From the NCBI GenBank assembly GCA_018992685.1, contig JACVGT010000001.1, positions 62,001 to 126,000 of the forward strand: a stretch of DNA of 64,000 bases. Direction: 5' to 3'. Positions 1-64,000 of this stretch are shown in pieces; position 1 is the first letter of the stretch, and each line of letters starts with the position of its first letter. A program made the translations under genes and the position numbers. Source of the DNA: Theionarchaea archaeon (GTDB lineage Archaea; Methanobacteriota_B; Thermococci; Methanofastidiosales; SZ-28-30). The notes beneath the pieces were generated by a model that saw nothing but the letters and a program-made list of their open reading frames with translations, was not told where the DNA came from and searched no databases.

Positions 1-1213
1 CATCCTTTCACTGGGGCGCACTCCGGAGTTTGAGAAGAATCCCCGCCGTTACGTTACTGTCCCCACTAATGCACGAGTCTTGAGAGAGAACATCATCAAG
101 AAGATGGACTCGCTCAAATCAGACCTGGATACTGTAGAAGGAAAGGGGTCTTTAGGAGTCATTGCTTCAGGGATTGCCTACAACTACGTGAAAGAGACAC
201 TCATGCTACTCGACATTGAAGCAGAGATTTACAAGGTTGCGGTCACTCATCCTCTCAGCAGTGCTATCATCGACTTTCTCAACCGGCATGATGAAGTCAT
301 TGTGGTAGAGGAACTCGAACCCATCGTAGAGACAGATGTACGTTTCATGGCTCAGAGAGAGAACATACCAGTGACGATCTATGGAAAAGACATTGTCCCC
401 AGGGCCTTCGAGTTAAATACTACCAGAGTGGCCAATGCTTTCAGGCAATACAAGAACCTTCCTTTGGAAGAAGTCCAGGAATTTGGCATACCCGCGCGAC
501 CTCCTATTCTATGTCCAGGGTGTCCTCACCGAGCTTCTTTCTATGCCATCAGAAAAGCAGCTCCCAAAGGTATCTATCCCTCTGGGATCGGGTGTTACAC
601 ATTGGGATTTGTTCCTCCTCTCGGCGCTGTAGACACCTGCTTCTGTATGGGTGCTTCCATTGGGGTTTCCTGCGGATTGTCTGAATTTGTCTCCGATCCC
701 ATCATCTGTACCATCGGAGATTCCAGTTTCTTTCATGCAGGTATCCCTCCCTTGCTGGATGCCGTGTATAACCAGCACAGGTTTGTGGTAGTGATCCTGG
801 ACAATGAAACCACTGCCATGACAGGCCATCAACCCCACCCGGGAACAGGTGTCACTGGCATGGGAGATAGCGTGACTAAGATCTACCCAGAGAGACTCAC
901 TGAAGCGATGGGTATCACCACAGAGGTGGTGGATCCGCATGACGTCAAGAAGACCATTGACGTGCTCAAAGAGGCGGTTGCATCTAAGGAATTGCGCGTA
1001 GTCATTGCACGCAGACCGTGTATTTTCCTGGAGAGTGCAGAAAGAAACCCTCCATACACAGTCACAGATGAGTGCACAGGATGTAAATTATGTCTGAATC
1101 AGCTGGGATGTCCCGCCATGGACATGGTGGAAGGAAAAGCAGTCATTAATGAGTTATGCAATGGATGCGGCGTTTGTGCCCAGATTTGTCCTGCAAAAGC
1201 TATTACGGGGTGA
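1..1213 (+). CDS. iorA: Indolepyruvate ferredoxin oxidoreductase alpha subunit (5' truncated by window)
   Basis: This is the C-terminal part of the TPP-dependent subunit that oxidatively decarboxylates aryl pyruvates (indolepyruvate, phenylpyruvate) to aryl-acetyl-CoA while reducing ferredoxin. The frame is open to the first base of the window, so the N-terminal third or so of the usual ~600-residue protein is missing; the TTG at 80 is internal. Visible features are the LCPGCPHR motif, the TPP-binding IGDSSFFHAGIPPLLD segment, and a C-terminal two-cluster ferredoxin domain with CTGCKLC and CNGCGVCAQICP. iorB follows after 4 nt, so the two subunits are cotranscribed. Amino-acid fermentation or aryl-acid metabolism is the likely context (inference). 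Confidence 0.95.
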   Translation, partial: ILSLGRTPEFEKNPRRYVTVPTNARVLRENIIKKMDSLKSDLDTVEGKGSLGVIASGIAYNYVKETLMLLDIEAEIYKVAVTHPLSSAIIDFLNRHDEVIVVEELEPIVETDVRFMAQRENIPVTIYGKDIVPRAFELNTTRVANAFRQYKNLPLEEVQEFGIPARPPILCPGCPHRASFYAIRKAAPKGIYPSGIGCYTLGFVPPLGAVDTCFCMGASIGVSCGLSEFVSDPIICTIGDSSFFHAGIPPLLDAVYNQHRFVVVILDNETTAMTGHQPHPGTGVTGMGDSVTKIYPERLTEAMGITTEVVDPHDVKKTIDVLKEAVASKELRVVIARRPCIFLESAERNPPYTVTDECTGCKLCLNQLGCPAMDMVEGKAVINELCNGCGVCAQICPAKAITG

Positions 1214-1217
1214 TCAG

Positions 1218-1775
1218 ATGAAATATGACATTGTATTGGGTGGTGTTGGGGGCCAAGGCATCTTGCTGGCCTCCCAGGTTGTGGCTCAGGCAGCTATGAA
1301 GAAAGGGTTGAAGGTGATGATGGCGGAAACCCATGGAATGGCCCAGAGAGGGGGGTCAGTGATTTCCCACGTCAGACTGGGTGATATCTACGGTGCACTG
1401 GTCCCTGAAGGTCATGCTGATCTGGTGGTGGGATTTGAGTTCATGGAGGCATTCAGGCAGCTGAAATTCCTGGCAAAGGGAAAGAAGTTGATTATAAACA
1501 CTCACAGAATAAAACCTGTAACACTGGAGACATACCCCGAGATGGATTACGATCTCAGTGACTATGATGTGTTGAAGCTTGATGCTTCAAGAATTGCTTT
1601 CAGGCTGGGAAATGCTATTGTAACCAACATGGTCATTCTGGGTGCCATGTCTGAGTTTGCTGAACTCCCTGCTTCGAAGGCAGAGATGCAGGATGCAATC
1701 CGAGAAAGTGTGCCCCCCAGATTTGCCGAGATTGACTTGAAGGCTTTTGAAGAAGGTGTTAAGGCAGCGCAATAA
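1218..1775 (+). CDS. iorB: Indolepyruvate ferredoxin oxidoreductase beta subunit
   Basis: This is the gamma-type catalytic subunit partner of IorA, 185 residues, which is normal for the family. It opens with the typical GGVGGQGILLAS nucleotide-binding-like glycine motif and has THGMAQRGGSVISHVR, the hallmark of the POR gamma family. The ATG at 1218 is chosen because it lies 4 nt after the iorA stop and gives the canonical N-terminus; a longer frame starting at 1149 would run inside iorA. Its last 17 bases overlap the 3' end of the convergent gene at 1759-2358. Confidence 0.95.
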   Translation: MKYDIVLGGVGGQGILLASQVVAQAAMKKGLKVMMAETHGMAQRGGSVISHVRLGDIYGALVPEGHADLVVGFEFMEAFRQLKFLAKGKKLIINTHRIKPVTLETYPEMDYDLSDYDVLKLDASRIAFRLGNAIVTNMVILGAMSEFAELPASKAEMQDAIRESVPPRFAEIDLKAFEEGVKAAQ

Positions 1776-2358
1776 CACTTTCCCCCGCCTTCACCTGATC
1801 TCCTTCCTCCGCTGTAATCTGGAATTGCTGAGACAGAATAATGACGACCTGAGAACCGAGTACAATTCTCCCTATCCTTTCCCCTTTCTCGATGCAATCC
1901 CCCTCCTTCACAAAACACTGGATTCTCCTCACGAATTTCCCTGCAATCTGGATGACAATCATCCGGGTTTTCTCCCCATTATCTATGACAACAATATTCC
2001 TCTCATTGGAAAGAGCCAGCTTGCTGGCCATCTGGTACCCCCCTTCCACATAGAGGATTTTGGTGATAGTTCCCTGCATGGGACTTCTGTTGACATGAAT
2101 GTCTATGGGATTCATGAAAATTGCAATTAGATAGCAGTCCTCCGTTATCAGTCCCGTGAGCTCTTCCAGATAGATCTCGTGTCCATTTTTCACCACGACG
2201 GGAACGTCCCCTGCCTTCACAGTCTCTATGGCAATGATCTTGCCGTCAGCTGGTGATACCACTCCTTCTAGAGGGATCTGTCTGTCAGGGTCCCTGAAGA
2301 ACTGGAATATGAAAATCAGAAGAGCAAATACCGGAATGAGGACCCACTTCTTTTTCAT
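1759..2358 (-). CDS. asd: Phosphatidylserine decarboxylase-related protein (archaeal type)
   Basis: This is a 199-residue protein of the short archaeal/bacterial phosphatidylserine decarboxylase family, which forms the ethanolamine head group of membrane lipids (archaetidylserine to archaetidylethanolamine in archaea). It has one N-terminal membrane segment (residues 4-20), then FFRDPDR and VSPADGKI, the family signature, then NPIDIHVNR. Near the C-terminus is a VLGSQ motif whose Gly-Ser would be the self-cleavage site giving the pyruvoyl group; family members often have GSR or GST here. A TATA-like box (TTTTTATA, near 2384 on the minus strand) lies 26 nt from the ATG, implying a leaderless mRNA. 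No archaetidylserine synthase is adjacent. Confidence 0.85.
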   Translation of the reverse strand: MKKKWVLIPVFALLIFIFQFFRDPDRQIPLEGVVSPADGKIIAIETVKAGDVPVVVKNGHEIYLEELTGLITEDCYLIAIFMNPIDIHVNRSPMQGTITKILYVEGGYQMASKLALSNERNIVVIDNGEKTRMIVIQIAGKFVRRIQCFVKEGDCIEKGERIGRIVLGSQVVIILSQQFQITAEEGDQVKAGESVIALP

Positions 2359-2505
2359 GGTTGACAGAAGAGGAAGAGGTATAAAAAGGTTGTGTAATGA
2401 CGGAAGGTTTCAATGTTGACTGAAAATGTTGATAACCATTCTTGATTAGCTGTAATGTAAACTGCTGAGTGGAAGCTTTATTAGGATGTTTGCGGTAATG
2501 GCTGT

Positions 2506-3498
2506 ATGACAGCGTTGGACTCATTGTTGAAAGGAAATCCTGAGGAGTGGCTTCTTGAGGAAGAAAATCCTTCTGTTCGATACTGGACACTAAGAGACAT
2601 CTACGGGAAAGATGAGAACGATCCTGACGTTAGACTGGCAAGAGAACAGATCATGGAATCCTATCCTGTCACTGAGATACTGAAGAATCAGCAACCAGGA
2701 GGGTTCTGGGTAGCAAAGGAAGATCCTTACCTCCCGAAATATAGGGCAACGCATCATCAGTTGTTGATCCTCTCCGAATTGGGGGCCTCCCCCAGTGAAG
2801 AGATTCAAAACACAGTAGATTTATTGTTTGAGATTTATCAGTACGATAGTGGTCGCTTTGACTGGAAAGTGCTGAAAACGGCTAGAGGAAGGTCAAGCAG
2901 CCTCATAGATGGTGAATGTCTGACGGGAAATATTGTAAGGGCACTGATTCATTTTGGGTACCTTCACCATGAGAGAACACAGAAGGCACTTCAGTTTCTG
3001 GTGAGAGTTCATGAGACGGGATGGCCGTGCAGGGCATACCCTATTGACAGGAAGAAGGTGTTCCCCGAGAACTGTTACATGGGAGGAGTGAAGCCACTGA
3101 TAGCCCTTTCAATGGTTCCAGAAGAAGAACGAACCGCCGAAATGAAAGAAATTATCGAGAAGGAAGTGGAAATCTACCTGGAGAATGAGATTTTCATGTA
3201 CTTGAAGGATGAACGAGGAAGGAGGAAACCAAAACCCGGATGGACGAGATTTGGGTTTCCCCTGTTCTATCAATCAGATGCACTTGAAGTCCTAGATGTC
3301 CTCACGAAGCTGGGAGTGCGGGATGAGCGAATGCAGAAAGCAGTCGATTTGGTGCTTTCCAAGCAGAGTGAGAACGGGAGATGGAACCTGGAAAATACAT
3401 TCAATGGCAAGATGTGGGTGGATATTGAAGAAAAAGGCCGTCAGTCGAAATGGATTACTCTAAAGGCCGTGCGAGTGCTGAATCGATTCTACAGGTAG
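2506..3498 (+). CDS. Squalene cyclase/prenyltransferase-like alpha/alpha-toroid protein
   Basis: This is a 330-residue soluble protein that appears to be built of helical repeats of the terpenoid-cyclase/prenyltransferase toroid type, with recurrent segments such as NQQPGGFW, VHETGWPC and QSENGRW (the Q-x-x-x-G-x-W 'QW-like' motif). The DxDD acid motif of true squalene cyclases is not evident, so enzymatic activity is unclear. Similar archaeal and bacterial proteins are usually annotated as hypothetical. The ATG at 2506 lies 26 nt downstream of a CTTTATTA box (2476-2483), supporting leaderless translation from this start rather than from the out-of-frame ATG at 2498. Confidence 0.7.
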   Translation: MTALDSLLKGNPEEWLLEEENPSVRYWTLRDIYGKDENDPDVRLAREQIMESYPVTEILKNQQPGGFWVAKEDPYLPKYRATHHQLLILSELGASPSEEIQNTVDLLFEIYQYDSGRFDWKVLKTARGRSSSLIDGECLTGNIVRALIHFGYLHHERTQKALQFLVRVHETGWPCRAYPIDRKKVFPENCYMGGVKPLIALSMVPEEERTAEMKEIIEKEVEIYLENEIFMYLKDERGRRKPKPGWTRFGFPLFYQSDALEVLDVLTKLGVRDERMQKAVDLVLSKQSENGRWNLENTFNGKMWVDIEEKGRQSKWITLKAVRVLNRFYR

Positions 3499-3543
3499 CT
3501 ATCAGCACCATATGCGCCCTCAGGCATGAGTACCAGCACACCG

Positions 3544-4341
3544 CTATGGAGGATAGGCGAGAAGATTCACAGCACCTCTTTCGTCGATTGTTATGTAGGT
3601 GTCTTTTATGAGGTGGGGGACACTGGTGTCGTCCACCCATGACCCAGTATTAGCCATCTTCTGCTCCGGATCCACATATGAATGGTGTGTGTGCCCATAC
3701 ACGATGAAACAATCCCCAATCTGATCTTCAAATTCCTCTCTTTTCTTTACAGCTTCTTTCTGTATGTTGTTCATAGCTTTTTCTTGCAGTCTTTCTGCAG
3801 GCAGCCCCACAGCAGTCTTGAACTTCTGCTTCAGTCTGGATTCCGTTCCAGTTGTGTCGAAATGACCGAAACATGTCTTGTAGAGGTTCCAGAGGCCGTC
3901 AGCAGTGCGACCAGTAGCATCATCCCCCATACACAAAATGCCTGCAAACTGTTGGTAGCTATCCAGACTGTCGGGGAATTCAAATTGATGCCCGTGGACA
4001 AAATAGTATGATTGGTCCCCATATGGGATGAGAGTTTCCGTTCCTACCTCCACATTGTATTTTCGTTCTAGATTCTCACCTGCCTCAATCATGTGATAAT
4101 CGTGGTTTCCCACCACATAATGGACACTCTTCGATTCTCGCATTTCTCTCAGCAATTCCAGTATGTCACTGTATTCAATAAGCAGTTTCACTGGATCCCT
4201 TCTCCACATGTCAAAGATGTCGCCCATCAGCACGACATGATCTATCTGAGGGTTCAATAATATGTCCTGCAGAAATCTTCTAAAAATACGCTCTTCACAG
4301 CAGGAAAATCCCAGATGCACATCGGATAAAGCAACTATCAT
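3544..4341 (-). CDS. Calcineurin-like metallophosphoesterase (LpxH-like)
   Basis: This is a 265-residue phosphoesterase with all five metal-binding motifs in order: DVHLG (residues 7-11), GDIFD (~40), GNHDYH (~77), HGHQF (~114) and GHTHHS (~216). The arrangement resembles UDP-2,3-diacylglucosamine hydrolase LpxH and related archaeal enzymes; since archaea lack lipid A, the substrate is another phosphodiester or pyrophosphate (inference). The start ATG follows a GGTGG ribosome-binding site and a TTATAAT-type box near 4375 on the minus strand. It stands alone, convergent with the gene at 2506. Confidence 0.85.
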   Translation of the reverse strand: MIVALSDVHLGFSCCEERIFRRFLQDILLNPQIDHVVLMGDIFDMWRRDPVKLLIEYSDILELLREMRESKSVHYVVGNHDYHMIEAGENLERKYNVEVGTETLIPYGDQSYYFVHGHQFEFPDSLDSYQQFAGILCMGDDATGRTADGLWNLYKTCFGHFDTTGTESRLKQKFKTAVGLPAERLQEKAMNNIQKEAVKKREEFEDQIGDCFIVYGHTHHSYVDPEQKMANTGSWVDDTSVPHLIKDTYITIDERGAVNLLAYPP

Positions 4342-4492
4342 GTAACCACCACTCTTTCTAGCTGTCTAGAATTATAAGTATTTGGTGTGTAGCAAAATGT
4401 GAAAAACGGAGAGAGAACCCAGAGCGAAATGCATAAATTTATGTCAGGTGTGAGAGTAGTAAGAGGCTCAGATTGAATACAGGGGGTTATGA

Positions 4493-5107
4493 ATGGAATA
4501 TGCAGTCGAAGGAATGATAGGATATGTGAGCTATTTCACGCTGGGTGTTCTTTTCTTCTTTGTGATATGGAGTTTTACAGAGAAGATCACGTGTCATATG
4601 GTTAGAGATGGCCATATAGGAGGGCTCCTGGGGCTTATTGCTGCAACGTATGGATTTTGGTACCCCTTTGTCCCCTTTCTGAGGATTCCCTATGTGGTGC
4701 TCCTAGGAGTAGGATCTCTGGCAGGCTCAACTCTCTCCAGATTTGGCATGGTCAATACATGGAGTACGCGTTACAGCAGATTCACCCTGGCAGGGATTGT
4801 TATCGGCCTAGCAGGATTTGACATTCTTCAACTTGTTCTATCTGTATTGCTGGTATCCTCCCCGTATCGGGAGATTGGAACGTTGATTTCATGGGTGCTC
4901 CTAGTCTATGGGATCAGTCCCTGCAAAATCATAGGAGCAGTCATAGAGAACAGTGGACTCCCCCGCTCAAAGTTCATTTGGGTTGCTTTCATTCTGGCAT
5001 GTGTGGTCTTCCTTCCTCTCGAATTCCCTCTCATTTATGGTTTGATGTCCCTGAGTGCGGTTCTCGGAACGCTCGCCGGCTTGGTATTTGCATGCAGAGC
5101 CGGATAG
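4493..5107 (+). CDS. Multi-pass membrane protein of unknown function
   Basis: I do not recognise this 204-residue protein. It consists almost entirely of hydrophobic segments, about five or six predicted membrane helices (roughly residues 10-28, 42-60, 65-80, 98-120, 125-150, 158-200), with short polar loops. The ATG at 4493 is preceded by AGGGGG (4481-4486) at usual spacing and a TAAATTTA box near 4435; the overlapping ATG at 4489 is in another frame. It lies between the phosphoesterase (divergent) and lhr (same strand). No catalytic motif was seen. Confidence 0.6.
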   Translation: MEYAVEGMIGYVSYFTLGVLFFFVIWSFTEKITCHMVRDGHIGGLLGLIAATYGFWYPFVPFLRIPYVVLLGVGSLAGSTLSRFGMVNTWSTRYSRFTLAGIVIGLAGFDILQLVLSVLLVSSPYREIGTLISWVLLVYGISPCKIIGAVIENSGLPRSKFIWVAFILACVVFLPLEFPLIYGLMSLSAVLGTLAGLVFACRAG

Positions 5108-5240
5108 TGAGTCTTTCTAAAGACGTGTTATACGTTCACCGTATCCGAAGCCTCCATGACTCTCTGACAGCAGAGTATGTTCTCTCCTCCCGCTCTCCAG
5201 TCCATATCTTTAAAAGGATACATTCACCTGGAATACGGCC

Positions 5241-7973
5241 ATGATATCTGAAAGCATACAGAAGCTGATGGAACGGAAGGGGTTCACATCGTTTACGCTT
5301 CCCCAGGAAAAAGGAATTCCACCCATTAAAGAGGGTAGGAATGTCTTGGTTATTGCCAGAACGGGATCCGGAAAAACGGAGGCTGCTATTTTCCCGATAT
5401 TTGACAGATTACTTTCATTACGAAAAATCAGGGGAATCAAGGCCCTGTATATTGCCCCTCTGCGTGCTCTGAACCGTGATCTTCTGGAGAGAATGGAATG
5501 GTGGGCAGACCAACTTAAAATAAAGATAGAAGTTCGCCATGGGGATACGTCCCAGTATCAGAGGCGCAAACAGGCAGAATCCCCTCCTGACCTGTTGATT
5601 ACGACCCCAGAGACCTTGCAGGCTATCCTCCCTGGAAAAGTCATGAAGCAGCATCTGAGAGAGGTCCAGTATGTGGTCATTGACGAGATTCACGAGCTGG
5701 TAGAAGACAAGAGAGGAGCACAGCTCTCTCTGGGGCTGGAGCGGCTGACAGAGATGACACAGAAGCCCTTCCAGCGGATTGGACTATCGGCCACGGTGGG
5801 TTCACCTGAGGAGGTAGCCTCATACCTGGGAAAGAATGTGGAAATAGTAGATGCAACTGAAGACAAGGACCTGGTAGTGCAGGTGGAATATCCCTTGGAA
5901 GAGGACATGGACCTGGCTTCTCAACTTCACATCAACTTGGAAACCGCAGCCCGCATCATCAGGATACGGGAACTGCTGGGAGAACACACGAGCGTCCTGG
6001 TTTTTGTCAACACCAGGGAAATGGCAGAAGTTCTGTCTTCTCGCTTCAACATTGTAGACGAGAATGTTGACGTCCACCACTCATCGTTATCAAAGTACAT
6101 GAGGATTGAAACAGAAAAGAGGTTTAAGTCACAGGAATTGAAATCCATCATCTGTACCAGCAGTATGGAGCTGGGCATTGATGTGGGCAGTGTGGATCTG
6201 GTGATCCAGTACATGTCACCCCGTCAAGTGTCTCGACTGATCCAGAGGGCGGGGAGATCAGGGCATAGATTGGGTGAGGTATCGAAAGCGGTAATTCTCA
6301 GTGTCAACGAGGACGATATTCTGGAGGCTGCGGTCATTGCCAGAAAGTCTCTGGGTCATGAACTGGAAGAATTGAAGACCTATGAACTGGCGCTTGATGT
6401 TCTGGCTCATCAGGCAGTGGGGCTGGCTATTGACAAGTACAAGGTGGGAATCGACGAAGCCTTGGCCATCATCCGGAGAGCATTTCCTTTCAGGAATCTG
6501 AGCAGAGAGAAGTTTGTGGAGGTGCTGCAGTTCCTGAAAGAATTACACCTGGTTTGGATGGATGAAGAGGAATATGGGAGAAAGAGATCTTCATACCACT
6601 ACTACTTTGAGAATTTGTCCATGATTCCTGACACGAGACAGTACCGCACTATTGAGGTTGGTTCTCAGCATTTCATTGGAGTGCTAGACGAAGAGTTCAT
6701 TTCCACCAAGGCTGAAATAGGGAGTTCTTTCATTATTAAGGGCAGAGCGTGGAATATTGCAGATATACAGGAAGATGTGGTTCTGGTGACAGAAACAGAA
6801 TCTCTCGGTGCTATCCCTGCCTGGGATGGGGAGCTAATACCTGTTCCTTACGAAGTGGCTCGAGAAGTTGCTGACATGCGAACTCGAATTGAGGAATACC
6901 CTGTCGATAGAAACGCGCTGGAAGTGGCCCAGGCATATCTGGAAGAACAGAGTCAGTGGTTTCTTCCCACAGCAGATGAGATTATTGTGGAGGTATTCGC
7001 CAATTTCGTCATCCTGCATGCACCCTTCGGTTCCCTTATTAATGAGACTATCGGTAGGTTGGCCGCCTCTCTCGTTTCTGCAAAGATTGGAGCAAGTGTC
7101 TTGATGCGCTCTGATCCCTACAGGATAGCCTTCCAGTTTCCTGCAGCTCCTGATTACGAGAGTGTAATTCATATGCTGAGGAGCACAGATCCCACACATA
7201 TTCAGCCCATCCTGGAGATTACGCTGAAGAGGAGCAACTTGTTCGGGTGGAAGCTGGCTCAGGTGGCACGGCGATTTGGAGCTGTATCAAGAGATGCGGA
7301 GAGATATCGGTTGAAACGGCTGATCTATGCATATGAAAATACCCCTCTGTATGAGGAAACGATCCATGAGATTGTCAGGGAGAAACTTGACATTGAGAGG
7401 GCAGAGGAGGTGCTCCGGAAGATCCAGGGGGGTGAAATTTCTATTCGCATTCATCAGTCCAGTGATCCTTCCCCCATGGGAATGTCAGCTATCAGCAGCA
7501 TGGGGGCTTCTGATATTGTGTTCCCCAAGAGGGCAGAACGGGAGATTCTGAAAACACTGCAGGCTAGGCTGGAGAAGAGGCGAATCAAATTATTTTGCGT
7601 GCACTGCGGCGAGTGGAGTGCCACCTTTACCATAAAGCACCTGGATGACTACCCCAAGTGTCGATTGTGTGGGGCACGATTCCTTGCGATTCTGGATAGA
7701 CGGGACAAAGACACTATGGCTGCCATCAGGAAACGGTTGAAGAAGCAGAAGATAAGCGAGGATGAGGAGGAGCTAGTGATCAGAGCAAAGAGATCTGCTG
7801 ATTTGATGCTGGCCTACGGAAAGAAGGCAGCGTTGGCGTTGTCCGGAAGGGGGATTGGCCCTCAGACTGCGTCCAGGGTTCTGGCAAAGATGCATACAGA
7901 AGATGAGGAGTTGCTGCGAGACATACTGGAAGCTGAGAGGACATATGCCAGGACGAGACGGTTCTGGGACTGA
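5241..7973 (+). CDS. lhr: Lhr-family superfamily 2 DNA helicase
   Basis: This is a 910-residue archaeal Lhr ('large helicase-related') protein, a 3'-5' DNA helicase implicated in DNA repair. Motif I is ARTGSGKTEAA (residues 39-49), motif II is DEIH (~148), motif III is SAT, and motif VI is QRAGRSGHR (~334). A Lhr-type winged-helix and core domain follow, then a four-cysteine zinc site (CVHC near residue 785 and CRLC near 806), present in some archaeal Lhr subgroups. The C-terminus has a helix-hairpin-like stretch (GIGPQTASRVLAK). A CTTTAAAA box centred about 29 nt upstream suggests a very short or absent leader. It is the sole obvious repair gene in this part of the window. Confidence 0.93.
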   Translation: MISESIQKLMERKGFTSFTLPQEKGIPPIKEGRNVLVIARTGSGKTEAAIFPIFDRLLSLRKIRGIKALYIAPLRALNRDLLERMEWWADQLKIKIEVRHGDTSQYQRRKQAESPPDLLITTPETLQAILPGKVMKQHLREVQYVVIDEIHELVEDKRGAQLSLGLERLTEMTQKPFQRIGLSATVGSPEEVASYLGKNVEIVDATEDKDLVVQVEYPLEEDMDLASQLHINLETAARIIRIRELLGEHTSVLVFVNTREMAEVLSSRFNIVDENVDVHHSSLSKYMRIETEKRFKSQELKSIICTSSMELGIDVGSVDLVIQYMSPRQVSRLIQRAGRSGHRLGEVSKAVILSVNEDDILEAAVIARKSLGHELEELKTYELALDVLAHQAVGLAIDKYKVGIDEALAIIRRAFPFRNLSREKFVEVLQFLKELHLVWMDEEEYGRKRSSYHYYFENLSMIPDTRQYRTIEVGSQHFIGVLDEEFISTKAEIGSSFIIKGRAWNIADIQEDVVLVTETESLGAIPAWDGELIPVPYEVAREVADMRTRIEEYPVDRNALEVAQAYLEEQSQWFLPTADEIIVEVFANFVILHAPFGSLINETIGRLAASLVSAKIGASVLMRSDPYRIAFQFPAAPDYESVIHMLRSTDPTHIQPILEITLKRSNLFGWKLAQVARRFGAVSRDAERYRLKRLIYAYENTPLYEETIHEIVREKLDIERAEEVLRKIQGGEISIRIHQSSDPSPMGMSAISSMGASDIVFPKRAEREILKTLQARLEKRRIKLFCVHCGEWSATFTIKHLDDYPKCRLCGARFLAILDRRDKDTMAAIRKRLKKQKISEDEEELVIRAKRSADLMLAYGKKAALALSGRGIGPQTASRVLAKMHTEDEELLRDILEAERTYARTRRFWD

Positions 7974-8322
7974 GAGTCAATAGAAAAGGGAGATTCACTT
8001 CTGGTGGATGATGGGAAGAATTGGCTGCACTTTTCAGGAGGTGATTGCTCAATTTTGAGAGACACATTTCTCGCTGGTTTCTGGTGGGCGTTGGAGATTC
8101 CTTTCTTGAACTTCGTTTTAAGAAAAGATACAGAAAATCATTGTTCATCTTTCGAATTTCTCGAATCCTAACCGAAAATCTTATATAGATCAAGTGAGAA
8201 GACATTGTTGTCGTGAGGCTACGGAGTACCACATTCATGGTGAATCGCCTACTCCTGTCGGCCCCCTCATCGATAAATACTCATGAGTTTCGGGAAGAAT
8301 CTGCAATTTGGGAGGGAAAAGC
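7974..8322. other. Intergenic region with promoter for the low-complexity surface protein
   Basis: This is 349 nt without a convincing gene. A CTTATATA box at 8180-8187 predicts transcription from about 8209, giving a 5' leader of about 110 nt. GGGAGGG (8310-8316) lies just before the GTG start at 8323. No stable RNA was recognised. Confidence 0.5.
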
Positions 8323-8997
8323 GTGGTTTCGAAAAGAGAATTGACAATCGGGTTAATTTTTCTATTGTTGGTATTTTTCTCGTTCTATTATGTTCAAGAG
8401 AATAAGAGACGAGAATCCTTAAGAACCTGGACTTACTCAGAAAGCCTTGAGGATCATCAATCTCCACAGGCCTTAGAAGAGACAATCGGGTGCGGAAAAG
8501 GAGAAGAAAACGAGAACGAAGACGAAGACAAGGATAAAGACAAGGATAAAGACAAGGATAAAGACAAGGATAAAGACAAAGGTAAAGGCCAGGGTAAAGG
8601 CGGTGGGAAAACTCCATCGCCCCCACCCACTCCTACTTCTTCCCCAGTTCCTACTCCTACTTCTTCCCCAGTCCCTACTCCTACTTCTTCCCCAGTCCCT
8701 ACTCCTACACCTACTCCTTCTCGAATTCCTTCAACGCCCATGCCACTAACTCCATCTCCAACTCCCACATCTCCACCCCCCGCCCTTGTCACTCCCTCCC
8801 CTGTTTCTACCTTCAGTTCACCTATGCCTGCGTCTCTCACTCTGTCTCCTACCATTGTTTCTGTCCTTCCTTTATCATCATCTCCAGCTACCCAACATCG
8901 ACCCACCTTGGAGGAAATCGGGGCCGTGTCCAGTATCATTGCATTGATGTTTTGCATGTACCAGTTTCTGTTCAATGGACATCAGAAGCAAACCTAA
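8323..8997 (+). CDS. Membrane-anchored low-complexity protein (Asp-Lys repeats and Pro/Thr/Ser stalk)
   Basis: This 224-residue protein has four zones. An N-terminal membrane helix (residues 6-24) is followed by a charged segment containing about eight tandem Asp-Lys dipeptides (a 12-bp DNA microsatellite, ~8520-8580) and a Gly-Lys stretch. Then comes a long Pro/Thr/Ser-rich region with repeated PTPTSSPV units (24-bp DNA repeats, ~8628-8703), and a C-terminal hydrophobic helix before NGHQKQT. The GTG at 8323 is chosen because GGGAGGG is correctly placed before it; the TTG at 8308 would overlap that site. The PTS region looks like an O-glycosylated cell-surface stalk (inference). Homology will be hard to judge because of compositional bias. 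Confidence 0.6.
   Translation: MVSKRELTIGLIFLLLVFFSFYYVQENKRRESLRTWTYSESLEDHQSPQALEETIGCGKGEENENEDEDKDKDKDKDKDKDKDKDKGKGQGKGGGKTPSPPPTPTSSPVPTPTSSPVPTPTSSPVPTPTPTPSRIPSTPMPLTPSPTPTSPPPALVTPSPVSTFSSPMPASLTLSPTIVSVLPLSSSPATQHRPTLEEIGAVSSIIALMFCMYQFLFNGHQKQT
8520..8705 (+). repeat. Short tandem repeats inside a coding region
   Basis: Two adjacent arrays are visible: a 12-bp unit encoding DKDK (about 8520-8580) and a 23-24-bp unit encoding PTPTSSPV (about 8628-8703, three copies). Both keep the reading frame, so copy-number change would alter the length of the surface stalk without truncating it. Confidence 0.8.
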
Positions 8998-9044
8998 TGG
9001 GTCAACAAGAATGAGCTGAACAGAAAAGGGCTCAGACTGATACT

Positions 9045-10271
9045 TCAGAAATCCCAATCTGGATGAGGCTCAGGTATGCACAAAACCCGATCGAGGTCAT
9101 CCAGTAGCTCCTGGGGTCCGTGGACATCATCTGTAGCTGCAAGACCTGTTGCGGGACGGACTCTCAGCCAAAGGCGAGTAAAAGCACCTACTGAAGCTTT
9201 CAAGGTGGGAAGTGTTCCATCCTTTCCTACCTCTGCATGTGAGGAGGGCCCCAGCGTGACCACGTACGTGCCTGAGACACCCTTCCAGGGTACATCAGCA
9301 GGAAGAATAGCTTCTATTGGATCAGAAAGCACCAGATTGAAAGAAATCTCTCCTCCAGGTAGATGAGTCTTCTCCAAGCATTCTTCTAGGTTCAGTATTC
9401 TCATCTGCCAGTACGCGTATGTCTGCATGCGATTCTCGAATGCAGATTTCTGTGTCACCTGACGGATTCTAAAGGGCATCTCAAGGAGATCCTGTAGTTG
9501 GAGGCCGGGAGGTTCTCGCATGGCAACCAGGTGAATCTGGTCCTCCAAATTCTTGATCAAGGCCATGAGTTCACAGAACTGCTGAAACGTTCGGTATACC
9601 ATCCATTCCACATTGTATGGTCCGTGTTCTGCCTTTTCTGCATTGACCCAGATATGGTGAGTGAGCTCTCCATTTCCAAAATAACCCAGACCGAACCCAT
9701 TTTTCTGCCATGCCATCTGTGCTCTGGTATATTCTGGGGCATGGAGGTTACAGGCACCATGGCTCCGCATCCTGTTGAGGCGACATTGATGAACCGTCTC
9801 CCAGTCCTTCGCCGTCAACCGTGAGGGAACACCTGCTTCTGTCTTCACTCGTATATGTCTGGGATCAAATGCGGCCCATTTTTCATAGCTGCCAGTGCCA
9901 AATCCCAACAAATTGTAGAATCCCTGCTCAAACATTCCCAGGCCGCAAACCGCCGCCCCTTGATGTGCATCAGATGCTATGGCTGCAGCAGTCAATCCCT
10001 TTGCCAGTCCCTGCTTCCTGGCGACTCTGCTGGTTCCCACACTTGTGACCCATGAAAAAGGAAGATCCTCCTTCATGTATCTTATGTTCCCGGAGACTGT
10101 GGTAACAAGACATTCGGCTTCATCATTAGTTTCTGCTATCAATGCTCGACTTCCGTCAATGAAAACAATGAGGGGTTCTTCTTGACCATCCTCTAGCCAC
10201 CCCACTTCTTTCCAGATGCGAATAACACTGTCCTTGTCCTTCTGCCGATTATATTCCCGGAATATGGCCAT
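9045..10271 (-). CDS. Eis-like GNAT acetyltransferase with C-terminal SCP2-like domain
   Basis: This is a 408-residue protein with the layout of the Eis family: an N-terminal GNAT domain (V-T-S-V then RKQGLAKGL, the acetyl-CoA pyrophosphate loop, at residues ~92-103), a second GNAT-like half, and a C-terminal sterol-carrier-like domain (LKASVGAFTRLWLRVR near residue 370). Eis enzymes acetylate amines of aminoglycosides and protein lysines; the substrate here is unknown. The ATG at 10271 lies about 10 nt after the transcription start predicted from a TTTTTAG box near 10307. Confidence 0.8.
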   Translation of the reverse strand: MAIFREYNRQKDKDSVIRIWKEVGWLEDGQEEPLIVFIDGSRALIAETNDEAECLVTTVSGNIRYMKEDLPFSWVTSVGTSRVARKQGLAKGLTAAAIASDAHQGAAVCGLGMFEQGFYNLLGFGTGSYEKWAAFDPRHIRVKTEAGVPSRLTAKDWETVHQCRLNRMRSHGACNLHAPEYTRAQMAWQKNGFGLGYFGNGELTHHIWVNAEKAEHGPYNVEWMVYRTFQQFCELMALIKNLEDQIHLVAMREPPGLQLQDLLEMPFRIRQVTQKSAFENRMQTYAYWQMRILNLEECLEKTHLPGGEISFNLVLSDPIEAILPADVPWKGVSGTYVVTLGPSSHAEVGKDGTLPTLKASVGAFTRLWLRVRPATGLAATDDVHGPQELLDDLDRVLCIPEPHPDWDF

Positions 10272-10414
10272 GTGATCACTGCATCCACTTCTGGAAACAT
10301 CAGCTAAAAACCTTTTGGTCCTCCTTTTTGCTGTTCAATGAACAAGAATGCACCATTCTGTGTGCATTAACCTGATACCTCAAAAAAAGGAGAAAAAAGA
10401 AAAAAGGGAAGAAT

Positions 10415-11986
10415 TTATCGTCTCTTGATTACAACTCCCAATCCTACGAGTACTGATATCAGTGCTGTTCCGAGGCAGATACCACATTCGCATCCGCAAT
10501 CACCATCTGGCGGAGGAGATACACCTGGATTACTCAGTACCTGCTGTACTGCTCCATATGCATCCACGCGGCCCCACCCCCATAGACAGTCTTTGTTGAC
10601 GTTGCCCTTATCAATTGCACTGGCACCCATACAGTTCTTGATCTGTAGAGGCGTTGCAGTGCCATTGGCATCCAGCATGAGGGCGGCAACGCCCGCAATA
10701 TGGGGAGTGGCCATTGATGTGCCAGACATTGCGACGTCACTGCATGAGGTCCCTGCACGAGCAGCGTATATAGAAACCCCTGGAGCTGTGATATCTGGCT
10801 TTGTTCTATCATCTGTGGTGGGTCCTCTGGAAGAAAAGCTGGCCAGGGCATCAGATTTGTCTGAGGCGCCGACAGTGATGACCTTGGTGGCGTCTCCTGG
10901 CGTACTTATGGTGCAGCACGTTGGACCATCATTTCCTGCAGCACACACCACCACTACTCCCTGGTCTACTGCCCAGTTGGCTTCCAAAGCTAGAGCACTT
11001 GTTCCGTCGCCGCCAGCACCACCCAGCGACATGCTTTCCACATCTGCACCCTGAGCTACTCCAAAGTCGATTCCCTGGATAATCGCAGTATCAGGGCATG
11101 ATCCGCCTGAGTTACACACCTTGGCGCCCATCAATGATGCACCTCTGGCTACACCGTATGGCGAATAAGCACCTGCGGCAATAGAAGAACAATGTGTCCC
11201 GTGCCCGTGATCATCATAGGGTGTCGAGCCAGATCCAATGTAGTCTGCCCAGGCAATGATCTTTCCGGTGGGATAGCTGCCGGGGAAATCGCAATGGTTG
11301 TCGTCAATCCCCGTGTCAATGATGCAGATCTTGATCCCCGTCCCGTCATATCCTGCAGCCCAGCAATCGTCAGCGTTGATCAATGGAATGCTCTGGGATA
11401 GTGTTATGTGGGCCACACCTTCAGCTTCCACAAACATGATGGTACACTCTTCGGAGAGCGCTTTGATCTTGGAAACCCGAATATCCACTGAAGCTCCCAT
11501 ACCACTCAGGAAGGAGTAGTGCACAGAGCCGAATTTCTCCAGGACTGCACCCGCTGACGGATCTTTGAACCACACCAAAACACGCACGATACTACTTTCA
11601 CTCATCCCTTTGATCTTGTCTCTAATGGACCATTTCATCTTGGCAGCATCATTGGGCACCACTGCAACGAATTCCCCGGGCCCTACTTCAGTCAGATATG
11701 TCTTGGGGACTCTGAATGTAGAATCATCCATCTGCACCACAGGCAGATTTTCGATGTTTATCTCTCTGGATACTCTCGCTATGACTCCCGGGGTCACCCG
11801 CACGTACAAGAAGTCAGAGTCTTCCCCAGCAATCTCCACATTGAGAGTCAAAAGATCCCTTCCTTCATATCCAAAGGTTTGCACGTGAATAATGGCTTTC
11901 TGCGGCGTCGCACTCACAGAATAAAGCGAGAAACAGAGTACTGCTACTGTAATCAGCACCAATACCTTTCGACGGTTATTCATCAT
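10415..11986 (-). CDS. Secreted subtilisin-family (S8) serine protease with C-terminal anchor
   Basis: This is a 523-residue preproprotease. A signal peptide (residues ~8-27) is followed by a propeptide, then the catalytic triad: Asp224 in IIDTGIDD, His262 in HGHGTHC, and Ser424 in GTSMATPHIAG. The oxyanion Asn lies in AAGNDGP. The C-terminus has an unusual cysteine-rich turn (DCGCECGIC) directly before a membrane helix and a KRR stop, so the enzyme is probably tethered to the outer face of the membrane. The start has GGAGGTGAT just upstream and a TTTATATATA box near 12061. No obvious operon partners. Confidence 0.92.
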   Translation of the reverse strand: MMNNRRKVLVLITVAVLCFSLYSVSATPQKAIIHVQTFGYEGRDLLTLNVEIAGEDSDFLYVRVTPGVIARVSREINIENLPVVQMDDSTFRVPKTYLTEVGPGEFVAVVPNDAAKMKWSIRDKIKGMSESSIVRVLVWFKDPSAGAVLEKFGSVHYSFLSGMGASVDIRVSKIKALSEECTIMFVEAEGVAHITLSQSIPLINADDCWAAGYDGTGIKICIIDTGIDDNHCDFPGSYPTGKIIAWADYIGSGSTPYDDHGHGTHCSSIAAGAYSPYGVARGASLMGAKVCNSGGSCPDTAIIQGIDFGVAQGADVESMSLGGAGGDGTSALALEANWAVDQGVVVVCAAGNDGPTCCTISTPGDATKVITVGASDKSDALASFSSRGPTTDDRTKPDITAPGVSIYAARAGTSCSDVAMSGTSMATPHIAGVAALMLDANGTATPLQIKNCMGASAIDKGNVNKDCLWGWGRVDAYGAVQQVLSNPGVSPPPDGDCGCECGICLGTALISVLVGLGVVIKRR

Positions 11987-12439
11987 ATCACCTCCTCTCT
12001 CTTTTCTGTCTTGCTTTTAACAACCTGTTTACTTCTCTGATACTACTATTCATTCCATATATATAAACATTTCGTCATTAGACATCTTTTGTGTCTTTAT
12101 AAAAAGAAAAAATGAATATATGAGATTTAGAAGAGTTTTACATAATAATGATCTAATCGTATATCATTCCCGACCAAAAAAAGTGTATATAGTCTTATCC
12201 GGGATCAAATGTGTAGCTAGATGTACTGTCCTAGACGAATGGTTTGCCTTTATAAACCTTTCGCCCGTACAGGTACACAATCTGGATTGCCATTCGACGT
12301 AGGTGGATCTAACACAGAATGTCCCACCAATCACTGAACATTCATCTTTCAGGAATAGTCGCACCAGAAAGTGAGAAATTGCAGAAAGATCATATGTGGG
12401 TATTCTCAGCCAGGCAGTACACGTCATGGGGATAGGCAG
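11987..12439. other. Intergenic region with subtilase promoter
   Basis: This is 453 nt. The protease end holds GGAGGTGAT at 11988-11996 and a TTTATATATA box at about 12056-12066 (minus strand), giving a leader of about 50 nt. The remainder (12100-12430) is AT-rich; frames of 60-87 codons occur on both strands but lack ribosome-binding sites or recognisable proteins, so I do not call a gene. Confidence 0.5.
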
Positions 12440-13096
12440 TTACACTTTCTTTGCCGTATAGCAAATATCTGCCATCTGCCAGCCACCACCTTCAGGGTGA
12501 TTTTTCTCAATGACAAGTTCAGTAATTCTCTTTTCCTTCCTGATGACCTCAAAGGCTTCAAAATACGCGTCTGGTTCAGTATCCTCGTAATAACTGCATA
12601 TGTGTCCTTCCTTTGTGATGCCAGAATACCACTCTTCTTCCTGGAGAAATTCACCTGGAGAGACTTCTTTTCCGCGTCCGAACCAACAGTCATCAACAGA
12701 CACAAAATTGACAAAACAGAGTCCTTCATTCTTGAGAACCCGTCTAATCTCCTGTACAGCAGTGGCTGTGTCTTTCTTTGATAAATGGCATACAGTGTTG
12801 ACAGAGTACACAAAGTTCATTGATTCGTCTCTGAAGGGGATGTTTCGAATGTCTCCCAGCATGATAGGTACATTCAGGTTCGTCTCCCTGCAAAACTCGC
12901 GCGCGAGCTGAATCTGCTCAAGGGTACTGTCAATTCCAACAACTCTGTACCCCTGCTCACGGAAAAGAGCCAAGGGCGGGTAATTGCCTCCTGCACCACA
13001 ATCCAGGATCTCCTTCTCGAGGGGACTTTCATTGCACTCTCTTAGGAACCCGTACAGGGGCCGCACCAGGGGATGGGAGAGAATAAAGGGCTTCAT
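12440..13096 (-). CDS. Class I SAM-dependent methyltransferase
   Basis: This is a 218-residue methyltransferase with motif I ILDCGAGGNYPPL, the acidic loop VVGIDST, motif III GDIRNIPF and a following hydrophobic strand. The ATG at 13096 is preferred over an upstream start because AAGGTGAC lies directly before it and it places motif I at the usual ~30 residues from the N-terminus. The gene is downstream of the glycyl radical enzyme on the same strand with a gap of about 90 nt, so it may be cotranscribed. The substrate is unknown. Confidence 0.8.
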   Translation of the reverse strand: MKPFILSHPLVRPLYGFLRECNESPLEKEILDCGAGGNYPPLALFREQGYRVVGIDSTLEQIQLAREFCRETNLNVPIMLGDIRNIPFRDESMNFVYSVNTVCHLSKKDTATAVQEIRRVLKNEGLCFVNFVSVDDCWFGRGKEVSPGEFLQEEEWYSGITKEGHICSYYEDTEPDAYFEAFEVIRKEKRITELVIEKNHPEGGGWQMADICYTAKKV

Positions 13097-13185
13097 TTCA
13101 GTCACCTTACTGGTTCTTCTGACGACATGTGTGCTTTGGTGTTTGAAAGAAAAAGATTTCGCAAGAACAGCACTCACTCGACAGG

Positions 13186-15546
13186 TCATACAACGCCATG
13201 TGCAGTCCTCGAAATGATCTCATCCTGTAGCTCCTTTCCAATATCTACAAAGTAGTCGCTGTATCCTGCCACCCTGACAATCAGATCCCTGTACATTTCC
13301 GGGTTTTGCTGGGCCTTCCGCAGGGTTTCTGCATCAACAACATTGAACTGTATGTGGTGTCCTCCCAGTGCGAAATACGTGCGTATCAGGTGCGCCAGCT
13401 TCTCTATTCCAGCAGTACTCTGCAGTACGTGTGGCAGGAATTTCTGGTTTAGTAGGGTTCCCCCTGTCCTGACATGATCAATTTTCGAGGCAGACTTTAT
13501 CACAGCAGTGGGTCCATTGAGGTCTGCTCCCTGACTGGGGGAAATTCCGTCTGAGAGAGGTTCTCCCCGTCTCCTTCCATTGGGCGTGGCTCCCGTGGTC
13601 TGGCCAAAATAGATGTGCACAGTGGTGGGCAGCAGATTTATGCGGTATTCCCCACCCTTGGTGTTGGGTCGTCCGTCCACCAAATCAAAGTACATATCGA
13701 AGACATCTCTGGCAATGGAATCAGCATAGTCCTCATCATTGCCGTACTTTGGAGCATCTACCAGCGATTGCCTTGCCCTTGTACATTCCTCAAAGTTCCT
13801 GGCAAGACTGTGAAGCAGCTCTTGCATGGTCATTGAATTCTCATCAAACACACAGTACCTGATGGCAGCAAATGAGTCTGTCACTGTTCCCATGCCTACT
13901 CCTTGAATGTAGGTGGAATTGTACCGCGGGCCTCCATCATGATAGTCTCCCCCCTTTTGTATGCAGTCATCAATCAACAATGACAAGAAAGGGGCAGGCA
14001 TCCACTTTGCGTACAACCTCTCAATGATATTATTGTATTTGATCTTCAGATCAACGAAATACTTCAACTGGTTCCTAAATGCTTTCATTATTTGTTCAAA
14101 AGAGGTGAATTGAGTGGGATCCCCGCTTCTAATGCCTACCAGGTCCCCCGTGATGGGATCGATCCCATCATTCAATGTAATTTCAAGGATTTTTGGCCAG
14201 TTCATATACCCTGTCAAGATACAGCTTTCTTTCCCGAAAGCACTGATGGTAACACATCCACTGGGTCCACCAGCCCTGGCATCCTCAACAGATTTCCCCA
14301 TGCGCAGGAACTCCTGCTGGATTACATCTGCATTGAAGATGGAAGGCTGACCAAACCCACTCTTGACTATGTGGAGAGCTCTCCTCAGGAATCGTTGGTC
14401 ATTTTTTGCTGATAACTGGATACACGTACTGGGCTGGATTAGTCGCATTTCGTCAATGACGTCAAGAATCACATAGGAGAGTTCATTGACTGCATCAACA
14501 CCGTCTTCTGTGATTCCCCCAACATTGATCAAGGAGAAATCCTGGTAGGTCCCACTCTGTTCTTCAGTGATTTCCACCTTGGGAGGGGCTGGCTGGTTGT
14601 TGATCTTGATCCAGAAGCACTGGAGCAACTCCTTGGCAAAGTTCTCAGTCATAACGGTGGTTTCCAGATCCTCCTTGTAGAAGGGATACAAGTGCTGGTC
14701 AAGTCTCCCCGGATTGAAGGAATCCCACACATTCAACTCTGTGATCACACCCACGTGGACAAACCAGTACATCTGCAGAGCCTCCCAGAAGGTACGGGGT
14801 GCAAGAGCGGGAACGTGAGAGCAGACCTTGCCTATCATTTCAAGCTCCGACTTCCTCTGAGGGTTCTTTTCCGTCTCTGCTAATCTTCGGGCTTCTCTGG
14901 CATATCTCTCTGCAAATTCAATGAGTGCATGTAGGGTAATGACCATGGCTCTCAGTTCCTGTTCCTTCCAGTAAGCATCATCATCGTTGTAGTAATCCAG
15001 GTTACGCAGTGCATCCTCAATTTCCTCCTCGAGGGCCAGTAAGCCTTTATGATAAATCTTATCGTCCAGAATAGCATGGCCGGGGGCTCGTTGCTCCATG
15101 AATTCTGTGAACACTCCAGCATCAAACGCTCTCTTCCACTGAGCTGACACTGCGCAGAACACTCGCTCCCGCATGGTCTTCTGGTTCCAGAACGGGATGA
15201 TTTTTTCCCTGAATACTCTTTTGACATCTTCTGAAACATGGAACGGTGTCTTTTCCCTGGATGAGAGGACTTCCAAGTCCTCCAGAGTATGGCAGCATAA
15301 TTCAGGATAGGTGGGTGTTGCCTTTGGGGCAGGGCCCCGTTCTCCAACAATGAGTTCACCATCTCCGAGGTAGATGGCCTTGTTCTCCAGTATGTACTTG
15401 AAAGCCAGAGCACGAGTTACCGGAACAGACTGTATGCCAGGTTCGTTCATGTAGAAATCAGTAAGCAATTCGGCCCTTTCTGCAGAGATATATGGCCTTG
15501 TAGTAATACTCTGTTCCCTTAGTCGTCTAACTCTTTCTGATAGCAT
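13186..15546 (-). CDS. Glycyl radical enzyme, PflD/arylacetate-decarboxylase-like
   Basis: This is a 786-residue glycyl radical enzyme. The radical glycine is Gly761 in RVAGYSDYF and the thiyl cysteine is Cys431 in SGCVTISAFGKES. The surroundings (ILTGYMNWPKILE, GGxRYN) match the large dehydratase/decarboxylase group rather than true pyruvate formate-lyase, which has adjacent cysteines. Most members of this group have G-C-x-E, the Glu acting as a general base; here that residue is Thr433. The substrate therefore cannot be assigned. GGAGGA precedes the ATG and the activase gene ends 1 nt upstream, so the pair is one transcript. Activation requires strict anaerobiosis. Confidence 0.93.
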   Translation of the reverse strand: MLSERVRRLREQSITTRPYISAERAELLTDFYMNEPGIQSVPVTRALAFKYILENKAIYLGDGELIVGERGPAPKATPTYPELCCHTLEDLEVLSSREKTPFHVSEDVKRVFREKIIPFWNQKTMRERVFCAVSAQWKRAFDAGVFTEFMEQRAPGHAILDDKIYHKGLLALEEEIEDALRNLDYYNDDDAYWKEQELRAMVITLHALIEFAERYAREARRLAETEKNPQRKSELEMIGKVCSHVPALAPRTFWEALQMYWFVHVGVITELNVWDSFNPGRLDQHLYPFYKEDLETTVMTENFAKELLQCFWIKINNQPAPPKVEITEEQSGTYQDFSLINVGGITEDGVDAVNELSYVILDVIDEMRLIQPSTCIQLSAKNDQRFLRRALHIVKSGFGQPSIFNADVIQQEFLRMGKSVEDARAGGPSGCVTISAFGKESCILTGYMNWPKILEITLNDGIDPITGDLVGIRSGDPTQFTSFEQIMKAFRNQLKYFVDLKIKYNNIIERLYAKWMPAPFLSLLIDDCIQKGGDYHDGGPRYNSTYIQGVGMGTVTDSFAAIRYCVFDENSMTMQELLHSLARNFEECTRARQSLVDAPKYGNDEDYADSIARDVFDMYFDLVDGRPNTKGGEYRINLLPTTVHIYFGQTTGATPNGRRRGEPLSDGISPSQGADLNGPTAVIKSASKIDHVRTGGTLLNQKFLPHVLQSTAGIEKLAHLIRTYFALGGHHIQFNVVDAETLRKAQQNPEMYRDLIVRVAGYSDYFVDIGKELQDEIISRTAHGVV

Positions 15547-15547
15547 T

Positions 15548-16432
15548 TTATCCTCCTATCTGAGGGTTCAGCCCATGATCTTCCAGTATCGCTAGAGCAT
15601 TCTGTATAATGTCTGGTGAAGGAGCGGTATACACAGAACTCTCTGTAGCAAAGAGTCTTTTAGCTTTTTCGACACCCCCCCTGTGGTAGGGCAGCAGAGT
15701 AACCTGGCTAACACGATATGAGGATATCAGTTTCGCCAACTCACTGAGATGCTCAGTGGAACTGTTAACTCCGGGAATAAGTGGGACTCTGACAATCACC
15801 TTATCCGGTGGAAGTAGTTTCAGGTTCTGCAGGATAATTCTGTTGGAGACACCAGTTTCTCTCACGTGAACCTCGTCAGATGCAACTTTGATGTCGTACA
15901 GGAAAAGATCTGTGCAGTTTACGATCTCTTGGAAATACTCCTGTGGTGCATACCCACTCGTGTCTACTGCTGTATGGATTTCATGTTCTTTACACACTTT
16001 TAACAACCTGTACAAGAATTCAGGCTGTGCCAGAGGCTCACCTCCCGAGAAGGTCACGCCACCATGTGATTGATCATAGAATAGAGTATCTCTTCTTATT
16101 TGCTCCAAGACATGGGATTCTGTCATGGGAGTTCCCACCACTTCTAAAGCTCCAGATGGACAGGTCTCAACACAAGCTTTACACAGGTCACACAGGGCCC
16201 TGTCCAATTCTGGGGGGGATGAGTAGTGAATTGCATCCTTCGAACAGGTATTCTGGCAGCTCCTGCAGCCAGTGCACCGTTCTGACCGCCAGGTTAGTTC
16301 TGGATATGGGTTCTTCCCTTCTGGATTGTGGCACCAGTTACAGGTCAGTGGACACCCTTTGAGAAAGACAGTGGTGCGAATGCCGGGTCCATCGTGGAGC
16401 GCATACCGTTTGATGTCAAATACGATACCTAT
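15548..16432 (-). CDS. Glycyl radical enzyme activase (radical SAM), apparently starting at ATA
   Basis: This activase installs the glycyl radical on the adjacent enzyme using SAM. The conserved N-terminus GIVFDIKRYALHDGPGIRT is followed by the radical SAM motif GCPLTCNWC and two ferredoxin-type clusters (CTGCRSCQNTC and CDLCKACVETC), then SGGEPLAQ. The frame is open and homologous-looking upstream to position 16432, but contains no ATG, GTG or TTG before the TTG at 16207, which would delete the SAM-cluster cysteines. The codon where homologues have Met is ATA (16432-16430), with AGGAGGTG 5 nt upstream and a TTTAAATA box near 16468. I therefore place the start at ATA, giving 294 residues. Confidence 0.85.
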   Translation of the reverse strand: MGIVFDIKRYALHDGPGIRTTVFLKGCPLTCNWCHNPEGKNPYPELTWRSERCTGCRSCQNTCSKDAIHYSSPPELDRALCDLCKACVETCPSGALEVVGTPMTESHVLEQIRRDTLFYDQSHGGVTFSGGEPLAQPEFLYRLLKVCKEHEIHTAVDTSGYAPQEYFQEIVNCTDLFLYDIKVASDEVHVRETGVSNRIILQNLKLLPPDKVIVRVPLIPGVNSSTEHLSELAKLISSYRVSQVTLLPYHRGGVEKAKRLFATESSVYTAPSPDIIQNALAILEDHGLNPQIGG

Positions 16433-16593
16433 GGTACCACCTCCTGGTAGTGATGTAATGGTGGATATTTAAAAGGTTGTTCTGTACATATGTGCGATGC
16501 AGGAGCAACCGGGGAAAGACGTGATAGTGGTATCACGAATGTCTAAATTCGTGTTACCCATAACCTTTTAAACCTGGCTGGATTCTCTACAGC

Positions 16594-17238
16594 ATGCACT
16601 TTACCGAGGTTTCCGTTGGGGCAGATCTAATCCAAAAGAACGAAGAACTTGCCCTGAAGAACAGAGAACTCCTGGATAGCCACAATGTGAAAGCATTCAA
16701 TATCATGGGAGCTATTGGCTCAGGCAAGACCATGCTCATCGAGCATGCAATTGATCTCCTGGAAGGCCGATATGCCTGCGCTGTCTTTGCTGGAGATGTC
16801 ATTGCACGCTATGATGCACAGCGATTTGAAAAGAAGGGCACCTTGACTGTTCCTCTGAACACGGGAAAAGAATGTCACCTTGATGCTCACCTGGTGGGCC
16901 ATGCTCTGGAAAAGATAAACCTGCACACCATTGATCTCCTGTTCATCGAGAATGTGGGCAACCTCGTGTGTCCTTCTGACTTTGTTCTGGGAGAGCATAA
17001 GCGGATTGTGGTGGTATCTGTAACAGAAGGTGATGACACCATTGCAAAACATCCAATGATATTCAGGATATCAGATGCTGCAGTGGTGAACAAGATTGAT
17101 ATTGCACAGTTTGTGGATGCTGACCCTGATAAGATGATTGGAGACGCACGGCGCATCAATCCTAAGATAGAAGCTATTAAGACGAGCTGCAAGACAGGAG
17201 AAGGGCTTGATAGATGGATTACTCTGCTGGTGGGATGA
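16594..17238 (+). CDS. hypB: HypB-like nickel insertion GTPase
   Basis: This is a 214-residue GTPase of the HypB/UreG group that helps load nickel into [NiFe]-hydrogenase. The P-loop is MGAIGSGKT (residues 38-46), followed by [22 protein letters not shown] (the metal-site region), [14 protein letters not shown] and the guanine-specificity VNKIDIA. No N-terminal histidine-rich nickel store is present. No other hyp or hydrogenase genes are in the window, so the client could be encoded elsewhere. The ATG lies 25-26 nt after the centre of a CTTTTAAA box (16565-16572), a leaderless arrangement; the promoter is divergent from the activase promoter. Confidence 0.9.
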
Positions 17239-17330
17239 CAAGGAGGGGAAGTGCCCTCCTACGTTCATACGTTCGATCTTCCTCCAGGGATTCTGCAAAA
17301 TCTTTTAAGGGATCATGTCACATATGCTCC

Positions 17331-17492
17331 ATGATTGACGATAAATTGCTTGAGATCCTGGCCTGTCCCAAGTGCAAGGGAACCATCAGATTAGAAGGAG
17401 ATAGACTGATTTGCGATGCCTGCAAACTGGCTTATCCCATCCGGGAGGGTATACCCGTAATGCTCATTGACGAAGCAGAGAAACTCACATGA
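17331..17492 (+). CDS. Trm112-like zinc-ribbon protein
   Basis: This is a 53-residue protein of the Trm112 family (YcaR-like), with [12 protein letters not shown] and [18 protein letters not shown]. In archaea and eukaryotes Trm112 proteins bind and activate several tRNA, rRNA and protein methyltransferases. The ATG at 17331 lies 25-26 nt after a CTTTTAAG box (17302-17309), supporting leaderless translation; the longer upstream frame overlaps hypB and is not needed. Confidence 0.85.
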
Positions 17493-17751
17493 TCAAGTAA
17501 AGGTGTGGCACAGTCAGAAGCTGCTGGGTTGCTTGAATGTTTCTTCTAGCTGTCATCTCCTTCGAAAAGCTTTTTTTATTCTAATTCCAGGGTTCCAACG
17601 AGACTTTTAGGGGCTGATAATCTGTCTGGTCGAGAAGTGTCCGGCTTCTGCAGAAGAACTCATGGAAAGAGTATCTGGACTTACAGCAGCAGGTTCTACC
17701 GCAATCTTTATATACCTTCGAGAAGATACTATCTCGGTAGGAGGTAAAAAG

Positions 17752-18663
17752 ATGATACGTAGAGTTATTCCAATCTTTATACTGGCAGGATTTATGCTGC
17801 TGGCACCTGCATACAGTCAGCCCAGAACGTATACCGTGAATATTCTGGGCATCAGTCAGCCAGACAGCAGGCTCCCCGTTTCCGAGAATATTACGCTTTC
17901 AGGTCAGCGGTACGTGACCTTTTCTGGTGCTCCTCTTCTTGTGGAGTTCTACGCTTCAGGGTTCGAATGCCCCAATCAAGACCTCAGTTTCTATGTTTCC
18001 TACACCTATCGGAGGGTTCGGCCAGCAAACTTCTTGGAGGACCCCAGCCTGTACGTCATGGAAGGGTTCATGACTTCCACAACCGTCATATCTGAAGGGT
18101 GTTCAGGTACGTGGAAGTCCCCGGGATTGCGCGATGGTATCCACACCATTGGCATCATGGCTTTTGATGGAGCTGGTGCCCAGAGTCCCTGGCACTACAT
18201 CAGAGTTGTCAAGAACAATGAACGAGGAACTGCCATCTCCATGTTTCCAGGAGGTGAAGATGCTGCAGGCTCAACTCAGGAGGAGTTTCCTGTGGACAGC
18301 CAGCCGCAAGTGGTCATTGATACTCCCTCTCTGGTGTTCTCCATCGGAGTGGATCCCATCCAGTATGCAGATATCTATTTCCACTCAAAATACCCTTTTC
18401 CCATTGAATATTTCTACGTTGAATGGATATTCACGTCCGGGAGCGGGTGCACGTATTCGTGTTCAGCCATTGTATATCCCATACGATTCAACGAGGGAGT
18501 GTATCGACTGGACATGACCGAGGTATTTGCCAATGAATGGGATAAGCCAAGCGACTCCTATGGCAAGTGTGCATTTGGTCCAGGAGACTTCATCGTCACA
18601 ATCAGCGCCAAGACTGCTGAGGGACTGGGACCCAGCGCTCTCGTGGTCATAAGTTTGAATTAG
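17752..18663 (+). CDS. Secreted protein of unknown function
   Basis: This is a 303-residue exported protein that I do not recognise. A signal peptide (residues ~4-22, ending near PAYSQ) is followed by a beta-rich region. Four or more cysteines (FECPN, EGCSG, GCTYSCSA, GKCAFG) could form disulfides outside the cell. There is no C-terminal membrane segment. The ATG at 17752 is chosen because GGAGGT lies about 8 nt before it and a TTTATATA box sits at about 17706-17713; a longer frame from 17662 would start upstream of that promoter. It is convergent with the TatD-like gene, which ends 1 nt away. Confidence 0.75.
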   Translation: MIRRVIPIFILAGFMLLAPAYSQPRTYTVNILGISQPDSRLPVSENITLSGQRYVTFSGAPLLVEFYASGFECPNQDLSFYVSYTYRRVRPANFLEDPSLYVMEGFMTSTTVISEGCSGTWKSPGLRDGIHTIGIMAFDGAGAQSPWHYIRVVKNNERGTAISMFPGGEDAAGSTQEEFPVDSQPQVVIDTPSLVFSIGVDPIQYADIYFHSKYPFPIEYFYVEWIFTSGSGCTYSCSAIVYPIRFNEGVYRLDMTEVFANEWDKPSDSYGKCAFGPGDFIVTISAKTAEGLGPSALVVISLN

Positions 18664-18664
18664 T

Positions 18665-19450
18665 TCATAGGTTGTACAGTGTGCGAACCTCCTGGTCGTG
18701 GATTCTGTCCACCATGTCCTCAGTCAGAGTGCCGGTGTTCACAAGCTTCAGGGTAGTCTTGGGAACAGTCTTAGGACCCAGGACTGCTCCAGGTCTTCGT
18801 GGATCATCAATGTAATCAGTCTCCATGAGGAATTCCATCCTGGAGGTTACAGCCTGTGTAACATTGGATTCAGTGGCCAGAATGGAAGGGATCATACTCT
18901 TGTACTCAGGATGAGGAGAAGCAAAGTGTTTGATGACCCGGGTACAGCCTAGCTCCTTGACCAATCTGTCAAGGGAAGCAATACCATCACTGTCCAATGA
19001 TTCAGTATGCAGTTGAATAGGACAGTCCAGCTCCCGGGATCGTTTTAAAGCTTGTATCATGTACTCGTGAGAAGCCTCATAGGTTTCAGCAGACACAGGA
19101 TAATGGGGCCTTCCAAACTCCCCCATGCCAACTACCTTCTTTTTCTCCACATAGGATTCCACAACATCGAGAGCCTGGTAGCACACGTCTTCTTTCCCTT
19201 TGTTATATAGTCGGTCAAATTCAGCAGGGTGCAGCCCCACCACAGCGTAGCATTCTACAATATTCCTCACTGCCTGGCACACGGCCAGCGTCTTTTCAAC
19301 CTGCTGTACAAATTCTTCTACACTCTGGGGAAAGCCGGGTTTCTGGACTAGAATGATTCGTCCTCCACCCGCTTTCTTGAACTGGTTGACAGCGTCAAGG
19401 AACAACCCTCTTCTGTCAAGGTGCATGTGGTTATCAGTTATTGCTGTCAT
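18665..19450 (-). CDS. TatD-related metal-dependent hydrolase
   Basis: This is a 261-residue TIM-barrel hydrolase with the metal motif DNHMHLD (residues 6-12), followed by GLHPAEF, GMGEFGRPHY, QLHTE and IKHFASPHPE. It resembles archaeal TatD-like proteins, which include DNases and other phosphoesterases. It is downstream of the DUF116 gene on the same strand with a 15-nt gap, and probably in one transcript with DUF116 and the TATA-binding protein gene. Confidence 0.85.
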   Translation of the reverse strand: MTAITDNHMHLDRRGLFLDAVNQFKKAGGGRIILVQKPGFPQSVEEFVQQVEKTLAVCQAVRNIVECYAVVGLHPAEFDRLYNKGKEDVCYQALDVVESYVEKKKVVGMGEFGRPHYPVSAETYEASHEYMIQALKRSRELDCPIQLHTESLDSDGIASLDRLVKELGCTRVIKHFASPHPEYKSMIPSILATESNVTQAVTSRMEFLMETDYIDDPRRPGAVLGPKTVPKTTLKLVNTGTLTEDMVDRIHDQEVRTLYNL

Positions 19451-19465
19451 CGTGTCACTCCAACG

Positions 19466-20194
19466 TCAGCTTTCCTTCTCTTCCTCTCCCCCTCCCTTTT
19501 TTCCTCTTTCCCTTTCCTTTTCTTCCTCATTTTCTTCTCCTTCCAGATGGCAGCTCTCCTGTGTTCCCAGTAATATCTTGTCCAATACCAATTCTTCATC
19601 TACTTTGGTGCAGTAGCACCCATCTTTCAGGAGGGGAACACCCTGCACGGGGCACAGAGCTGAAAGCTCCATCATACTGTAGTTGAGCTCATATCCGCAG
19701 GCAACTCCAAGAGCTCCCGTTGGCCTGTCCTTTTTTGCAATGCGCTTCACAAAACTTCCCCCTGGTACAATGTACACCTTATAACCCTCTGCTTCCGCCC
19801 TTTTCTTCAGGTTTCCTATGACACACTGTCCACACATCTTGCATTGGACCCCATACTGGGTCAGAAGGGCGGGGCACGTTGGGTTGCGCAAACACTGGGG
19901 AAAAACCAGAATTCTTCCATCAATAGCTGATTGTCTGAATGCCTTCTCATATGTCCTGTTCCGTATTTCAATGCCTATTTCGTCAACATATCGCTCACTC
20001 AATCCCACCAACCGGATCAATTTTTTCAGAAGGAAATACAGGCTATCAATAACATACAGGACAAATCGGGGCAAGATCATAACCCCTTTTCGTAGTAAGA
20101 TGAATCCCAGCAGTAGTGAAATGGCAGCAGTGACAAAAAGGAAGACAAGAGAAAAAATGAGGAGTTTTCCTATGAATGCATACGGAATCTGCAT
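19466..20194 (-). CDS. DUF116 family membrane-linked cysteine-rich protein
   Basis: This is a 242-residue DUF116 protein. Two N-terminal membrane helices (residues ~8-36 and ~38-60) precede a domain with conserved cysteines (PQCLRNPTCPA, CKMCGQC, ACGYEL, CPVQGVPLL, CYC), compatible with iron-sulfur or other metal binding. The C-terminus ends in a Glu/Lys/Gly low-complexity tail of about 25 residues. DUF116 has no established function, although some members sit near folate or radical SAM genes. It starts 4 nt after the TATA-binding protein gene, so the two are almost certainly cotranscribed. Confidence 0.85.
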   Translation of the reverse strand: MQIPYAFIGKLLIFSLVFLFVTAAISLLLGFILLRKGVMILPRFVLYVIDSLYFLLKKLIRLVGLSERYVDEIGIEIRNRTYEKAFRQSAIDGRILVFPQCLRNPTCPALLTQYGVQCKMCGQCVIGNLKKRAEAEGYKVYIVPGGSFVKRIAKKDRPTGALGVACGYELNYSMMELSALCPVQGVPLLKDGCYCTKVDEELVLDKILLGTQESCHLEGEENEEEKERERGKKGGGEEEKES

Positions 20195-20198
20195 CCGA

Positions 20199-21152
20199 TC
20201 ACATTTTCACGCCAATCTTTCTTAACGCTCTCCTGACTTCGACAATTGCATTTTCCACATCTTCTCGAGTTTTTGCACCAGTACATACGATTTTTCCTGA
20301 ACCAAAGAGCAACAAGACCACCTTAGGTTTTTTCAACCGGTAGATCAATCCTGGAAACTGTTCAGGTTCGTACTCGCAGTTAGGAAGGCCAAAGACAATT
20401 GCATCTAGGTTTAATTCAACTCCCAGGTCTGCTGAAGCCACAATATTTTGAACGACAATTTCAGGTCCTCTGAACCAGACAAACACCCCTGCATCTTCTC
20501 CGGGAATGTGACGGGGTTCTCGAGCAGGATTTATAGAATCAAGTCCTGACAGAGTGGGCTGTTCTCTCAATTCAAAAGGAATTTGAGGAGGGTTGGCTTT
20601 ATTCTTACCTACAAAGACAGATTCAGGCTTATATGTGGAGTCTACCTTGATATCAAAGGTGATAACACCTTCAGCTTCAAAATTAATACCTCTTTGTCCC
20701 TCCAATGCAGATCCTGAAAAGGTGATAGTATTCTTATCGCTCTTAACCTTGTCTTTCTTGAGCTCTTTCTTTCTCTGCTCTTCATCTACATACTTCACAT
20801 TCTTGACGGACTGAGCGGTTATTGTCCCTTCAAATGCGTGTTCAGTGCCGTCGCCACTCCATCGCACCTGCCACATCGGATCAGGAATAGGAGTATCTTC
20901 TTTCTTGAGAAGATCAATAATCTTGTAGATGGCTCTCCTGGATTCCTCCGGTGACTTGGCTCCTGTGCACACCAGTTTCCCAGAACCAAACACAAGAGTG
21001 GCGGTCTTCGGATCATCGAGCCTCAAGACCAAGCCTGGAAACTGTTCAGGCTCGTATTCGATATCTTCTACAGCAGTTGCTATTCGTTCCAGATCAATAG
21101 TTTCATTCAGGGTGGCCGATGTAACAACGTTTTGTATTTTGACGTTCTCCAT
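20199..21152 (-). CDS. tbp: TATA-binding protein with a ~140-residue insertion between its two repeats
   Basis: This general transcription factor is 317 residues rather than the usual ~180-190. Residues 1-89 are the first TBP repeat (EYEPEQFPGLVLRL, TLVFGSGKLVCTGAK) and residues 230-317 the second (EYEPEQFPGLIYRL, LLLFGSGKIVCTGAK). Between them lie about 140 residues unlike TBP, with a highly charged stretch (EEQRKKELKKDKVKSDK) and two beta-rich segments (EHAFEGTITAQSV, GINFEAEGVITFDI). Both DNA-intercalating phenylalanine regions appear intact. A CTTTATAAAG box near 21190 and GAGAGGTGAAT precede the ATG. No frameshift is needed, and the insertion is in frame with no low-complexity sign of a sequencing error. 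Confidence 0.95.
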   Translation of the reverse strand: MENVKIQNVVTSATLNETIDLERIATAVEDIEYEPEQFPGLVLRLDDPKTATLVFGSGKLVCTGAKSPEESRRAIYKIIDLLKKEDTPIPDPMWQVRWSGDGTEHAFEGTITAQSVKNVKYVDEEQRKKELKKDKVKSDKNTITFSGSALEGQRGINFEAEGVITFDIKVDSTYKPESVFVGKNKANPPQIPFELREQPTLSGLDSINPAREPRHIPGEDAGVFVWFRGPEIVVQNIVASADLGVELNLDAIVFGLPNCEYEPEQFPGLIYRLKKPKVVLLLFGSGKIVCTGAKTREDVENAIVEVRRALRKIGVKM

Positions 21153-21185
21153 CTATTCACCTCTCTTTTAGAGAAGGAACCTCGG

Positions 21186-21195
21186 CTTTATAAAG
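21186..21195 (-). promoter_or_regulatory. TATA box of the TBP gene
   Basis: CTTTATAAAG reads on the minus strand about 38 nt before the TBP start codon, followed by a short leader carrying GAGAGGTGAA. This suggests that TBP transcription uses an ordinary promoter. Confidence 0.7.
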
Positions 21196-21404
21196 GTTCT
21201 CTTAAAAGAAGGAACTTCAGACCATAGAATGGCGACTCATGTACTGGCAGGAGAAGGGTAACATGAGGCAGTTTGGTGTACGTCCTCATCGGTATGGACA
21301 ATTCAGGTGTCTATGAACACGTCACATGCCCGCTTTACACGAAGTTAAGACTTGCGAGACTGAGAACCTGGATGTGAAGATCAAAAAAAGAAAGAAGAGA
21401 TGAA

Positions 21405-22301
21405 TTAGGTCGTTTCCTGTTCTTCCTTGGAGCCTTCAGAGACTTTTTCTTTCAGGAGTTCCCCGATTCCAGCAATACTTCCCAGGATTCCACTGGCTTC
21501 GTACGGCAGGAACACTTTTGAGGCTTTCCCGTCTGCAATCTTCTGGAGGGCCTCAAGATATTTGATTGCAATGAGGTCGTTGGTGGGGTTCCCCTTGTGG
21601 ATCGCACCGAAAACAGTATTAATGGCCTGGGCTTCTCCTTCTGCCACAGTCTTTTTCTGGTACTTGTCAGCATCTGCGACTCTCTTGATAGCCTCTGCCT
21701 GTCCTTCAGCATTCAATATTGCAGACTGCTTCTGACCTTCTGCCTCAAGAATCATGGCTCTCTTGTCTCGTTCTGCCTTCATCTGGCGGTGCATGGCTTC
21801 AGTGACATCTCTGGGGGGTTCAATCCGCTGCAGTTCTACTCTCGATACTCTAACACCCCATTTGTCAGTGGCATCATCGAGAATCTGCCTCAATTTCGTG
21901 TTGATGACTTCTCTGGACGTCAGTGATTCATCCAGAGACAGGTCACCCACTAGGTTCCTCAGGTTAGTCTGGGCTAACTTGGTAGCTGCTGTGTAAAAAT
22001 TGGCCACGTTATATGTGACCTTTACCGGGTCAGTGACCTCATGGTAAATGACTGCATCCACCTCTACCACCACGTTATCTTTGGTGATAACGCCTTGAGG
22101 TGGGACATCTACCACCTGTTCCCTCATGTCGACCTTTATTAGCCGTTCGACAAACGGAAAAACCAAGGTCAGTCCGCTGTCCACTGTCCGCTGATATCTG
22201 CCCAATCTTTCAATGAGTCCTTTTTGCCACGGCCGTATTATTTTGATGGCTGTTGCCGCAATTATGACCACTACTACGGCCAATACCACAAACTCTATCA
22301 T
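21405..22301 (-). CDS. SPFH/stomatin-family membrane protein
   Basis: This is a 298-residue stomatin/prohibitin homologue. It has one N-terminal membrane helix (residues 3-22) and then the SPFH domain ([33 protein letters not shown]). A helical, Ala/Glu/Lys-rich coiled-coil oligomerisation region follows ([18 protein letters not shown]), and an acidic C-terminus. It is paired with the NfeD gene immediately upstream (stop and start adjacent), the standard arrangement; the pair is thought to organise membrane microdomains or a membrane protease. Confidence 0.93.
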
Positions 22302-22745
22302 TTACTCATCCTCCTTTATGGGGGCTACCACCAGATGGGTTCCATCCAGCCTGACAGCATGTACTTCCGTGCCCTCCGGTATGATTTCCCCTGTTTCGCT
22401 GTCTGCCCGCCATTCCTCCTTTCCTATCCTCACCATTCCCTCATTACTGATATTGTCCACGCGCACCAGGACAACACCTGTTTTTCCAACATATCGATCA
22501 GCCCCTACCCCGGGAGGCTGCTGCTTGGTGAAACGATCAGCAAATCGTCGGGACATTATCACCAGAATGCTGGCACTCACCAGGAAGATACCCCACTGCC
22601 AGGCTGGGCTGAAACCAAGATATGCTGTAATGCAGGCCAGTGCGGATCCCACGGCAAACCAAGACAAGAAAAATCCCGTGGTAAAAATTTCACCAATGGC
22701 GAAGATACCTGCAAGGATCAACCATAATAACCAGTTCTCAATCAT
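22302..22745 (-). CDS. nfeD: NfeD-family membrane protein
   Basis: This is a 147-residue short NfeD protein with two to three membrane helices (residues ~5-60) and a C-terminal OB-fold domain (YVGKTGVVLVRVDNISNEG, WRADSETGEIIPEGTEV). ATG 22745 is chosen because AAGGTGAGG lies just before it, whereas the frame extends upstream to a TTG at 22763. It is the first gene of the NfeD-stomatin operon. Confidence 0.9.
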   Translation of the reverse strand: MIENWLLWLILAGIFAIGEIFTTGFFLSWFAVGSALACITAYLGFSPAWQWGIFLVSASILVIMSRRFADRFTKQQPPGVGADRYVGKTGVVLVRVDNISNEGMVRIGKEEWRADSETGEIIPEGTEVHAVRLDGTHLVVAPIKEDE

Positions 22746-23192
22746 GACCTCACCTTTTCGCAAGAGACACCTTTATCACGCGCAGCTTGATCACTGTGTC
22801 CCCATGCAGGCTTTGCTACAGGGTTGCCCTCTGTGTGATCTTCACTGGGTGTCACCGCAAACCTGCCGGTGATGTACTCTAAAGGTATCACGTCACTACA
22901 TAGCTGGACTCGTATTTAAACATTTCCCACTTCTGTCCAGAGTCACTATCGAGACTACCTGCTACTGAGAGTATATCACTCAGTATGTACTTCCTTTTTG
23001 GCTCGTGCTCTATATCAGTATCTCCCTCTTATTATGTGCAGAAATTATGTGTATTCTTGCTGAGTCATGATACGTAAATAAGCACAAAATATGACATAAT
23101 AAATAATATTTTATTAATACAATTTTATTTTAAAAATCAAGTGAAAAATATTCTAACAAAAAGTTTATATATATCATATAGCAAATCTTGTT
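22746..23192. other. Intergenic, AT-rich toward its right end
   Basis: This is 447 nt between divergently transcribed genes. The right end (23090-23190) is strongly AT-rich and carries the GTTTATAT box (23163-23170) of the winged-helix gene. No RNA or gene was recognised. Confidence 0.5.
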
Positions 23193-23483
23193 ATGAAAAA
23201 TCCATTCCTCAATGAAAAGAAAGCACTGATCATGATGAATTTGCTTGATGGAGCAGATTACATACGTCATATCGCAGAAAGCAGTAATACCATGTACCCT
23301 CACGCTCTACAGACACTAAAACTCCTGGAAAAGAGAGGATATGTTGATTCCAAGAAAGAAGGAAGAATACGGATGTATCAACTCACTGAAGAAGGGAAAA
23401 AGGTAGCTTCTCTGATACAGGAATTGTGGGATATGACCCAGGATCAGGGAGGTGGTCAGGTTAGTGCTGGGAGCCAGGAGTGA
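23193..23483 (+). CDS. Small winged-helix transcription regulator
   Basis: This is a 96-residue single-domain winged-helix protein, related in layout to ArsR/MarR-type or PadR-like archaeal regulators: LNEKKALIMMNLLDGADYI, a recognition-helix region HALQTLKLLEKRGYV, then a wing RIRMYQLTEEGKK. The ATG lies 26-27 nt from the centre of a GTTTATAT box, so the mRNA is leaderless. The target is unknown; the AT-rich flanks could contain its own operator (inference). Confidence 0.85.
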   Translation: MKNPFLNEKKALIMMNLLDGADYIRHIAESSNTMYPHALQTLKLLEKRGYVDSKKEGRIRMYQLTEEGKKVASLIQELWDMTQDQGGGQVSAGSQE

Positions 23484-24238
23484 GAAGAAAGAGCGTTTTG
23501 TTGTGCGGAAGATTCCTGAGGTTCCATGGCTGTAACCCAATTGCCAGCAACCTGAGCTCTCTTGCTGTGCAGAAATTCTATGAAACCTCGACTAATAGAA
23601 TTGCCAAGGTTAAAAGGCACGGTTCTGGATTGTATATGGAACTTCCGTACCTCCTGTGTGCAGAAATTTTTTATAGCATTGGCTTATCTAGGATAAAATA
23701 ACAGATGTAATATGAAGAATATATATTATAATATTTTATATAAAAAATTTTTTTGATATTATTTTATTACTAATATTTTGTTTATAAAATTTCATATATA
23801 CTATATTATATGATTTATTTTATTAATAAAGTAAAATAGGGATTGATATCCACGATCTAGAATCTTCGATTGATGTGCACCTTCCAGACAGATAGGTAGA
23901 GAGCAGAATACGCAACACTTCATGGAAGAATTTATAAGCAAAGGTACATATTAGTATCATACGTAGCTACTATCTCCGATAGAAAAACGAGTGGAAGTGC
24001 TGGTGTCATTACACGAGTGTATTGACAGAACCTGCAATCGTGCTGACATTTCACGTGAGGTCCACTGATGTGTCCTGTAACATGGAGCGCGCGTGAAAAG
24101 ATGTCATACCATTTCAGCAGAATCCAAGCCGAGAGGAGATAGAATACTTCCCAACAGCAGGGGAAACCCTCACACATCCCTGAAAGAACACCAGTACCTC
24201 AGAGAAATCGCAGTGATGGGCTGAAAGAGGTACGAATC
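23484..24238. other. Long AT-rich intergenic region
   Basis: This is 755 nt with no supported gene. Positions 23700-23850 are almost entirely A and T. An isolated GAATTTATAAG box at about 23929-23940 would drive a transcript from about 23960 across a stretch with no convincing reading frame. It could be a long leader for the gene at 24239 or a small RNA. GAGGT lies just upstream of the ATG at 24239. Confidence 0.4.
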
Positions 24239-25186
24239 ATGAGAAAGGCTAATGTCGTTATATTGGCAGCAATCTTCATCCTGTTCCTGATATCTGTATC
24301 TGTCTACGGGAAATATGATGAAACGAGAAGAGAAAAAACTCTCCCCCATAGATACAAGGACCTCGTCTATGAAAGCCCTACACATACACCTCATGGATTG
24401 TTCTTCTTGGATGGATACGTGTGGATCTCCTCTTCATATGACCATGCTTTGCTACAGTATGATTTGAAGACAGAAACCGTGGCTAAGACGCTGCCATTGC
24501 CCTGTGTTGAAGCTGCAGGACTGACCTATGACGGGAACGATTTCTGGGTTGCTGACTACAGCAGGAGAACTATCTACAAAATCTCTCCAGAAGGTGAGGT
24601 TCTCGATTCCTTCACGACACCCTACAGTACACCCTGGGGCCTCGCGTGGGATGGCCAGTACCTGTGGATCTGTGACGTCTATGGATTTGAGGAGTTTCCA
24701 GATTTGTCTGCTGCTCTGTATCCAGATTCTATTCTCTACCAGTATGACCCAGACACTCATGACGTGCTGAGAATTCTTGAATCCCCCACCCCATTTGCAG
24801 GCGATATTGCATACAAAGAAGGTGAACTTATTGTTAGCGGGTGCTCCTCCAGAAAGATATTTCATGTAGATATTGGCACAGGGGAGACAACACGCTGGTA
24901 TTACTCACCTGAACCATATCCTCGGGCAGTTGCAACCGATCAGAATGATACTGTCTATGTCTCAGGCATGATCACCATGGATCTCTGGGAGATACAGCTG
25001 AATAAGAGGGCACAGTGGAAGGATTTCTTCAGGGTTCGTGACATCAAGGTTCCATTCTGGATCATACTCATTTTCCTGATTTTTTCAATACCCATCTTTA
25101 TGGATGAACTGCTAAAGCGGGAATATACCAAGAAACGAAACGTATGGGAAGAAGAGCCACGATGGTGGCAATTCTGGAAGGAATAG
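24239..25186 (+). CDS. Membrane-anchored NHL/SMP-30-like beta-propeller protein
   Basis: This is a 315-residue protein. An N-terminal signal anchor (residues 5-24) is followed by repeated propeller blades (HGLFFLDGYVWISSSYD, GLTYDGNDFWVADYSR, GLAWDGQYLWICDVYG, AVATDQNDTVYVSG) and then a C-terminal membrane helix (IILIFLIFSIPIFM) with a short charged, Trp-rich tail. The propeller would face outside the cell. The function of such proteins ranges from lactonases to ligand binding; no catalytic metal site is obvious. Confidence 0.75.
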   Translation: MRKANVVILAAIFILFLISVSVYGKYDETRREKTLPHRYKDLVYESPTHTPHGLFFLDGYVWISSSYDHALLQYDLKTETVAKTLPLPCVEAAGLTYDGNDFWVADYSRRTIYKISPEGEVLDSFTTPYSTPWGLAWDGQYLWICDVYGFEEFPDLSAALYPDSILYQYDPDTHDVLRILESPTPFAGDIAYKEGELIVSGCSSRKIFHVDIGTGETTRWYYSPEPYPRAVATDQNDTVYVSGMITMDLWEIQLNKRAQWKDFFRVRDIKVPFWIILIFLIFSIPIFMDELLKREYTKKRNVWEEEPRWWQFWKE

Positions 25187-25202
25187 GAAGTGCTCACAAC
25201 TG

Positions 25203-26027
25203 CTAAAAGACGTCGAGATCTCTCCCTGAGACTACCCTCCCCTTGTAGGAGCATGTGATTTCTCTGAGAAGGTCATCCTCAGTGACTCCCCAGAAAAGCT
25301 GGTGGTACAGCACCAGGAGACCAGGAGCCGATTTTCTGGCAAGGTCAGCAAGTTCCCGTGATGAGGTGTGAACAGCAGTGTGATAGGTCTGCCATATCAG
25401 GGGTCTCGTTTTCAATCCCTGGGATGAATAAACTTCATGGATGAGGATGTCACTTCCTCTGGCTTTCTCGGCAACGATCGAGGAAGGGGCTGTATCCCCG
25501 GATATGACTATTGTCCGATCTGGAGTGGTTACTTTGAACCCAAAGGCTTCGAGTGATCCATGACTCACACGAAAAGCGTCAACCTCCACTCTTGAATCTG
25601 TATAGATGATTCCTGGCTGAACCTCATGAGCATCAACGTTATGTCCTGTGGGGTTTGCCGGTTCAAGTCCTTGGACTCTTTCTACAATGTCAACTTCATA
25701 CGCAGCGAGAATATGGTCAGTCATGGGTTTTGTGCCAGGAGGCCCATATACTTCAAGGTGACTATGCCTTCCCAAGACCCAGGGTGTGAGAATGAGATCA
25801 GGATACCCTGCTGTATGGTCAGAATGCAAATGAGTAAGGAATCCCTTGTTCAGTTGGTGCATGTTCAGACCAGCTGCAGCGGCACGCCTCACAGTGCCAG
25901 GTCCGAAATCGAAAAGGTACACTTCCTCATCAACAACGAGAGCAACGGAGGGCCCTGAGCGCTCAGGGTCAGCATTAGGGGTTCCGGTTCCCAGGAGGAT
26001 AATCTTCGTTCTCTTTCTGGCAGTCAT
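25203..26027 (-). CDS. MBL-fold hydrolase, RNase Z/arylsulfatase-like
   Basis: This is a 274-residue metallo-beta-lactamase-fold protein. The metal motif is THLHSDHTAGYPDL (residues ~64-77), with ISGDTAPS and later histidines (HTSSRE, LVLYHQ). It belongs to the ribonuclease-Z-like branch; the absence of the long exosite arm makes a tRNA 3' processing role uncertain. The N-terminus LLGTGTPNADPERSGPS is typical of bacterial and archaeal members that hydrolyse small substrates. It is convergent with the propeller gene, 16 nt away. Confidence 0.85.
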   Translation of the reverse strand: MTARKRTKIILLGTGTPNADPERSGPSVALVVDEEVYLFDFGPGTVRRAAAAGLNMHQLNKGFLTHLHSDHTAGYPDLILTPWVLGRHSHLEVYGPPGTKPMTDHILAAYEVDIVERVQGLEPANPTGHNVDAHEVQPGIIYTDSRVEVDAFRVSHGSLEAFGFKVTTPDRTIVISGDTAPSSIVAEKARGSDILIHEVYSSQGLKTRPLIWQTYHTAVHTSSRELADLARKSAPGLLVLYHQLFWGVTEDDLLREITCSYKGRVVSGRDLDVF

Positions 26028-26422
26028 GATAATCCATAAAATGTGCCTATTAAAGGATTGTCATGGCGGGCTGATTTCGGATTTCACTTCCCCTCGCCAG
26101 GTTCATGCAGTCTTTTGAAGAAATCAGAAGGAACGGGTTGTCGCCTATTGGCTGGCTCTCTTCTTGTTCTGTGGATTTCTCATCCCCGTCCTCCCCCTGT
26201 TGGCATGGAGGATACTCGAGCATCTGCTGAGACAGAAAGATTTAAATTACCAAGTAGAGTAGGGGGAGAAGCTTACTGTCAAACTGGTGCTGGCAGCGAT
26301 TGTGGGCAGCCTTTGTTCGGCAGCCTTCTTTCACGAGGGGCGAGGGACTGCAGAAAAAATCAATGGGCATATTCCGGTGGAGATGAATGCTGAATAGCCA
26401 GGGGCACCAGAAAACGTGGAAG
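26028..26422. other. Intergenic region upstream of two basic ORFs
   Basis: This is 395 nt. An AAGATTTAAATTA box at about 26228-26237 could start a transcript near 26258 that covers the two small basic ORFs at 26423 and 26543. No protein was recognised in the region itself. Confidence 0.4.
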
Positions 26423-26536
26423 ATGACACTTATGAGGTGTAAAGGGAAGAAAAGTTCTCAGAAAGGCAATCCCGTGAGAGCAAGAAGAACCTCTTTGCAT
26501 AATGGGGAAGACGTAAAGATGAGAGTAGTGAGGTGA
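26423..26536 (+). CDS. Possible 37-aa basic peptide
   Basis: This short frame encodes a peptide rich in Lys, Arg and Ser (for example RCKGKKSSQKGNPVRARR). It ends 6 nt before the next ORF, and its last codons contain the GAGGTGA that serves as ribosome-binding site for that ORF, so translation could be coupled. A purine-rich region tends to give basic codons in any frame, so this is weak evidence. Confidence 0.35.
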   Translation: MTLMRCKGKKSSQKGNPVRARRTSLHNGEDVKMRVVR

Positions 26537-26542
26537 ACTAGC

Positions 26543-26833
26543 ATGAAAAAACCCTTTTCAAAGACGAAGAGAATCTCACAGACAAGAATGAAGGCCAAGT
26601 CAGGCAGAGGGATAAAGAAACCTTCACAAGTCAGAAGATTGGGAAAGACCAGGAGGACCGAGAGGTCAGTAGTGGCTATGGTCAATTCTCGAACAAGCAG
26701 AGCAAGAACTGGTGCAGCAAGACCACGAGGCGCAGTGAATACGAGGAGAATCAGGATAAAGGGAATAGCGCTCAAGAGAGCGGCAGGGAGAAGATCGTCC
26801 AGGAAAGCAGGAACAAGGAAAAGGAAAGCATAA
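26543..26833 (+). CDS. Small, extremely basic protein, possibly nucleic-acid binding
   Basis: This is a 96-residue protein in which roughly 40 percent of residues are Lys or Arg, the rest mainly Ser, Thr, Ala and Gly. Tracts such as KTKRISQTRMKAKSGRG and KRAAGRRSSRKAGTRKRK resemble histone-H1-like or ribosomal-protein tails. GAGGTGA at 26529-26535 is well placed for the ATG at 26543. The complementary strand also has a long frame, but it would encode an implausible Leu/Val-rich product. A DNA or RNA compaction role is an inference from composition only. Confidence 0.5.
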   Translation: MKKPFSKTKRISQTRMKAKSGRGIKKPSQVRRLGKTRRTERSVVAMVNSRTSRARTGAARPRGAVNTRRIRIKGIALKRAAGRRSSRKAGTRKRKA

Positions 26834-27107
26834 AGTCAGGAGACATTGGTTGCAAGGGGAGGAGCATCCATGTTCAACACGGATGTGGAAGTTAATATTT
26901 GTTGGATTGAATTAATCTTGTAGATGACTTTCGTAGGTTATCCCTAAATCTCTCCCTGTCTCTCTTAGGTTAAAGGAGGTTTCTTCCAGCTCTGTATTCT
27001 CCCTGGCTTCCAGGTTTTCTTCGCGAGAACTTTTCCTTTTATCTGCGGTTCAGGAATACTAACCATTAGAAATGTGAATTTTAAGCGGAAAAAGGGCTCA
27101 AATCTAC
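26834..27107. other. Intergenic region between convergent genes
   Basis: This is 274 nt. No gene or RNA was recognised. An inverted pair just after the stop (GGAGCATCCATG, then CATGTTCAACACGGATG, 26860-26890) could be a transcription end signal for the basic protein gene. Confidence 0.3.
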
Positions 27108-27425
27108 CTACGATTTCTCCCTCTCCAGTTTGAATATCACAGGTCGTAACCCGTCATGGCAGCACACAATAGAAATACCTTTCTCTTTGAACCAGGGCAT
27201 GTCCCCACCAAAGGACAGTACCCGGACGCTGGGAAACAGGGTAATCCAGGCACTGGTGCAGGGAAACCCTTCAGGCATTGCACCACCTTTACTCACAAAC
27301 TGCTGGCCATCCTTCAATATTCCACATGCCCCCAGAGATTCTGCAGGTGTAACAGGGGGGTTCTCAAAAACCTCTGATGGATGCATTCTTTTTACCACTG
27401 TTATTTTTACTTGTTCTACGGGCAC
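27108..27425 (-). CDS. TIGR04076 family protein
   Basis: This is a 105-residue protein matching the TIGR04076 pattern: VKITVVKRMHPSEVF near the N-terminus, a GQQFVSKGGAMPEGFPC segment, and CCHDGLRPVIFKLE at the end. Four cysteines (ACGIL, PCTSAW, VCC) may bind a metal. The start is GTG at 27425. The family is widespread in anaerobes, and its function is not established. Confidence 0.8.
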   Translation of the reverse strand: MPVEQVKITVVKRMHPSEVFENPPVTPAESLGACGILKDGQQFVSKGGAMPEGFPCTSAWITLFPSVRVLSFGGDMPWFKEKGISIVCCHDGLRPVIFKLEREKS

Positions 27426-27695
27426 AAAATCACCACCCTACCTTGGAAAAGCCTGCTTAAGAATGTTTGGCTGGCAGTGAGAAAAAAGCCAATACGTTCT
27501 CGGTGTGTTGTGAAGAATTATCATACATTCGGGGGAGACTCGAGCACTGAGAGCAGACGCGGGGACTATCTGCGATGAACAAAGGTGTGGCTGTCACTTA
27601 CCTTGATTGGTGGTTGGTACAGTGTATCTGTATCTGCAAACCTTTATATGGATTCTCTCCTAGACTCATCGATAAGTCGAAATTCAGGTGATACC

Positions 27696-28223
27696 ATGAT
27701 CTGTCCGATTTGCCGGACGTCGAATGACATAGGAGTGAGATTTTGCAGGAAATGTGGGTCCAGTCTCCAGCAGCTGGACAACTACACAGATTATGTGGGG
27801 GCCAGCGCCCGGGCATCCGCTTTCCTGCTTGATACGCTCGTTACTATCGTTCCCACAGCTTTCATTCTGTGGATTGCCGTCGGGTTGTCTGGTATCAGGA
27901 TCCTAATCATTCTTCTTTTGATGAGCTGGGTATATTCTGCAGCACTGGAAAGTTCATCCCGGCAAGGCACCCTCGGAAAGATGGCTGTTGGAATAAGAGT
28001 GGTGGATTTTCATGGAAAGAGAATTTCGTTTGGAACAGCCTCAGTGCGATACTTCGTTAAAGTCGTGACTCTCGGCAGTTTCTGGTATTTAGTTTTGGTT
28101 TCCGAAAAAAGACAGGGAATACACGATATGGCTGCAAACACCTACGTAGTAATGGATGGCCCCTATTCTCGAAGAGAGTCCACGCACAAAACTCCACGGT
28201 GGTTTGGAGTATACAGAGAATAG
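27696..28223 (+). CDS. RDD-domain membrane protein with N-terminal zinc ribbon
   Basis: This is a 175-residue protein with CPIC and CRKCGSSL forming a zinc ribbon (residues 3-24), followed by an RDD domain (SARASAFLLDTLVTIV, then GTLGKMAVGIRVVD) with three membrane helices. ATG 27696 is chosen because CAGGTGAT lies before it and a CTTTATAT box lies at about 27641-27648; a longer frame from 27585 starts upstream of this promoter. RDD proteins are often transport or envelope factors. It lies just upstream of the peptide/ABC gene set, so an accessory or immunity role is possible but unproven. Confidence 0.8.
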   Translation: MICPICRTSNDIGVRFCRKCGSSLQQLDNYTDYVGASARASAFLLDTLVTIVPTAFILWIAVGLSGIRILIILLLMSWVYSAALESSSRQGTLGKMAVGIRVVDFHGKRISFGTASVRYFVKVVTLGSFWYLVLVSEKRQGIHDMAANTYVVMDGPYSRRESTHKTPRWFGVYRE

Positions 28224-28225
28224 CC

Positions 28226-28387
28226 ATGCAAAAGAATCAGCACTACAGCAGAAAAGGAGGTTCAGGTCAGTCCACTAGTATTCTAGATTATTCGAGGAGT
28301 CTCAGAATCCTCGGTCTCATTGATCCTGGTCTGGAAATAAAGTTAATTGCCATCGCAGGTCCAGGACAGGACCTCTATGGTTTTTGA
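28226..28387 (+). CDS. Possible 53-aa ORF directly after the RDD gene
   Basis: The ATG lies 2 nt after the RDD stop codon, and the frame encodes a peptide with a Gly/Ser-rich start (RKGGSGQSTS) and a hydrophobic second half (LGLIDPGLEIKLIAIAGPGQ). The nearest ribosome-binding-like GGAG is too far upstream (about 16 nt), so translation would have to be coupled to the RDD gene. I do not recognise it. Confidence 0.35.
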   Translation: MQKNQHYSRKGGSGQSTSILDYSRSLRILGLIDPGLEIKLIAIAGPGQDLYGF

Positions 28388-28462
28388 GAACATCTTAGTG
28401 TCAAGTTGAATCTCTACCCAATCACGTCTATCTCTAAGTATGTCGGTTTGTCTTTCGAAAAA

Positions 28463-28470
28463 GTTTATAT
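28463..28470 (+). promoter_or_regulatory. TATA box of peptide gene 1
   Basis: GTTTATAT preceded by an A-rich stretch. With the 25-26 nt spacing seen elsewhere in the window, transcription would start near 28492 and leave a leader of about 25 nt holding AGGAGGTG at 28504-28511. Confidence 0.75.
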
Positions 28471-28516
28471 ACCCCAACCTACTATGTACTGTAACTACTT
28501 TACAGGAGGTGACAGA

Positions 28517-28627
28517 ATGGAGGGATACTCCGGGAAATTCCTCATGAAGATAGAGGAACTGGAAAGAGCTGGAAGTGAGAAAGCTCTAGCAATCTGCTGT
28601 GGCGGATATGGTACTGTAGACCTGTGA
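28517..28627 (+). CDS. Candidate RiPP precursor peptide 1 (36 aa)
   Basis: This tiny gene has its own TATA box and a perfect AGGAGGTG ribosome-binding site 5 nt before the ATG. Its 36-residue product has a charged, probably helical N-terminal half (FLMKIEELERAGSEKA) like a leader, and a C-terminal core-like segment (LAICCGGYGTVDL) with a Cys-Cys pair (27, 28), three glycines and a tyrosine. It is followed by a T-rich stretch and then an ABC-2 export operon. The size, bipartite composition and neighbourhood fit a ribosomally synthesised, modified peptide. No homologue is known to me, and the modified residues are not known. Confidence 0.7.
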   Translation: MEGYSGKFLMKIEELERAGSEKALAICCGGYGTVDL

Positions 28628-28650
28628 TCCACAGTATTCGGGTCTGCCAT

Positions 28651-28670
28651 TATTTTTTTCTTTTCTTTGT
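28651..28670 (+). terminator. T-rich attenuator after peptide gene 1
   Basis: A pyrimidine run (7 T, C, 4 T, C, 3 T) lies between the peptide gene and the ABC ATPase. Archaeal RNA polymerase terminates at such U-tracts without needing a hairpin. Partial read-through would give much peptide mRNA and less transporter mRNA, as is usual for bacteriocin-type operons (inference). Confidence 0.6.
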
Positions 28671-28681
28671 CTGGTGATACG

Positions 28682-29650
28682 ATGGAATACGTCATTGAAA
28701 CAAAAGATTTAGCCCGCGAATTCGATTCTGCAGAAGGCGTTCTCCTCAAGAAAAAGAGAAAAATCATAGCCGTTGATCACGTTACGTTCGGAGTGAGAAA
28801 GGGAGAATTATTCGGTCTCCTGGGCCCCAATGGAGCTGGAAAAACAACCACCATAAAGATGCTCACCACGCTACTTGTTCCCACTGAGGGAGATGCCTAT
28901 GTCCACGGCTGGCACGTGGTGAAAGAGGCGCAGAAGATTCGCAACCACATCAACGTCATATTTGGAGGGGAAAGAGGCTTGTACCTCCGATTGAGTGGAA
29001 AGGATAACCTGCGCTACTTCTCAGATCTCTATGGTGTTCCTGCCACCACACAGAAGGAACGAATCCCTGAACTTCTCCAGCTGGTGGGACTCGCAGAACA
29101 TGGGGAGAGAAAAGTGGAAACATACTCACGAGGCATGAAGCAGAGGTTGCACATTGCAAGGGGATTGATCAATGACCCTTCTATAATTTTCATGGACGAA
29201 CCCACAATTGGACTGGATCCAGAGGGAGCTCGTTCCCTGAGAGCAATCATACAAGGGCTGACTTCCAAGGATAAGACGATTTTCTTGACCACTCACTACA
29301 TGTTTGAGGCTGATGAACTCTGCACCAGGATTGCTCTTCTCAAGGAAGGGAAGATCTTAAAGATTGATACGCCAAAATCCTTCAAGAATGAGGTATCTCA
29401 CGTCACTATCATTGAAGCAGAGGGCCACCACATTCCCCGAGAGCTCATTGATGCATTAGAGGCACGTCAGACCGTACGAATGGTAACCACTTCTCAGCAG
29501 GACATGAACCAGGTCCTTCAGATCCAGACCGAACCCTCAACGGATGTAGTCATGGACATACTCCAGAGCCTGCACACAGCCCGGCTTTCTAACATCCACA
29601 TACGTGAGCCATCACTGGAGGACGCATACATCAAAATAATGCAGGGATAA
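28682..29650 (+). CDS. ABC-2 type transporter ATP-binding protein
   Basis: This is a 322-residue ATPase with Walker A GPNGAGKTTT (residues 48-57), signature YSRGMKQRL (~147), Walker B IIFMDEPT (~165) and switch His in TTHYMFEAD. The C-terminal ~90 residues form the accessory domain usual in DrrA/CcmA-like exporters. ATG 28682 is chosen because GGTGAT lies just before it; the frame extends to a TTG at 28667 inside the T-rich stretch. It forms an exporter with the next two genes, most simply for the peptide encoded at 28517. Confidence 0.93.
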   Translation: MEYVIETKDLAREFDSAEGVLLKKKRKIIAVDHVTFGVRKGELFGLLGPNGAGKTTTIKMLTTLLVPTEGDAYVHGWHVVKEAQKIRNHINVIFGGERGLYLRLSGKDNLRYFSDLYGVPATTQKERIPELLQLVGLAEHGERKVETYSRGMKQRLHIARGLINDPSIIFMDEPTIGLDPEGARSLRAIIQGLTSKDKTIFLTTHYMFEADELCTRIALLKEGKILKIDTPKSFKNEVSHVTIIEAEGHHIPRELIDALEARQTVRMVTTSQQDMNQVLQIQTEPSTDVVMDILQSLHTARLSNIHIREPSLEDAYIKIMQG

Positions 29651-29652
29651 CC

Positions 29653-30429
29653 ATGGGTATGAGAACGATTTTTTCAGCTTCAAGACAGGCATTCTACGAA
29701 TTTCTGGCACGACCAGTATGGATTTTCGAAATGACTGTTTCTCCCTTTGTTTTTGCCACAGTTGCCTTGATCATGTTCAGGGACTCACCCTCAACCAATT
29801 CCACGTATATTGTAATGGCCGGGGGTATTATGGGAATGTGGGGAAGCACCCTCTTGGGTGCGGGTTATTCAGTGGTCATTGAACGATATTTTGGAACTTT
29901 ACAGTACTTGTTCGCCAGTCCCTCCTCCCTGGAAGAAATTATTGCAGGTAAAGCCCTCACCAGTGCCGTCATGGGGCTGTGGAATCTCGTTTTCGTCTTC
30001 CTGATTGCAATCATTCTCTTTGGAGTTGACATAGAGATTGCTCACCCTCTCACTTTCTTACTGGCATTGGGGTTGTGTCTCTTTTCTTTTTCAGCCCTGG
30101 GGATACTCTTGTCCACTCTGTTCGTATTGAGCCGTTCTGCTGCAGCTTTAGGAAATATTCTGGAGTTTGCTGCTTTTGTAGTATGTGGCATCATGTACCC
30201 TATCTCTTTCTTGCCTGTATGGATCCGTCCTCTCTCATACATTCTAACACCCACCTGGGGAGCTCAGGTATTGCGGTGGGCCGTGATAGAACCTCAGTTA
30301 GGGGAAGGGTTCTGGATTGGTGTCGCCATGATTGGTATACTCTCTTGTTCGTACATAGTGATTGGCCACTACCTATACTCCCGGATTGATTATCAGGTGC
30401 GAGTGACAGCCAGTTTGTGGAGGTTTTGA
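29653..30429 (+). CDS. ABC-2 type transporter permease 1
   Basis: This is a 258-residue ABC-2 permease with six predicted membrane helices and the conserved IERYFGTLQYLFASP motif in the first cytoplasmic loop. It starts 2 nt after the ATPase stop. The next gene is a paralogue, so the transporter is probably a heterodimer of two permeases with an ATPase dimer. Confidence 0.9.
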   Translation: MGMRTIFSASRQAFYEFLARPVWIFEMTVSPFVFATVALIMFRDSPSTNSTYIVMAGGIMGMWGSTLLGAGYSVVIERYFGTLQYLFASPSSLEEIIAGKALTSAVMGLWNLVFVFLIAIILFGVDIEIAHPLTFLLALGLCLFSFSALGILLSTLFVLSRSAAALGNILEFAAFVVCGIMYPISFLPVWIRPLSYILTPTWGAQVLRWAVIEPQLGEGFWIGVAMIGILSCSYIVIGHYLYSRIDYQVRVTASLWRF

Positions 30430-30431
30430 TT

Positions 30432-31220
30432 ATGGATGCACTACGGGCAGCCTATAGCAGTGCAGTGTTCTCATACAAGGGGTTACTTACCTGGATAGAG
30501 CCCCGGAACTACATTGGGATGAAATTCATTGTGCCCCTCCTGCAAATGTCATTCTTTGCCTACGTAGCCAAGAATGCTGGAGGAGCAGAAGCCATGTCGT
30601 TCGCTGTGGTCGGCAATATGGTCCAGCTGTGTGCTGTTACATCGGTTCTGGGCATGTCAATGGCGGTGGGAATGGAACGGTATTTTGGCACCTTACCTCT
30701 TCTCCTCGTGAGTCCCACTAACAGGTTTGCCCTGTTTATGGGGCGTTCTGTCGTGTATGTGCTGGACGGGGTTACCAGCACCCTGGTGGGGCTGGCATAT
30801 GCGGTATTCCTTTTTGGTGTAGATTTTTCCCAAGCTAACCCTGTTCTCCTGGTGGTAATCTTTCTTGTTACATCCTTTGCCCTGTCAGGATTTGGACTGT
30901 TGATTGGAAGTCTGTCTTTGTACACGAGAGAAGTTGTGGCTGTGGCCAATGCATCGTATTTTGCTCTGTTAATCGTGTGTGGCGTGAATTTTCCGGTGAC
31001 AGAATTACCTCATGTCCTGCAAGGGCTTTCAAAAGTCCTCCCCTTGACATATGGCATCCAGGCGACACGAGAGGTGGTCCAGGGAGCTTCCTTCACAGAT
31101 GTACAGGGATTGATTGGAGCTGAAATTCTCTTTATGGGTGCCCTCCTCGTCGTTGGTTACTTCTTTTTCAGGTACTTTGAGCAAAAGGCTAAAAAGAAGG
31201 GCACCTTTGAGCTGATCTAG
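30432..31220 (+). CDS. ABC-2 type transporter permease 2
   Basis: This is a 262-residue permease with the same six-helix layout and a matching MERYFGTLPLLLVSP motif, so it is a paralogue of the preceding gene. ATG 30432 lies 2 nt after the previous stop with TGGAGG at usual spacing; an upstream TTG at 30417 would overlap that site. The C-terminus ends in a charged FEQKAKKKG tail. Confidence 0.9.
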   Translation: MDALRAAYSSAVFSYKGLLTWIEPRNYIGMKFIVPLLQMSFFAYVAKNAGGAEAMSFAVVGNMVQLCAVTSVLGMSMAVGMERYFGTLPLLLVSPTNRFALFMGRSVVYVLDGVTSTLVGLAYAVFLFGVDFSQANPVLLVVIFLVTSFALSGFGLLIGSLSLYTREVVAVANASYFALLIVCGVNFPVTELPHVLQGLSKVLPLTYGIQATREVVQGASFTDVQGLIGAEILFMGALLVVGYFFFRYFEQKAKKKGTFELI

Positions 31221-31228
31221 GTGAGTGT

Positions 31229-31804
31229 ATGAAAGTCATGGGTATTGATTGTTCCCAGAAACGGAGAGATTCTACCGGTAGGCATCTCTTGCAGGTCGCA
31301 CTAGAGAAGATAGAATCTTATGCAATTACCACTGATGCCATCAGACTAATTGATTACACGCTGGAGTTGTGCACAGGCTGCAATCAGTGTGTGACAGGAG
31401 GTATGTGCCCCATTGACGATGATTTCGATAGCATCTGTGAAAGGGCTATCCCTGCTGATGCACTCCTTTTTGTGTCTCCAGTGTACTGGGGGAGATATCC
31501 CAGTATTCTGTCGTGCTTTATTGACAGGATGAGGAAGATCACAACAATGCCTCATCCTCTCTACAGGAAGAAGGCAGGCCTCATCGTTCAGACAGGGATC
31601 ACTGATACAGCACTGACTGTGGGCAGTTTTGGCCAGCTGTTCAGGTCGTTCAACATGATCAATGTCGTCGCCGTGGGACTTGGTATGATGGATTATGAGG
31701 GACGCCCATTAGAAGACAAGAATGCAATAGCTCTTGTCCAACTGGTGGGAGAGCGGTTAGTCATGGGACTGCAATCAGAAAAGATCAAAGAGATTTTCGG
31801 ATGA
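31229..31804 (+). CDS. Iron-sulfur flavoprotein (NADPH-dependent FMN reductase family)
   Basis: This is a 191-residue flavodoxin-like protein with a compact cysteine motif CTGCNQCVTGGMC (C-x2-C-x2-C-x5-C, residues ~49-61), as in archaeal and clostridial iron-sulfur flavoproteins that bind FMN and a [4Fe-4S] cluster. VSPVYWGRYPSILSCFIDR is the FMN-binding-loop region. GGTGAG precedes the ATG, 8 nt after the permease gene, so it is the last gene of the peptide/transporter operon. A role as electron donor to the nearby radical SAM enzymes is a reasonable inference. Its last 20 bases overlap the convergent tldE-like gene. Confidence 0.85.
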   Translation: MKVMGIDCSQKRRDSTGRHLLQVALEKIESYAITTDAIRLIDYTLELCTGCNQCVTGGMCPIDDDFDSICERAIPADALLFVSPVYWGRYPSILSCFIDRMRKITTMPHPLYRKKAGLIVQTGITDTALTVGSFGQLFRSFNMINVVAVGLGMMDYEGRPLEDKNAIALVQLVGERLVMGLQSEKIKEIFG

Positions 31805-33020
31805 AGACATAGGGAGTCACCAGTTCTCTGTAGGAGGGGAAAGGGTTTTCTTCTCGTATCCCTGTGCCCTCGATGGATTTCATCAGATCAAAAACATTCC
31901 CCTTCAGAACAAAAGGTGGTACTCTTCCCACAAAGTCTCCTTCTCTAACATAGTAGGCCCGCTTGATGTTAAAAACGTATTCTCCTGAGACAAGGTTTGC
32001 ACCCTTGTCATTGACAACTTCCTCAACAACCACACCAGTAAACTGGCTAAGAGAGTTGCTTCCTTCTTTGACCAGTACATTCCTGGGTCCAATCTTGGGC
32101 GGGGCCATGATTGAGGTGCGTACAGCATTCCCTGTGCTTTCTGTTCCATCAAGAAGCGCATGAAAATGATCATATAAGATGTGGGTCAAGATCCCGTTTT
32201 TTATTATTGGATATCTTCGTGACGGTATTCCCTCACCATCACAGAACGATGTCCTCACTCCTTCAGGGTACAGACCATCATCAAAAAGCGTGAACTCTTC
32301 TCCTGCCACATCTGTGCTACTGGCAATACGGGAAATCCCCCGTTTTACTCTGTCAACACTCACCTGCCAGATCAAGGGACGTAACACTGCATAGAGAGCC
32401 CGTGAACCCAGGGCAATGTGGGAAAATCTATATTCTGCATCCTGCGTGTAGCGGTCAATATACTCCTTGATACATCTCACAAGAGACTCACTGTCTCTAT
32501 CCCACAGCCGGGATGAGTTCACTATGTTGAACGTAGATGTTCCTGCTGATACGTCTATATCCAGCACGAAGAAGGTACTCTTTTCTTCAACATCAAGGCC
32601 TGCAGTCGTTTGCAGTGAGAAAGATGATTCTCTGCAGTATATCAACCCCTTTGAAGAAAGTCCGTGGTCCAAGAGCCCCTCGACGATTTCCATGCAATAG
32701 CCTGTGAGGTCCGTGATGTCAGCCCGCTCTATTTTCGGATCACAAATTCCTTCCACTGAGGGATATTTCTGCACTCCAGGAAACGCTATTTCCCACTGGT
32801 ACTCCGTGTCCAGAGCACGGGCAGACTGGAGAGCCTTCTCAACCTGTTCTGTTGTGTTACACGGCATGTTACAGTAATTGAACCCTACTTTGTTTCCCTT
32901 AATAACCCGGACTGCCTGCCCCGATACCTGCACTTTTTGGGGTGTCATTGTTCTTCCCTGGAACTCTACGATGGTATCGGTATACTTTCCCTGGAAAACC
33001 TCACTCTCACACGTACTCAC
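31785..33020 (-). CDS. tldE: TldE/PmbA-like protease subunit
   Basis: This is a 411-residue member of the TldD/PmbA family. The HExxxH metal motif is absent, identifying it as the non-catalytic TldE-type partner; the C-terminal GGEYVFNIKRAYYVREG-like region and PFVLKGNVFDLMKSIEGTG are typical. It starts at GTG in a GTGA overlap with the tldD stop, showing translational coupling. TldD/TldE is a heteromeric metalloprotease that cuts small unfolded peptides, known from microcin B17 maturation. Here it is embedded in a peptide-modification locus, so leader trimming is the likely job. Confidence 0.88.
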   Translation of the reverse strand: MSTCESEVFQGKYTDTIVEFQGRTMTPQKVQVSGQAVRVIKGNKVGFNYCNMPCNTTEQVEKALQSARALDTEYQWEIAFPGVQKYPSVEGICDPKIERADITDLTGYCMEIVEGLLDHGLSSKGLIYCRESSFSLQTTAGLDVEEKSTFFVLDIDVSAGTSTFNIVNSSRLWDRDSESLVRCIKEYIDRYTQDAEYRFSHIALGSRALYAVLRPLIWQVSVDRVKRGISRIASSTDVAGEEFTLFDDGLYPEGVRTSFCDGEGIPSRRYPIIKNGILTHILYDHFHALLDGTESTGNAVRTSIMAPPKIGPRNVLVKEGSNSLSQFTGVVVEEVVNDKGANLVSGEYVFNIKRAYYVREGDFVGRVPPFVLKGNVFDLMKSIEGTGIREENPFPSYRELVTPYVFIRKSL

Positions 33021-34303
33021 GAAAGCACCTCCACCTCTGAGAATTTCAAGAACGGTGTCAAGCTAGATGATGGAATGAACTGTCGACCCTTTGAGCAGTG
33101 TCTCGTCACGAGTTCCCGTTCTTTTCCCACCCCCTCAAGGTGGGAAAGGATTTCATTCACATTTATTCTCATATTTACGTTACGCACAGAGTATCCCTCT
33201 ACGAGATGGTTCCCAGACTCTGCAACAAGAGACAGAACATCTTGTTCATACTGGAGTTCCGCTGCACCCAGGCTGTCAACAACAATATCAGCTCCTTCAC
33301 ATAGTTCTTCTGTGGATTGATTTCCAGGAAGAACCTGAATATTACTGGTTCGTACCAGGGGTGGACACAGGACACTCTCTGAAAGGGCATTGGCAGTGGG
33401 GTTACACGAGAGAGCACCTGCAGTTTCCCTTGAATGCAGCAAAGAGGTTAAGACGCCTTTTTTAATGACGGGAGTTCCTTCTGCCTTGACACCTTCATCA
33501 TCATAGGAATACTGGCCAAATGCGTTCTCCAGTAACGGGTCATCGATGCATGTGCAATCGTTTGAAGTGATCTCCTCTCCCAGATGGTCAGCCAGCACAC
33601 TCTCCCCTCTCAGCACTTTGTCGGCCTCGAGCCCATGCCCTACGACTTCGTGGATGAGAATTCCAGTAATTTCAGGGGCGAAAACGATGGTGTACTTTCC
33701 TGGGGAAGGCGAACCCACTTTCTTGGGGAATGTGTTCATTTTTTCCTGCAGCTTTCTTATGACCCGCTCCTCTGACAAGAATTCAAGACCATATGGCGCG
33801 ATCAAGAACCCTTCTCGGACGTAGTCTCCCATCAGGGCAAAAATGATTCCTGTGGCTGCTTCCTCTGTTTGAATATGTGATCCCTCCGAATTCTCAAAAA
33901 GGTCCATACTGTAATAGTCATTAAATCCCAGGTAGTAATGGTTAATCAGCGGATTCTCATCAATTCCAGATGATTCTACTAGTGTTCTTATTTCCCTGAT
34001 CTTTTCTTCGATTTCTGTGGTATGAGGAGGATATACTGCCTGCGACGGTTTATCGACGTGGTGGCAAGGACTTTCAGCCAGGACGGCACCCTGAAAGGGG
34101 AGTGATGCCGAGATTTCTTGTGCTCTCTCTATCAAGGTATGGGGGTCAGTTTCCCCCGAACGGGCATAAAACCCCCACCTCCCTGCAGCCAGCACTCGGG
34201 CAGATGCCCCTCGATTGCAGGTAGTGACGCACCGGACAATATGGCCATCCCGTACATCAATGGATGTTCTCCACAGGGTATTTGCTCTCAATTCAACGTG
34301 CAT
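33017..34303 (-). CDS. tldD: TldD-like zinc metalloprotease subunit
   Basis: This is a 428-residue catalytic TldD subunit. The zinc-binding motif is HEVVGH (His218, Glu219, His223) followed by GLEADKV; the conserved DDPLLENAFGQYSYDDEG strand and the REGFL segment are present. GGTGG lies before the ATG, 8 nt after the radical SAM stop. It forms an operon with the radical SAM gene upstream and TldE downstream. The length is normal for archaeal TldD. Confidence 0.9.
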   Translation of the reverse strand: MHVELRANTLWRTSIDVRDGHIVRCVTTCNRGASARVLAAGRWGFYARSGETDPHTLIERAQEISASLPFQGAVLAESPCHHVDKPSQAVYPPHTTEIEEKIREIRTLVESSGIDENPLINHYYLGFNDYYSMDLFENSEGSHIQTEEAATGIIFALMGDYVREGFLIAPYGLEFLSEERVIRKLQEKMNTFPKKVGSPSPGKYTIVFAPEITGILIHEVVGHGLEADKVLRGESVLADHLGEEITSNDCTCIDDPLLENAFGQYSYDDEGVKAEGTPVIKKGVLTSLLHSRETAGALSCNPTANALSESVLCPPLVRTSNIQVLPGNQSTEELCEGADIVVDSLGAAELQYEQDVLSLVAESGNHLVEGYSVRNVNMRINVNEILSHLEGVGKERELVTRHCSKGRQFIPSSSLTPFLKFSEVEVLS

Positions 34304-34311
34304 AAATCCAC

Positions 34312-35400
34312 CTATGGGTACCTGCAGTCCTTCTCTGGGTCTATCAAAGCATATTCAGGAAATTTCCCGATATGATAGAAGGCCTGGCACATGGGGTAAG
34401 GAGCCAGAAGATCACCAAACTCAGCAAATGCCATGGCTCTGCAGAACCCGCCACAAATCCTGGCAGCATGACAGTTACCACACACACCTTTCAGGCTGGT
34501 TTTATTGGACTGATCCAGTATTTTGAACATGGGGTGTCTCTTTATTTCCTCAAACGTATTGATGCGCAGGTTTCCAGCTTTCATGTCAGGATGAAGTGAT
34601 AACGCTGTACATAGGCTGACATCTCCCTGGGGGGATACTCCCATGAGTTTCCACCACGGGCAGGTCACATACTCTTGGACATCGTCAATATTCTCTGCAG
34701 GCATCAACGCCAAGGGTAAATCTGTGATGATCCTCAGATCGTCGAGGTACTTTGCTTTTAGGTGAAAATAGGCTTGGAGCGTCTTTTCCACCAAGGTGAC
34801 ATCGGTGGGCTTTTCACCAGATCTACCAAGGGGAACAGTCTGCGCAAGAATTCGAAAAATGCTACATTCAGTTTCAATGCCAAGAGTGATAATCTCCTCT
34901 AACTGAGGAAGGTTTTCATGAGTGACATACGTGGAAATGCCGTGGTCAATATCATATTCTTGCAATAGATTCAGCCCGTTAACAGCTCTTTCAAAGGCAC
35001 CAGGACGCCCACGCTGGGCATCGTGGACGTGACCAATACCATCAATGCTCACCCCCACAGATGCATTCTTGTACTGGCTGAGCAACTGGGCAATTCCTGG
35101 TGTAATTAACGTCCCATTTGTTTCTAAGTTGAGGAGGACACCGCGTTCCAAGACGATGGTGAGTATTTCTTTGATATCTTTCCGTGCAAGAGGTTCTCCG
35201 CCTGTTATTGACACTTCAGCTAATTTGCCGTCTGATGCAACTGTGTCGATGATTGAAGCGACTTCTGCAGGCGTAATTTCATTTTCGAATGCTTTTCCAG
35301 GTCCTGCTTCCAGATAGCAGTGTTTACACGCCAGGTTACACTCTCTCGTCACAACAACATACAATCGGGAAAAGACTTTACCATTTCCAGGGGATTCCAT
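34312..35400 (-). CDS. Radical SAM/SPASM peptide maturase 2
   Basis: This is a 362-residue radical SAM enzyme with the cluster motif CNLACKHC (Cys21, 25, 28), ITGGEPLARKD and a C-terminal SPASM domain (CPWWKLMGVSPQGDVSLC, then CGNCHAARICGGFCRA and a final Cys). Such enzymes make thioether, C-C or other crosslinks in peptides, or act on haem or cofactor precursors. No PqqD domain is fused. A CTTTTAA box about 25-27 nt before the ATG (35424-35431) shows that it has its own leaderless promoter, so it, tldD and tldE can be transcribed apart from the upstream pair. Confidence 0.9.
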   Translation of the reverse strand: MESPGNGKVFSRLYVVVTRECNLACKHCYLEAGPGKAFENEITPAEVASIIDTVASDGKLAEVSITGGEPLARKDIKEILTIVLERGVLLNLETNGTLITPGIAQLLSQYKNASVGVSIDGIGHVHDAQRGRPGAFERAVNGLNLLQEYDIDHGISTYVTHENLPQLEEIITLGIETECSIFRILAQTVPLGRSGEKPTDVTLVEKTLQAYFHLKAKYLDDLRIITDLPLALMPAENIDDVQEYVTCPWWKLMGVSPQGDVSLCTALSLHPDMKAGNLRINTFEEIKRHPMFKILDQSNKTSLKGVCGNCHAARICGGFCRAMAFAEFGDLLAPYPMCQAFYHIGKFPEYALIDPEKDCRYP

Positions 35401-35547
35401 GAGAGAGACTCAATCCCGTAAGGTTAAAAGGTTATCTATAGTAAGGGTTGGAATAGAGAAGGAACGCAATGATATTTTAGGATGCTACTCCTTCACGGGG
35501 GTGTTACTCCTTCTCTGTTCCCTTCTTGTCATGATATTCAGCCTCCC

Positions 35548-36717
35548 TCAGCCCTGCCTGCGCTGTCTCAGAACTGATCGGACCAGCAATACTGCATTGA
35601 TACACAAGATTCCCAAGAATACAATGCTGTCATATGATGTTCTGACCTCTCCAGAGACTCTGGAAAGAGTTCCCACAATTCGTGGAACAACATAAGAGAG
35701 AAGAAACAATGCAGCGGCGATATTCCCGAGCACGAACACCACAGAGTACCCTCTAACGATACGCATCTCACGTTCCGGCACAGCAGAAAGGTCGTGGTAT
35801 GAAAAACGATCCCAGACTCTGTGTAATTTGTTGCCCAGAAAAGCCACCGTATCTCCAAAGAGATTCTTACAGTTGAAGTAGTTGGTGATAATGTAGTAGA
35901 CGTCAGTCTGCATAAAAAAGAGACACTGCCACAACGTGGAAATTAACTGCAAAAGGATGAAGGCCTTCAAAAATCTCAGGGCAACGTTATCCGACTCCCG
36001 GAAGATCCACATGATGATGAGAACCAGAGAAACAGTCACCAGGTCCGAAAGTATTCCCGCGAAGTACACCCTGTACCTCTTCTCTGCCGGCACTGTCCAT
36101 ACAGAGGTTATATCAGTTTCTGCCACGACAAAGTATAATCGATGGCTGATACGGAACTGGGCGTCCAGTCCTAAAGACTTTGCTGCTGCCAGATGGTAAA
36201 ACTCGTGCTTGAACACAAAGAGCCAGCTCACTGCAAAAGTAGTCAGCAATGCAACCGTATACGAGTCCACAAACATGAAGTCACCGAATTTGGGAAAGAA
36301 CTGGGGGGTTGTCAGAAGGATCATTCCCCCTAGAACCATTACTAGCGTATAAAAAACGTATGCTGGCTTTGAGAAAAGTATTTGGGCTTGTTCCGGTTTT
36401 AAATTTTCAAAGTATGCATGAATTTCCTCATGTTCAGTTTCGATCAGTTCATCATCAATTTTCTGGACGAATCCTACTTCTATCAGGCTTTCTATGAACT
36501 CTTCAAGTTCTACTTCTTCCCTGAATTTCTCTTCCAGGTTCTTTCTGGCTTCTCCTATAGTCAATCCCTTCTTGAGCAGGTTAATAGCTTCTACACCCAC
36601 CTCGGGTAGACTGATGAAAGAACCAATTTCCCTTCTGCCTACAATCCATTCTCCTTCCTGCAGACTCATGTCCAGAGGGTAGAATGTGATCACAGAATCC
36701 TTTTGCATGCCAGTCAC
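35548..36717 (-). CDS. M50-like membrane metalloprotease with N-terminal PqqD-like domain
   Basis: This is a 389-residue polytopic protein. Residues ~10-90 look like a PqqD-type winged-helix recognition domain. Membrane helices begin at ~118, and KHEFYHLAAAKSLG holds the zinc motif (His171, Glu172, His175). A later stretch (SVWTVPAEKRYRVYFAGILSDL) matches the M50/site-2-protease-like 'peptide zinc metalloprotease' family seen beside radical SAM enzymes (YydH type). It starts at GTG inside a GTGA overlap with the radical SAM stop, so the two are coupled. Probably it processes or exports the modified peptide at the membrane. Confidence 0.85.
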   Translation of the reverse strand: MTGMQKDSVITFYPLDMSLQEGEWIVGRREIGSFISLPEVGVEAINLLKKGLTIGEARKNLEEKFREEVELEEFIESLIEVGFVQKIDDELIETEHEEIHAYFENLKPEQAQILFSKPAYVFYTLVMVLGGMILLTTPQFFPKFGDFMFVDSYTVALLTTFAVSWLFVFKHEFYHLAAAKSLGLDAQFRISHRLYFVVAETDITSVWTVPAEKRYRVYFAGILSDLVTVSLVLIIMWIFRESDNVALRFLKAFILLQLISTLWQCLFFMQTDVYYIITNYFNCKNLFGDTVAFLGNKLHRVWDRFSYHDLSAVPEREMRIVRGYSVVFVLGNIAAALFLLSYVVPRIVGTLSRVSGEVRTSYDSIVFLGILCINAVLLVRSVLRQRRQG

Positions 36718-38024
36718 TCAATCAACTCCAGGACTTCTCTTTTCGTTTCCTCATCTCCCCTTTTCAGCAGTTCTTTGATGATCAAGGCGGTAGCTGGGCA
36801 CCGGTAGGGATCTTTCTTGTAAAGAGTCTGATGATATGCAAGAGCATGACCCCTGCACCCCCCGCCGCAGAAGAATCTATGCTTACAGGTCTTGCAGGGT
36901 TCGACTTTATGCACATTCAAGCTGTACAACTCCTGAAGCACTTCTGAATGCTTCCAGATTTCCCGCAGTGTGGACTTTGTGATATTTCCCAGCCTTAATG
37001 ATTCATATTTGGTGAGCATACAGGGGTATACATCTCCTGCTGGCGTTATCACAGGGGACGTTCCAATGGAACACCGTTCTCTGGGGACTACCAGCATGCT
37101 GATTTCTCCCTCGTCTGTTTCATGGGTATAGCAGAAATGCTCACACATTTGCTGAGGAGTCAGTAACAATGCGCTGTTGAATCCCCTCCCTGTGGGAGAA
37201 ACGTTCGCACTGCTGAGAGGGACTCCCAGTTCTTGTCCTAACCTATAAAGAGCATCCAGTTCATGAAAATTCTCCCTGGTGAGCACAGAACTGATAGAGA
37301 CATCAATATCGACTTCCTTCAAAGCCCTCATACCCTGTATTGCTTTCTTGAATCCTCCCTTCATCCCTCTGATAGCATCATGAGTCTCTGGATTGGCTCC
37401 ATCAAGACTTACCTGAACACTGTGGATTCCCGCTTCTTTGAGCTGGTGAGCGACCGTTCGATTGATCAATGTGCCATTGGTTAGGAGGTTAGGCTTCAAC
37501 CCTGCAGCATTCACCTTTCTTATCATGTGTAAGGTCAGATCTTTCTTGAGCAGAGGTTCGCCCCCCGTGATGGTAACAGGAGTAACCTGCAATGAGATGG
37601 CCTCATCCAGCACCCTGTCAATCTCCTCTTTATTGAGTTCATTGTGGTCGGGAGCTCCTGCACTGGAAGCACAGAATTTGCAGTGCTCATTGCACCGGTA
37701 CGTGACTTCAATATTGAGAGATGAAGGGCAGCTATAGTCATAAACAGGTTTTATGAAAGAGGGGGTCTGGCAGAGGGCCAGGATATTTTCATGTTCCAAA
37801 TACTCCATGAAAGGAGTGACAGCTTTTTCAACATCTCCTGGCGATTCACCATACTGCTCCGACAGAATACGTATCAAATCCTCATACGTGTGGGTGCCAT
37901 CACACAGCTGCAGGACTGCCTGGGCAGTTTCATCAACTCTGAAGATAGCCGAATCCAGCAGCAAGTAGTTACCTTTGCTGGTATTCCTGATAAATACCTG
38001 ATCTCTCACTCGTATGTACGCCAT
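36714..38024 (-). CDS. Radical SAM/SPASM peptide maturase 1 with N-terminal PqqD domain
   Basis: This is a 436-residue protein. Residues 1-85 form a PqqD-like RiPP recognition element (LLLDSAIFRVDETAQAVLQL, YEDLIRILSEQYG), the module that binds precursor leaders. The radical SAM core has CNEHCKFC (Cys111, 115, 118) and TITGGEPLLKKD. The SPASM domain has CSIGTSPVITPAGDVYPC, CKTCKHRFFCGGGCRGHA and a last Cys, enough for two auxiliary [4Fe-4S] clusters. AGAGGTGATAG lies before the ATG. It is the first large gene after the 29-aa peptide gene on the same strand. Confidence 0.92.
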   Translation of the reverse strand: MAYIRVRDQVFIRNTSKGNYLLLDSAIFRVDETAQAVLQLCDGTHTYEDLIRILSEQYGESPGDVEKAVTPFMEYLEHENILALCQTPSFIKPVYDYSCPSSLNIEVTYRCNEHCKFCASSAGAPDHNELNKEEIDRVLDEAISLQVTPVTITGGEPLLKKDLTLHMIRKVNAAGLKPNLLTNGTLINRTVAHQLKEAGIHSVQVSLDGANPETHDAIRGMKGGFKKAIQGMRALKEVDIDVSISSVLTRENFHELDALYRLGQELGVPLSSANVSPTGRGFNSALLLTPQQMCEHFCYTHETDEGEISMLVVPRERCSIGTSPVITPAGDVYPCMLTKYESLRLGNITKSTLREIWKHSEVLQELYSLNVHKVEPCKTCKHRFFCGGGCRGHALAYHQTLYKKDPYRCPATALIIKELLKRGDEETKREVLELIE

Positions 38025-38359
38025 TCTATCACCTCTTGGGAGAAGGGAAGTACCTCCATGCAGTCGAGTCTTGTCTGCTCCAGATTTAACATGGGGCTAC
38101 GCGGGCTGTCTGCCTTTTTCCTGATTTTCTGATAGATATGAATTTCGTCTTACACCCTCTCTCTTCTGATTGATGAAATATACTCAATGGTTAGTTATTT
38201 GAATCTATGCTCTGAAAGATGTAACAATACCATCTCCTGCGCGTGCCGCCCAACCTTACCAGTTAAAAATCACCTGCAGTGAACCCCCAAAGCATCTTCT
38301 CTCATCATTATGTAATGGTTTTGACTCAAAAAAAAGAAAGATCAAAAAAAACGAGAGTT
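38025..38359. other. Region between peptide gene 2 and its maturase
   Basis: This is 335 nt without a recognised gene. At the right end are two U-tracts of the peptide-2 transcript; at the left end is the ribosome-binding site of the radical SAM gene. No strong TATA box was found for the maturase, so it is probably expressed by read-through from the peptide promoter (inference). Confidence 0.5.
38328..38351 (-). terminator. Double U-tract terminator after peptide gene 2
   Basis: Reading the minus strand, two runs of eight T separated by a short GATCTTTC-type spacer begin about 9 nt after the peptide stop codon. This is a strong archaeal termination signal, placed as the attenuator after peptide gene 1 is. 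Confidence 0.75.
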
Positions 38360-38449
38360 TTAGAGACAGACCATCTTGGATTCCTTCCATACGTTGTCAG
38401 TGAAGGCTGTGGTCTTTTTCTTTTCAAGCTTTCTGACGGCAATTGACAT
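38360..38449 (-). CDS. Candidate RiPP precursor peptide 2 (29 aa)
   Basis: This tiny gene has a full AAAGGAGGTG ribosome-binding site before its ATG, its own CTTAAATA promoter and a double U-tract terminator, so it is built to be strongly and separately expressed. The 29-residue product has a basic N-terminal part (VRKLEKKK) and a C-terminal part TAFTDNVWKESKMVCL with one Trp and one Cys near the end. The next large gene on this strand is the PqqD-fused radical SAM enzyme. These facts fit a precursor peptide; no homologue is known to me, and the modification (for example a Cys or Trp crosslink) cannot be deduced. Confidence 0.7.
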   Translation of the reverse strand: MSIAVRKLEKKKTTAFTDNVWKESKMVCL

Positions 38450-38494
38450 GGTTTACACCTCCTTTGGTTGGATGTGGGCTCTTCTCGTTATGAG

Positions 38495-38502
38495 TATTTA
38501 AG
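38495..38502 (-). promoter_or_regulatory. TATA box of peptide gene 2
   Basis: CTTAAATA on the minus strand predicts transcription from about 38473, giving a leader of about 24 nt, the same length as for peptide gene 1. Confidence 0.65.
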
Positions 38503-38600
38503 TCTTTCCATATGAAATTATGGAACACATATATTATAAGTAATAAATTAGCATCTCTTTGTAATATTGATCTCTGATTTTTTTTAATATAGTCAAGCTG

Positions 38601-38885
38601 ATGCCCGAGACAGTCATTGATGGTACGATTCTTTTTTTTGAAGAAAAGGGGCCATTAGTCATGTTCGCACGTGATACGATTGAAAGAGTACTAGGAGATC
38701 ACAAAGAGAAATTGAGACAGTTCTTGTGTATCGTGGATTCTCCTGCGAATATGAGATCACTGATGCTATGTAGACCTGATAAATTGGCTTATTCAATTCG
38801 GATAACGCCAATTATCCGCACTCAGTTCTTTTCCTTCACATCTGGACCCTTCTCTGGCATCCTGATGGAGTTCCTTCAAATCTGA
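38601..38885 (+). CDS. Hypothetical ORF, 94 aa, doubtful
   Basis: The frame begins MPETVIDGTILFFEEKG and has ordinary amino-acid composition, but there is no ribosome-binding site and the nearby AT-rich box is only about 15 nt upstream. I do not recognise the product. It may be a real small gene or chance open frame. Confidence 0.25.
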   Translation: MPETVIDGTILFFEEKGPLVMFARDTIERVLGDHKEKLRQFLCIVDSPANMRSLMLCRPDKLAYSIRITPIIRTQFFSFTSGPFSGILMEFLQI

Positions 38886-39046
38886 AACACGGTTTCCCAG
38901 TATCACCATCTCAGTTCAACCTAGAAAGCATATTTCTTGAGGCTCCAGATTGAGAAACGACATCCTGGTATTCTACGGGAAAGTGGTGTGGAGAATGCTA
39001 TGCCATGCCAGATGCCACGGAAAACTACTTCTCAATCTTTTGTTTC

Positions 39047-39460
39047 TCATGCAACTGTGAAGATGAGAACGACATCACCATGAGCATCTGTCAATTCCAA
39101 TGTAGCACTGACAATGACATATCCTTCTACTGATTCCAAAACTTGCAGAAAGTCAAGTTCCTGTTCCATTACTCCTTCAGGTTCACTACAGTACATTTCA
39201 GTGACCCCAACAGGGCCGAATTCGATGTGCCCTTTATTAGCAGTGTATTCCGAAAAATAGGAATTGCACCCTGCATCTCCTGTAATTCTGCCGTCCTGAA
39301 ATTGAGCAGTGATTCTGGTGTCCCGCAGAACAGTGACCAGTCCCGTCTCAGTTCTGTAAGAGTCCAAGATCCATATGTTACCTTCCAGGGATATAGGTTT
39401 CTGACCGATACATCCTATTGCCAAACCCAGAAAAATAATCACCAATGAGGACTTCTTCAT
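39047..39460 (-). CDS. META/HslJ-domain lipoprotein
   Basis: This is a 137-residue exported protein. The signal peptide ends in a lipobox-like LAIGC, so the mature protein is probably lipid-anchored. The rest matches the META domain: IWILDSYRTETGLVTVL, ITAQFQDGRITGDAGCNSYFSEYT, and a C-terminal LELTDAHGDVVLIF. Bacterial HslJ contributes to stress or novobiocin resistance; the role in archaea is unknown. AGGTGAT precedes the ATG. Confidence 0.8.
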   Translation of the reverse strand: MKKSSLVIIFLGLAIGCIGQKPISLEGNIWILDSYRTETGLVTVLRDTRITAQFQDGRITGDAGCNSYFSEYTANKGHIEFGPVGVTEMYCSEPEGVMEQELDFLQVLESVEGYVIVSATLELTDAHGDVVLIFTVA

Positions 39461-39730
39461 TATGATATCACCTCAGTATAGTATTCATATCCTTCTTGAA
39501 ATAACTTTTGGTCCTTTTCAAGAATTCACGGGTTCCCCAGATTACCCATCCTTTTGATTTGAGCATCACGATATCGCTGTGGCTGATGCTCTAGACCGGC
39601 TACAGGAAACACTTCAGTCAGTGTCCACATCGCAATCATTGAATGACTGTTGAAATGGATTCAGCAGTATTCATGTTCCAGAAGGAATTCAAAACATATT
39701 ATTCATAAAAAAGAAAAAAGAAGTTGATAC

Positions 39731-39835
39731 TTACTTCTTTATTGCCAGTTTTGCACCACAAACGGAGCATGTTCCCTTTTCTGTAATCGTCGGGGCGTTG
39801 TCTAGGGTAGCTCCACAGAGTCCACATTTAGCCAT
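39731..39835 (-). CDS. Tiny zinc-ribbon protein (34 aa)
   Basis: This 34-residue protein consists of one zinc ribbon: CGLCGATL near the N-terminus and CSVCGAKLAIKK at the end. AAGGTGAT lies at correct spacing before the ATG (39835). Small stand-alone ribbons of this sort are common in archaea; partners are unknown. Confidence 0.7.
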   Translation of the reverse strand: MAKCGLCGATLDNAPTITEKGTCSVCGAKLAIKK

Positions 39836-40206
39836 ACTATCACCTTGAATACATATGAAAACTCCTTAGATAAATAATTTTCGGTTCAGAATACAAGAAA
39901 AGATTCGTGGCTCACAGTTTTCAGAGATCATGTGCTTCCACTCTTCTCAAGATGGTGCAGATACGGTGCCGTGCAGTAGCGAGTGATCTGGAAATGTTTT
40001 TCAGTCCCTAATGGCTTTTTCTCTTGTGGCTCTAAAGAAAGTGTATAGAACCCTGTCACGTTTCCAAGTACCAGCAGAGGAGAAAGTCTTAAATAGCAAC
40101 ACGTTTACATAAAGCAACGCTGAGATGACATATGAACTTGTAGAAATATATATGTAGATAAGTTGTGCGTTATTGCAGGAAATAGGTTGAAGGAGGAGTG
40201 ACACGG
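39836..40206. other. Intergenic region with divergent promoters
   Basis: This is 371 nt. An AATATATA box at about 40145-40152 and GGAGGAG at 40192-40198 serve the kinase gene at 40207. A second box-like TTAAATAG lies at about 40088-40095. No RNA gene was recognised. Confidence 0.45.
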
Positions 40207-41535
40207 ATGACAGAAATCAATGACTCTTTGCGGAAATTCTGGAAGTTCTGTCAGCAAAAACGGTTGGATCAGGCTGCAATTAGAGCAATTCCTTACATTG
40301 GTCCCTCAATTTGTGATATCGTTTACGGAGGAACTGAAAAAGATCTCAAAAATCTCATTGAGGTACTTAATCTGACGATAGAGCAGCAGAATGAAATAAT
40401 TTCGAAATTAGAATCTGTCATGAAGCCCCCTTTGGAGTGTATTCTTGTGATTGGGAGTGGGTATGTGGAGTATCTCCTGGAATTACACGGTGATTTCGAG
40501 CTTGGACGAAAGCATGTAGTTACCTGTCATGAGTTCATAGGGGGGAGCGGCATCAACCATACTCTAAGGCTAATTCATGCTGGATTTCCAGCGCTTCCTA
40601 TCTTATCGATAGGGAAAGATCAACTAGGACAGAATATAAGAGAAAAGATTTTGATTTCAGCTAAGAGAGCTGGGATTTCGCAACAGGTCCTTACTTTTAT
40701 TGATTCTGAAGAGTTTTTTGCAGCTAACATTAGGACTCCGCTTTCAGCCATCGTCGTGGGAAACGTACGAAAAACCAATTTCTCGTCGCAAATATATGGA
40801 AGCACGTATTTTCTCGACCATGTGAGAAGCCGGCTAGAGTATCTTGACGCACAACCGAATATTGACATTAAAGCTATCATTATAGGCCATATCCATGCTG
40901 ATAGCCCAGACTTGATCCCCTCGCACATGGGGGAGTGCACGAAACATATCATCGATTCATTCAGTGGCAAACGTTTTCTGTTTGGCAATTTCGGAGACAG
41001 TCAGATCTGTATGGGTGTTGATTTCTGGGAGGAGCACCTGCGTAAACTCAGCGTATTCCAGCTCAACCTAAACGAAATGAGAAGATTTTTTGGCCCCGAT
41101 GGTTCGAAGAAGTCCTTGGTTGATATTGTTCACTGGTTCAGAGACAAACGGATTACTGCTGTCATTACCCTCGATAAGTTTGGTGCTGTTGGTATCCATA
41201 AGGACGGCCAGAATCGCGTGATACTGGCGTGGCCTTTTGAACTTGAAGATTATGTTGATTCGACGGGAGCAGGAGACGCATTCGGAGCAGGCCTAACTTC
41301 AAAACTCTATCAAAAGGGGAATTTCTCGTTTGGGGAGTTCCTCAGTGCAATCGAAGAGGCAAGAGTCTGGGCAGCCTATGCGTGCACCACTCTGGGTGGG
41401 GCGACACTGTGCCCCGATCAACCATCGCTTCGAGAATTCCATCAGCACGTCTTGGTACAGCCGCACCCCATAGAAGTTCAACAGATGGAACATGCAGAAC
41501 GAATCCTGCAGATCCTGGACAAGGCATATCAGTGA
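40207..41535 (+). CDS. PfkB-family (ribokinase-like) sugar or nucleoside kinase with extra N-terminal domain
   Basis: This is a 442-residue protein. The C-terminal ~365 residues are a PfkB kinase: FIGGSGINHTLRL near residue 110, and the catalytic/anion-hole motif DSTGAGDAFGAG at ~351. The first ~70 residues are not part of the kinase fold; they look helical, with AIRAIPYIGPSICDIVYGG and a Leu/Ile/Gln-rich stretch. ATG 40207 is chosen because GGAGGAG lies about 8 nt upstream; the GTG at 40198 falls on that site. The substrate is unknown. A/T content is higher than in neighbours, possibly signalling transfer. Confidence 0.8.
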   Translation: MTEINDSLRKFWKFCQQKRLDQAAIRAIPYIGPSICDIVYGGTEKDLKNLIEVLNLTIEQQNEIISKLESVMKPPLECILVIGSGYVEYLLELHGDFELGRKHVVTCHEFIGGSGINHTLRLIHAGFPALPILSIGKDQLGQNIREKILISAKRAGISQQVLTFIDSEEFFAANIRTPLSAIVVGNVRKTNFSSQIYGSTYFLDHVRSRLEYLDAQPNIDIKAIIIGHIHADSPDLIPSHMGECTKHIIDSFSGKRFLFGNFGDSQICMGVDFWEEHLRKLSVFQLNLNEMRRFFGPDGSKKSLVDIVHWFRDKRITAVITLDKFGAVGIHKDGQNRVILAWPFELEDYVDSTGAGDAFGAGLTSKLYQKGNFSFGEFLSAIEEARVWAAYACTTLGGATLCPDQPSLREFHQHVLVQPHPIEVQQMEHAERILQILDKAYQ

Positions 41536-41817
41536 TTGTAATTTCTGTTTCTTGATTCTTCCTTTCTACTGCTCTCATTCTTATGGACATCTCTCTTGCC
41601 CAAATGCACCTCGATGGCAGGCACGTCACTGCCCCGTGTCCATCCACTGCACCCATCCCCTCAGAATGAGTGTCAACCAATCATTTTGATTGGAATGGCT
41701 ACTGAGCCGGCAATACATTCTCTCAGTGGCAATTTCATGCTAGATCTGGCATAGCGATTAAGAGAGAGACGGAAATACTTTTATACTACTTCCGACAATA
41801 CCCTTCGAGGTTAGAGA

Positions 41818-41997
41818 ATGAGGAAACAAATGCTCAGAGAGACACTTATAGCAACGATACTCTTCGCCATAGTATTTGCTGCTTTACTGATCTTCGTTGG
41901 AATAGAGGGTGTCGAAACTCCAATAGAAAAAGCTGTTGCAGTGATTATTGGCAGTGTGGTATTTTTCATTGCCTCATATACCTTCAAGAGAAAGTGA
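41818..41997 (+). CDS. Small two-helix membrane protein (59 aa)
   Basis: This 59-residue protein has a basic N-terminus (MRKQMLRET), two membrane helices (residues ~8-27 and ~39-55) separated by a short acidic loop (GIEGVETPIEK), and a basic tail KRK. A CTTTTATA box at about 41779-41786 predicts a start near 41808, leaving a 10-nt leader. No family was recognised. Confidence 0.6.
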   Translation: MRKQMLRETLIATILFAIVFAALLIFVGIEGVETPIEKAVAVIIGSVVFFIASYTFKRK

Positions 41998-42147
41998 CCT
42001 GATAACCATGAACCCTTCCATAACCCCTCTCTGTGATATTATCTGTGCGAAAATCCGATTTATCCACCGCCAATCGAACGCCAGGGAGATACAGGCCAAA
42101 GTATTTAAATAGGGATGAGCCATAAGGCCATAGCAGGTGATGTATAC

Positions 42148-42501
42148 ATGGACAGAATCATTGCCTTTTGCGGATTAAAGTGTACAGAATGTCCCGCATT
42201 CCTGGCAACCCAGAGAGATGACGATGAAGCTCGAATCAAGGTGGCTGAGACCTGGTCTTCCATCTATAATTCAGATTTCAAGCCACATGACATTAATTGT
42301 GATGGATGTATCTCGAAGAAAGGGCAACTGTTTCGATATTGTACTGTTTGTGAGATACGAAAGTGCGGACAGAAAAAGGGAGTAATCAACTGTGGTTACT
42401 GTGACGAATATGCGTGTCAGAGACTGCAGGAGTTCTTTTCACAGGCTTCGGAAGCCAAAAAGAATCTGGAACACATCAGAAAGACACTGTATACTCTGTA
42501 G
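42148..42501 (+). CDS. DUF3795 cysteine-rich protein
   Basis: This 117-residue protein has the DUF3795 cysteine pattern: FCGLKCTECPAF, then INCDGCIS, YCTVCEIRKCGQKKG and NCGYCDEYAC. About ten cysteines suggest a metal or iron-sulfur site. The start is set at ATG 42148 because GCAGGTGATG lies before it and the TATTTAAATAG box at 42101-42111 puts the transcription start near 42131; an in-frame ATG at 42115 would be upstream of the mRNA. The function is unknown; the family is common in anaerobes. Confidence 0.82.
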   Translation: MDRIIAFCGLKCTECPAFLATQRDDDEARIKVAETWSSIYNSDFKPHDINCDGCISKKGQLFRYCTVCEIRKCGQKKGVINCGYCDEYACQRLQEFFSQASEAKKNLEHIRKTLYTL

Positions 42502-42857
42502 ATCATCCGCTACCTGTGCTGTCCTTCAATGAGTACTGTCTGTGGCAGAGAACTCTCACCAATAACCGTTTCAGATGGTTGCATGTGTGGATCAGTTGCA
42601 GCCTGGGAGCCTGCCTGACTCTTTCCAGTAGAGATCTTTTTGGTGTATTTCAGGAGATGGGACATAGGTTCTCGGTGAATAATTTCACTATAACCGAGAA
42701 TTTCCCCATTTCATTCCACTGCCTTTCCTTAACCTCGTAAACCTGCATTAAAATCTCCTTGAGGCTCAACTGATGGCTATCTTTGCAAATAACAAATTTA
42801 ATTGGAAAAAAGAGTCTTGAGAGTTAATTTTATATAGTCTGCGATATCCCTTACCTG
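42502..42857. other. Intergenic region
   Basis: This is 356 nt. The right end holds a TTTATATA box at 42829-42836, 25-26 nt before the EamA start. A possible reading frame (42414-42740) overlaps the DUF3795 gene and is not supported. Confidence 0.45.
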
Positions 42858-43787
42858 ATGATAGAGGAGTCTGTCTACAACGTACTGAATGCGCTGCAAA
42901 CAGCCACAGTACTCAGTCCTGAACTGAAAGGTGAGCTCCTGGCAATCCTGGCTGCATTGTGCTGGGCAGCTGGCGGTTCTATTTACAGGAAGGGTCTGGA
43001 CACGACAGATCCTTGGTCGGGGAACCTCATGCGTATAACACTGGCTTCGTTGGGATTCCTGGTTCTCATGGTGACCAAAGGGACACTTATAGAATCCCTT
43101 GCGCGTGTCAGTACGTCTCTTGCACTGTGGCTTATTCTCTCTGCATTCATGGCTCTTGTCCTGGGTGACTATCTTCTTCTCAGATCGCTGAAGGATATCG
43201 GAGTGGCTCGTACGATACCAATCAGTTCTACGTATCCCCTTTTTGTGGTGCTGTGGTCTGTCCTTTTCTACGGGAAGGAAATCAGTTACGTCGTGGTCAT
43301 TGGGACCGTTTTCATCGTTGCCGCCATCAGGCTCATTTCAGAACCCCAACAGAAGATGTCAATAGACGCCTCCCTATACACCAAAGGGGCTGTAATTGCT
43401 TTGTCTGCAGCTGTGTGCTGGTCAATCAGCATTGTGATGCTGGATTACCTCACCCAGTTTCTGCCTTCAGAAGCTGTGGCAGGATTCAGGTTTATTGTGT
43501 CTGCAGTCATGCTGTCAGCAATTGTCTCTCGCAGTGGATTTTTCTGGGACAGAAACTCCTTGATGTGGATTGGTATTGGAGGAGCGCTGGTACTAATTGT
43601 AAGCAACTATGCATTTGTGGAGGCTATCAGAATGGCAGGATCGGTAGCTGTAGCCCCTATCACATCGGTGTATCCTGTGATTTCTGTTTTCGTGGCAGCA
43701 ATCTTCTTGAGAGAAAAGCTCAGCCTGAAGATTCTGGCAGGAACACTCCTTTCATTTTCAGGGGTCATACTGGTAATCATGGGCTAG
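42858..43787 (+). CDS. EamA/DMT-superfamily transporter
   Basis: This is a 309-residue drug/metabolite transporter with ten predicted membrane helices in two EamA repeats (first from GELLAILAALCWAAGG, second from AVIALSAAVCWSISIVMLD). The repeats end in the typical STYPLFVVLWSVLFYGKE and TSVYPVISVFVAAIFLREK motifs. The first ~20 residues before the first helix are extra. Leaderless: the ATG is 25-26 nt from the TATA centre. The substrate is unknown. Confidence 0.88.
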   Translation: MIEESVYNVLNALQTATVLSPELKGELLAILAALCWAAGGSIYRKGLDTTDPWSGNLMRITLASLGFLVLMVTKGTLIESLARVSTSLALWLILSAFMALVLGDYLLLRSLKDIGVARTIPISSTYPLFVVLWSVLFYGKEISYVVVIGTVFIVAAIRLISEPQQKMSIDASLYTKGAVIALSAAVCWSISIVMLDYLTQFLPSEAVAGFRFIVSAVMLSAIVSRSGFFWDRNSLMWIGIGGALVLIVSNYAFVEAIRMAGSVAVAPITSVYPVISVFVAAIFLREKLSLKILAGTLLSFSGVILVIMG

Positions 43788-44007
43788 ATGAAGCTCACTA
43801 GATATCCAGATTCGGGAGATCAGGCTTTCTGAACGGTTCTTGAACGGAACTTTCTCTCTGATTATGAATGGAATCAGTAGGATATTTGGTTGGACTGTTG
43901 CTCGAGGTCTCCAAGTGAACTCATACGTGTGGCACAGGTCTTCATTTACTGCAACAGTGACATGTCGTATGCAAAATCCTATAAATTAGGATACCTATAT
44001 GTACATG

Positions 44008-46989
44008 ATGAACAAAGAACTTGTTGTCACCAAGCTTCTTACCAACAGGACAACTCTTGCCATTCTCCTCCTCCTAAAAACCCAGCCCCTCCACTGTCGG
44101 AAGATTGCTGCGATCCTCCATAAGAAGGAAGCTGAAATAGCAAGGAGACTTTCTCAATTGGAGAGGGTGGGTATTGTCAGGGGGGAATGGGTCTATAAGG
44201 ACAGGAATATAAAAGTCTATTTCCTGGAAGTAGACACTATAAGCATCCAGATAACTGCAGAGGGAGTACACATGCAGTATAATCCAGAAAAAAGGGAGAA
44301 TTTCTATTCCCTAGAGAGTATTTTTCGGTTCGATGTCCCGGAACCCGACTGTTTAATAGATAGACGCCAGCAATTAGAAGCACTGGACAGGTTCTCATTT
44401 GTTGTTGTAACAGGGATTGCTGGCATAGGGAAAACTACGCTGTCATCCTACTACGCGCACCTGCTCAAAGAACGGGGAAAAAAGGTTTTCTGGCACAGTT
44501 TTTCAGAACTGGATTCAGTACCGTATGTGGTGAAGAAACTGGCCACCTTTCTTGCTTCTCTGAACCGTCCTGACCTTCTGAATTATTTGAAATCTGATGG
44601 TTCTGATATGCGGGTAGTTACCGCTTTTCTCTTGGAAGGAATGGGTGATGGGCAGACTGCTTTCTTCTTTGACGACTACCATCTGGTGATGACTGAATCC
44701 ATGAATGAGTTTTTCAGCTCACTGAAGCTGTGCAAGGGAAAGATATGTGTGATCTCCCGGTACAGGCCGCCCTTTCTGTCAGTATTTGATGATGTCTCAG
44801 AGATACGACTTGGAGAAATGGATGTCATGAGTACCAGGGAGATGCTGGATAGGAAGGGCTACCACATCCAGGCAGACTCTCTGGAGAGAATATGGAGGAA
44901 AATCGGAGGGCATCCCCTTGCAGTAGAGTTATTGTGTCAGGCAGCATCCGGTGAGGACCCCGGGCTCGTGACAGAAGAGATTCCCTCCTCGAATGTTGAG
45001 ACGTACCTGTGGGATGAAATCTACGCCCAGCTACCTCCTGAAGAACAGCAGGTCCTGATGATATTGTCCATCTTCATGAACCCTGTGACTGCGGTTGACG
45101 TGGAGCCATTGTGTTCTTTTCGGAATGTGAGGACAGTGCTCAGACGCTTGATGAAGAAAAATCTGGTGAGACGAGTTGACAATAAATACACGCATCATGC
45201 TGTCACCAGGTCCTTCTGCCGATCTCTTCTCCATGATGCCAAAAGTCTTCATTGTGAGGCAGCACATGTATGCCTGCAGCGAGGAACTCCCACCAGCATC
45301 ATGGAAGCAGTGTACCATCTGGTGGCAGGAGAACGCCATGATGAGGCAGTCCAGGTTGTCCGTGGCTACAGTGATATGCTCATCAATGAGGGATATGCAG
45401 AATCTCTCTTAGGTGTCACAGGAAAATTAGGAGCTGAATACAGACGCCAGCTGAGGGAAGTGGAAGGAGAGATTCACGTGTTGAGGGGCGAGTATGATGC
45501 AGCCATTGCATGCTACACTGATCTTCTCCGTGAATCGCCCCTGGGTCATTCTTCTTTATACAGAAACCTGGGGCATGTGTTCGAGAGGAAGAGAGAGTAC
45601 CAGAAAGCAAGGACTCTCCTTGAGGAAGGACTCGCACATGCAGGGTCAGACCTCCTGGAACAAGGAAAAACACAAGTTCAGCTCGGTACTGTGCACGCTG
45701 CTCTCGGTGAGGTGGGTGAGGCTCTTGCCTGTTGTGAACGCGCAGGAGAATGTTTTAGAGTTTTGGGATACCAGAAGGGACTTGCTCAGGTATACACAGA
45801 AATGGGAAAGATATACCGATTCAATAATACAGAAAAAGCGCTGGAACTACTGTTCTCCAGTCTGGAGATCAGCCAGAGTATTGGAGATTTTCGGGAAGCA
45901 GCTTCTACCTTAAGTACAATTGGCATTGTCCTGTATGAGAGAGGGCAGACGGGTGAAGCTGTTACCTATTTTGAAAAGAGTCTCGCCATTTCAGAGCAGA
46001 TAGGAGATATGGTGGGGATTGCCCGGTGCTGCAACAACATTGGTGTAAAATATGGGCTTGAATGGAACTGGGTCATGGCGATGAAATACTATCTCAGGAC
46101 GCTGGATATCTGCCAGAAAATCAACGATAAGAAGGGAATTGCATTCTCCTACAGCAACCTTGGAAGAGCGTATTCATATCTTGGGGCTCCTGAAAAGGCC
46201 ATGGACTATTTTTTCGCGGCATTGACACTACGAGAAGAATTATCTGAAAAGGTGGAAATGGCCTTTCTCTACTACAACATTGGACTAACCCACGAGGAAA
46301 TGGGCAATTTTGAACACGCCATGGATTGGTATAAGAAGAGTCTTGCGCTGAGGGAGGACGTAACCCATGCTCTGGGAGTTGCTTACAGTTGTGCGAGCAT
46401 GGGTAAGTTATTGGGCAAGCTGGGTCAGTACGAGGCAGCACTTGAATATCTCAGCAGGGCTCAGGGGATTCACGAAAAAGAGAAGGGTGCTTGGATGATT
46501 GCCTGTACCAAGCTCCAGTCGGCCCAGGTCCATGTGGAAAGCCATCATCCTGAGCTGGCTCTCGCACTTGTTTCAGAAGGTATTCCCGCCGTTGAAAAAG
46601 CAGGAGACAGAGCTCTGCTCATAGAAGCTCACTGTACTGCTGCAGAAGCATGTGTCGATATAGGAAGGATTGAAGAGGCCAGACATCATGCAGAGATCGG
46701 TCTTGAGGCTGCCACCGCTATCAGGAGTACAAAATATGAGGGGGAAGCTCGAAGAATCTTGGGAAAGGTGTTCATAGCAGCAGGAGAGTATGATTGTGCT
46801 GAGGAAGAACTGAGATTGAGTATGCGCCTTCTCAAGAAGTGCAAGTACGAACTGGGAAAGGATCTTCTTCTGTTGGTCAACCTGTGTGAAAAGAGAGAAG
46901 CCTCAGAAGAGAAGTGCAGGGCACTCAGAGAGAAAGGGTTGGGCCTGTTGAGGGAGGCGCAAGGGCACGTCTCTCTGGAAAATGTGTAA
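44008..46989 (+). CDS. STAND-type NTPase with N-terminal winged helix and TPR repeats
   Basis: This is a ~993-residue signalling protein. Residues 1-60 form an ArsR-like winged helix (PLHCRKIAAILHKKEAEIARRLSQLERVG has the helix-turn-helix pattern). An NTPase follows, with Walker A GIAGIGKTT (~136) and Walker B FFFDDYH (~219), and a helical/winged-helix arm. About ten or more tetratricopeptide repeats fill residues ~460-930 (for example GEALACCERAGECFRVLGYQKG, cut here by repeat length). MalT-like regulators share this order. ATG 44008 lies 25-26 nt from a CTATAAAT box (43979-43986); ATGs at 43999 and 44005 are alternatives. It may regulate transcription or sense a ligand. Confidence 0.85.
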   Translation: MNKELVVTKLLTNRTTLAILLLLKTQPLHCRKIAAILHKKEAEIARRLSQLERVGIVRGEWVYKDRNIKVYFLEVDTISIQITAEGVHMQYNPEKRENFYSLESIFRFDVPEPDCLIDRRQQLEALDRFSFVVVTGIAGIGKTTLSSYYAHLLKERGKKVFWHSFSELDSVPYVVKKLATFLASLNRPDLLNYLKSDGSDMRVVTAFLLEGMGDGQTAFFFDDYHLVMTESMNEFFSSLKLCKGKICVISRYRPPFLSVFDDVSEIRLGEMDVMSTREMLDRKGYHIQADSLERIWRKIGGHPLAVELLCQAASGEDPGLVTEEIPSSNVETYLWDEIYAQLPPEEQQVLMILSIFMNPVTAVDVEPLCSFRNVRTVLRRLMKKNLVRRVDNKYTHHAVTRSFCRSLLHDAKSLHCEAAHVCLQRGTPTSIMEAVYHLVAGERHDEAVQVVRGYSDMLINEGYAESLLGVTGKLGAEYRRQLREVEGEIHVLRGEYDAAIACYTDLLRESPLGHSSLYRNLGHVFERKREYQKARTLLEEGLAHAGSDLLEQGKTQVQLGTVHAALGEVGEALACCERAGECFRVLGYQKGLAQVYTEMGKIYRFNNTEKALELLFSSLEISQSIGDFREAASTLSTIGIVLYERGQTGEAVTYFEKSLAISEQIGDMVGIARCCNNIGVKYGLEWNWVMAMKYYLRTLDICQKINDKKGIAFSYSNLGRAYSYLGAPEKAMDYFFAALTLREELSEKVEMAFLYYNIGLTHEEMGNFEHAMDWYKKSLALREDVTHALGVAYSCASMGKLLGKLGQYEAALEYLSRAQGIHEKEKGAWMIACTKLQSAQVHVESHHPELALALVSEGIPAVEKAGDRALLIEAHCTAAEACVDIGRIEEARHHAEIGLEAATAIRSTKYEGEARRILGKVFIAAGEYDCAEEELRLSMRLLKKCKYELGKDLLLLVNLCEKREASEEKCRALREKGLGLLREAQGHVSLENV

Positions 46990-47153
46990 TGAGAGCAGGT
47001 ATTGTTCTTGTCTCATGAAGTATCTTTGGCGACATTTCTGGAGGAAAACCAGTATAATTACTTTCTCACGTTTGATTATTCTTCATATACAAACTATTTT
47101 CAAATCTGAATCTTTCTGACAAACCTTATAAGCCTCCTGCCTCAAGAAGGTGC

Positions 47154-49619
47154 ATGATCATGGTATCTCTCCAAGAATCTGCCCCAGATATCACTCTGGT
47201 GGGAGGAAAAGCATTCAATTTGATGAAATTACAGGATGTTCATGTGCCCAACGGGGTGTGTCTGACTACAGAAGCGTATGATCTTTACTGCAGGCACAAT
47301 AACCTTGGTGATCAGTTGAACAGCATAGCGGCCAATGCAGATTACGATAACCCTCCGCACCTGAAGGAATCAGCACAAAAAATCAGAACGTTGATCATGG
47401 AAGGGGATATGCCCGAAGAAATAACAGTCCTTTTGGATACCGTCCCCTACAGGAATCTGGTGGTACGGTCTTCTGCCACGCTGGAAGATCTCCCTCATGC
47501 AAGCTTTGCGGGCCAGCAGGAGACAATTTTTAACCCTCGAACCCTGGAACAGGGAGTCAAACAGTGCTGGGCTTCTCTGTGGAATGAGCGGGCACTGGTC
47601 TACCGACGTTCCCGAGCTGTTGGGGCCTTGCCCAAGATGGCAGTCATTATCCAGGAAGCAGTACCATGTGATGTCTCAGGGCTAGTATTCACCCGGAATC
47701 CTCTCACTTCAGGTGAAGAGATTGTGGTGGAAGCCATACACGGCCTTGGAGAGCCCCTGGTTGCAGGAGAGATAACACCAGATCGGTACGTTCTAGATAG
47801 AACCCTCAAGATTACTTCTCAGGACCTATCTGACCAGAACCACCAGAGCGTTTTGGCACCCTCAGGTACTCAGAGTGTCCCCTGTGGGAGCACCCCGTGC
47901 CTGGATGATGCTGTACTGAATAGACTCTGCAGGGTCTGTCTTGACATAGAGGCTCAGTTTGGCGAACCTCAGGATGTGGAATTCGGCATCTACAGTGGTC
48001 AGATCCACATCTTTCAGGCACGGCCCATCACGACCCGCAAAGAAGATGTGTGGACGAGAGGGTACAGCGATGATTACTGGACGGGGGTAACTTCTCCTCT
48101 ATATTTTTCTTTGTTGGGCGAATTCCTAGACGTCTATGTCAACCAGGAGGGCAATAGGATCATGGGTTATACTGAGCTGGAAGGTGTCCCTCTCCTCCGA
48201 TACCACAAGGCACACGCTTATTTCAATACAACAGTCCTGCGTGAAGTGTTCAAATACAACCCACAGTGGAGCAGGGTGAAAGAATTGTTGGATTATTTCC
48301 CTGAACATGAACGGCAGACCATGAAAGAGCTGCCCTTCAACCTGTGGAAACGGGTTCTGGCCGAGCTGCGTATTGCCCTTCTGGACTGGGATGGGACCCT
48401 TTTCAATACATACAAAAAGTACAACGAATTCTCAGAGAAATACCTCAAGAATCTGACTGAATTTGACAGTCTCACCCTTGAGGATTTAACTGATCAGGAG
48501 CTCTTGGACCAGTTCTGGCACCTCTACACCCTGTGTCTGAAACACTACCGGCTGGTGCGATGGGGAATTGCCACCCACAACATGGGCATGAACATGATTC
48601 TGAAACGATTCCTCATGTCTTGGTACCGCGGTGATCCTGATCAGACCTACAACATCCTGGTGTCAGGTCTCCCACATAATAAGGCCACAGAGACCAATAT
48701 TGCTCTATACGATCTGGTGGAACCCAGAAAAACAGGAAATTTTGATGCAAAACTGCAGGAATTCCTCCACCAGTATGGACACCGTTCCTATTCCAGGGAC
48801 ATTATCTTTCCCACCTGGCGGGAAAAACCCCAGCTCATTATTGATATCGTGGATTCGCTGGTAGAGAACGAGAGGGACGTCCAGCAGATCGAAGCCGAAA
48901 AGAAGGCCCAGAGAGAAGAACTCACCCAGAACGTCCTGGATGAGATTGAAACCCAGCAATTTGGTTTGGTTAAGAAGCTCGTGTTCAGGATGATACTGAA
49001 CTATGCCCAGATATACATCGGGTTCAGAGAGAACCAGAGGTTCTTTCTGGATCATCAGGATTCCAGGTTCAGAGCTGTGTTTCTGGAAATGGGGAACAGA
49101 CTGGCCCAGCGAGGTGTGTTGCAGCACAGAGATGATGTGTTCTTCTTGTTCAAAGAGGAGGTGTTCACAGCGTTGCAGACAGGAGAGGTACCCCTTGATC
49201 TCCTGACCAAGAGAAAAGCAGATTTTCACACCTATCAGCACACGCTTCCCCCCAAGTTTCTCCAGGGCAACCTGGAATTCGATGAGGATATTTCCTATCA
49301 GAAAGCCCTCATAGGCGTTGCATCAAGCCCGGGCGTGGTCACAGGCACTGCGAGACTCATACAGAGCATTGAGGAGCTTCACACCATTGAGAAGGATGAG
49401 ATTCTGGTGGCAACCTGTACAGACCCTGGGTGGACTCCCATTTTCATCAAGATCAAGGGATTGGTTACAGAGACGGGAGGAATTCTCTCTCATGGGGCGG
49501 TAGTCTCCAGGGAATACGGGATACCTGCAGTAACGGGAGTCAAGAATGCCATGCAGTACCTCAGAGACGGTGACATTGTTACCGTGAATGGGAACACAGG
49601 AGAAGTGCGGGTGAAATAA
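47154..49619 (+). CDS. PEP-utilising phosphotransferase, rifampicin-phosphotransferase/PEP-synthase-like
   Basis: This is an 821-residue enzyme of the PEP synthase/PPDK/rifampicin phosphotransferase group. The N-terminal ~300 residues are the ATP-binding domain (VGGKAFNLMKL, VRSSATLEDLPHASFAGQQ, VFTRNPLTSGEE). A middle region (SPLYFSLLGEFLD) and the C-terminal phosphohistidine domain follow, with GGILSHGAVVSREYGIPAV (His ~780). The length and absence of a C-terminal PEP-binding TIM barrel fit the antibiotic- or small-molecule-phosphorylating RPH type rather than PEP synthase. Leaderless: ATG is 25-26 nt from a CTTATAAG box (47125-47132). It is followed after 1 nt by a CrtC-like gene. Confidence 0.85.
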   Translation: MIMVSLQESAPDITLVGGKAFNLMKLQDVHVPNGVCLTTEAYDLYCRHNNLGDQLNSIAANADYDNPPHLKESAQKIRTLIMEGDMPEEITVLLDTVPYRNLVVRSSATLEDLPHASFAGQQETIFNPRTLEQGVKQCWASLWNERALVYRRSRAVGALPKMAVIIQEAVPCDVSGLVFTRNPLTSGEEIVVEAIHGLGEPLVAGEITPDRYVLDRTLKITSQDLSDQNHQSVLAPSGTQSVPCGSTPCLDDAVLNRLCRVCLDIEAQFGEPQDVEFGIYSGQIHIFQARPITTRKEDVWTRGYSDDYWTGVTSPLYFSLLGEFLDVYVNQEGNRIMGYTELEGVPLLRYHKAHAYFNTTVLREVFKYNPQWSRVKELLDYFPEHERQTMKELPFNLWKRVLAELRIALLDWDGTLFNTYKKYNEFSEKYLKNLTEFDSLTLEDLTDQELLDQFWHLYTLCLKHYRLVRWGIATHNMGMNMILKRFLMSWYRGDPDQTYNILVSGLPHNKATETNIALYDLVEPRKTGNFDAKLQEFLHQYGHRSYSRDIIFPTWREKPQLIIDIVDSLVENERDVQQIEAEKKAQREELTQNVLDEIETQQFGLVKKLVFRMILNYAQIYIGFRENQRFFLDHQDSRFRAVFLEMGNRLAQRGVLQHRDDVFFLFKEEVFTALQTGEVPLDLLTKRKADFHTYQHTLPPKFLQGNLEFDEDISYQKALIGVASSPGVVTGTARLIQSIEELHTIEKDEILVATCTDPGWTPIFIKIKGLVTETGGILSHGAVVSREYGIPAVTGVKNAMQYLRDGDIVTVNGNTGEVRVK

Positions 49620-49620
49620 C

Positions 49621-50496
49621 ATGGAACATCTGGAGCATCCGCCTGGCCCGGAAAAAGAATGGAACGAGAGCTACTATTTCAACTTCTATGATCCCAGAAC
49701 CTGCATCGGTGGGTTCACCCGAATAGGGTTCAAGCCCAACAAGAACGAAGCTGTCGGATACCTGTTCCTGTTCTACCAAAATGAGATTCTGAAGGTCGTC
49801 CTCCAGGACAAGGTCGAGACCGTCCCTGAGAGAATACAGGTAGGGTCCCTGCAGTTTGTCCCCGAATGGACTCTTGCATTTTCTGGCAAGATGGCTGGAG
49901 GAGAGGCCACTATCAGAAATGTCGATGTACGGCTGAAATACGCTCCCCTGCATACAGAATTCAGCTACCTTGCGTGCGTCACCTCTCAACAACAGGAAAT
50001 ATGCAAAGTAGTGTGTGCGGATCATTACGAGCAGATGGGGCTGGTGACAGGGCGCATAACAGTAGATTCTTGTTCTCAGGATATTAGGGCTCTGGGGGAG
50101 AGAGATCATAGTTGGGGGGAACGAGATTGGAATGCCCCTGATCTCTGGATATACGTGACTGCACCCTTTGACCCTGAATTCGGGATCAATATCGCCCAGA
50201 TGCGTATCAATGGAGAAGAAATCAACACAGGGTTTATCATGGAAAACGGAGAGAACTTTCCTGTTCTGGACGTTAAAGCAGAATGTATCACCCAGGATGG
50301 GAGGCAGAAAGAGGTTCTCTACCGCATCAGTGATGTGAGAGGGAGGAGGTTCACACTGAAGGGGAGGGTGTTGAACACAGTGCAAATTCCCTATAGAGGA
50401 AGAGGAGTGTCAGTACTCAATGAGAACTTGACGTCATTCGAGTGCGGGAAAAAGAAGGGATATGGTATTGCTGAATATCTGGTAAGAATAGAGTAA
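49621..50496 (+). CDS. CrtC/AttH-like lipocalin-fold protein (DUF7064/7065-like)
   Basis: This is a 291-residue beta-rich protein related to the hydroxyneurosporene-synthase/AttH group, which adopt a double-lipocalin fold. Supporting segments are WNESYYFNFYDPRTCIGGFTRIG at the N-terminus (conserved in this group), ALGERDHSWGERDW in the centre, and GFIMENGE. It starts 1 nt after the phosphotransferase stop, so the two are cotranscribed and probably act on the same hydrophobic substrate (inference). No signal peptide. Confidence 0.75.
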   Translation: MEHLEHPPGPEKEWNESYYFNFYDPRTCIGGFTRIGFKPNKNEAVGYLFLFYQNEILKVVLQDKVETVPERIQVGSLQFVPEWTLAFSGKMAGGEATIRNVDVRLKYAPLHTEFSYLACVTSQQQEICKVVCADHYEQMGLVTGRITVDSCSQDIRALGERDHSWGERDWNAPDLWIYVTAPFDPEFGINIAQMRINGEEINTGFIMENGENFPVLDVKAECITQDGRQKEVLYRISDVRGRRFTLKGRVLNTVQIPYRGRGVSVLNENLTSFECGKKKGYGIAEYLVRIE

Positions 50497-50800
50497 ATTA
50501 AAAATAAAGGGCAGCAGGAGGAGGAAAGGGATATTCTCATTGTTCTTTGAGTGACTCCACGCATTTCCTGGGATTCTATGGTGTCGTTGCATCAGGATAC
50601 TCCATATTCTCCCCACATATACCCCGGAAATAAACTACACCAACATGCTTCTCAGGAGGATTTCCCACCCGTGACCAGCCCCTTTTCTTAAGGCAATCAT
50701 CGAAACATTTATAAGTATGTAGATATGCTACCTGCATAGCAAGTCTACCTAGTAGAGGATGGAGGAGAGAACATAGATAACAGGTTGTGAGGTGTACTAG

Positions 50801-51784
50801 ATGAAGATATTGTTAACTGGTGCCTTTGGCAACGTAGGGAGGAGCACACTCAAAGCACTCATAAAGAAAGGATACTTCGTGAGAGTCTTTGATGTTTACA
50901 CAGACCAGACTACGGTTCGTGCACAGGAATTTGAAGATCATCCCCAGGTGGAGATGTTCTGGGGAGATCTGTGTGACAAGGAGGACGTTCTTACAGCGCT
51001 TGATGAGACTATTGACGTAGTCATTCATGTGGCAGCCATTATTCCACCATTGGCAGATAAGAGACCTGAATTTGCCAGAGCCGTGAATGTAGGTGGAACA
51101 GCGAATATTCTCGCTGCCATGGAGTCTCTTGACAGGAGCCCGAGGCTGATTTACACATCCTCAATTTCTGTCTACGGGGATCGAGTGAAAACCCCTTTCA
51201 TACAGGTCACTGATCCTGTGGCCCCCAATGATGACGATGAGTACGCACAGACCAAGCTTGAAGCAGAAAAACGTATTACAGGCTCTGCTGTAGAATGGGC
51301 TATCTTTCGGTTGACCTACATTGTTTCTCCAGAAAAGCTGGAAATGGACCCGCTCATGTTTCACATGCCTCTCGAAACGTCTATTGAAATATGCCACACA
51401 GAGGATGTGGGAGTTGCCCTGGCAAATGCCGTCACATGTGATGAGATCTGGGGAGGCATATATCACATTGCAGGGGGAGAGAAATGCAGGACAACATACA
51501 AAGAGTACATCCAGACCATGATGGAGATATTCGGGCTGGGAAGCCAGTGCCTGCCTGAAGAAGCCTTCAGCACGGGGAAATTTCACTGTGGATTCATGGA
51601 CACGTCAAGGAGTCAAGCCTTACTGAAGTACCAGCACCACACTCTCGAAGATTACTACAGGGAAGTGAAGAAAGAAGTTGGACCGAAGAGATGGTTGATG
51701 CGTCTCGTCTCATGGGCTGCACGGCTCTACCTCTTGAACAAGTCAGAGTTCTACAGAAAGAACAGCAGAAAGCCCACGGTGTAG
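50801..51784 (+). CDS. NAD-dependent epimerase/dehydratase (extended SDR)
   Basis: This is a 327-residue extended short-chain dehydrogenase. The cofactor motif is LTGAFGNVGRS (residues 4-14), with YTSSISVYGD and the catalytic Tyr-x3-Lys in YAQTKLEAEK (~150). The C-terminal ~80 residues differ from nucleotide-sugar epimerases and lack a clear sugar-nucleotide site. A TTTATAAG box at about 50709 predicts a leader of ~65 nt; GAGGTGTAC lies before the ATG. The gene is convergent with the MFS transporter. Confidence 0.88.
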   Translation: MKILLTGAFGNVGRSTLKALIKKGYFVRVFDVYTDQTTVRAQEFEDHPQVEMFWGDLCDKEDVLTALDETIDVVIHVAAIIPPLADKRPEFARAVNVGGTANILAAMESLDRSPRLIYTSSISVYGDRVKTPFIQVTDPVAPNDDDEYAQTKLEAEKRITGSAVEWAIFRLTYIVSPEKLEMDPLMFHMPLETSIEICHTEDVGVALANAVTCDEIWGGIYHIAGGEKCRTTYKEYIQTMMEIFGLGSQCLPEEAFSTGKFHCGFMDTSRSQALLKYQHHTLEDYYREVKKEVGPKRWLMRLVSWAARLYLLNKSEFYRKNSRKPTV

Positions 51785-51937
51785 AACCTTCTTCTTTTTC
51801 TGTGTTCCCTTTTCGACTATTTGAAGAGAACCACAGAGTTCCATCTGATGTTGTCACAGGGGTCAGGGAAATTGTGGGTTTCATTCTCCTGGGCTGTGGT
51901 CAGTCCATCTCATGATCCATTGAAGGGTATTGATTCT

Positions 51938-53053
51938 TTATTGTCTCACCTTGAGAGCCACAGCTGCACCCGCCACTCCAACAATAGCCAGGAACACGAA
52001 GGACGCAGAGACTCCACTCTGTTCTGCGACAATCCCCATGATCACAGGACTCGAAGTGGCCATCAACCCAGCGAGTCCCTGGACCAACCCCAGGGCGGTC
52101 CCGTACCATGCCTCAGGCACACCCTCCACAAAAGCAGCAGTTGCAGGAACCCACACTACGTAGGCCACGAATCCCAGAGGAATAAGGAATACCCACACAG
52201 AATGGAAGACCACGAGGACCAGAACGGAGGCCGCAAGCATTGACACGAAGATTATCTTTCGTCTGCTGTACCTATCTGTCAGGATTCCTGCCAGAAGTTC
52301 TGCAATAACCCCTGTGCCGTAGAAGAGGGTGATTGCACCCGTTACAGATGTAGTAGAAAACCCTATCTCTTCCAGTTGGATGGGTAGAAATACCACAAAT
52401 CCCCTGAAGAACATGGCAAAACATCCAAAAAGAATGCACATAAGTATAGATTCTTTCTGTACGAGTGGGTATTGGCTTCTTCCAACGTGGGAAGAATGTT
52501 CTTCTCTCACAAAGAAAAAAAGTGCTGCTGATATGAGCCCTGTCAAAGGCAGGAGGAGGAGCACCTCATGCCACCCCCACTTACTCAAGATTATCCCTGC
52601 ACACACGGGGTAGGTGAGTATTCCGATACCTCCACCAACTCCATGGATACCCAGGATTTTTCCCCGTATTTTTTCTTTCATAGACTTGACAAGGAGGGCG
52701 ATTCCACAGGGATGATAGAAGCTCGCTCCAAATCCTGCCAGCAGATTCAGCATGATGAGGGAGGAATATGATGAGCAGAATGACATTGCAAAAAGACTCA
52801 CAGACAGGACAGCCAGCCCGAATGATATGAAGGGCCACTTCACTTTAGAAAAATCAGAAACATATCCTGCAATAATTTGGCCAAATCCAAGGGTCAGTAC
52901 CATGGAACCTCCAAAGATTCCTATCTGCGTATAGGAGAGATTGAAGTCACGTGCAATGAATGGAATAAGCAAGGGCAGCATGAGAATGAGTCCATCGTCC
53001 ACAAAATGTCCCATGAATGTTGCAGCTACGACTCTTTTCATCGTGGCATCCAT
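51938..53053 (-). CDS. Major facilitator superfamily transporter
   Basis: This is a 371-residue MFS transporter with about twelve membrane helices. The loop motif GYVSDFSKVKWPF between helices 2 and 3 and GILTDRYSRRKIIF between helices 8 and 9 are the MFS signatures. A TTTTATAG box at about 53073-53080 is 23-24 nt from the ATG, so the mRNA is nearly leaderless. The substrate is unknown. Confidence 0.88.
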   Translation of the reverse strand: MDATMKRVVAATFMGHFVDDGLILMLPLLIPFIARDFNLSYTQIGIFGGSMVLTLGFGQIIAGYVSDFSKVKWPFISFGLAVLSVSLFAMSFCSSYSSLIMLNLLAGFGASFYHPCGIALLVKSMKEKIRGKILGIHGVGGGIGILTYPVCAGIILSKWGWHEVLLLLPLTGLISAALFFFVREEHSSHVGRSQYPLVQKESILMCILFGCFAMFFRGFVVFLPIQLEEIGFSTTSVTGAITLFYGTGVIAELLAGILTDRYSRRKIIFVSMLAASVLVLVVFHSVWVFLIPLGFVAYVVWVPATAAFVEGVPEAWYGTALGLVQGLAGLMATSSPVIMGIVAEQSGVSASFVFLAIVGVAGAAVALKVRQ

Positions 53054-53093
53054 GCACGTACTCTTCTAAGACCTATAAAAATATTGAGGTTTG

Positions 53094-53789
53094 TCAATGG
53101 ACAGTCCCACGTCTTGTAGCATATACAATGGCTGAAACCTCCCACGGCTGGATTTCTACCTGTATCTCAGTGAACCCATGCACCTCCAGAGCACTCTTCA
53201 TGGTAGTAACCCAGGTGGACTCAACGATTATGTGCTTGAGTTCTCTGCCCATTTCTCTCCACGACTGAGACATGTGGAGAACTGACCGGAGCAAGACCCA
53301 GTAGATATTGTAGGTGAGTCTGTAGAATGCGTTTTCTGGATAGGTGAAATCATGGAACACTATGAGCCCCTCTGGATTGAGAATCTTGGAGCAGTTTCTG
53401 ATTACCACATTCATGTTTATATATTTTGGGAGATAACTCGCAGTTATGAGATCATATCGGTTTTCAACAACGTCCTCAGCATTCGCCTGGAAGAATTCGA
53501 CATTCTTCACAGCACTCTTGATTTTCTTGGCTCTGGCATACAGGAGGTATTCTTCCTGAAGGTCAATACCAACCACTGCACTCTCAGGGAATCTCTGTGC
53601 CAGTGCAAAGGTCAGTATCCCTGTACCGCATGCAAGATCCAATATGGTTTTCGGGGTGATCTGACTTGATATTTCCAGGATTCTCTTCTTCCAGGAGCTG
53701 TCCTGCCCCAGGGTAGCGACCTTCACCATGAGATCGTATGTACTTCCTGTGGTGGCAAAAATCTGTCTTACGAGGTTGGGCTGGTCCAT
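53094..53789 (-). CDS. Class I methyltransferase (UbiE/MenG-like)
   Basis: This is a 231-residue methyltransferase with ILDLACGTGILTFALAQRFP (motif I), VVGIDLQEEYL, FFQANAEDV and FHDFTYPENAFYRLTYNIYW, typical of the UbiE/MenG or related small-molecule group. ATG 53789 is chosen because AAGGAGAA lies just before it; the frame extends to 53819. A quinone-methylating role is possible but the window contains no menaquinone genes. Confidence 0.82.
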   Translation of the reverse strand: MDQPNLVRQIFATTGSTYDLMVKVATLGQDSSWKKRILEISSQITPKTILDLACGTGILTFALAQRFPESAVVGIDLQEEYLLYARAKKIKSAVKNVEFFQANAEDVVENRYDLITASYLPKYINMNVVIRNCSKILNPEGLIVFHDFTYPENAFYRLTYNIYWVLLRSVLHMSQSWREMGRELKHIIVESTWVTTMKSALEVHGFTEIQVEIQPWEVSAIVYATRRGTVH

Positions 53790-53942
53790 TCGTTTCTCCT
53801 TGCCTGCCTTCAGTGGCAAAGCTGAATCTTCTTCTTAGAGGAGACGGCATGTTCCTAAGAACATGAATTGAGGTACACGTCTTCCACGAGTGGTTTCCGT
53901 GGTTTGTGGTTCAGTACCATCCAATGGTTCCTGTAGCCTGAA

Positions 53943-54749
53943 TCATCCAGTTCTGTCTCCCAGCCACTTCATTGCATAGTCAACTGCCTCTTTCTGGGAG
54001 AACAGCCGCGACGCTGCCAGTCCGATATATCCTTTCTTCACGTCACATGCTTTCTCAAAATCCTCTCCCATGGCTTCGAATTCGTCACTGTTGTAGTCAA
54101 TATCCTCATAGGCTTTCCATACTCTCTTTCCTTCTTCAAGAACGGGCGCCTCACACATGGTCCTCTTTCGCATGTTCAACCGGTATTCTGCCAGATGGAA
54201 TGAGGTATTCTTTGCGTATGAAACCCCCATCAGGAGAATCCATCCATTGAGTGCGTACAGTTTCCCTAATGGTGATTGGACTCCCAGACTGTAGGAGAAC
54301 CCATGGGTTCCTGTTACCATTCTCTTGTGCCTCCCCCACGCAGCAAAGGACACGGTGGGATGGTTGCTCCTCAGGACTCCGGGAAACGTTCTGAAGCAAT
54401 CAACAATTCTGCCCATCTCGCGGGTGGGGGTGTATATTGGATTGAAAGCAGGCATAGTCTCCTTTATTGTCTTTACCCATTCTTGTGGTACAGGAGGGTT
54501 GCTCCAGTTCTCAGGATTCGAGTAATCACCTGAATGGGTGGGCATAACAAGTGTCCCTTCTTCTGTCAGTGTATCCATGAGTGCCTGAACCACAGCCACC
54601 GGACCGCCGCTTACCCACCCGATTCTGTTCAGAGAAGAATGCACCAGGAGGGTCATCCTTCTGGCAACGCCCAGCCTTCGCAGATCACGTGCCAGGGACT
54701 GCTGTGTCTGGGGGAATGGTGTATTTTCTATGAGGGATGCTTCAGGCAT
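53943..54749 (-). CDS. Aminoglycoside N3-acetyltransferase-like (AAC(3) family)
   Basis: This is a 268-residue enzyme of the AAC(3)/YokD family of acetyl-CoA-dependent acetyltransferases. Visible motifs are LLVHSSLNRIGWVSGGP, LVMPTHSGDYSNPENW, FRTFPGVLRSNHPTVSFAAWG and LLMGVSYAKNTSFHLAEYR. The ATG at 54749 lies ~26 nt from a TTATATTC-type box (minus strand near 54775), so a longer frame to 54863 is not used. Chromosomal archaeal members probably acetylate native amines rather than antibiotics. Confidence 0.85.
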   Translation of the reverse strand: MPEASLIENTPFPQTQQSLARDLRRLGVARRMTLLVHSSLNRIGWVSGGPVAVVQALMDTLTEEGTLVMPTHSGDYSNPENWSNPPVPQEWVKTIKETMPAFNPIYTPTREMGRIVDCFRTFPGVLRSNHPTVSFAAWGRHKRMVTGTHGFSYSLGVQSPLGKLYALNGWILLMGVSYAKNTSFHLAEYRLNMRKRTMCEAPVLEEGKRVWKAYEDIDYNSDEFEAMGEDFEKACDVKKGYIGLAASRLFSQKEAVDYAMKWLGDRTG

Positions 54750-54819
54750 AGAACCACTAGGTCTCGAACACTTATATTCTTTTTTTGTGGAAGGGGAGTT
54801 TACATGGGGACCGAGAACA

Positions 54820-56049
54820 TCAGAGCGCTGAGTTAAGCCATTTGGGCCCCTTCTTTGCCTCAATGTGGTGCCCTCCCAGGTATTCCAGAAATCGCTGTAA
54901 TTCCTTGGTGACAGCGTCCTTAAGCTTGCTGTCAGGGTGGTTAAAGAAATGGAAATTCCTTATTTCTAATGTCTGTTCCTCTTTTTTGTAGAAAGGATCT
55001 ATCAGCCCCACATAATCTCCATTATACAGTACGGGCAGGCAGTAGTATCCATATTTCCTGTCTTTGACCTTCTTGTATACTTCCCAGGAATATTCTGAAC
55101 CATACACGGCCTGGAATAATGCCCTGTTCCAGGTAAGAGGGTCCAGGGGGGCCAGGAATCGGAGACAATCCGAGGACGGTTCGGGGGGATCGTGCCACAG
55201 AGTGGAATCCTCTATTGGTGCATAGATCTGACCCTTCCATCCCTCCAAGTGAAGTGAAAAGAGGACACCCTCCTTCTCCAGGTGCCCGAGGAGCTCTCGA
55301 ATTTTTGGCGTCTTCCCAATGCTGTACCATTGTTCTGGCGCCCTCAAGGGGGAAACCAACCGCGATGCCCTTGTGATCATGGTTGCCATCTGATTCATGC
55401 ATTCTTCATCATCAGGAGGTTCTGCTGTATAGACAGACTGGGGAATCACGTCTTCTGCCAGAACGTAGTATTTGCGTGAACCCTCCCTGTGGTGAATTGC
55501 CACTTTCCCGGAGATCCAGAGCCGTTCCAGCAGGACCCGGGAGAGGGCTGTCTGTCCCCACCACCTCACTTTTTTCCATCCTTTAATGTCGAGCGAGGTG
55601 ACGGGGCCATCTTCCAGCATCCTGAGAATGAATGCTGTCTCTCTCTTGTGTTCCTTGAAGAAGGGAGCATTTCTGTTCTGCATGCGGGTTCTCAACCAGT
55701 TGAAGACGGGATATTTTTCCATGGGAAGAATGGAGAGCATTTTGCAGAAGTATTCAAAGAGGTCCCGCTTCTGGTACAACAGGTGGTGCAGGTGACTCTG
55801 CCTGTAGTTTGAAACCCTGCTCTGCACGGTTAGATCTGCATTCCTGCCTGCAACGTCTATGGGGTCTGACTGAATGCACTGGTGTTTCTTTAAAACTCCC
55901 AGCGTCCCGGAGAGACCCTCCTGCAAAGAAGAAAACCCGTGCAGGTGGAATAAGACCTTTCTGGCATGTGAGGGCGTCACCGTGAGCATGAGAGAATGTG
56001 GCATTACCTCTAAAAAAGGTTTGGACTCCTTCCTTCGTGATGAAATCAT
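54820..56049 (-). CDS. YcaQ-like winged-helix DNA glycosylase
   Basis: This is a 409-residue protein of the HTH_42/YcaQ family, DNA glycosylases that unhook crosslinked or alkylated bases. The N-terminal TPSHARKVLFHLHGF and the catalytic Q-x-D motif (Gln60, Asp62 in QSDPIDVAGRN followed by SR) are present. Three winged helices and a C-terminal beta-barrel region follow (GWKGQIYAPIED, RFLAPLDPLTWNR). The ATG at 56049 follows GGGAGGT at good spacing; the frame extends to 56124. The middle residue of the Q-x-D motif is Ser instead of a hydrophobic one. Confidence 0.85.
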   Translation of the reverse strand: MISSRRKESKPFLEVMPHSLMLTVTPSHARKVLFHLHGFSSLQEGLSGTLGVLKKHQCIQSDPIDVAGRNADLTVQSRVSNYRQSHLHHLLYQKRDLFEYFCKMLSILPMEKYPVFNWLRTRMQNRNAPFFKEHKRETAFILRMLEDGPVTSLDIKGWKKVRWWGQTALSRVLLERLWISGKVAIHHREGSRKYYVLAEDVIPQSVYTAEPPDDEECMNQMATMITRASRLVSPLRAPEQWYSIGKTPKIRELLGHLEKEGVLFSLHLEGWKGQIYAPIEDSTLWHDPPEPSSDCLRFLAPLDPLTWNRALFQAVYGSEYSWEVYKKVKDRKYGYYCLPVLYNGDYVGLIDPFYKKEEQTLEIRNFHFFNHPDSKLKDAVTKELQRFLEYLGGHHIEAKKGPKWLNSAL

Positions 56050-56310
56050 TGGTCTGACCTCCCTTAGAAATATGAACAAAGATAGGTTTGAACAGAGATG
56101 ACGTTCCTTCGTATACTCCCTCAACAGAAATGTGATTCTTCAGCCTCGAAATCAGAAAGAAAGCACCGTTAACCCTGGAAATCCAGAAAACAAAAGGACT
56201 GAAAAAGGAAAGGTGCTCACCCTGGCCAGTGTCTTTCGTAATTCTGATCTTGTCAGATGTGGAGCTCCTCAACAGCAGCACGATGTCAGCCTGTGAAGAT
56301 GAATAGTAAC

Positions 56311-56318
56311 CTTTATAA
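56311..56318 (+). promoter_or_regulatory. TATA box of cold-shock gene 1
   Basis: CTTTATAA; using the 25-26 nt spacing seen at leaderless genes here, transcription starts at about 56340, exactly where the leader shared with cold-shock gene 2 begins. Confidence 0.75.
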
Positions 56319-56340
56319 GCATGGATGCACAGCATTAGCT

Positions 56341-56470
56341 GCAAAGGACTGTAAACAAAGGTTCGTACTTCGATCATTCGGATTCCGTAACTTTTCTGTT
56401 GTAAGTTTTTTGTAAAGAGTTCAGATACGATCTGGGGATATCTCAGAAACGGTCTGAGGAGATGATACAC
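56341..56470 (+). promoter_or_regulatory. Conserved structured 5' leader of cold-shock gene 1
   Basis: The first 76 nt (56341-56416) differ at one position from the leader of the second cold-shock gene (58862-58937). AACTT (near 56389-56393) can pair with AAGTT (near 56403-56407). A hairpin CAGAT-ACG-ATCTG spans 56422-56434, and CTCAG (56442-56446) can pair with CTGAG (56454-56458), which abuts and partly covers the GAGGAGATGAT ribosome-binding site. A long leader is unusual in this largely leaderless genome, so a thermosensing or autoregulatory RNA is likely (inference). Confidence 0.65.
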
Positions 56471-56662
56471 GTGAAAGGAACAGTACAGTGGTTCAATGCC
56501 CGCAAGGGGTATGGATTCATCCAGGATGAAAATGGAAATGACATCTTTGTCCATCAGAGTGCCGTACCCATGGGCGTCTTCCTCAATGAGGGAGATCAGG
56601 TCGAATTCGAACAGGAAGAATCAGACAGAGGACCTCGAGCAGTAAATGTGCGAAAGCTGTAG
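56471..56662 (+). CDS. csp: Cold-shock domain protein 1
   Basis: This is a 63-residue single cold-shock domain. RNP1 is KGYGFIQ and RNP2 is DIFVHQS; the C-terminus is EESDRGPRAVNVRKL. These proteins bind single-stranded RNA or DNA. I choose GTG 56471 rather than ATG 56462: the ATG forms part of the ribosome-binding GGAGATGAT, and the second copy, where that ATG frame is closed, must start at the matching GTG. Confidence 0.93.
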   Translation: MKGTVQWFNARKGYGFIQDENGNDIFVHQSAVPMGVFLNEGDQVEFEQEESDRGPRAVNVRKL

Positions 56663-56787
56663 GTTGTTGTTGATTCGTAAAGGCTAGTTTGTTCTTTCTT
56701 TTTTTGTTTCTTCAAATCACCTTTCCTTTTTAACCATTTCAATATTCCCAGACATTGAAGACATGTCCATCCATGAAGGAGAAGGAA

Positions 56788-56967
56788 ATGGTTTTGCACA
56801 ATTTTTTCTCTCGCAATAAGAAGATGATTGTTGAACTGGTGGCTGTTGTAGTGGTCTACGGCGTCATGGTTGTCGTTCTTGTGCGCAGGCGAAAAGAGCC
56901 AAAAACCAATCAACCGGGGAAGACGCAGAAAGATGGGATCTTCTCAGATTTATCATTTCTTTCTTGA
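56788..56967 (+). CDS. Small single-pass membrane protein (59 aa)
   Basis: This 59-residue protein has one strong membrane helix (IVELVAVVVVYGVMVVVLV, residues ~14-32) followed by RRRKEP and a hydrophilic, Lys-rich tail. GGAGAAGG lies before ATG 56788; an in-frame ATG at 56773 is an alternative start. It is downstream of cold-shock gene 1 on the same strand. No family was recognised. Confidence 0.55.
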   Translation: MVLHNFFSRNKKMIVELVAVVVVYGVMVVVLVRRRKEPKTNQPGKTQKDGIFSDLSFLS

Positions 56968-57074
56968 TTTTTCCCTATCCGGTTTATATGGACTGGAGAT
57001 TGTATTTTGACGGAGTTCCACCAGTGGAAAAACATCTGTTTGGACGTACCCTTTCTGGGGAAAGCAGGAGCTTC

Positions 57075-58421
57075 TCAAGGGGGAAGAGAATCAGCAGTTC
57101 TTTTCTGCAGTCCCCGCACATACATTCGTGCCCATACAAAGGCAGTCGTTCCTCCCGTGATATTGCCCGTGACAATCCCCCACCACACACCTGAAAGTCC
57201 CATGCCGAGGACCAGGGAGAACGTGAAAGCTAAAGGCGCCACCAAGACAATGGTCCGAAAGATTGTTACGATTAAGGCACTGGTCCCCCTCCCTGTCCCC
57301 TGAAACATGGCAGATGACAGCATGCCCCACGAGACCACAGGATAGTAGAAGCACATGATCCTCAGGAACGTTATCAAGTCCTGGGTGATGCGGGCAGCAT
57401 CTGGAGAAAAGGTGAATAACATGGTAATATACGGGGCCAACCCATAGGTTGCTGCAGCAACTACCAGCTCAATAACAATCCCGATTTTTACTGCATACAG
57501 GTGAGCTGCATCGAGCTTCCCGTAGTCTTTGCTCCCAAAAGCAGCCCCCGTCACTGCTGTGACAGCAGTAGCAATTCCCATTAATGGGAGTGACGCAAAA
57601 GTTGCAACTCTCCACCCCGTGGTAAAGACAGCCACACCGTCTGTGCCCCCTGCCCTTACCACAATAACGTTCAAGAACAGCACTGACAAGGACATGGACA
57701 ACTGGGATACAGCTGAGGGGAGCCCCACTTTGAGAATTTCTGCAATAATCTCTTTCCTGAATCTAAATCCACGGAGTGACGGAGAAACGAAGGTAATCTT
57801 CTTGATGAAGATCCAGGTGAATAGTATCAGGGAGGCAACTGTCAAGGACAGGACAGTAGCGACAGCAGCCCCTGCAACACCCATTCCTAAGGTGTAGATG
57901 AAGATGGGGTCCAGGATGATATTGAGTACTGCGCCACTCATCAGTGCATACATTGAACGTGTGGCGTCTCCCTCACCTCTCAAGAGGGCATTGGCGACGT
58001 TGGAAAAGAAAATGACCACACTACCTGCTATAATTACCCGACCGTACTGTGTAGCACTGTCAGTTATGTCTCCTGCACCCATCGCAGAGAAGATGTCCCT
58101 GGCAAAGATGAAAAACGGGATAGCAAAAGCCATGGCTGCCAGCAACATAATGACAATGGTATGAGAACCCACAGTATCTGCACCTTTTTTGTCTCTGGCA
58201 CCTATTCTCCTTGAGATGGCCGATCCCCCTCCAATGCCAATACCTGTGGCCATGGCATTCATCATGAAGAAGAAGGGAAAAAAGAACCCCACTGCAGAGA
58301 GCGCATCAGCCCCCAGCCCTGAAACCCAGATGGCATCCACGACATTGTAGATTGTCTGTATTGACATTGCCACCATCATGGGCAGGGAAAGTTTTATGAT
58401 AGCCTTCTTGGGATCGCCCAT
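57075..58421 (-). CDS. MATE-family multidrug/polyspecific efflux transporter (5' end uncertain)
   Basis: This is a 448-residue MATE transporter with twelve membrane helices. MGDPKKAIIKLSLPMM at the start, SVGFFFP-like helix 1-2 region, GEGDATRSM and QGTGRGT after the second half are typical. No ribosome-binding site precedes the ATG at 58421. The same frame is open upstream to about 58575 and continues in a family-like way (GTKIL before MGDPKK), but contains no ATG, GTG or TTG. A leaderless ATG (58569) exists in another frame 24-25 nt after a TTTATAA box; see the separate frameshift entry. Confidence 0.9.
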   Translation of the reverse strand: MGDPKKAIIKLSLPMMVAMSIQTIYNVVDAIWVSGLGADALSAVGFFFPFFFMMNAMATGIGIGGGSAISRRIGARDKKGADTVGSHTIVIMLLAAMAFAIPFFIFARDIFSAMGAGDITDSATQYGRVIIAGSVVIFFSNVANALLRGEGDATRSMYALMSGAVLNIILDPIFIYTLGMGVAGAAVATVLSLTVASLILFTWIFIKKITFVSPSLRGFRFRKEIIAEILKVGLPSAVSQLSMSLSVLFLNVIVVRAGGTDGVAVFTTGWRVATFASLPLMGIATAVTAVTGAAFGSKDYGKLDAAHLYAVKIGIVIELVVAAATYGLAPYITMLFTFSPDAARITQDLITFLRIMCFYYPVVSWGMLSSAMFQGTGRGTSALIVTIFRTIVLVAPLAFTFSLVLGMGLSGVWWGIVTGNITGGTTAFVWARMYVRGLQKRTADSLPP

Positions 58422-58521
58422 GAGGATTTTGGTACCCTTGGTTTCCTCTGCCGGTTTTTTCGCTGGTATGATGCTCGTGAGATCACCCTCTGTAGATATT
58501 GGTTTGTGTCTCTTCTGGAAC

Positions 58522-58569
58522 TCACCTACAACGTGGGATTGTGAGGTTCTGCCTTGGATTAATCGTCAT
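58522..58569 (-). other. Leaderless 15-codon ORF or shifted 5' end of the MATE gene
   Basis: ATG 58569 sits 24-25 nt from the centre of a GTTTATAA box (58590-58597, minus strand), exactly where a leaderless start is expected, but its frame ends after 15 codons at a TGA (58524-58522). Skipping one base between 58569 and 58522 would join it to the open frame of the transporter. This is either a sequencing or real single-base frameshift, programmed shifting, or a short leader ORF. Confidence 0.5.
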
Positions 58570-58830
58570 AACGGTGGGGCGTTAATGACTTATAAACCCT
58601 TCCTGTTACTGGTTCCGGACTGTGACCTTCCAGCCGTTGCGGCTGTTATGCATGGTTGATGAACCGGGTGGCACGCAAGAACTTTTTTTTCAACCAGCGA
58701 AGCTTTTGTTCAGAGTGAGATAGCACGATGGTTCTGGCGTCCAGGTATTTTCTCTTTCCCATATGAGACAGGACTCCTTTTGGATCATATTCCGTCTTGT
58801 TCTGAAAAAAAAGAGGAAAGCGATGATAAC

Positions 58831-58838
58831 CTTTATAA
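58831..58838 (+). promoter_or_regulatory. TATA box of cold-shock gene 2
   Basis: CTTTATAA in the same context (AACCTTTATAAGC) as in cold-shock gene 1; it predicts a start at about 58860, the first base of the shared leader. Confidence 0.75.
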
Positions 58839-58861
58839 GCGTGAATGTAGAAGAAGGACAT

Positions 58862-58968
58862 GCAAAGGACTGTAAACAAAGGTTCGTACTTCGATCATTC
58901 GGATTCCGTAACTTTTCTGTTGTAGGTTTTTTGTAAATAATTCAGATCTAATCTGAGGAGATGATAAC
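58862..58968 (+). promoter_or_regulatory. Conserved structured 5' leader of cold-shock gene 2
   Basis: 75 of 76 positions match the leader of cold-shock gene 1. The single difference within this block changes an A to G in a strand that pairs with AACTT, converting a U-A pair into a U-G pair, so the stem is kept. The following hairpin CAGAT-CTA-ATCTG (58943-58955) has the same stem but a different loop from copy 1, and is directly followed by AGGAG, the ribosome-binding site. Confidence 0.65.
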
Positions 58969-59160
58969 GTGAAAGGAACAGTACAGTGGTTCAATGCCCG
59001 CAAGGGGTATGGGTTTATCCAGGATGAAAATGGAAAGGATTTCTTTGTTCATCAGAGTGCCGTACCCATGGGCGCCTATCTCAATGAGGGAGATGAAGTT
59101 GAATTCGAACAGGAAGAATCAGACAGAGGACCTCGAGCAGTACGTGTACGAAGGACATGA
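58969..59160 (+). CDS. csp: Cold-shock domain protein 2
   Basis: This is a 63-residue cold-shock domain nearly identical to copy 1 (KGYGFIQ, DFFVHQS, EESDRGPRAVRVRRT). Differences cluster in the second half (AYLNEGDEVEFEQ against VFLNEGDQVEFEQ). GTG is the only possible start; GGAGATGAT lies 3 nt upstream. The two copies flank the MATE gene on the opposite strand, so the duplication carried promoter, leader and gene together. Confidence 0.93.
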   Translation: MKGTVQWFNARKGYGFIQDENGKDFFVHQSAVPMGAYLNEGDEVEFEQEESDRGPRAVRVRRT

Positions 59161-59553
59161 TTCTGGCTTCGATTCATGATTACTAGTCAATCGCCCTTCT
59201 TTATTTTTTTTTAGATATTATTCAATTTCTCTCCTTTTTTGATTCTGTCAACCATCAGACGAAACCGTGGATCCCTTCATGACATGGAGGGAGATGGTAC
59301 CTCCCATGAAACTGGAAGGATGTTCTTTCTCTCATCTGATAGAACCCTCCCCCGGTGGTTCTCCTCTTTCAACAGTGTGGAATCAGGGTTCACTGCGGTT
59401 CTCTATGGTAGTCTACAGTACTATGGCTCATCACGAACCGCAGGTGAACTGAGGATACAGGAGTATGCTAAAGAAGGAGGGGACGCAACTCACTTTGCAC
59501 ACGTTTGGGAAAACAGAAAACGAAAAAAAGGGTGAAAGAAAGAAAAATGGAAA
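59161..59553. other. Intergenic region between convergent genes
   Basis: This is 393 nt. A long T-run at about 59200-59216 is the probable terminator of cold-shock gene 2. A 98-codon frame at 59239-59535 has no ribosome-binding site or recognisable features and is not called. Confidence 0.5.
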
Positions 59554-62500
59554 CTAGAACTCAAGCATCTCCAGTAGGATTTCTATGAGTTCTCTGTACG
59601 CTTTGTTTCTCTGGTAACTCCAGTGAATTGAGGCGATGTAATTTCCCTCGTTGTAGTACTGCTCAGAGTTTTCACAGCACTCTGCTACAAGGGGCAGCAG
59701 CTCCTGCACCCTCTGCCATTCTTCGGGGTACATCTTGTCCAGTCCCTTTTCCAGCACCAGATTCATCAGATGGTTCACCACATCTTCCAGACTCTGGCAA
59801 CAGGGGGTTCTTTCATTGATTTCGAACGTGGGATCACCGCTCTTGATCCGTTCGATGAGATCCCTGAACTCTCTGAAGCAATTGTCTTTGAGGTAGCGTG
59901 CCAGAGGACGGTAAAGCAGCTTTGGCTGATATGGTGTTTTGAGGGAGGGGACAGGGATGCGTGCTGATCCCTCGCCTGACACCGGGGGGAGCCCATGATA
60001 TTCTCCGGTTACAACGACTCTGTTACGAGCTGTCGGTTCCAGACCATTAAAGATTGCGGCAAACGTAATGATTCTGACATCTCCTGGCGCTAGGGGACCA
60101 ATGTTGTTCCAGATGATGGTAGTAGTACCGTCAAGATTGGATACCACTAGGTCTGGGAGGACACTTGCTGCGTTTGCGTAATCCAGTCCAGGGGAAAGAG
60201 TATCCACCACCTGCACTGGGTCCAGGGGAAGCTGTCCCACATTGGTTATGGTGATGGTAAACGTCAAAACGTCTCCCTCTTGAGCCGTCTTAGGAGAGAC
60301 CGATTTCACGACACCTATGGCGAGAGTCAATGGTGTCCCTGATACAGTGATTGTTGAGAAGTCCTGGTCATCTTCCCCAGGAACGTCGTTGCCGGGGGTT
60401 GAATCGGGATCGAGACACTCAGAAGTGTGAACCTGAGCGATATTCGTGATTACTCCTGTTCCAGTGACTTGAGCCGTGATCTGGAGAGTGGCGGAGGCTC
60501 CACTCGCAAGGGTAGTGACAGTCCAGATGCCTGAGCCACTGTCATAGGTTCCCTGGCTCACAACACTTGAGACGTAGCTCAATCCTGTGGGTAGAACATC
60601 TTCCACCGTCATGTCGGTGCAAGCGTCTGGTCCATCATTGTAGACGATAATGGTGAAAGTTATGGTATCTCCCACATTTGGATAGGGATTGCTGACCGTC
60701 TTTTCTACCCTTAAGTCAGCCGTGGGTGGTGCAGCTGTCTCTGAATCTTCGTCATCTTCACTCTGGTCTCCATCATCGTTGTCAGGTGTTGAATCAGGAT
60801 CAGTGTGGTCTGATGCCGTCACTTGAGCTACATTCGTGTAGGTACCAGGAATCTGTACCACCACCTGGAACGTCAAAACCACATTGCTGCCATTTGCCAG
60901 GCTGTTGATCGTCCAGGTCAGAATGGGATCGCCTGAATCATCTCTGGAATCTCCACCTGCTATCGTCCCTGCAGCGTAGACAAATCCACTGGGTATGAAA
61001 TCCTCCACCGTCACGTTGGTGGCTGTATCAGGTCCATCATTGTAGACCGTGATGGTGAAGGTTATAGTGTCTCCTGGATCGGGAATAGAGTTGTCAACAC
61101 TTTTCTTGATCCACAGATCAGCCTGCTGCGGTCGAGCCGTCTCTGAGTCTTCGTCATCTTCACTCTGGTCTCCATCATCATTGTCAGGTGTTGAATCTGG
61201 ATCATACTGGTCAGATGCAGTCACTTGAGCCACATTCTTGTAGGTACCTGTGGCCTGTACTACCACCTGGAACGTCAGACTCACATTGCTGCCATTTGCC
61301 AGGCTGTTGATTGTCCAGGTCAGAATGGGATCGCCTGAATCATCTCTGGAATCTCCACCTGCTATCGTCCCTGCAGAGTAGACAAATCCACTGGGGATCA
61401 CATCTTCTACCGTTACATTGGTAGCTGTATCAGGCCCATCATTGTAGACTGTAATGGTGAAGGTTATGGTATCCCCCACATCTGGATTGGAATCACTGAC
61501 TGTCTTCTCAATCCGCAGATCAGCTGTAGGTACTGCTGCTGTCTCTGAATCTTCATCGTCTTCGCTCTGGTCTCCGTCATCATTATGAGGTGTTGAATCA
61601 GGATCATGCTGGTCTGACGCAGTCACTTCAGCTACATTCTTGTAGTCACCTGATGCCTGTACCACCACCTGGAAGGTGAGACTCACATTGCTACCGTTTG
61701 CCAGGCTGTTAATTGTCCATGTCAAGGTAGGAGCACCTGAATCGTCTCTGGAATCTCCACCTGCTATCGTCCCTGCAGCGTAGACAAATCCACTGGGTAT
61801 GAAATCCTCCACCGTCACATTGGTGGCTGTATCGGGTCCATCATTGTAGACCGTGATGGTGAACGTAATGGTGTCTCCTGGATTGGGTGTGGAATCACTG
61901 ACTGTCTTATCAATCCTCAGATCTGCTTGCTGGGGTGAGGCTGTATCAAAGTCTTCATCATCTTCACTCTGGTCTCCATCATCATTATCGGGTGTTGAAT
62001 CTGGATCATGCTGGTCTGATGCTGTCACCTGAGCTACATTCTTGTAGGTACCTGAGGCCTGTACCACCGCCTGGAAGGTCAGACTCACATTACTACCGTT
62101 TGCCAGGCTGTTGATCGTCCAGGTCAGAATGGGATCGCCTGAATCATCTCTGGAATCTCCACCTGCTATCGTCCCTGCAGCGTACGTGTATCCACTGGGG
62201 ATCACATCTTCCACCGTCACGTTGGTAGCTGTATCAGGCCCATCATTGTAGACCGTAATGGTGAAGGTTATGGTATCCCCCACATCTGGATTGGAATCAC
62301 TGATTGTCTTCTCTATCCTCAGATCTGCTGAAGACGGCACCGTAATCGTTTCATAGTCTTCATCGTCTTCGCTCTGATCTCCGTCATCATTGTTGGGAGT
62401 TGAATCTGGATCAGTCTCAGCACTAGAATACACCTGTGCAACGTTCTTGATTGAGCCAGTCATGGTGACTTGCGCTGTAATCTGCAAGGTTGCACTTCCT

Positions 62501-63555
62501 CCGTTGGCGATGAGACCAACGGTCCAAATGCCAGTTACATTGTTATAGCTGCCCTGGCTTGGAGAAGCAGAAATGTAACTCAGTCCTGCTGGCAGAATAT
62601 CTTCTACTGATACCTCAGTAGCATCGTTTGGTCCATCATTGTACACGGTAATGGTGAAGGTGACATTGTCACCAAGGTTAGGCGTCGAATTGTTAACCGT
62701 TTTCTCCAGCCGCAAGTCTGCAATACCTTTTACTACGATGATTGTAATATCTGGATAGTCTGCGTTATAGTGATAACTGCCCCCACTTTCGTCGGTAATG
62801 AAGGAATCAATATTCGTAGTCCCTGGAGACAGTGCTCTGAACGTCCATACTGACGTGAAATCATCATCCATAGGGAGATCCAGTCGCACGTTGTTCGAGG
62901 TCACAGGAGGACTGGGTGGCTCCTGCCAGGTGACCAAAACGCTCACTGGTTCGATAATGAGGGGATTATACTTTGAAACAGGCAGGTTAACTATATTGTA
63001 ATTCTTTGCGCCAGTTGTACTGTGCACAGTCACAGTAAATGTTGAGCCCACCACCGGAGTTGAGGTGGAAGCCACTATTGACACGACCTCATTTCTGGCC
63101 TGAGACCTCAATCGTTCCACACTCAGCGTTCCTGTAATAGTATCCGCTGTTCCTGTGTCTGTTCCCTGAACTGTAATGGTGTAATTTCTTGTGGTATTAT
63201 AGGCACCAGAATTCCTGGTTATTTCAATAAGATAGAAAAGATCCACTGTTGCCCCAGCTGCAATGTCCCCCAGTGACTTGACAGCTGATTCATTCGGTGC
63301 CAGGTTAATATACGTATTGACTGATGTCCATGATAACGTTCCAACAACGCTGTGTGCTGTTGTGCCCGCTGAATTCGTGACATGAATCTGAATGAGATAT
63401 TGATTTGGCCCATCGTTGACATTGTTATGGTCTAGCCCCATTCTGTCCCACGATCCCTTGACAAGTTGGAGTGTTCCCGCATTTGCCAAGGGGAGCATCT
63501 GAAAGAGCATGATGCCCACTGCTAAAGCCGCCAACGTTACTTTCCTCTTTTTCAT
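59554..63555 (-). CDS. Giant DUF11-repeat secreted surface protein (1333 aa)
   Basis: A signal peptide (residues 1-27, ending LANAG) is followed by a beta-rich N-terminal domain of ~250 residues and six DUF11 repeats starting at about residues 279, 410, 544, 678, 812 and 946, plus a diverged seventh (~1075). Each repeat reads ADLRxEKTVSDSxPxxGD and ends in an acidic, calcium-site-like DPDSTPDNDDGDQSEDDED. The C-terminal ~130 residues are helical and Cys-containing (CCQSLEDVVNH, VAECCENSEQYY) with no membrane anchor. GGAGTGATC precedes the ATG and a TTATTTAT box lies near 63587. Likely an adhesin or S-layer-linked filament (inference). Confidence 0.9.
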   Translation of the reverse strand: MKKRKVTLAALAVGIMLFQMLPLANAGTLQLVKGSWDRMGLDHNNVNDGPNQYLIQIHVTNSAGTTAHSVVGTLSWTSVNTYINLAPNESAVKSLGDIAAGATVDLFYLIEITRNSGAYNTTRNYTITVQGTDTGTADTITGTLSVERLRSQARNEVVSIVASTSTPVVGSTFTVTVHSTTGAKNYNIVNLPVSKYNPLIIEPVSVLVTWQEPPSPPVTSNNVRLDLPMDDDFTSVWTFRALSPGTTNIDSFITDESGGSYHYNADYPDITIIVVKGIADLRLEKTVNNSTPNLGDNVTFTITVYNDGPNDATEVSVEDILPAGLSYISASPSQGSYNNVTGIWTVGLIANGGSATLQITAQVTMTGSIKNVAQVYSSAETDPDSTPNNDDGDQSEDDEDYETITVPSSADLRIEKTISDSNPDVGDTITFTITVYNDGPDTATNVTVEDVIPSGYTYAAGTIAGGDSRDDSGDPILTWTINSLANGSNVSLTFQAVVQASGTYKNVAQVTASDQHDPDSTPDNDDGDQSEDDEDFDTASPQQADLRIDKTVSDSTPNPGDTITFTITVYNDGPDTATNVTVEDFIPSGFVYAAGTIAGGDSRDDSGAPTLTWTINSLANGSNVSLTFQVVVQASGDYKNVAEVTASDQHDPDSTPHNDDGDQSEDDEDSETAAVPTADLRIEKTVSDSNPDVGDTITFTITVYNDGPDTATNVTVEDVIPSGFVYSAGTIAGGDSRDDSGDPILTWTINSLANGSNVSLTFQVVVQATGTYKNVAQVTASDQYDPDSTPDNDDGDQSEDDEDSETARPQQADLWIKKSVDNSIPDPGDTITFTITVYNDGPDTATNVTVEDFIPSGFVYAAGTIAGGDSRDDSGDPILTWTINSLANGSNVVLTFQVVVQIPGTYTNVAQVTASDHTDPDSTPDNDDGDQSEDDEDSETAAPPTADLRVEKTVSNPYPNVGDTITFTIIVYNDGPDACTDMTVEDVLPTGLSYVSSVVSQGTYDSGSGIWTVTTLASGASATLQITAQVTGTGVITNIAQVHTSECLDPDSTPGNDVPGEDDQDFSTITVSGTPLTLAIGVVKSVSPKTAQEGDVLTFTITITNVGQLPLDPVQVVDTLSPGLDYANAASVLPDLVVSNLDGTTTIIWNNIGPLAPGDVRIITFAAIFNGLEPTARNRVVVTGEYHGLPPVSGEGSARIPVPSLKTPYQPKLLYRPLARYLKDNCFREFRDLIERIKSGDPTFEINERTPCCQSLEDVVNHLMNLVLEKGLDKMYPEEWQRVQELLPLVAECCENSEQYYNEGNYIASIHWSYQRNKAYRELIEILLEMLEF
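60721..62328 (-). repeat. Four tandem 402-bp repeats in the DUF11 gene
   Basis: Boundaries at the Ala-Asp-Leu codons fall at 62328, 61926, 61524, 61122 and 60720, each exactly 402 bp apart; the flanking repeat 1 unit is 393 bp. Units 1 and 3 of the four share NPDVGD, DVIPSG and end in PQQ; units 2 and 4 share PGD variants, DFIPSG and end in PT, so an 804-bp pair was duplicated. Confidence 0.9.
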
Positions 63556-63671
63556 TTGATCACTCCGTTCTTTTTATGCGAGGATAAATAAGTACTTTTC
63601 GCTTACAAGATGGAAGTGTAGAGTCTCGATATATCTTTGTCTTTTCTTCCAGTTATCAGGCTTCATTTCAA

Positions 63672-64000
63672 TCACTCTCCATCCTTTTGCAGAGCAGTCC
63701 ACAGAGGTATTGCGGGCGGAACCCTATGAAGGAGTTTCTCCTGAGTTACAGATTCGTAGGGCTTCATATTGCAGAGGAATTGTACATAGACAGAAGCTGT
63801 TGCTTCAGATTTTGCTCTTGATAAATTACATCCGAGAGAATTCAGTTTTACGCGGTTTCCTTCCTTTGATGCGAGTCCCCATATTTCATTTGCATTGATC
63901 TTTCGGGGATAGAGGTTCTTCTCTTCAGCGATTGCATGAGTTTCTTCGATTGTCACAGCCGCAGGATCTGTTCTTAAATGGTCAACTATTGCCTGAACAT
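63672..64000 (-). CDS. C-terminal part of an unidentified protein (5' truncated by window)
   Basis: The frame is open to the window end and begins, as far as visible, VQAIVDHLRTDPAAVTIEE; about 109 residues are present. The GTG at 63956 is probably internal. Segments INANEIWGLASKEGNRVKLNSLGCN and FLCNMKPYESVTQ do not match any family I recognise. It lies just upstream of the DUF11 gene on the same strand. Confidence 0.5.
   Translation of the reverse strand, partial: VQAIVDHLRTDPAAVTIEETHAIAEEKNLYPRKINANEIWGLASKEGNRVKLNSLGCNLSRAKSEATASVYVQFLCNMKPYESVTQEKLLHRVPPAIPLWTALQKDGE

Follow-up and report, generated by a model that had tools for sequence, protein, structure and literature searches.

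A family of short precursor peptides linked to PqqD-radical SAM and RRE-M50 genes in Theionarchaea, with a leader motif common to bacterial loci

A 29-aa open reading frame (ORF) in a Theionarchaea genome was found to be very probably a genuine RiPP precursor. It belongs to a family of five members, 29-34 aa long, in two genomes of one genus, all of them linked to PqqD-radical SAM genes and most of them also to an RRE-M50 gene. The core conserved in this way (precursor, PqqD-radical SAM enzyme and RRE-M50 protease) is likely to be a radical SAM RiPP pathway in which leader-guided modification is followed by cleavage. With its SPASM enzymes and M50 protease it is a RiPP pathway of a kind already known; the precursor family, its occurrence in Theionarchaea and the leader held in common with ThiF-type bacterial loci are new.

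The window analysed was a 64-kb stretch of DNA (contig C7, positions 62001-126000) from a genome of 3.03 Mb in 45 contigs. The host is a little-known sediment archaeon. Gene content, positions, frames and order, as given in a preliminary description of this DNA, were all confirmed from the sequence, and the family names from Pfam searches agreed with the earlier gene assignments at the locus. The features are as follows, in window coordinates:

28504-28512, plus strand: Shine-Dalgarno AGGAGGTGA of the 36-aa ORF (sequence; SD count)
28517-28627, plus strand: 36-aa ORF MEGYSGKFLMKIEELERAGSEKALAICCGGYGTVDL, candidate second precursor (coding score, SD, TATA/SD/T-tract layout)
28682-29650, plus strand: ABC ATPase, DrrA-like (family searches)
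29653-30429, plus strand: ABC-2 permease 1 (Pfam)
30432-31220, plus strand: ABC-2 permease 2 (Pfam, query span 30417-31220)
31229-31804, plus strand: iron-sulfur flavoprotein of FMN_red type with C-x2-C-x2-C-x5-C (Pfam; motif from sequence)
31785-33020, minus strand: TldE/PmbA-like partner of TldD (Pfam; comparison with TldD)
33017-34303, minus strand: TldD-like metalloprotease, HExxxH conserved (Pfam; alignment with E. coli TldD 5nj5)
34312-35400, minus strand: rSAM2, second radical SAM/SPASM enzyme (Pfam; tree; SkfB as nearest solved structure)
35548-36717, minus strand: RRE-M50, membrane M50-type protease with N-terminal RRE (alignment, AF2 model, bacterial relatives)
36714-38024, minus strand: rSAM1, RRE (PqqD) fused to a radical SAM/SPASM maturase (Pfam; tree; structure match)
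38324-38358, minus strand: T-rich tract directly after the 29-aa gene, likely a (leaky) terminator (sequence)
38360-38449, minus strand: 29-aa precursor peptide MSIAVRKLEKKKTTAFTDNVWKESKMVCL (homologues, dN/dS, coding score, tail motif)
38457-38466, minus strand: Shine-Dalgarno AAAGGAGGTG of the 29-aa gene (sequence; SD count)
38495-38502, minus strand: TATA-like box CTTAAATA of the 29-aa gene (sequence only, no promoter model)

The plus- and minus-strand gene sets are convergent, and their 3′ ends overlap by 20 nt. The two short ORFs had each been credited with a TATA box and a Shine-Dalgarno (SD) of their own; TATA-like boxes and SDs were indeed found at both, and a T-rich tract was observed downstream of each. 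These features exceed what chance would give. An SD of at least 7 nt precedes an ATG in only 14 cases in the 64-kb window, both short ORFs included, one of the 14 being a counting artefact at the window edge. The codon scores were 0.142 for the 36-aa ORF and 0.145 for the 29-aa ORF; of 1,098 spurious short ORFs, 0.6% score as high. Neither peptide gave a family match in Pfam or NCBIfam.

The archaeal comparison of precursor loci covered this Theionarchaea genome and one congener. When the paralogous loci were scanned for SD-preceded short ORFs, two clear relatives of the 29-aa peptide were obtained. Three PqqD-radical SAM genes come after the relative on contig C3 (MKFNVRKLETVSTTVAAADDVVPWKEAKLQCL), together with an RRE-M50 gene; a PqqD-radical SAM gene and an RRE-M50 gene come after that on C19 (MKFNVKKVESISTTAVAPAAKNPWKETKMQCL). 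A profile made from the C7, C3 and C19 peptides revealed two further relatives in the congener: MKFNVKKVETVSTTAMAIVDDAGGPWMESKNQCL has two radical SAM genes downstream, and MKFNVKKVESVSTTAVAPAAKNPWKETKAQCL lies close to the end of contig C133 and is probably adjacent to the corresponding radical SAM and M50 genes, since these begin contig C120. The precursor HMM gave E-values of 1e-13 to 1e-21 within the two Theionarchaea, while across the phylum's remaining 113 genomes it did no better than 0.0185. The Theionarchaea genome is abundant in such loci.

The family has in common a leader of about residues 1-14, M-x3-V-[RK]-K-[LV]-E-x3-T-T, followed by a short core that closes with W-x-E-x-K-x-x-C-L directly before the stop. 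The invariant columns are M1, V5, K7, E9, T13, T14, W21, E23, K25, C28 and L29, and of the five peptides the 29-aa one of the window diverges most. The spacing from W to K in the tail is four residues, and the Cys is penultimate. Between the closest pair, the C19 peptide and MKFNVKKVESVSTTAVAPAAKNPWKETKAQCL, there were 10 synonymous and 2 nonsynonymous codon differences (dN 0.046, dS 1.0); purifying selection acts on the family, with dN/dS ~0.05 for this pair. The preliminary description had made the 29-aa precursor depend on two things, a short ORF retained at related loci and purifying selection upon it, and both were observed. A DNA pattern for the tail motif had 3 matches in the 3.0 Mb genome, all three at precursor loci, against 0 for the control. 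Upstream of every precursor gene inspected were a TATA-like box and an SD of 8-9 nt, and its stop was followed by a T-rich tract; this layout would yield peptide in excess of enzyme.

Pfam searches with rSAM1 detected PqqD (E 1.6e-9), Radical_SAM (E 3.5e-30) and SPASM (E 2.8e-11), and the CxxxCxxC and SPASM cluster motifs were present in both rSAM1 and rSAM2 by Pfam and sequence. In the tree, one clade of eight (98/98 support) held the maturases found at the five precursor loci; it has two supported subtypes, and the window rSAM1 stands alone within it. rSAM1 is 42% identical to the third C3 maturase, and its nearest solved structure is PqqE (E 2.5e-24). A single-protein scan of genome contigs with rSAM1 returned no match.

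The RRE-M50 protein was weak at the sequence level, with a PqqD E of 0.067 and no Pfam M50 match. The M50 assignment nevertheless holds through relatives and structure: its relatives match Pfam Peptidase_M50, and the zinc motif HExxH with a downstream Asp (H171, E172, H175, D272) does not vary among ten relatives from archaea and bacteria. In the AF2 model, residues 8-86 matched a leader-bound lasso B1 protein (Z 10.7, 2.0 A, 79 residues) and the N-terminus matched PqqD (Z 9.2), with Z 9-10.7 over the lasso B1 proteins and PqqD, so that the N-terminus is predicted to adopt an RRE fold. Beyond the RRE the model is of low confidence (mean pLDDT 60.8). Foldseek with this model gave E-values that were not significant, and its ion-channel matches were rejected as helix-bundle resemblance; the RRE part alone of the model was therefore used. 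A scan of genome contigs by the M50 alignment (two short patterns) found the Theionarchaea congener as the sole match, and no match was obtained in the viral contigs searched. Coverage of other phyla was by short patterns, plasmids and these viral contigs. A conserved short precursor linked to modifying enzymes, together with RREs in both proteins (PqqD in rSAM1 and the M50 N-terminus), supports the earlier reading of a RiPP-type locus.

Relatives of the RRE-M50 were also obtained outside the archaea. A tblastn search of plasmids returned proteins 26-31% identical, most of them across at least 70% of the length, from Streptomyces, Nonomuraea, Nocardia, Actinacidiphila and Priestia, and a weaker one from Macrococcus. 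The layout of the locus had been called unfamiliar, which is fair for the C7 arrangement and does not extend to the RRE-M50, a member of this wider family. In the annotated records inspected the usual neighbour was a ThiF-family enzyme, whose nearest solved structures are MccB and, for the N-terminal part, PaaA; one Streptomyces M50 locus was without ThiF. An Anoxybacillus thiocillin cluster with a weak M50 match was rejected as a relative, its precursors being without the leader motif.

We then built a matrix from the archaeal leaders alone and scored 1,535 short ORFs against it, the bacterial sample being plasmid-borne. The top-scoring peptides adjoin bacterial M50 genes in Nonomuraea (VKIRKLEKIETTIN), Nocardia (ISIRRLDKKETTGL) and Actinacidiphila (IGFRRLERVETTNS), and likewise in Streptomyces (IEIRMLDKLETTAV, IKVRKVEDVKATGL, ISVRRTEPIKVTSA). 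Three identical peptides in Priestia (MKKIVVRKLATVTVPQLRPGT) had a lower leader score, and no leader-bearing peptide was seen at the Macrococcus M50 locus. All six of the best distinct leader matches adjoin an M50 gene, against a maximum of 4 among the top 8 for 200 column-shuffled matrices. The leader-bearing bacterial relatives are described as soil bacteria. Since the same leader stands beside ThiF-paired M50 relatives, leader and RRE-M50 together look like a cross-domain cassette; common descent, transfer or convergence may each underlie the archaeal-bacterial likeness.

We propose that the leader would be bound by the RREs of both rSAM1 and RRE-M50 and that rSAM1 would modify the conserved tail of the 29-aa peptide, most likely by cross-linking among the invariant residues Trp, Glu, Lys and Cys. 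RRE-M50, as a membrane zinc protease, would cut the peptide after the rSAM1 step, probably in or after the TT region; EpeP, TglG and TmoG, known M50 RiPP proteases (PMC10885120), are the precedents. rSAM2, TldD/E, the exporter and the flavoprotein may complete this product and carry it out of the cell, or they may serve the 36-aa peptide. The full proposal, that leader and RRE-M50 form a portable archaeal/bacterial cassette with exchanged chemistries and that the archaeal product is a W/E/K/C cross-linked peptide, is put forward tentatively, at slightly less than an even chance. The chemistries concerned are SPASM radical SAM in Theionarchaea and ThiF-type adenylation in actinobacteria and Bacillota.

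Among known systems, the epipeptide locus yydFGHIJ (epeXEPAB) of Bacillus subtilis is alike in its small precursor, radical SAM enzyme, membrane M50 protease and ABC genes (PMC10885120). The Theionarchaeal locus departs from it in having an RRE on the protease and an RRE-fused SPASM protein as maturase; its precursor also seems to have another leader and tail, TldD/E is added, and the core module occurs elsewhere in the genome without ABC genes. The ThiF-type (MccB/PaaA-like) loci of actinobacteria and Bacillota have a homologous RRE-M50, with 27-31% identity along most of the protein, and the same leader motif, but their modifying enzyme is an adenylyltransferase rather than a radical SAM enzyme and their cores are unrelated; Pfam found no ThiF among the C7 locus genes. 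In pearlins and microcin B17 the scaffold or leader is likewise taken off by M50 (TglG, TmoG) or TldD/E proteases (PMC10885120), whereas both protease types occur together at the Theionarchaeal locus, among whose genes Pfam detected neither a LanB-like (PEARL) ligase nor a cyclodehydratase.

How the remaining genes relate to this core has to be weighed. There may well be, with a probability just under one half, two neighbouring independent pathways, the 29-aa peptide with rSAM1 and RRE-M50 on the one hand and the 36-aa peptide with rSAM2, TldD/E, exporter and flavoprotein on the other, the second making a sactipeptide-like secreted Cys-containing peptide. The 29-aa module is found without the second gene set at C3 and C19, and no TldD/E, rSAM2-type SPASM enzyme or ABC exporter was seen at the paralogous precursor loci, so that these genes may form a separate unit. 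In line with this, rSAM2 sits outside the rSAM1 clade, its nearest solved structure is the sactipeptide maturase SkfB (E 1.1e-20), and it is preceded by a 147-nt gap without an SD, so that it could possibly be a separate leaderless unit. Its closest relative, in the congener, is located downstream of another short Cys-containing ORF, which would fit a Cys-peptide substrate. The 36-aa ORF looks translated, judged by its codon score at the level of the 29-aa family precursors, which also favours two pathways. Against them, no homologue of this ORF was found in either Theionarchaea genome, and it thus remains a candidate precursor only; rSAM2 has no RRE, and the link between the gene sets is convergent adjacency only. 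The nearest ABC paralogue (C17, 46%) had no upstream 36-aa-like peptide with an SD of at least 5 nt, and in the synteny comparison the gene flanking the locus was absent from the congener. As for the proteases, an HExxxH-bearing TldD is paired with a TldE-like protein in which, compared with TldD, the motif was not seen, and this partner is presumably inactive.

A single combined pathway, in which both peptides, both maturases, both protease types and the exporter lead to one product, had been proposed in the preliminary description. The clustering of the genes within 10 kb and the overlapping 3′ ends speak for it; however, at C3 and C19 the core module occurs by itself, and the extra genes are at no paralogous locus. 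We regard this reading as unlikely, the conserved module being precursor, PqqD-radical SAM enzyme and RRE-M50.

Still less probable, in our estimate, is an intracellular redox cofactor made from the conserved tail, like PQQ or mycofactocin, in place of a secreted peptide. Those systems also have a PqqD-type domain, a SPASM radical SAM enzyme and a small precursor with a conserved tail, and a cofactor would suit the fixed W-x-E-x-K-x-x-C-L terminus, the lack of an exporter at C3 and C19, PqqE as nearest solved relative of rSAM1, and the removal of C-terminal residues of scaffold peptides by some M50 proteases (PMC10885120). A PQQ or mycofactocin pathway itself was rejected, as rSAM1 scored far under both equivalog cut-offs (145 bits against 381 for TIGR02109, PqqE; 167 against 265 for TIGR03962, MftC); no dependent dehydrogenase was identified, and a membrane protease equally suits export. 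That the short ORFs are not genes and the radical SAM enzymes ordinary ones with other substrates is highly improbable: short ORFs do arise commonly by chance, but the dN/dS of ~0.05, five homologues, coding scores and SD statistics stand against it, and for the 29-aa ORF it is already contradicted.

To our knowledge, few archaeal RiPPs have been characterised. Our search brought up no publication on Theionarchaeal radical SAM RiPPs, nor anything in the literature tying M50, ThiF, radical SAM and the leader motif together. With its clear invariant residues, the precursor family can be tested in vitro, and the leader motif offers a sequence handle for RRE-M50 pathways that profile libraries overlook. 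As the leader is common to ThiF-type loci, the exchange of leader and protease between chemistries becomes testable.

Systems of the PqqD-radical SAM and TldD/E type were numerous in the Theionarchaea source genome: across its contigs (3.0 Mb), the PqqD-radical SAM query gave 46 matches, PqqD gave 19 and a further 15 were of the TldD/E type. Further short ORFs with a Shine-Dalgarno sequence (SD) were found ahead of radical SAM genes, both on other contigs of this genome and in the only congener compared (L-numbers denote extracted loci, each with its own coordinates):

L054:10212-10352, contig C3: 46-aa ORF MINVPMVFEGPALLANTMVPLGRGTNVCCYNDTDGDYYCCIKTEVL, SD of 8 nt, radical SAM genes directly after
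L012:5219-5311, contig C17: 30-aa ORF MKYVEPEVFEFAEESITDKCLAMWATFTPT, SD of 9 nt, then a PqqD-radical SAM gene
L109:6121-6246, congener: Cys-containing 41-aa ORF, SD of 9 nt, then two radical SAM genes

The 46-aa ORF is likely one more precursor. TldD/E-like genes were present immediately upstream of the 30-aa ORF, and the second radical SAM gene behind the congener ORF was a 35% relative of rSAM2, the window's second radical SAM/SPASM enzyme.

Two bacterial loci with peptide genes next to ThiF or M50 were also noted:

L094:5072-5348, Priestia plasmid: three copies in tandem of one 21-aa peptide gene, MKKIVVRKLATVTVPQLRPGT, followed by an RRE-ThiF gene
L105:5494-7000, Streptomyces: leader-bearing peptide and M50 gene, without ThiF

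Genes annotated as ABC substrate-binding proteins were also seen in the plasmid locus, and a tetratricopeptide-repeat protein adjoined the Streptomyces one.

One other short ORF was observed in the window itself:

39731-39835: 34-aa ORF MAKCGLCGATLDNAPTITEKGTCSVCGAKLAIKK, good SD, two CxxC pairs

It is possibly a small zinc protein.
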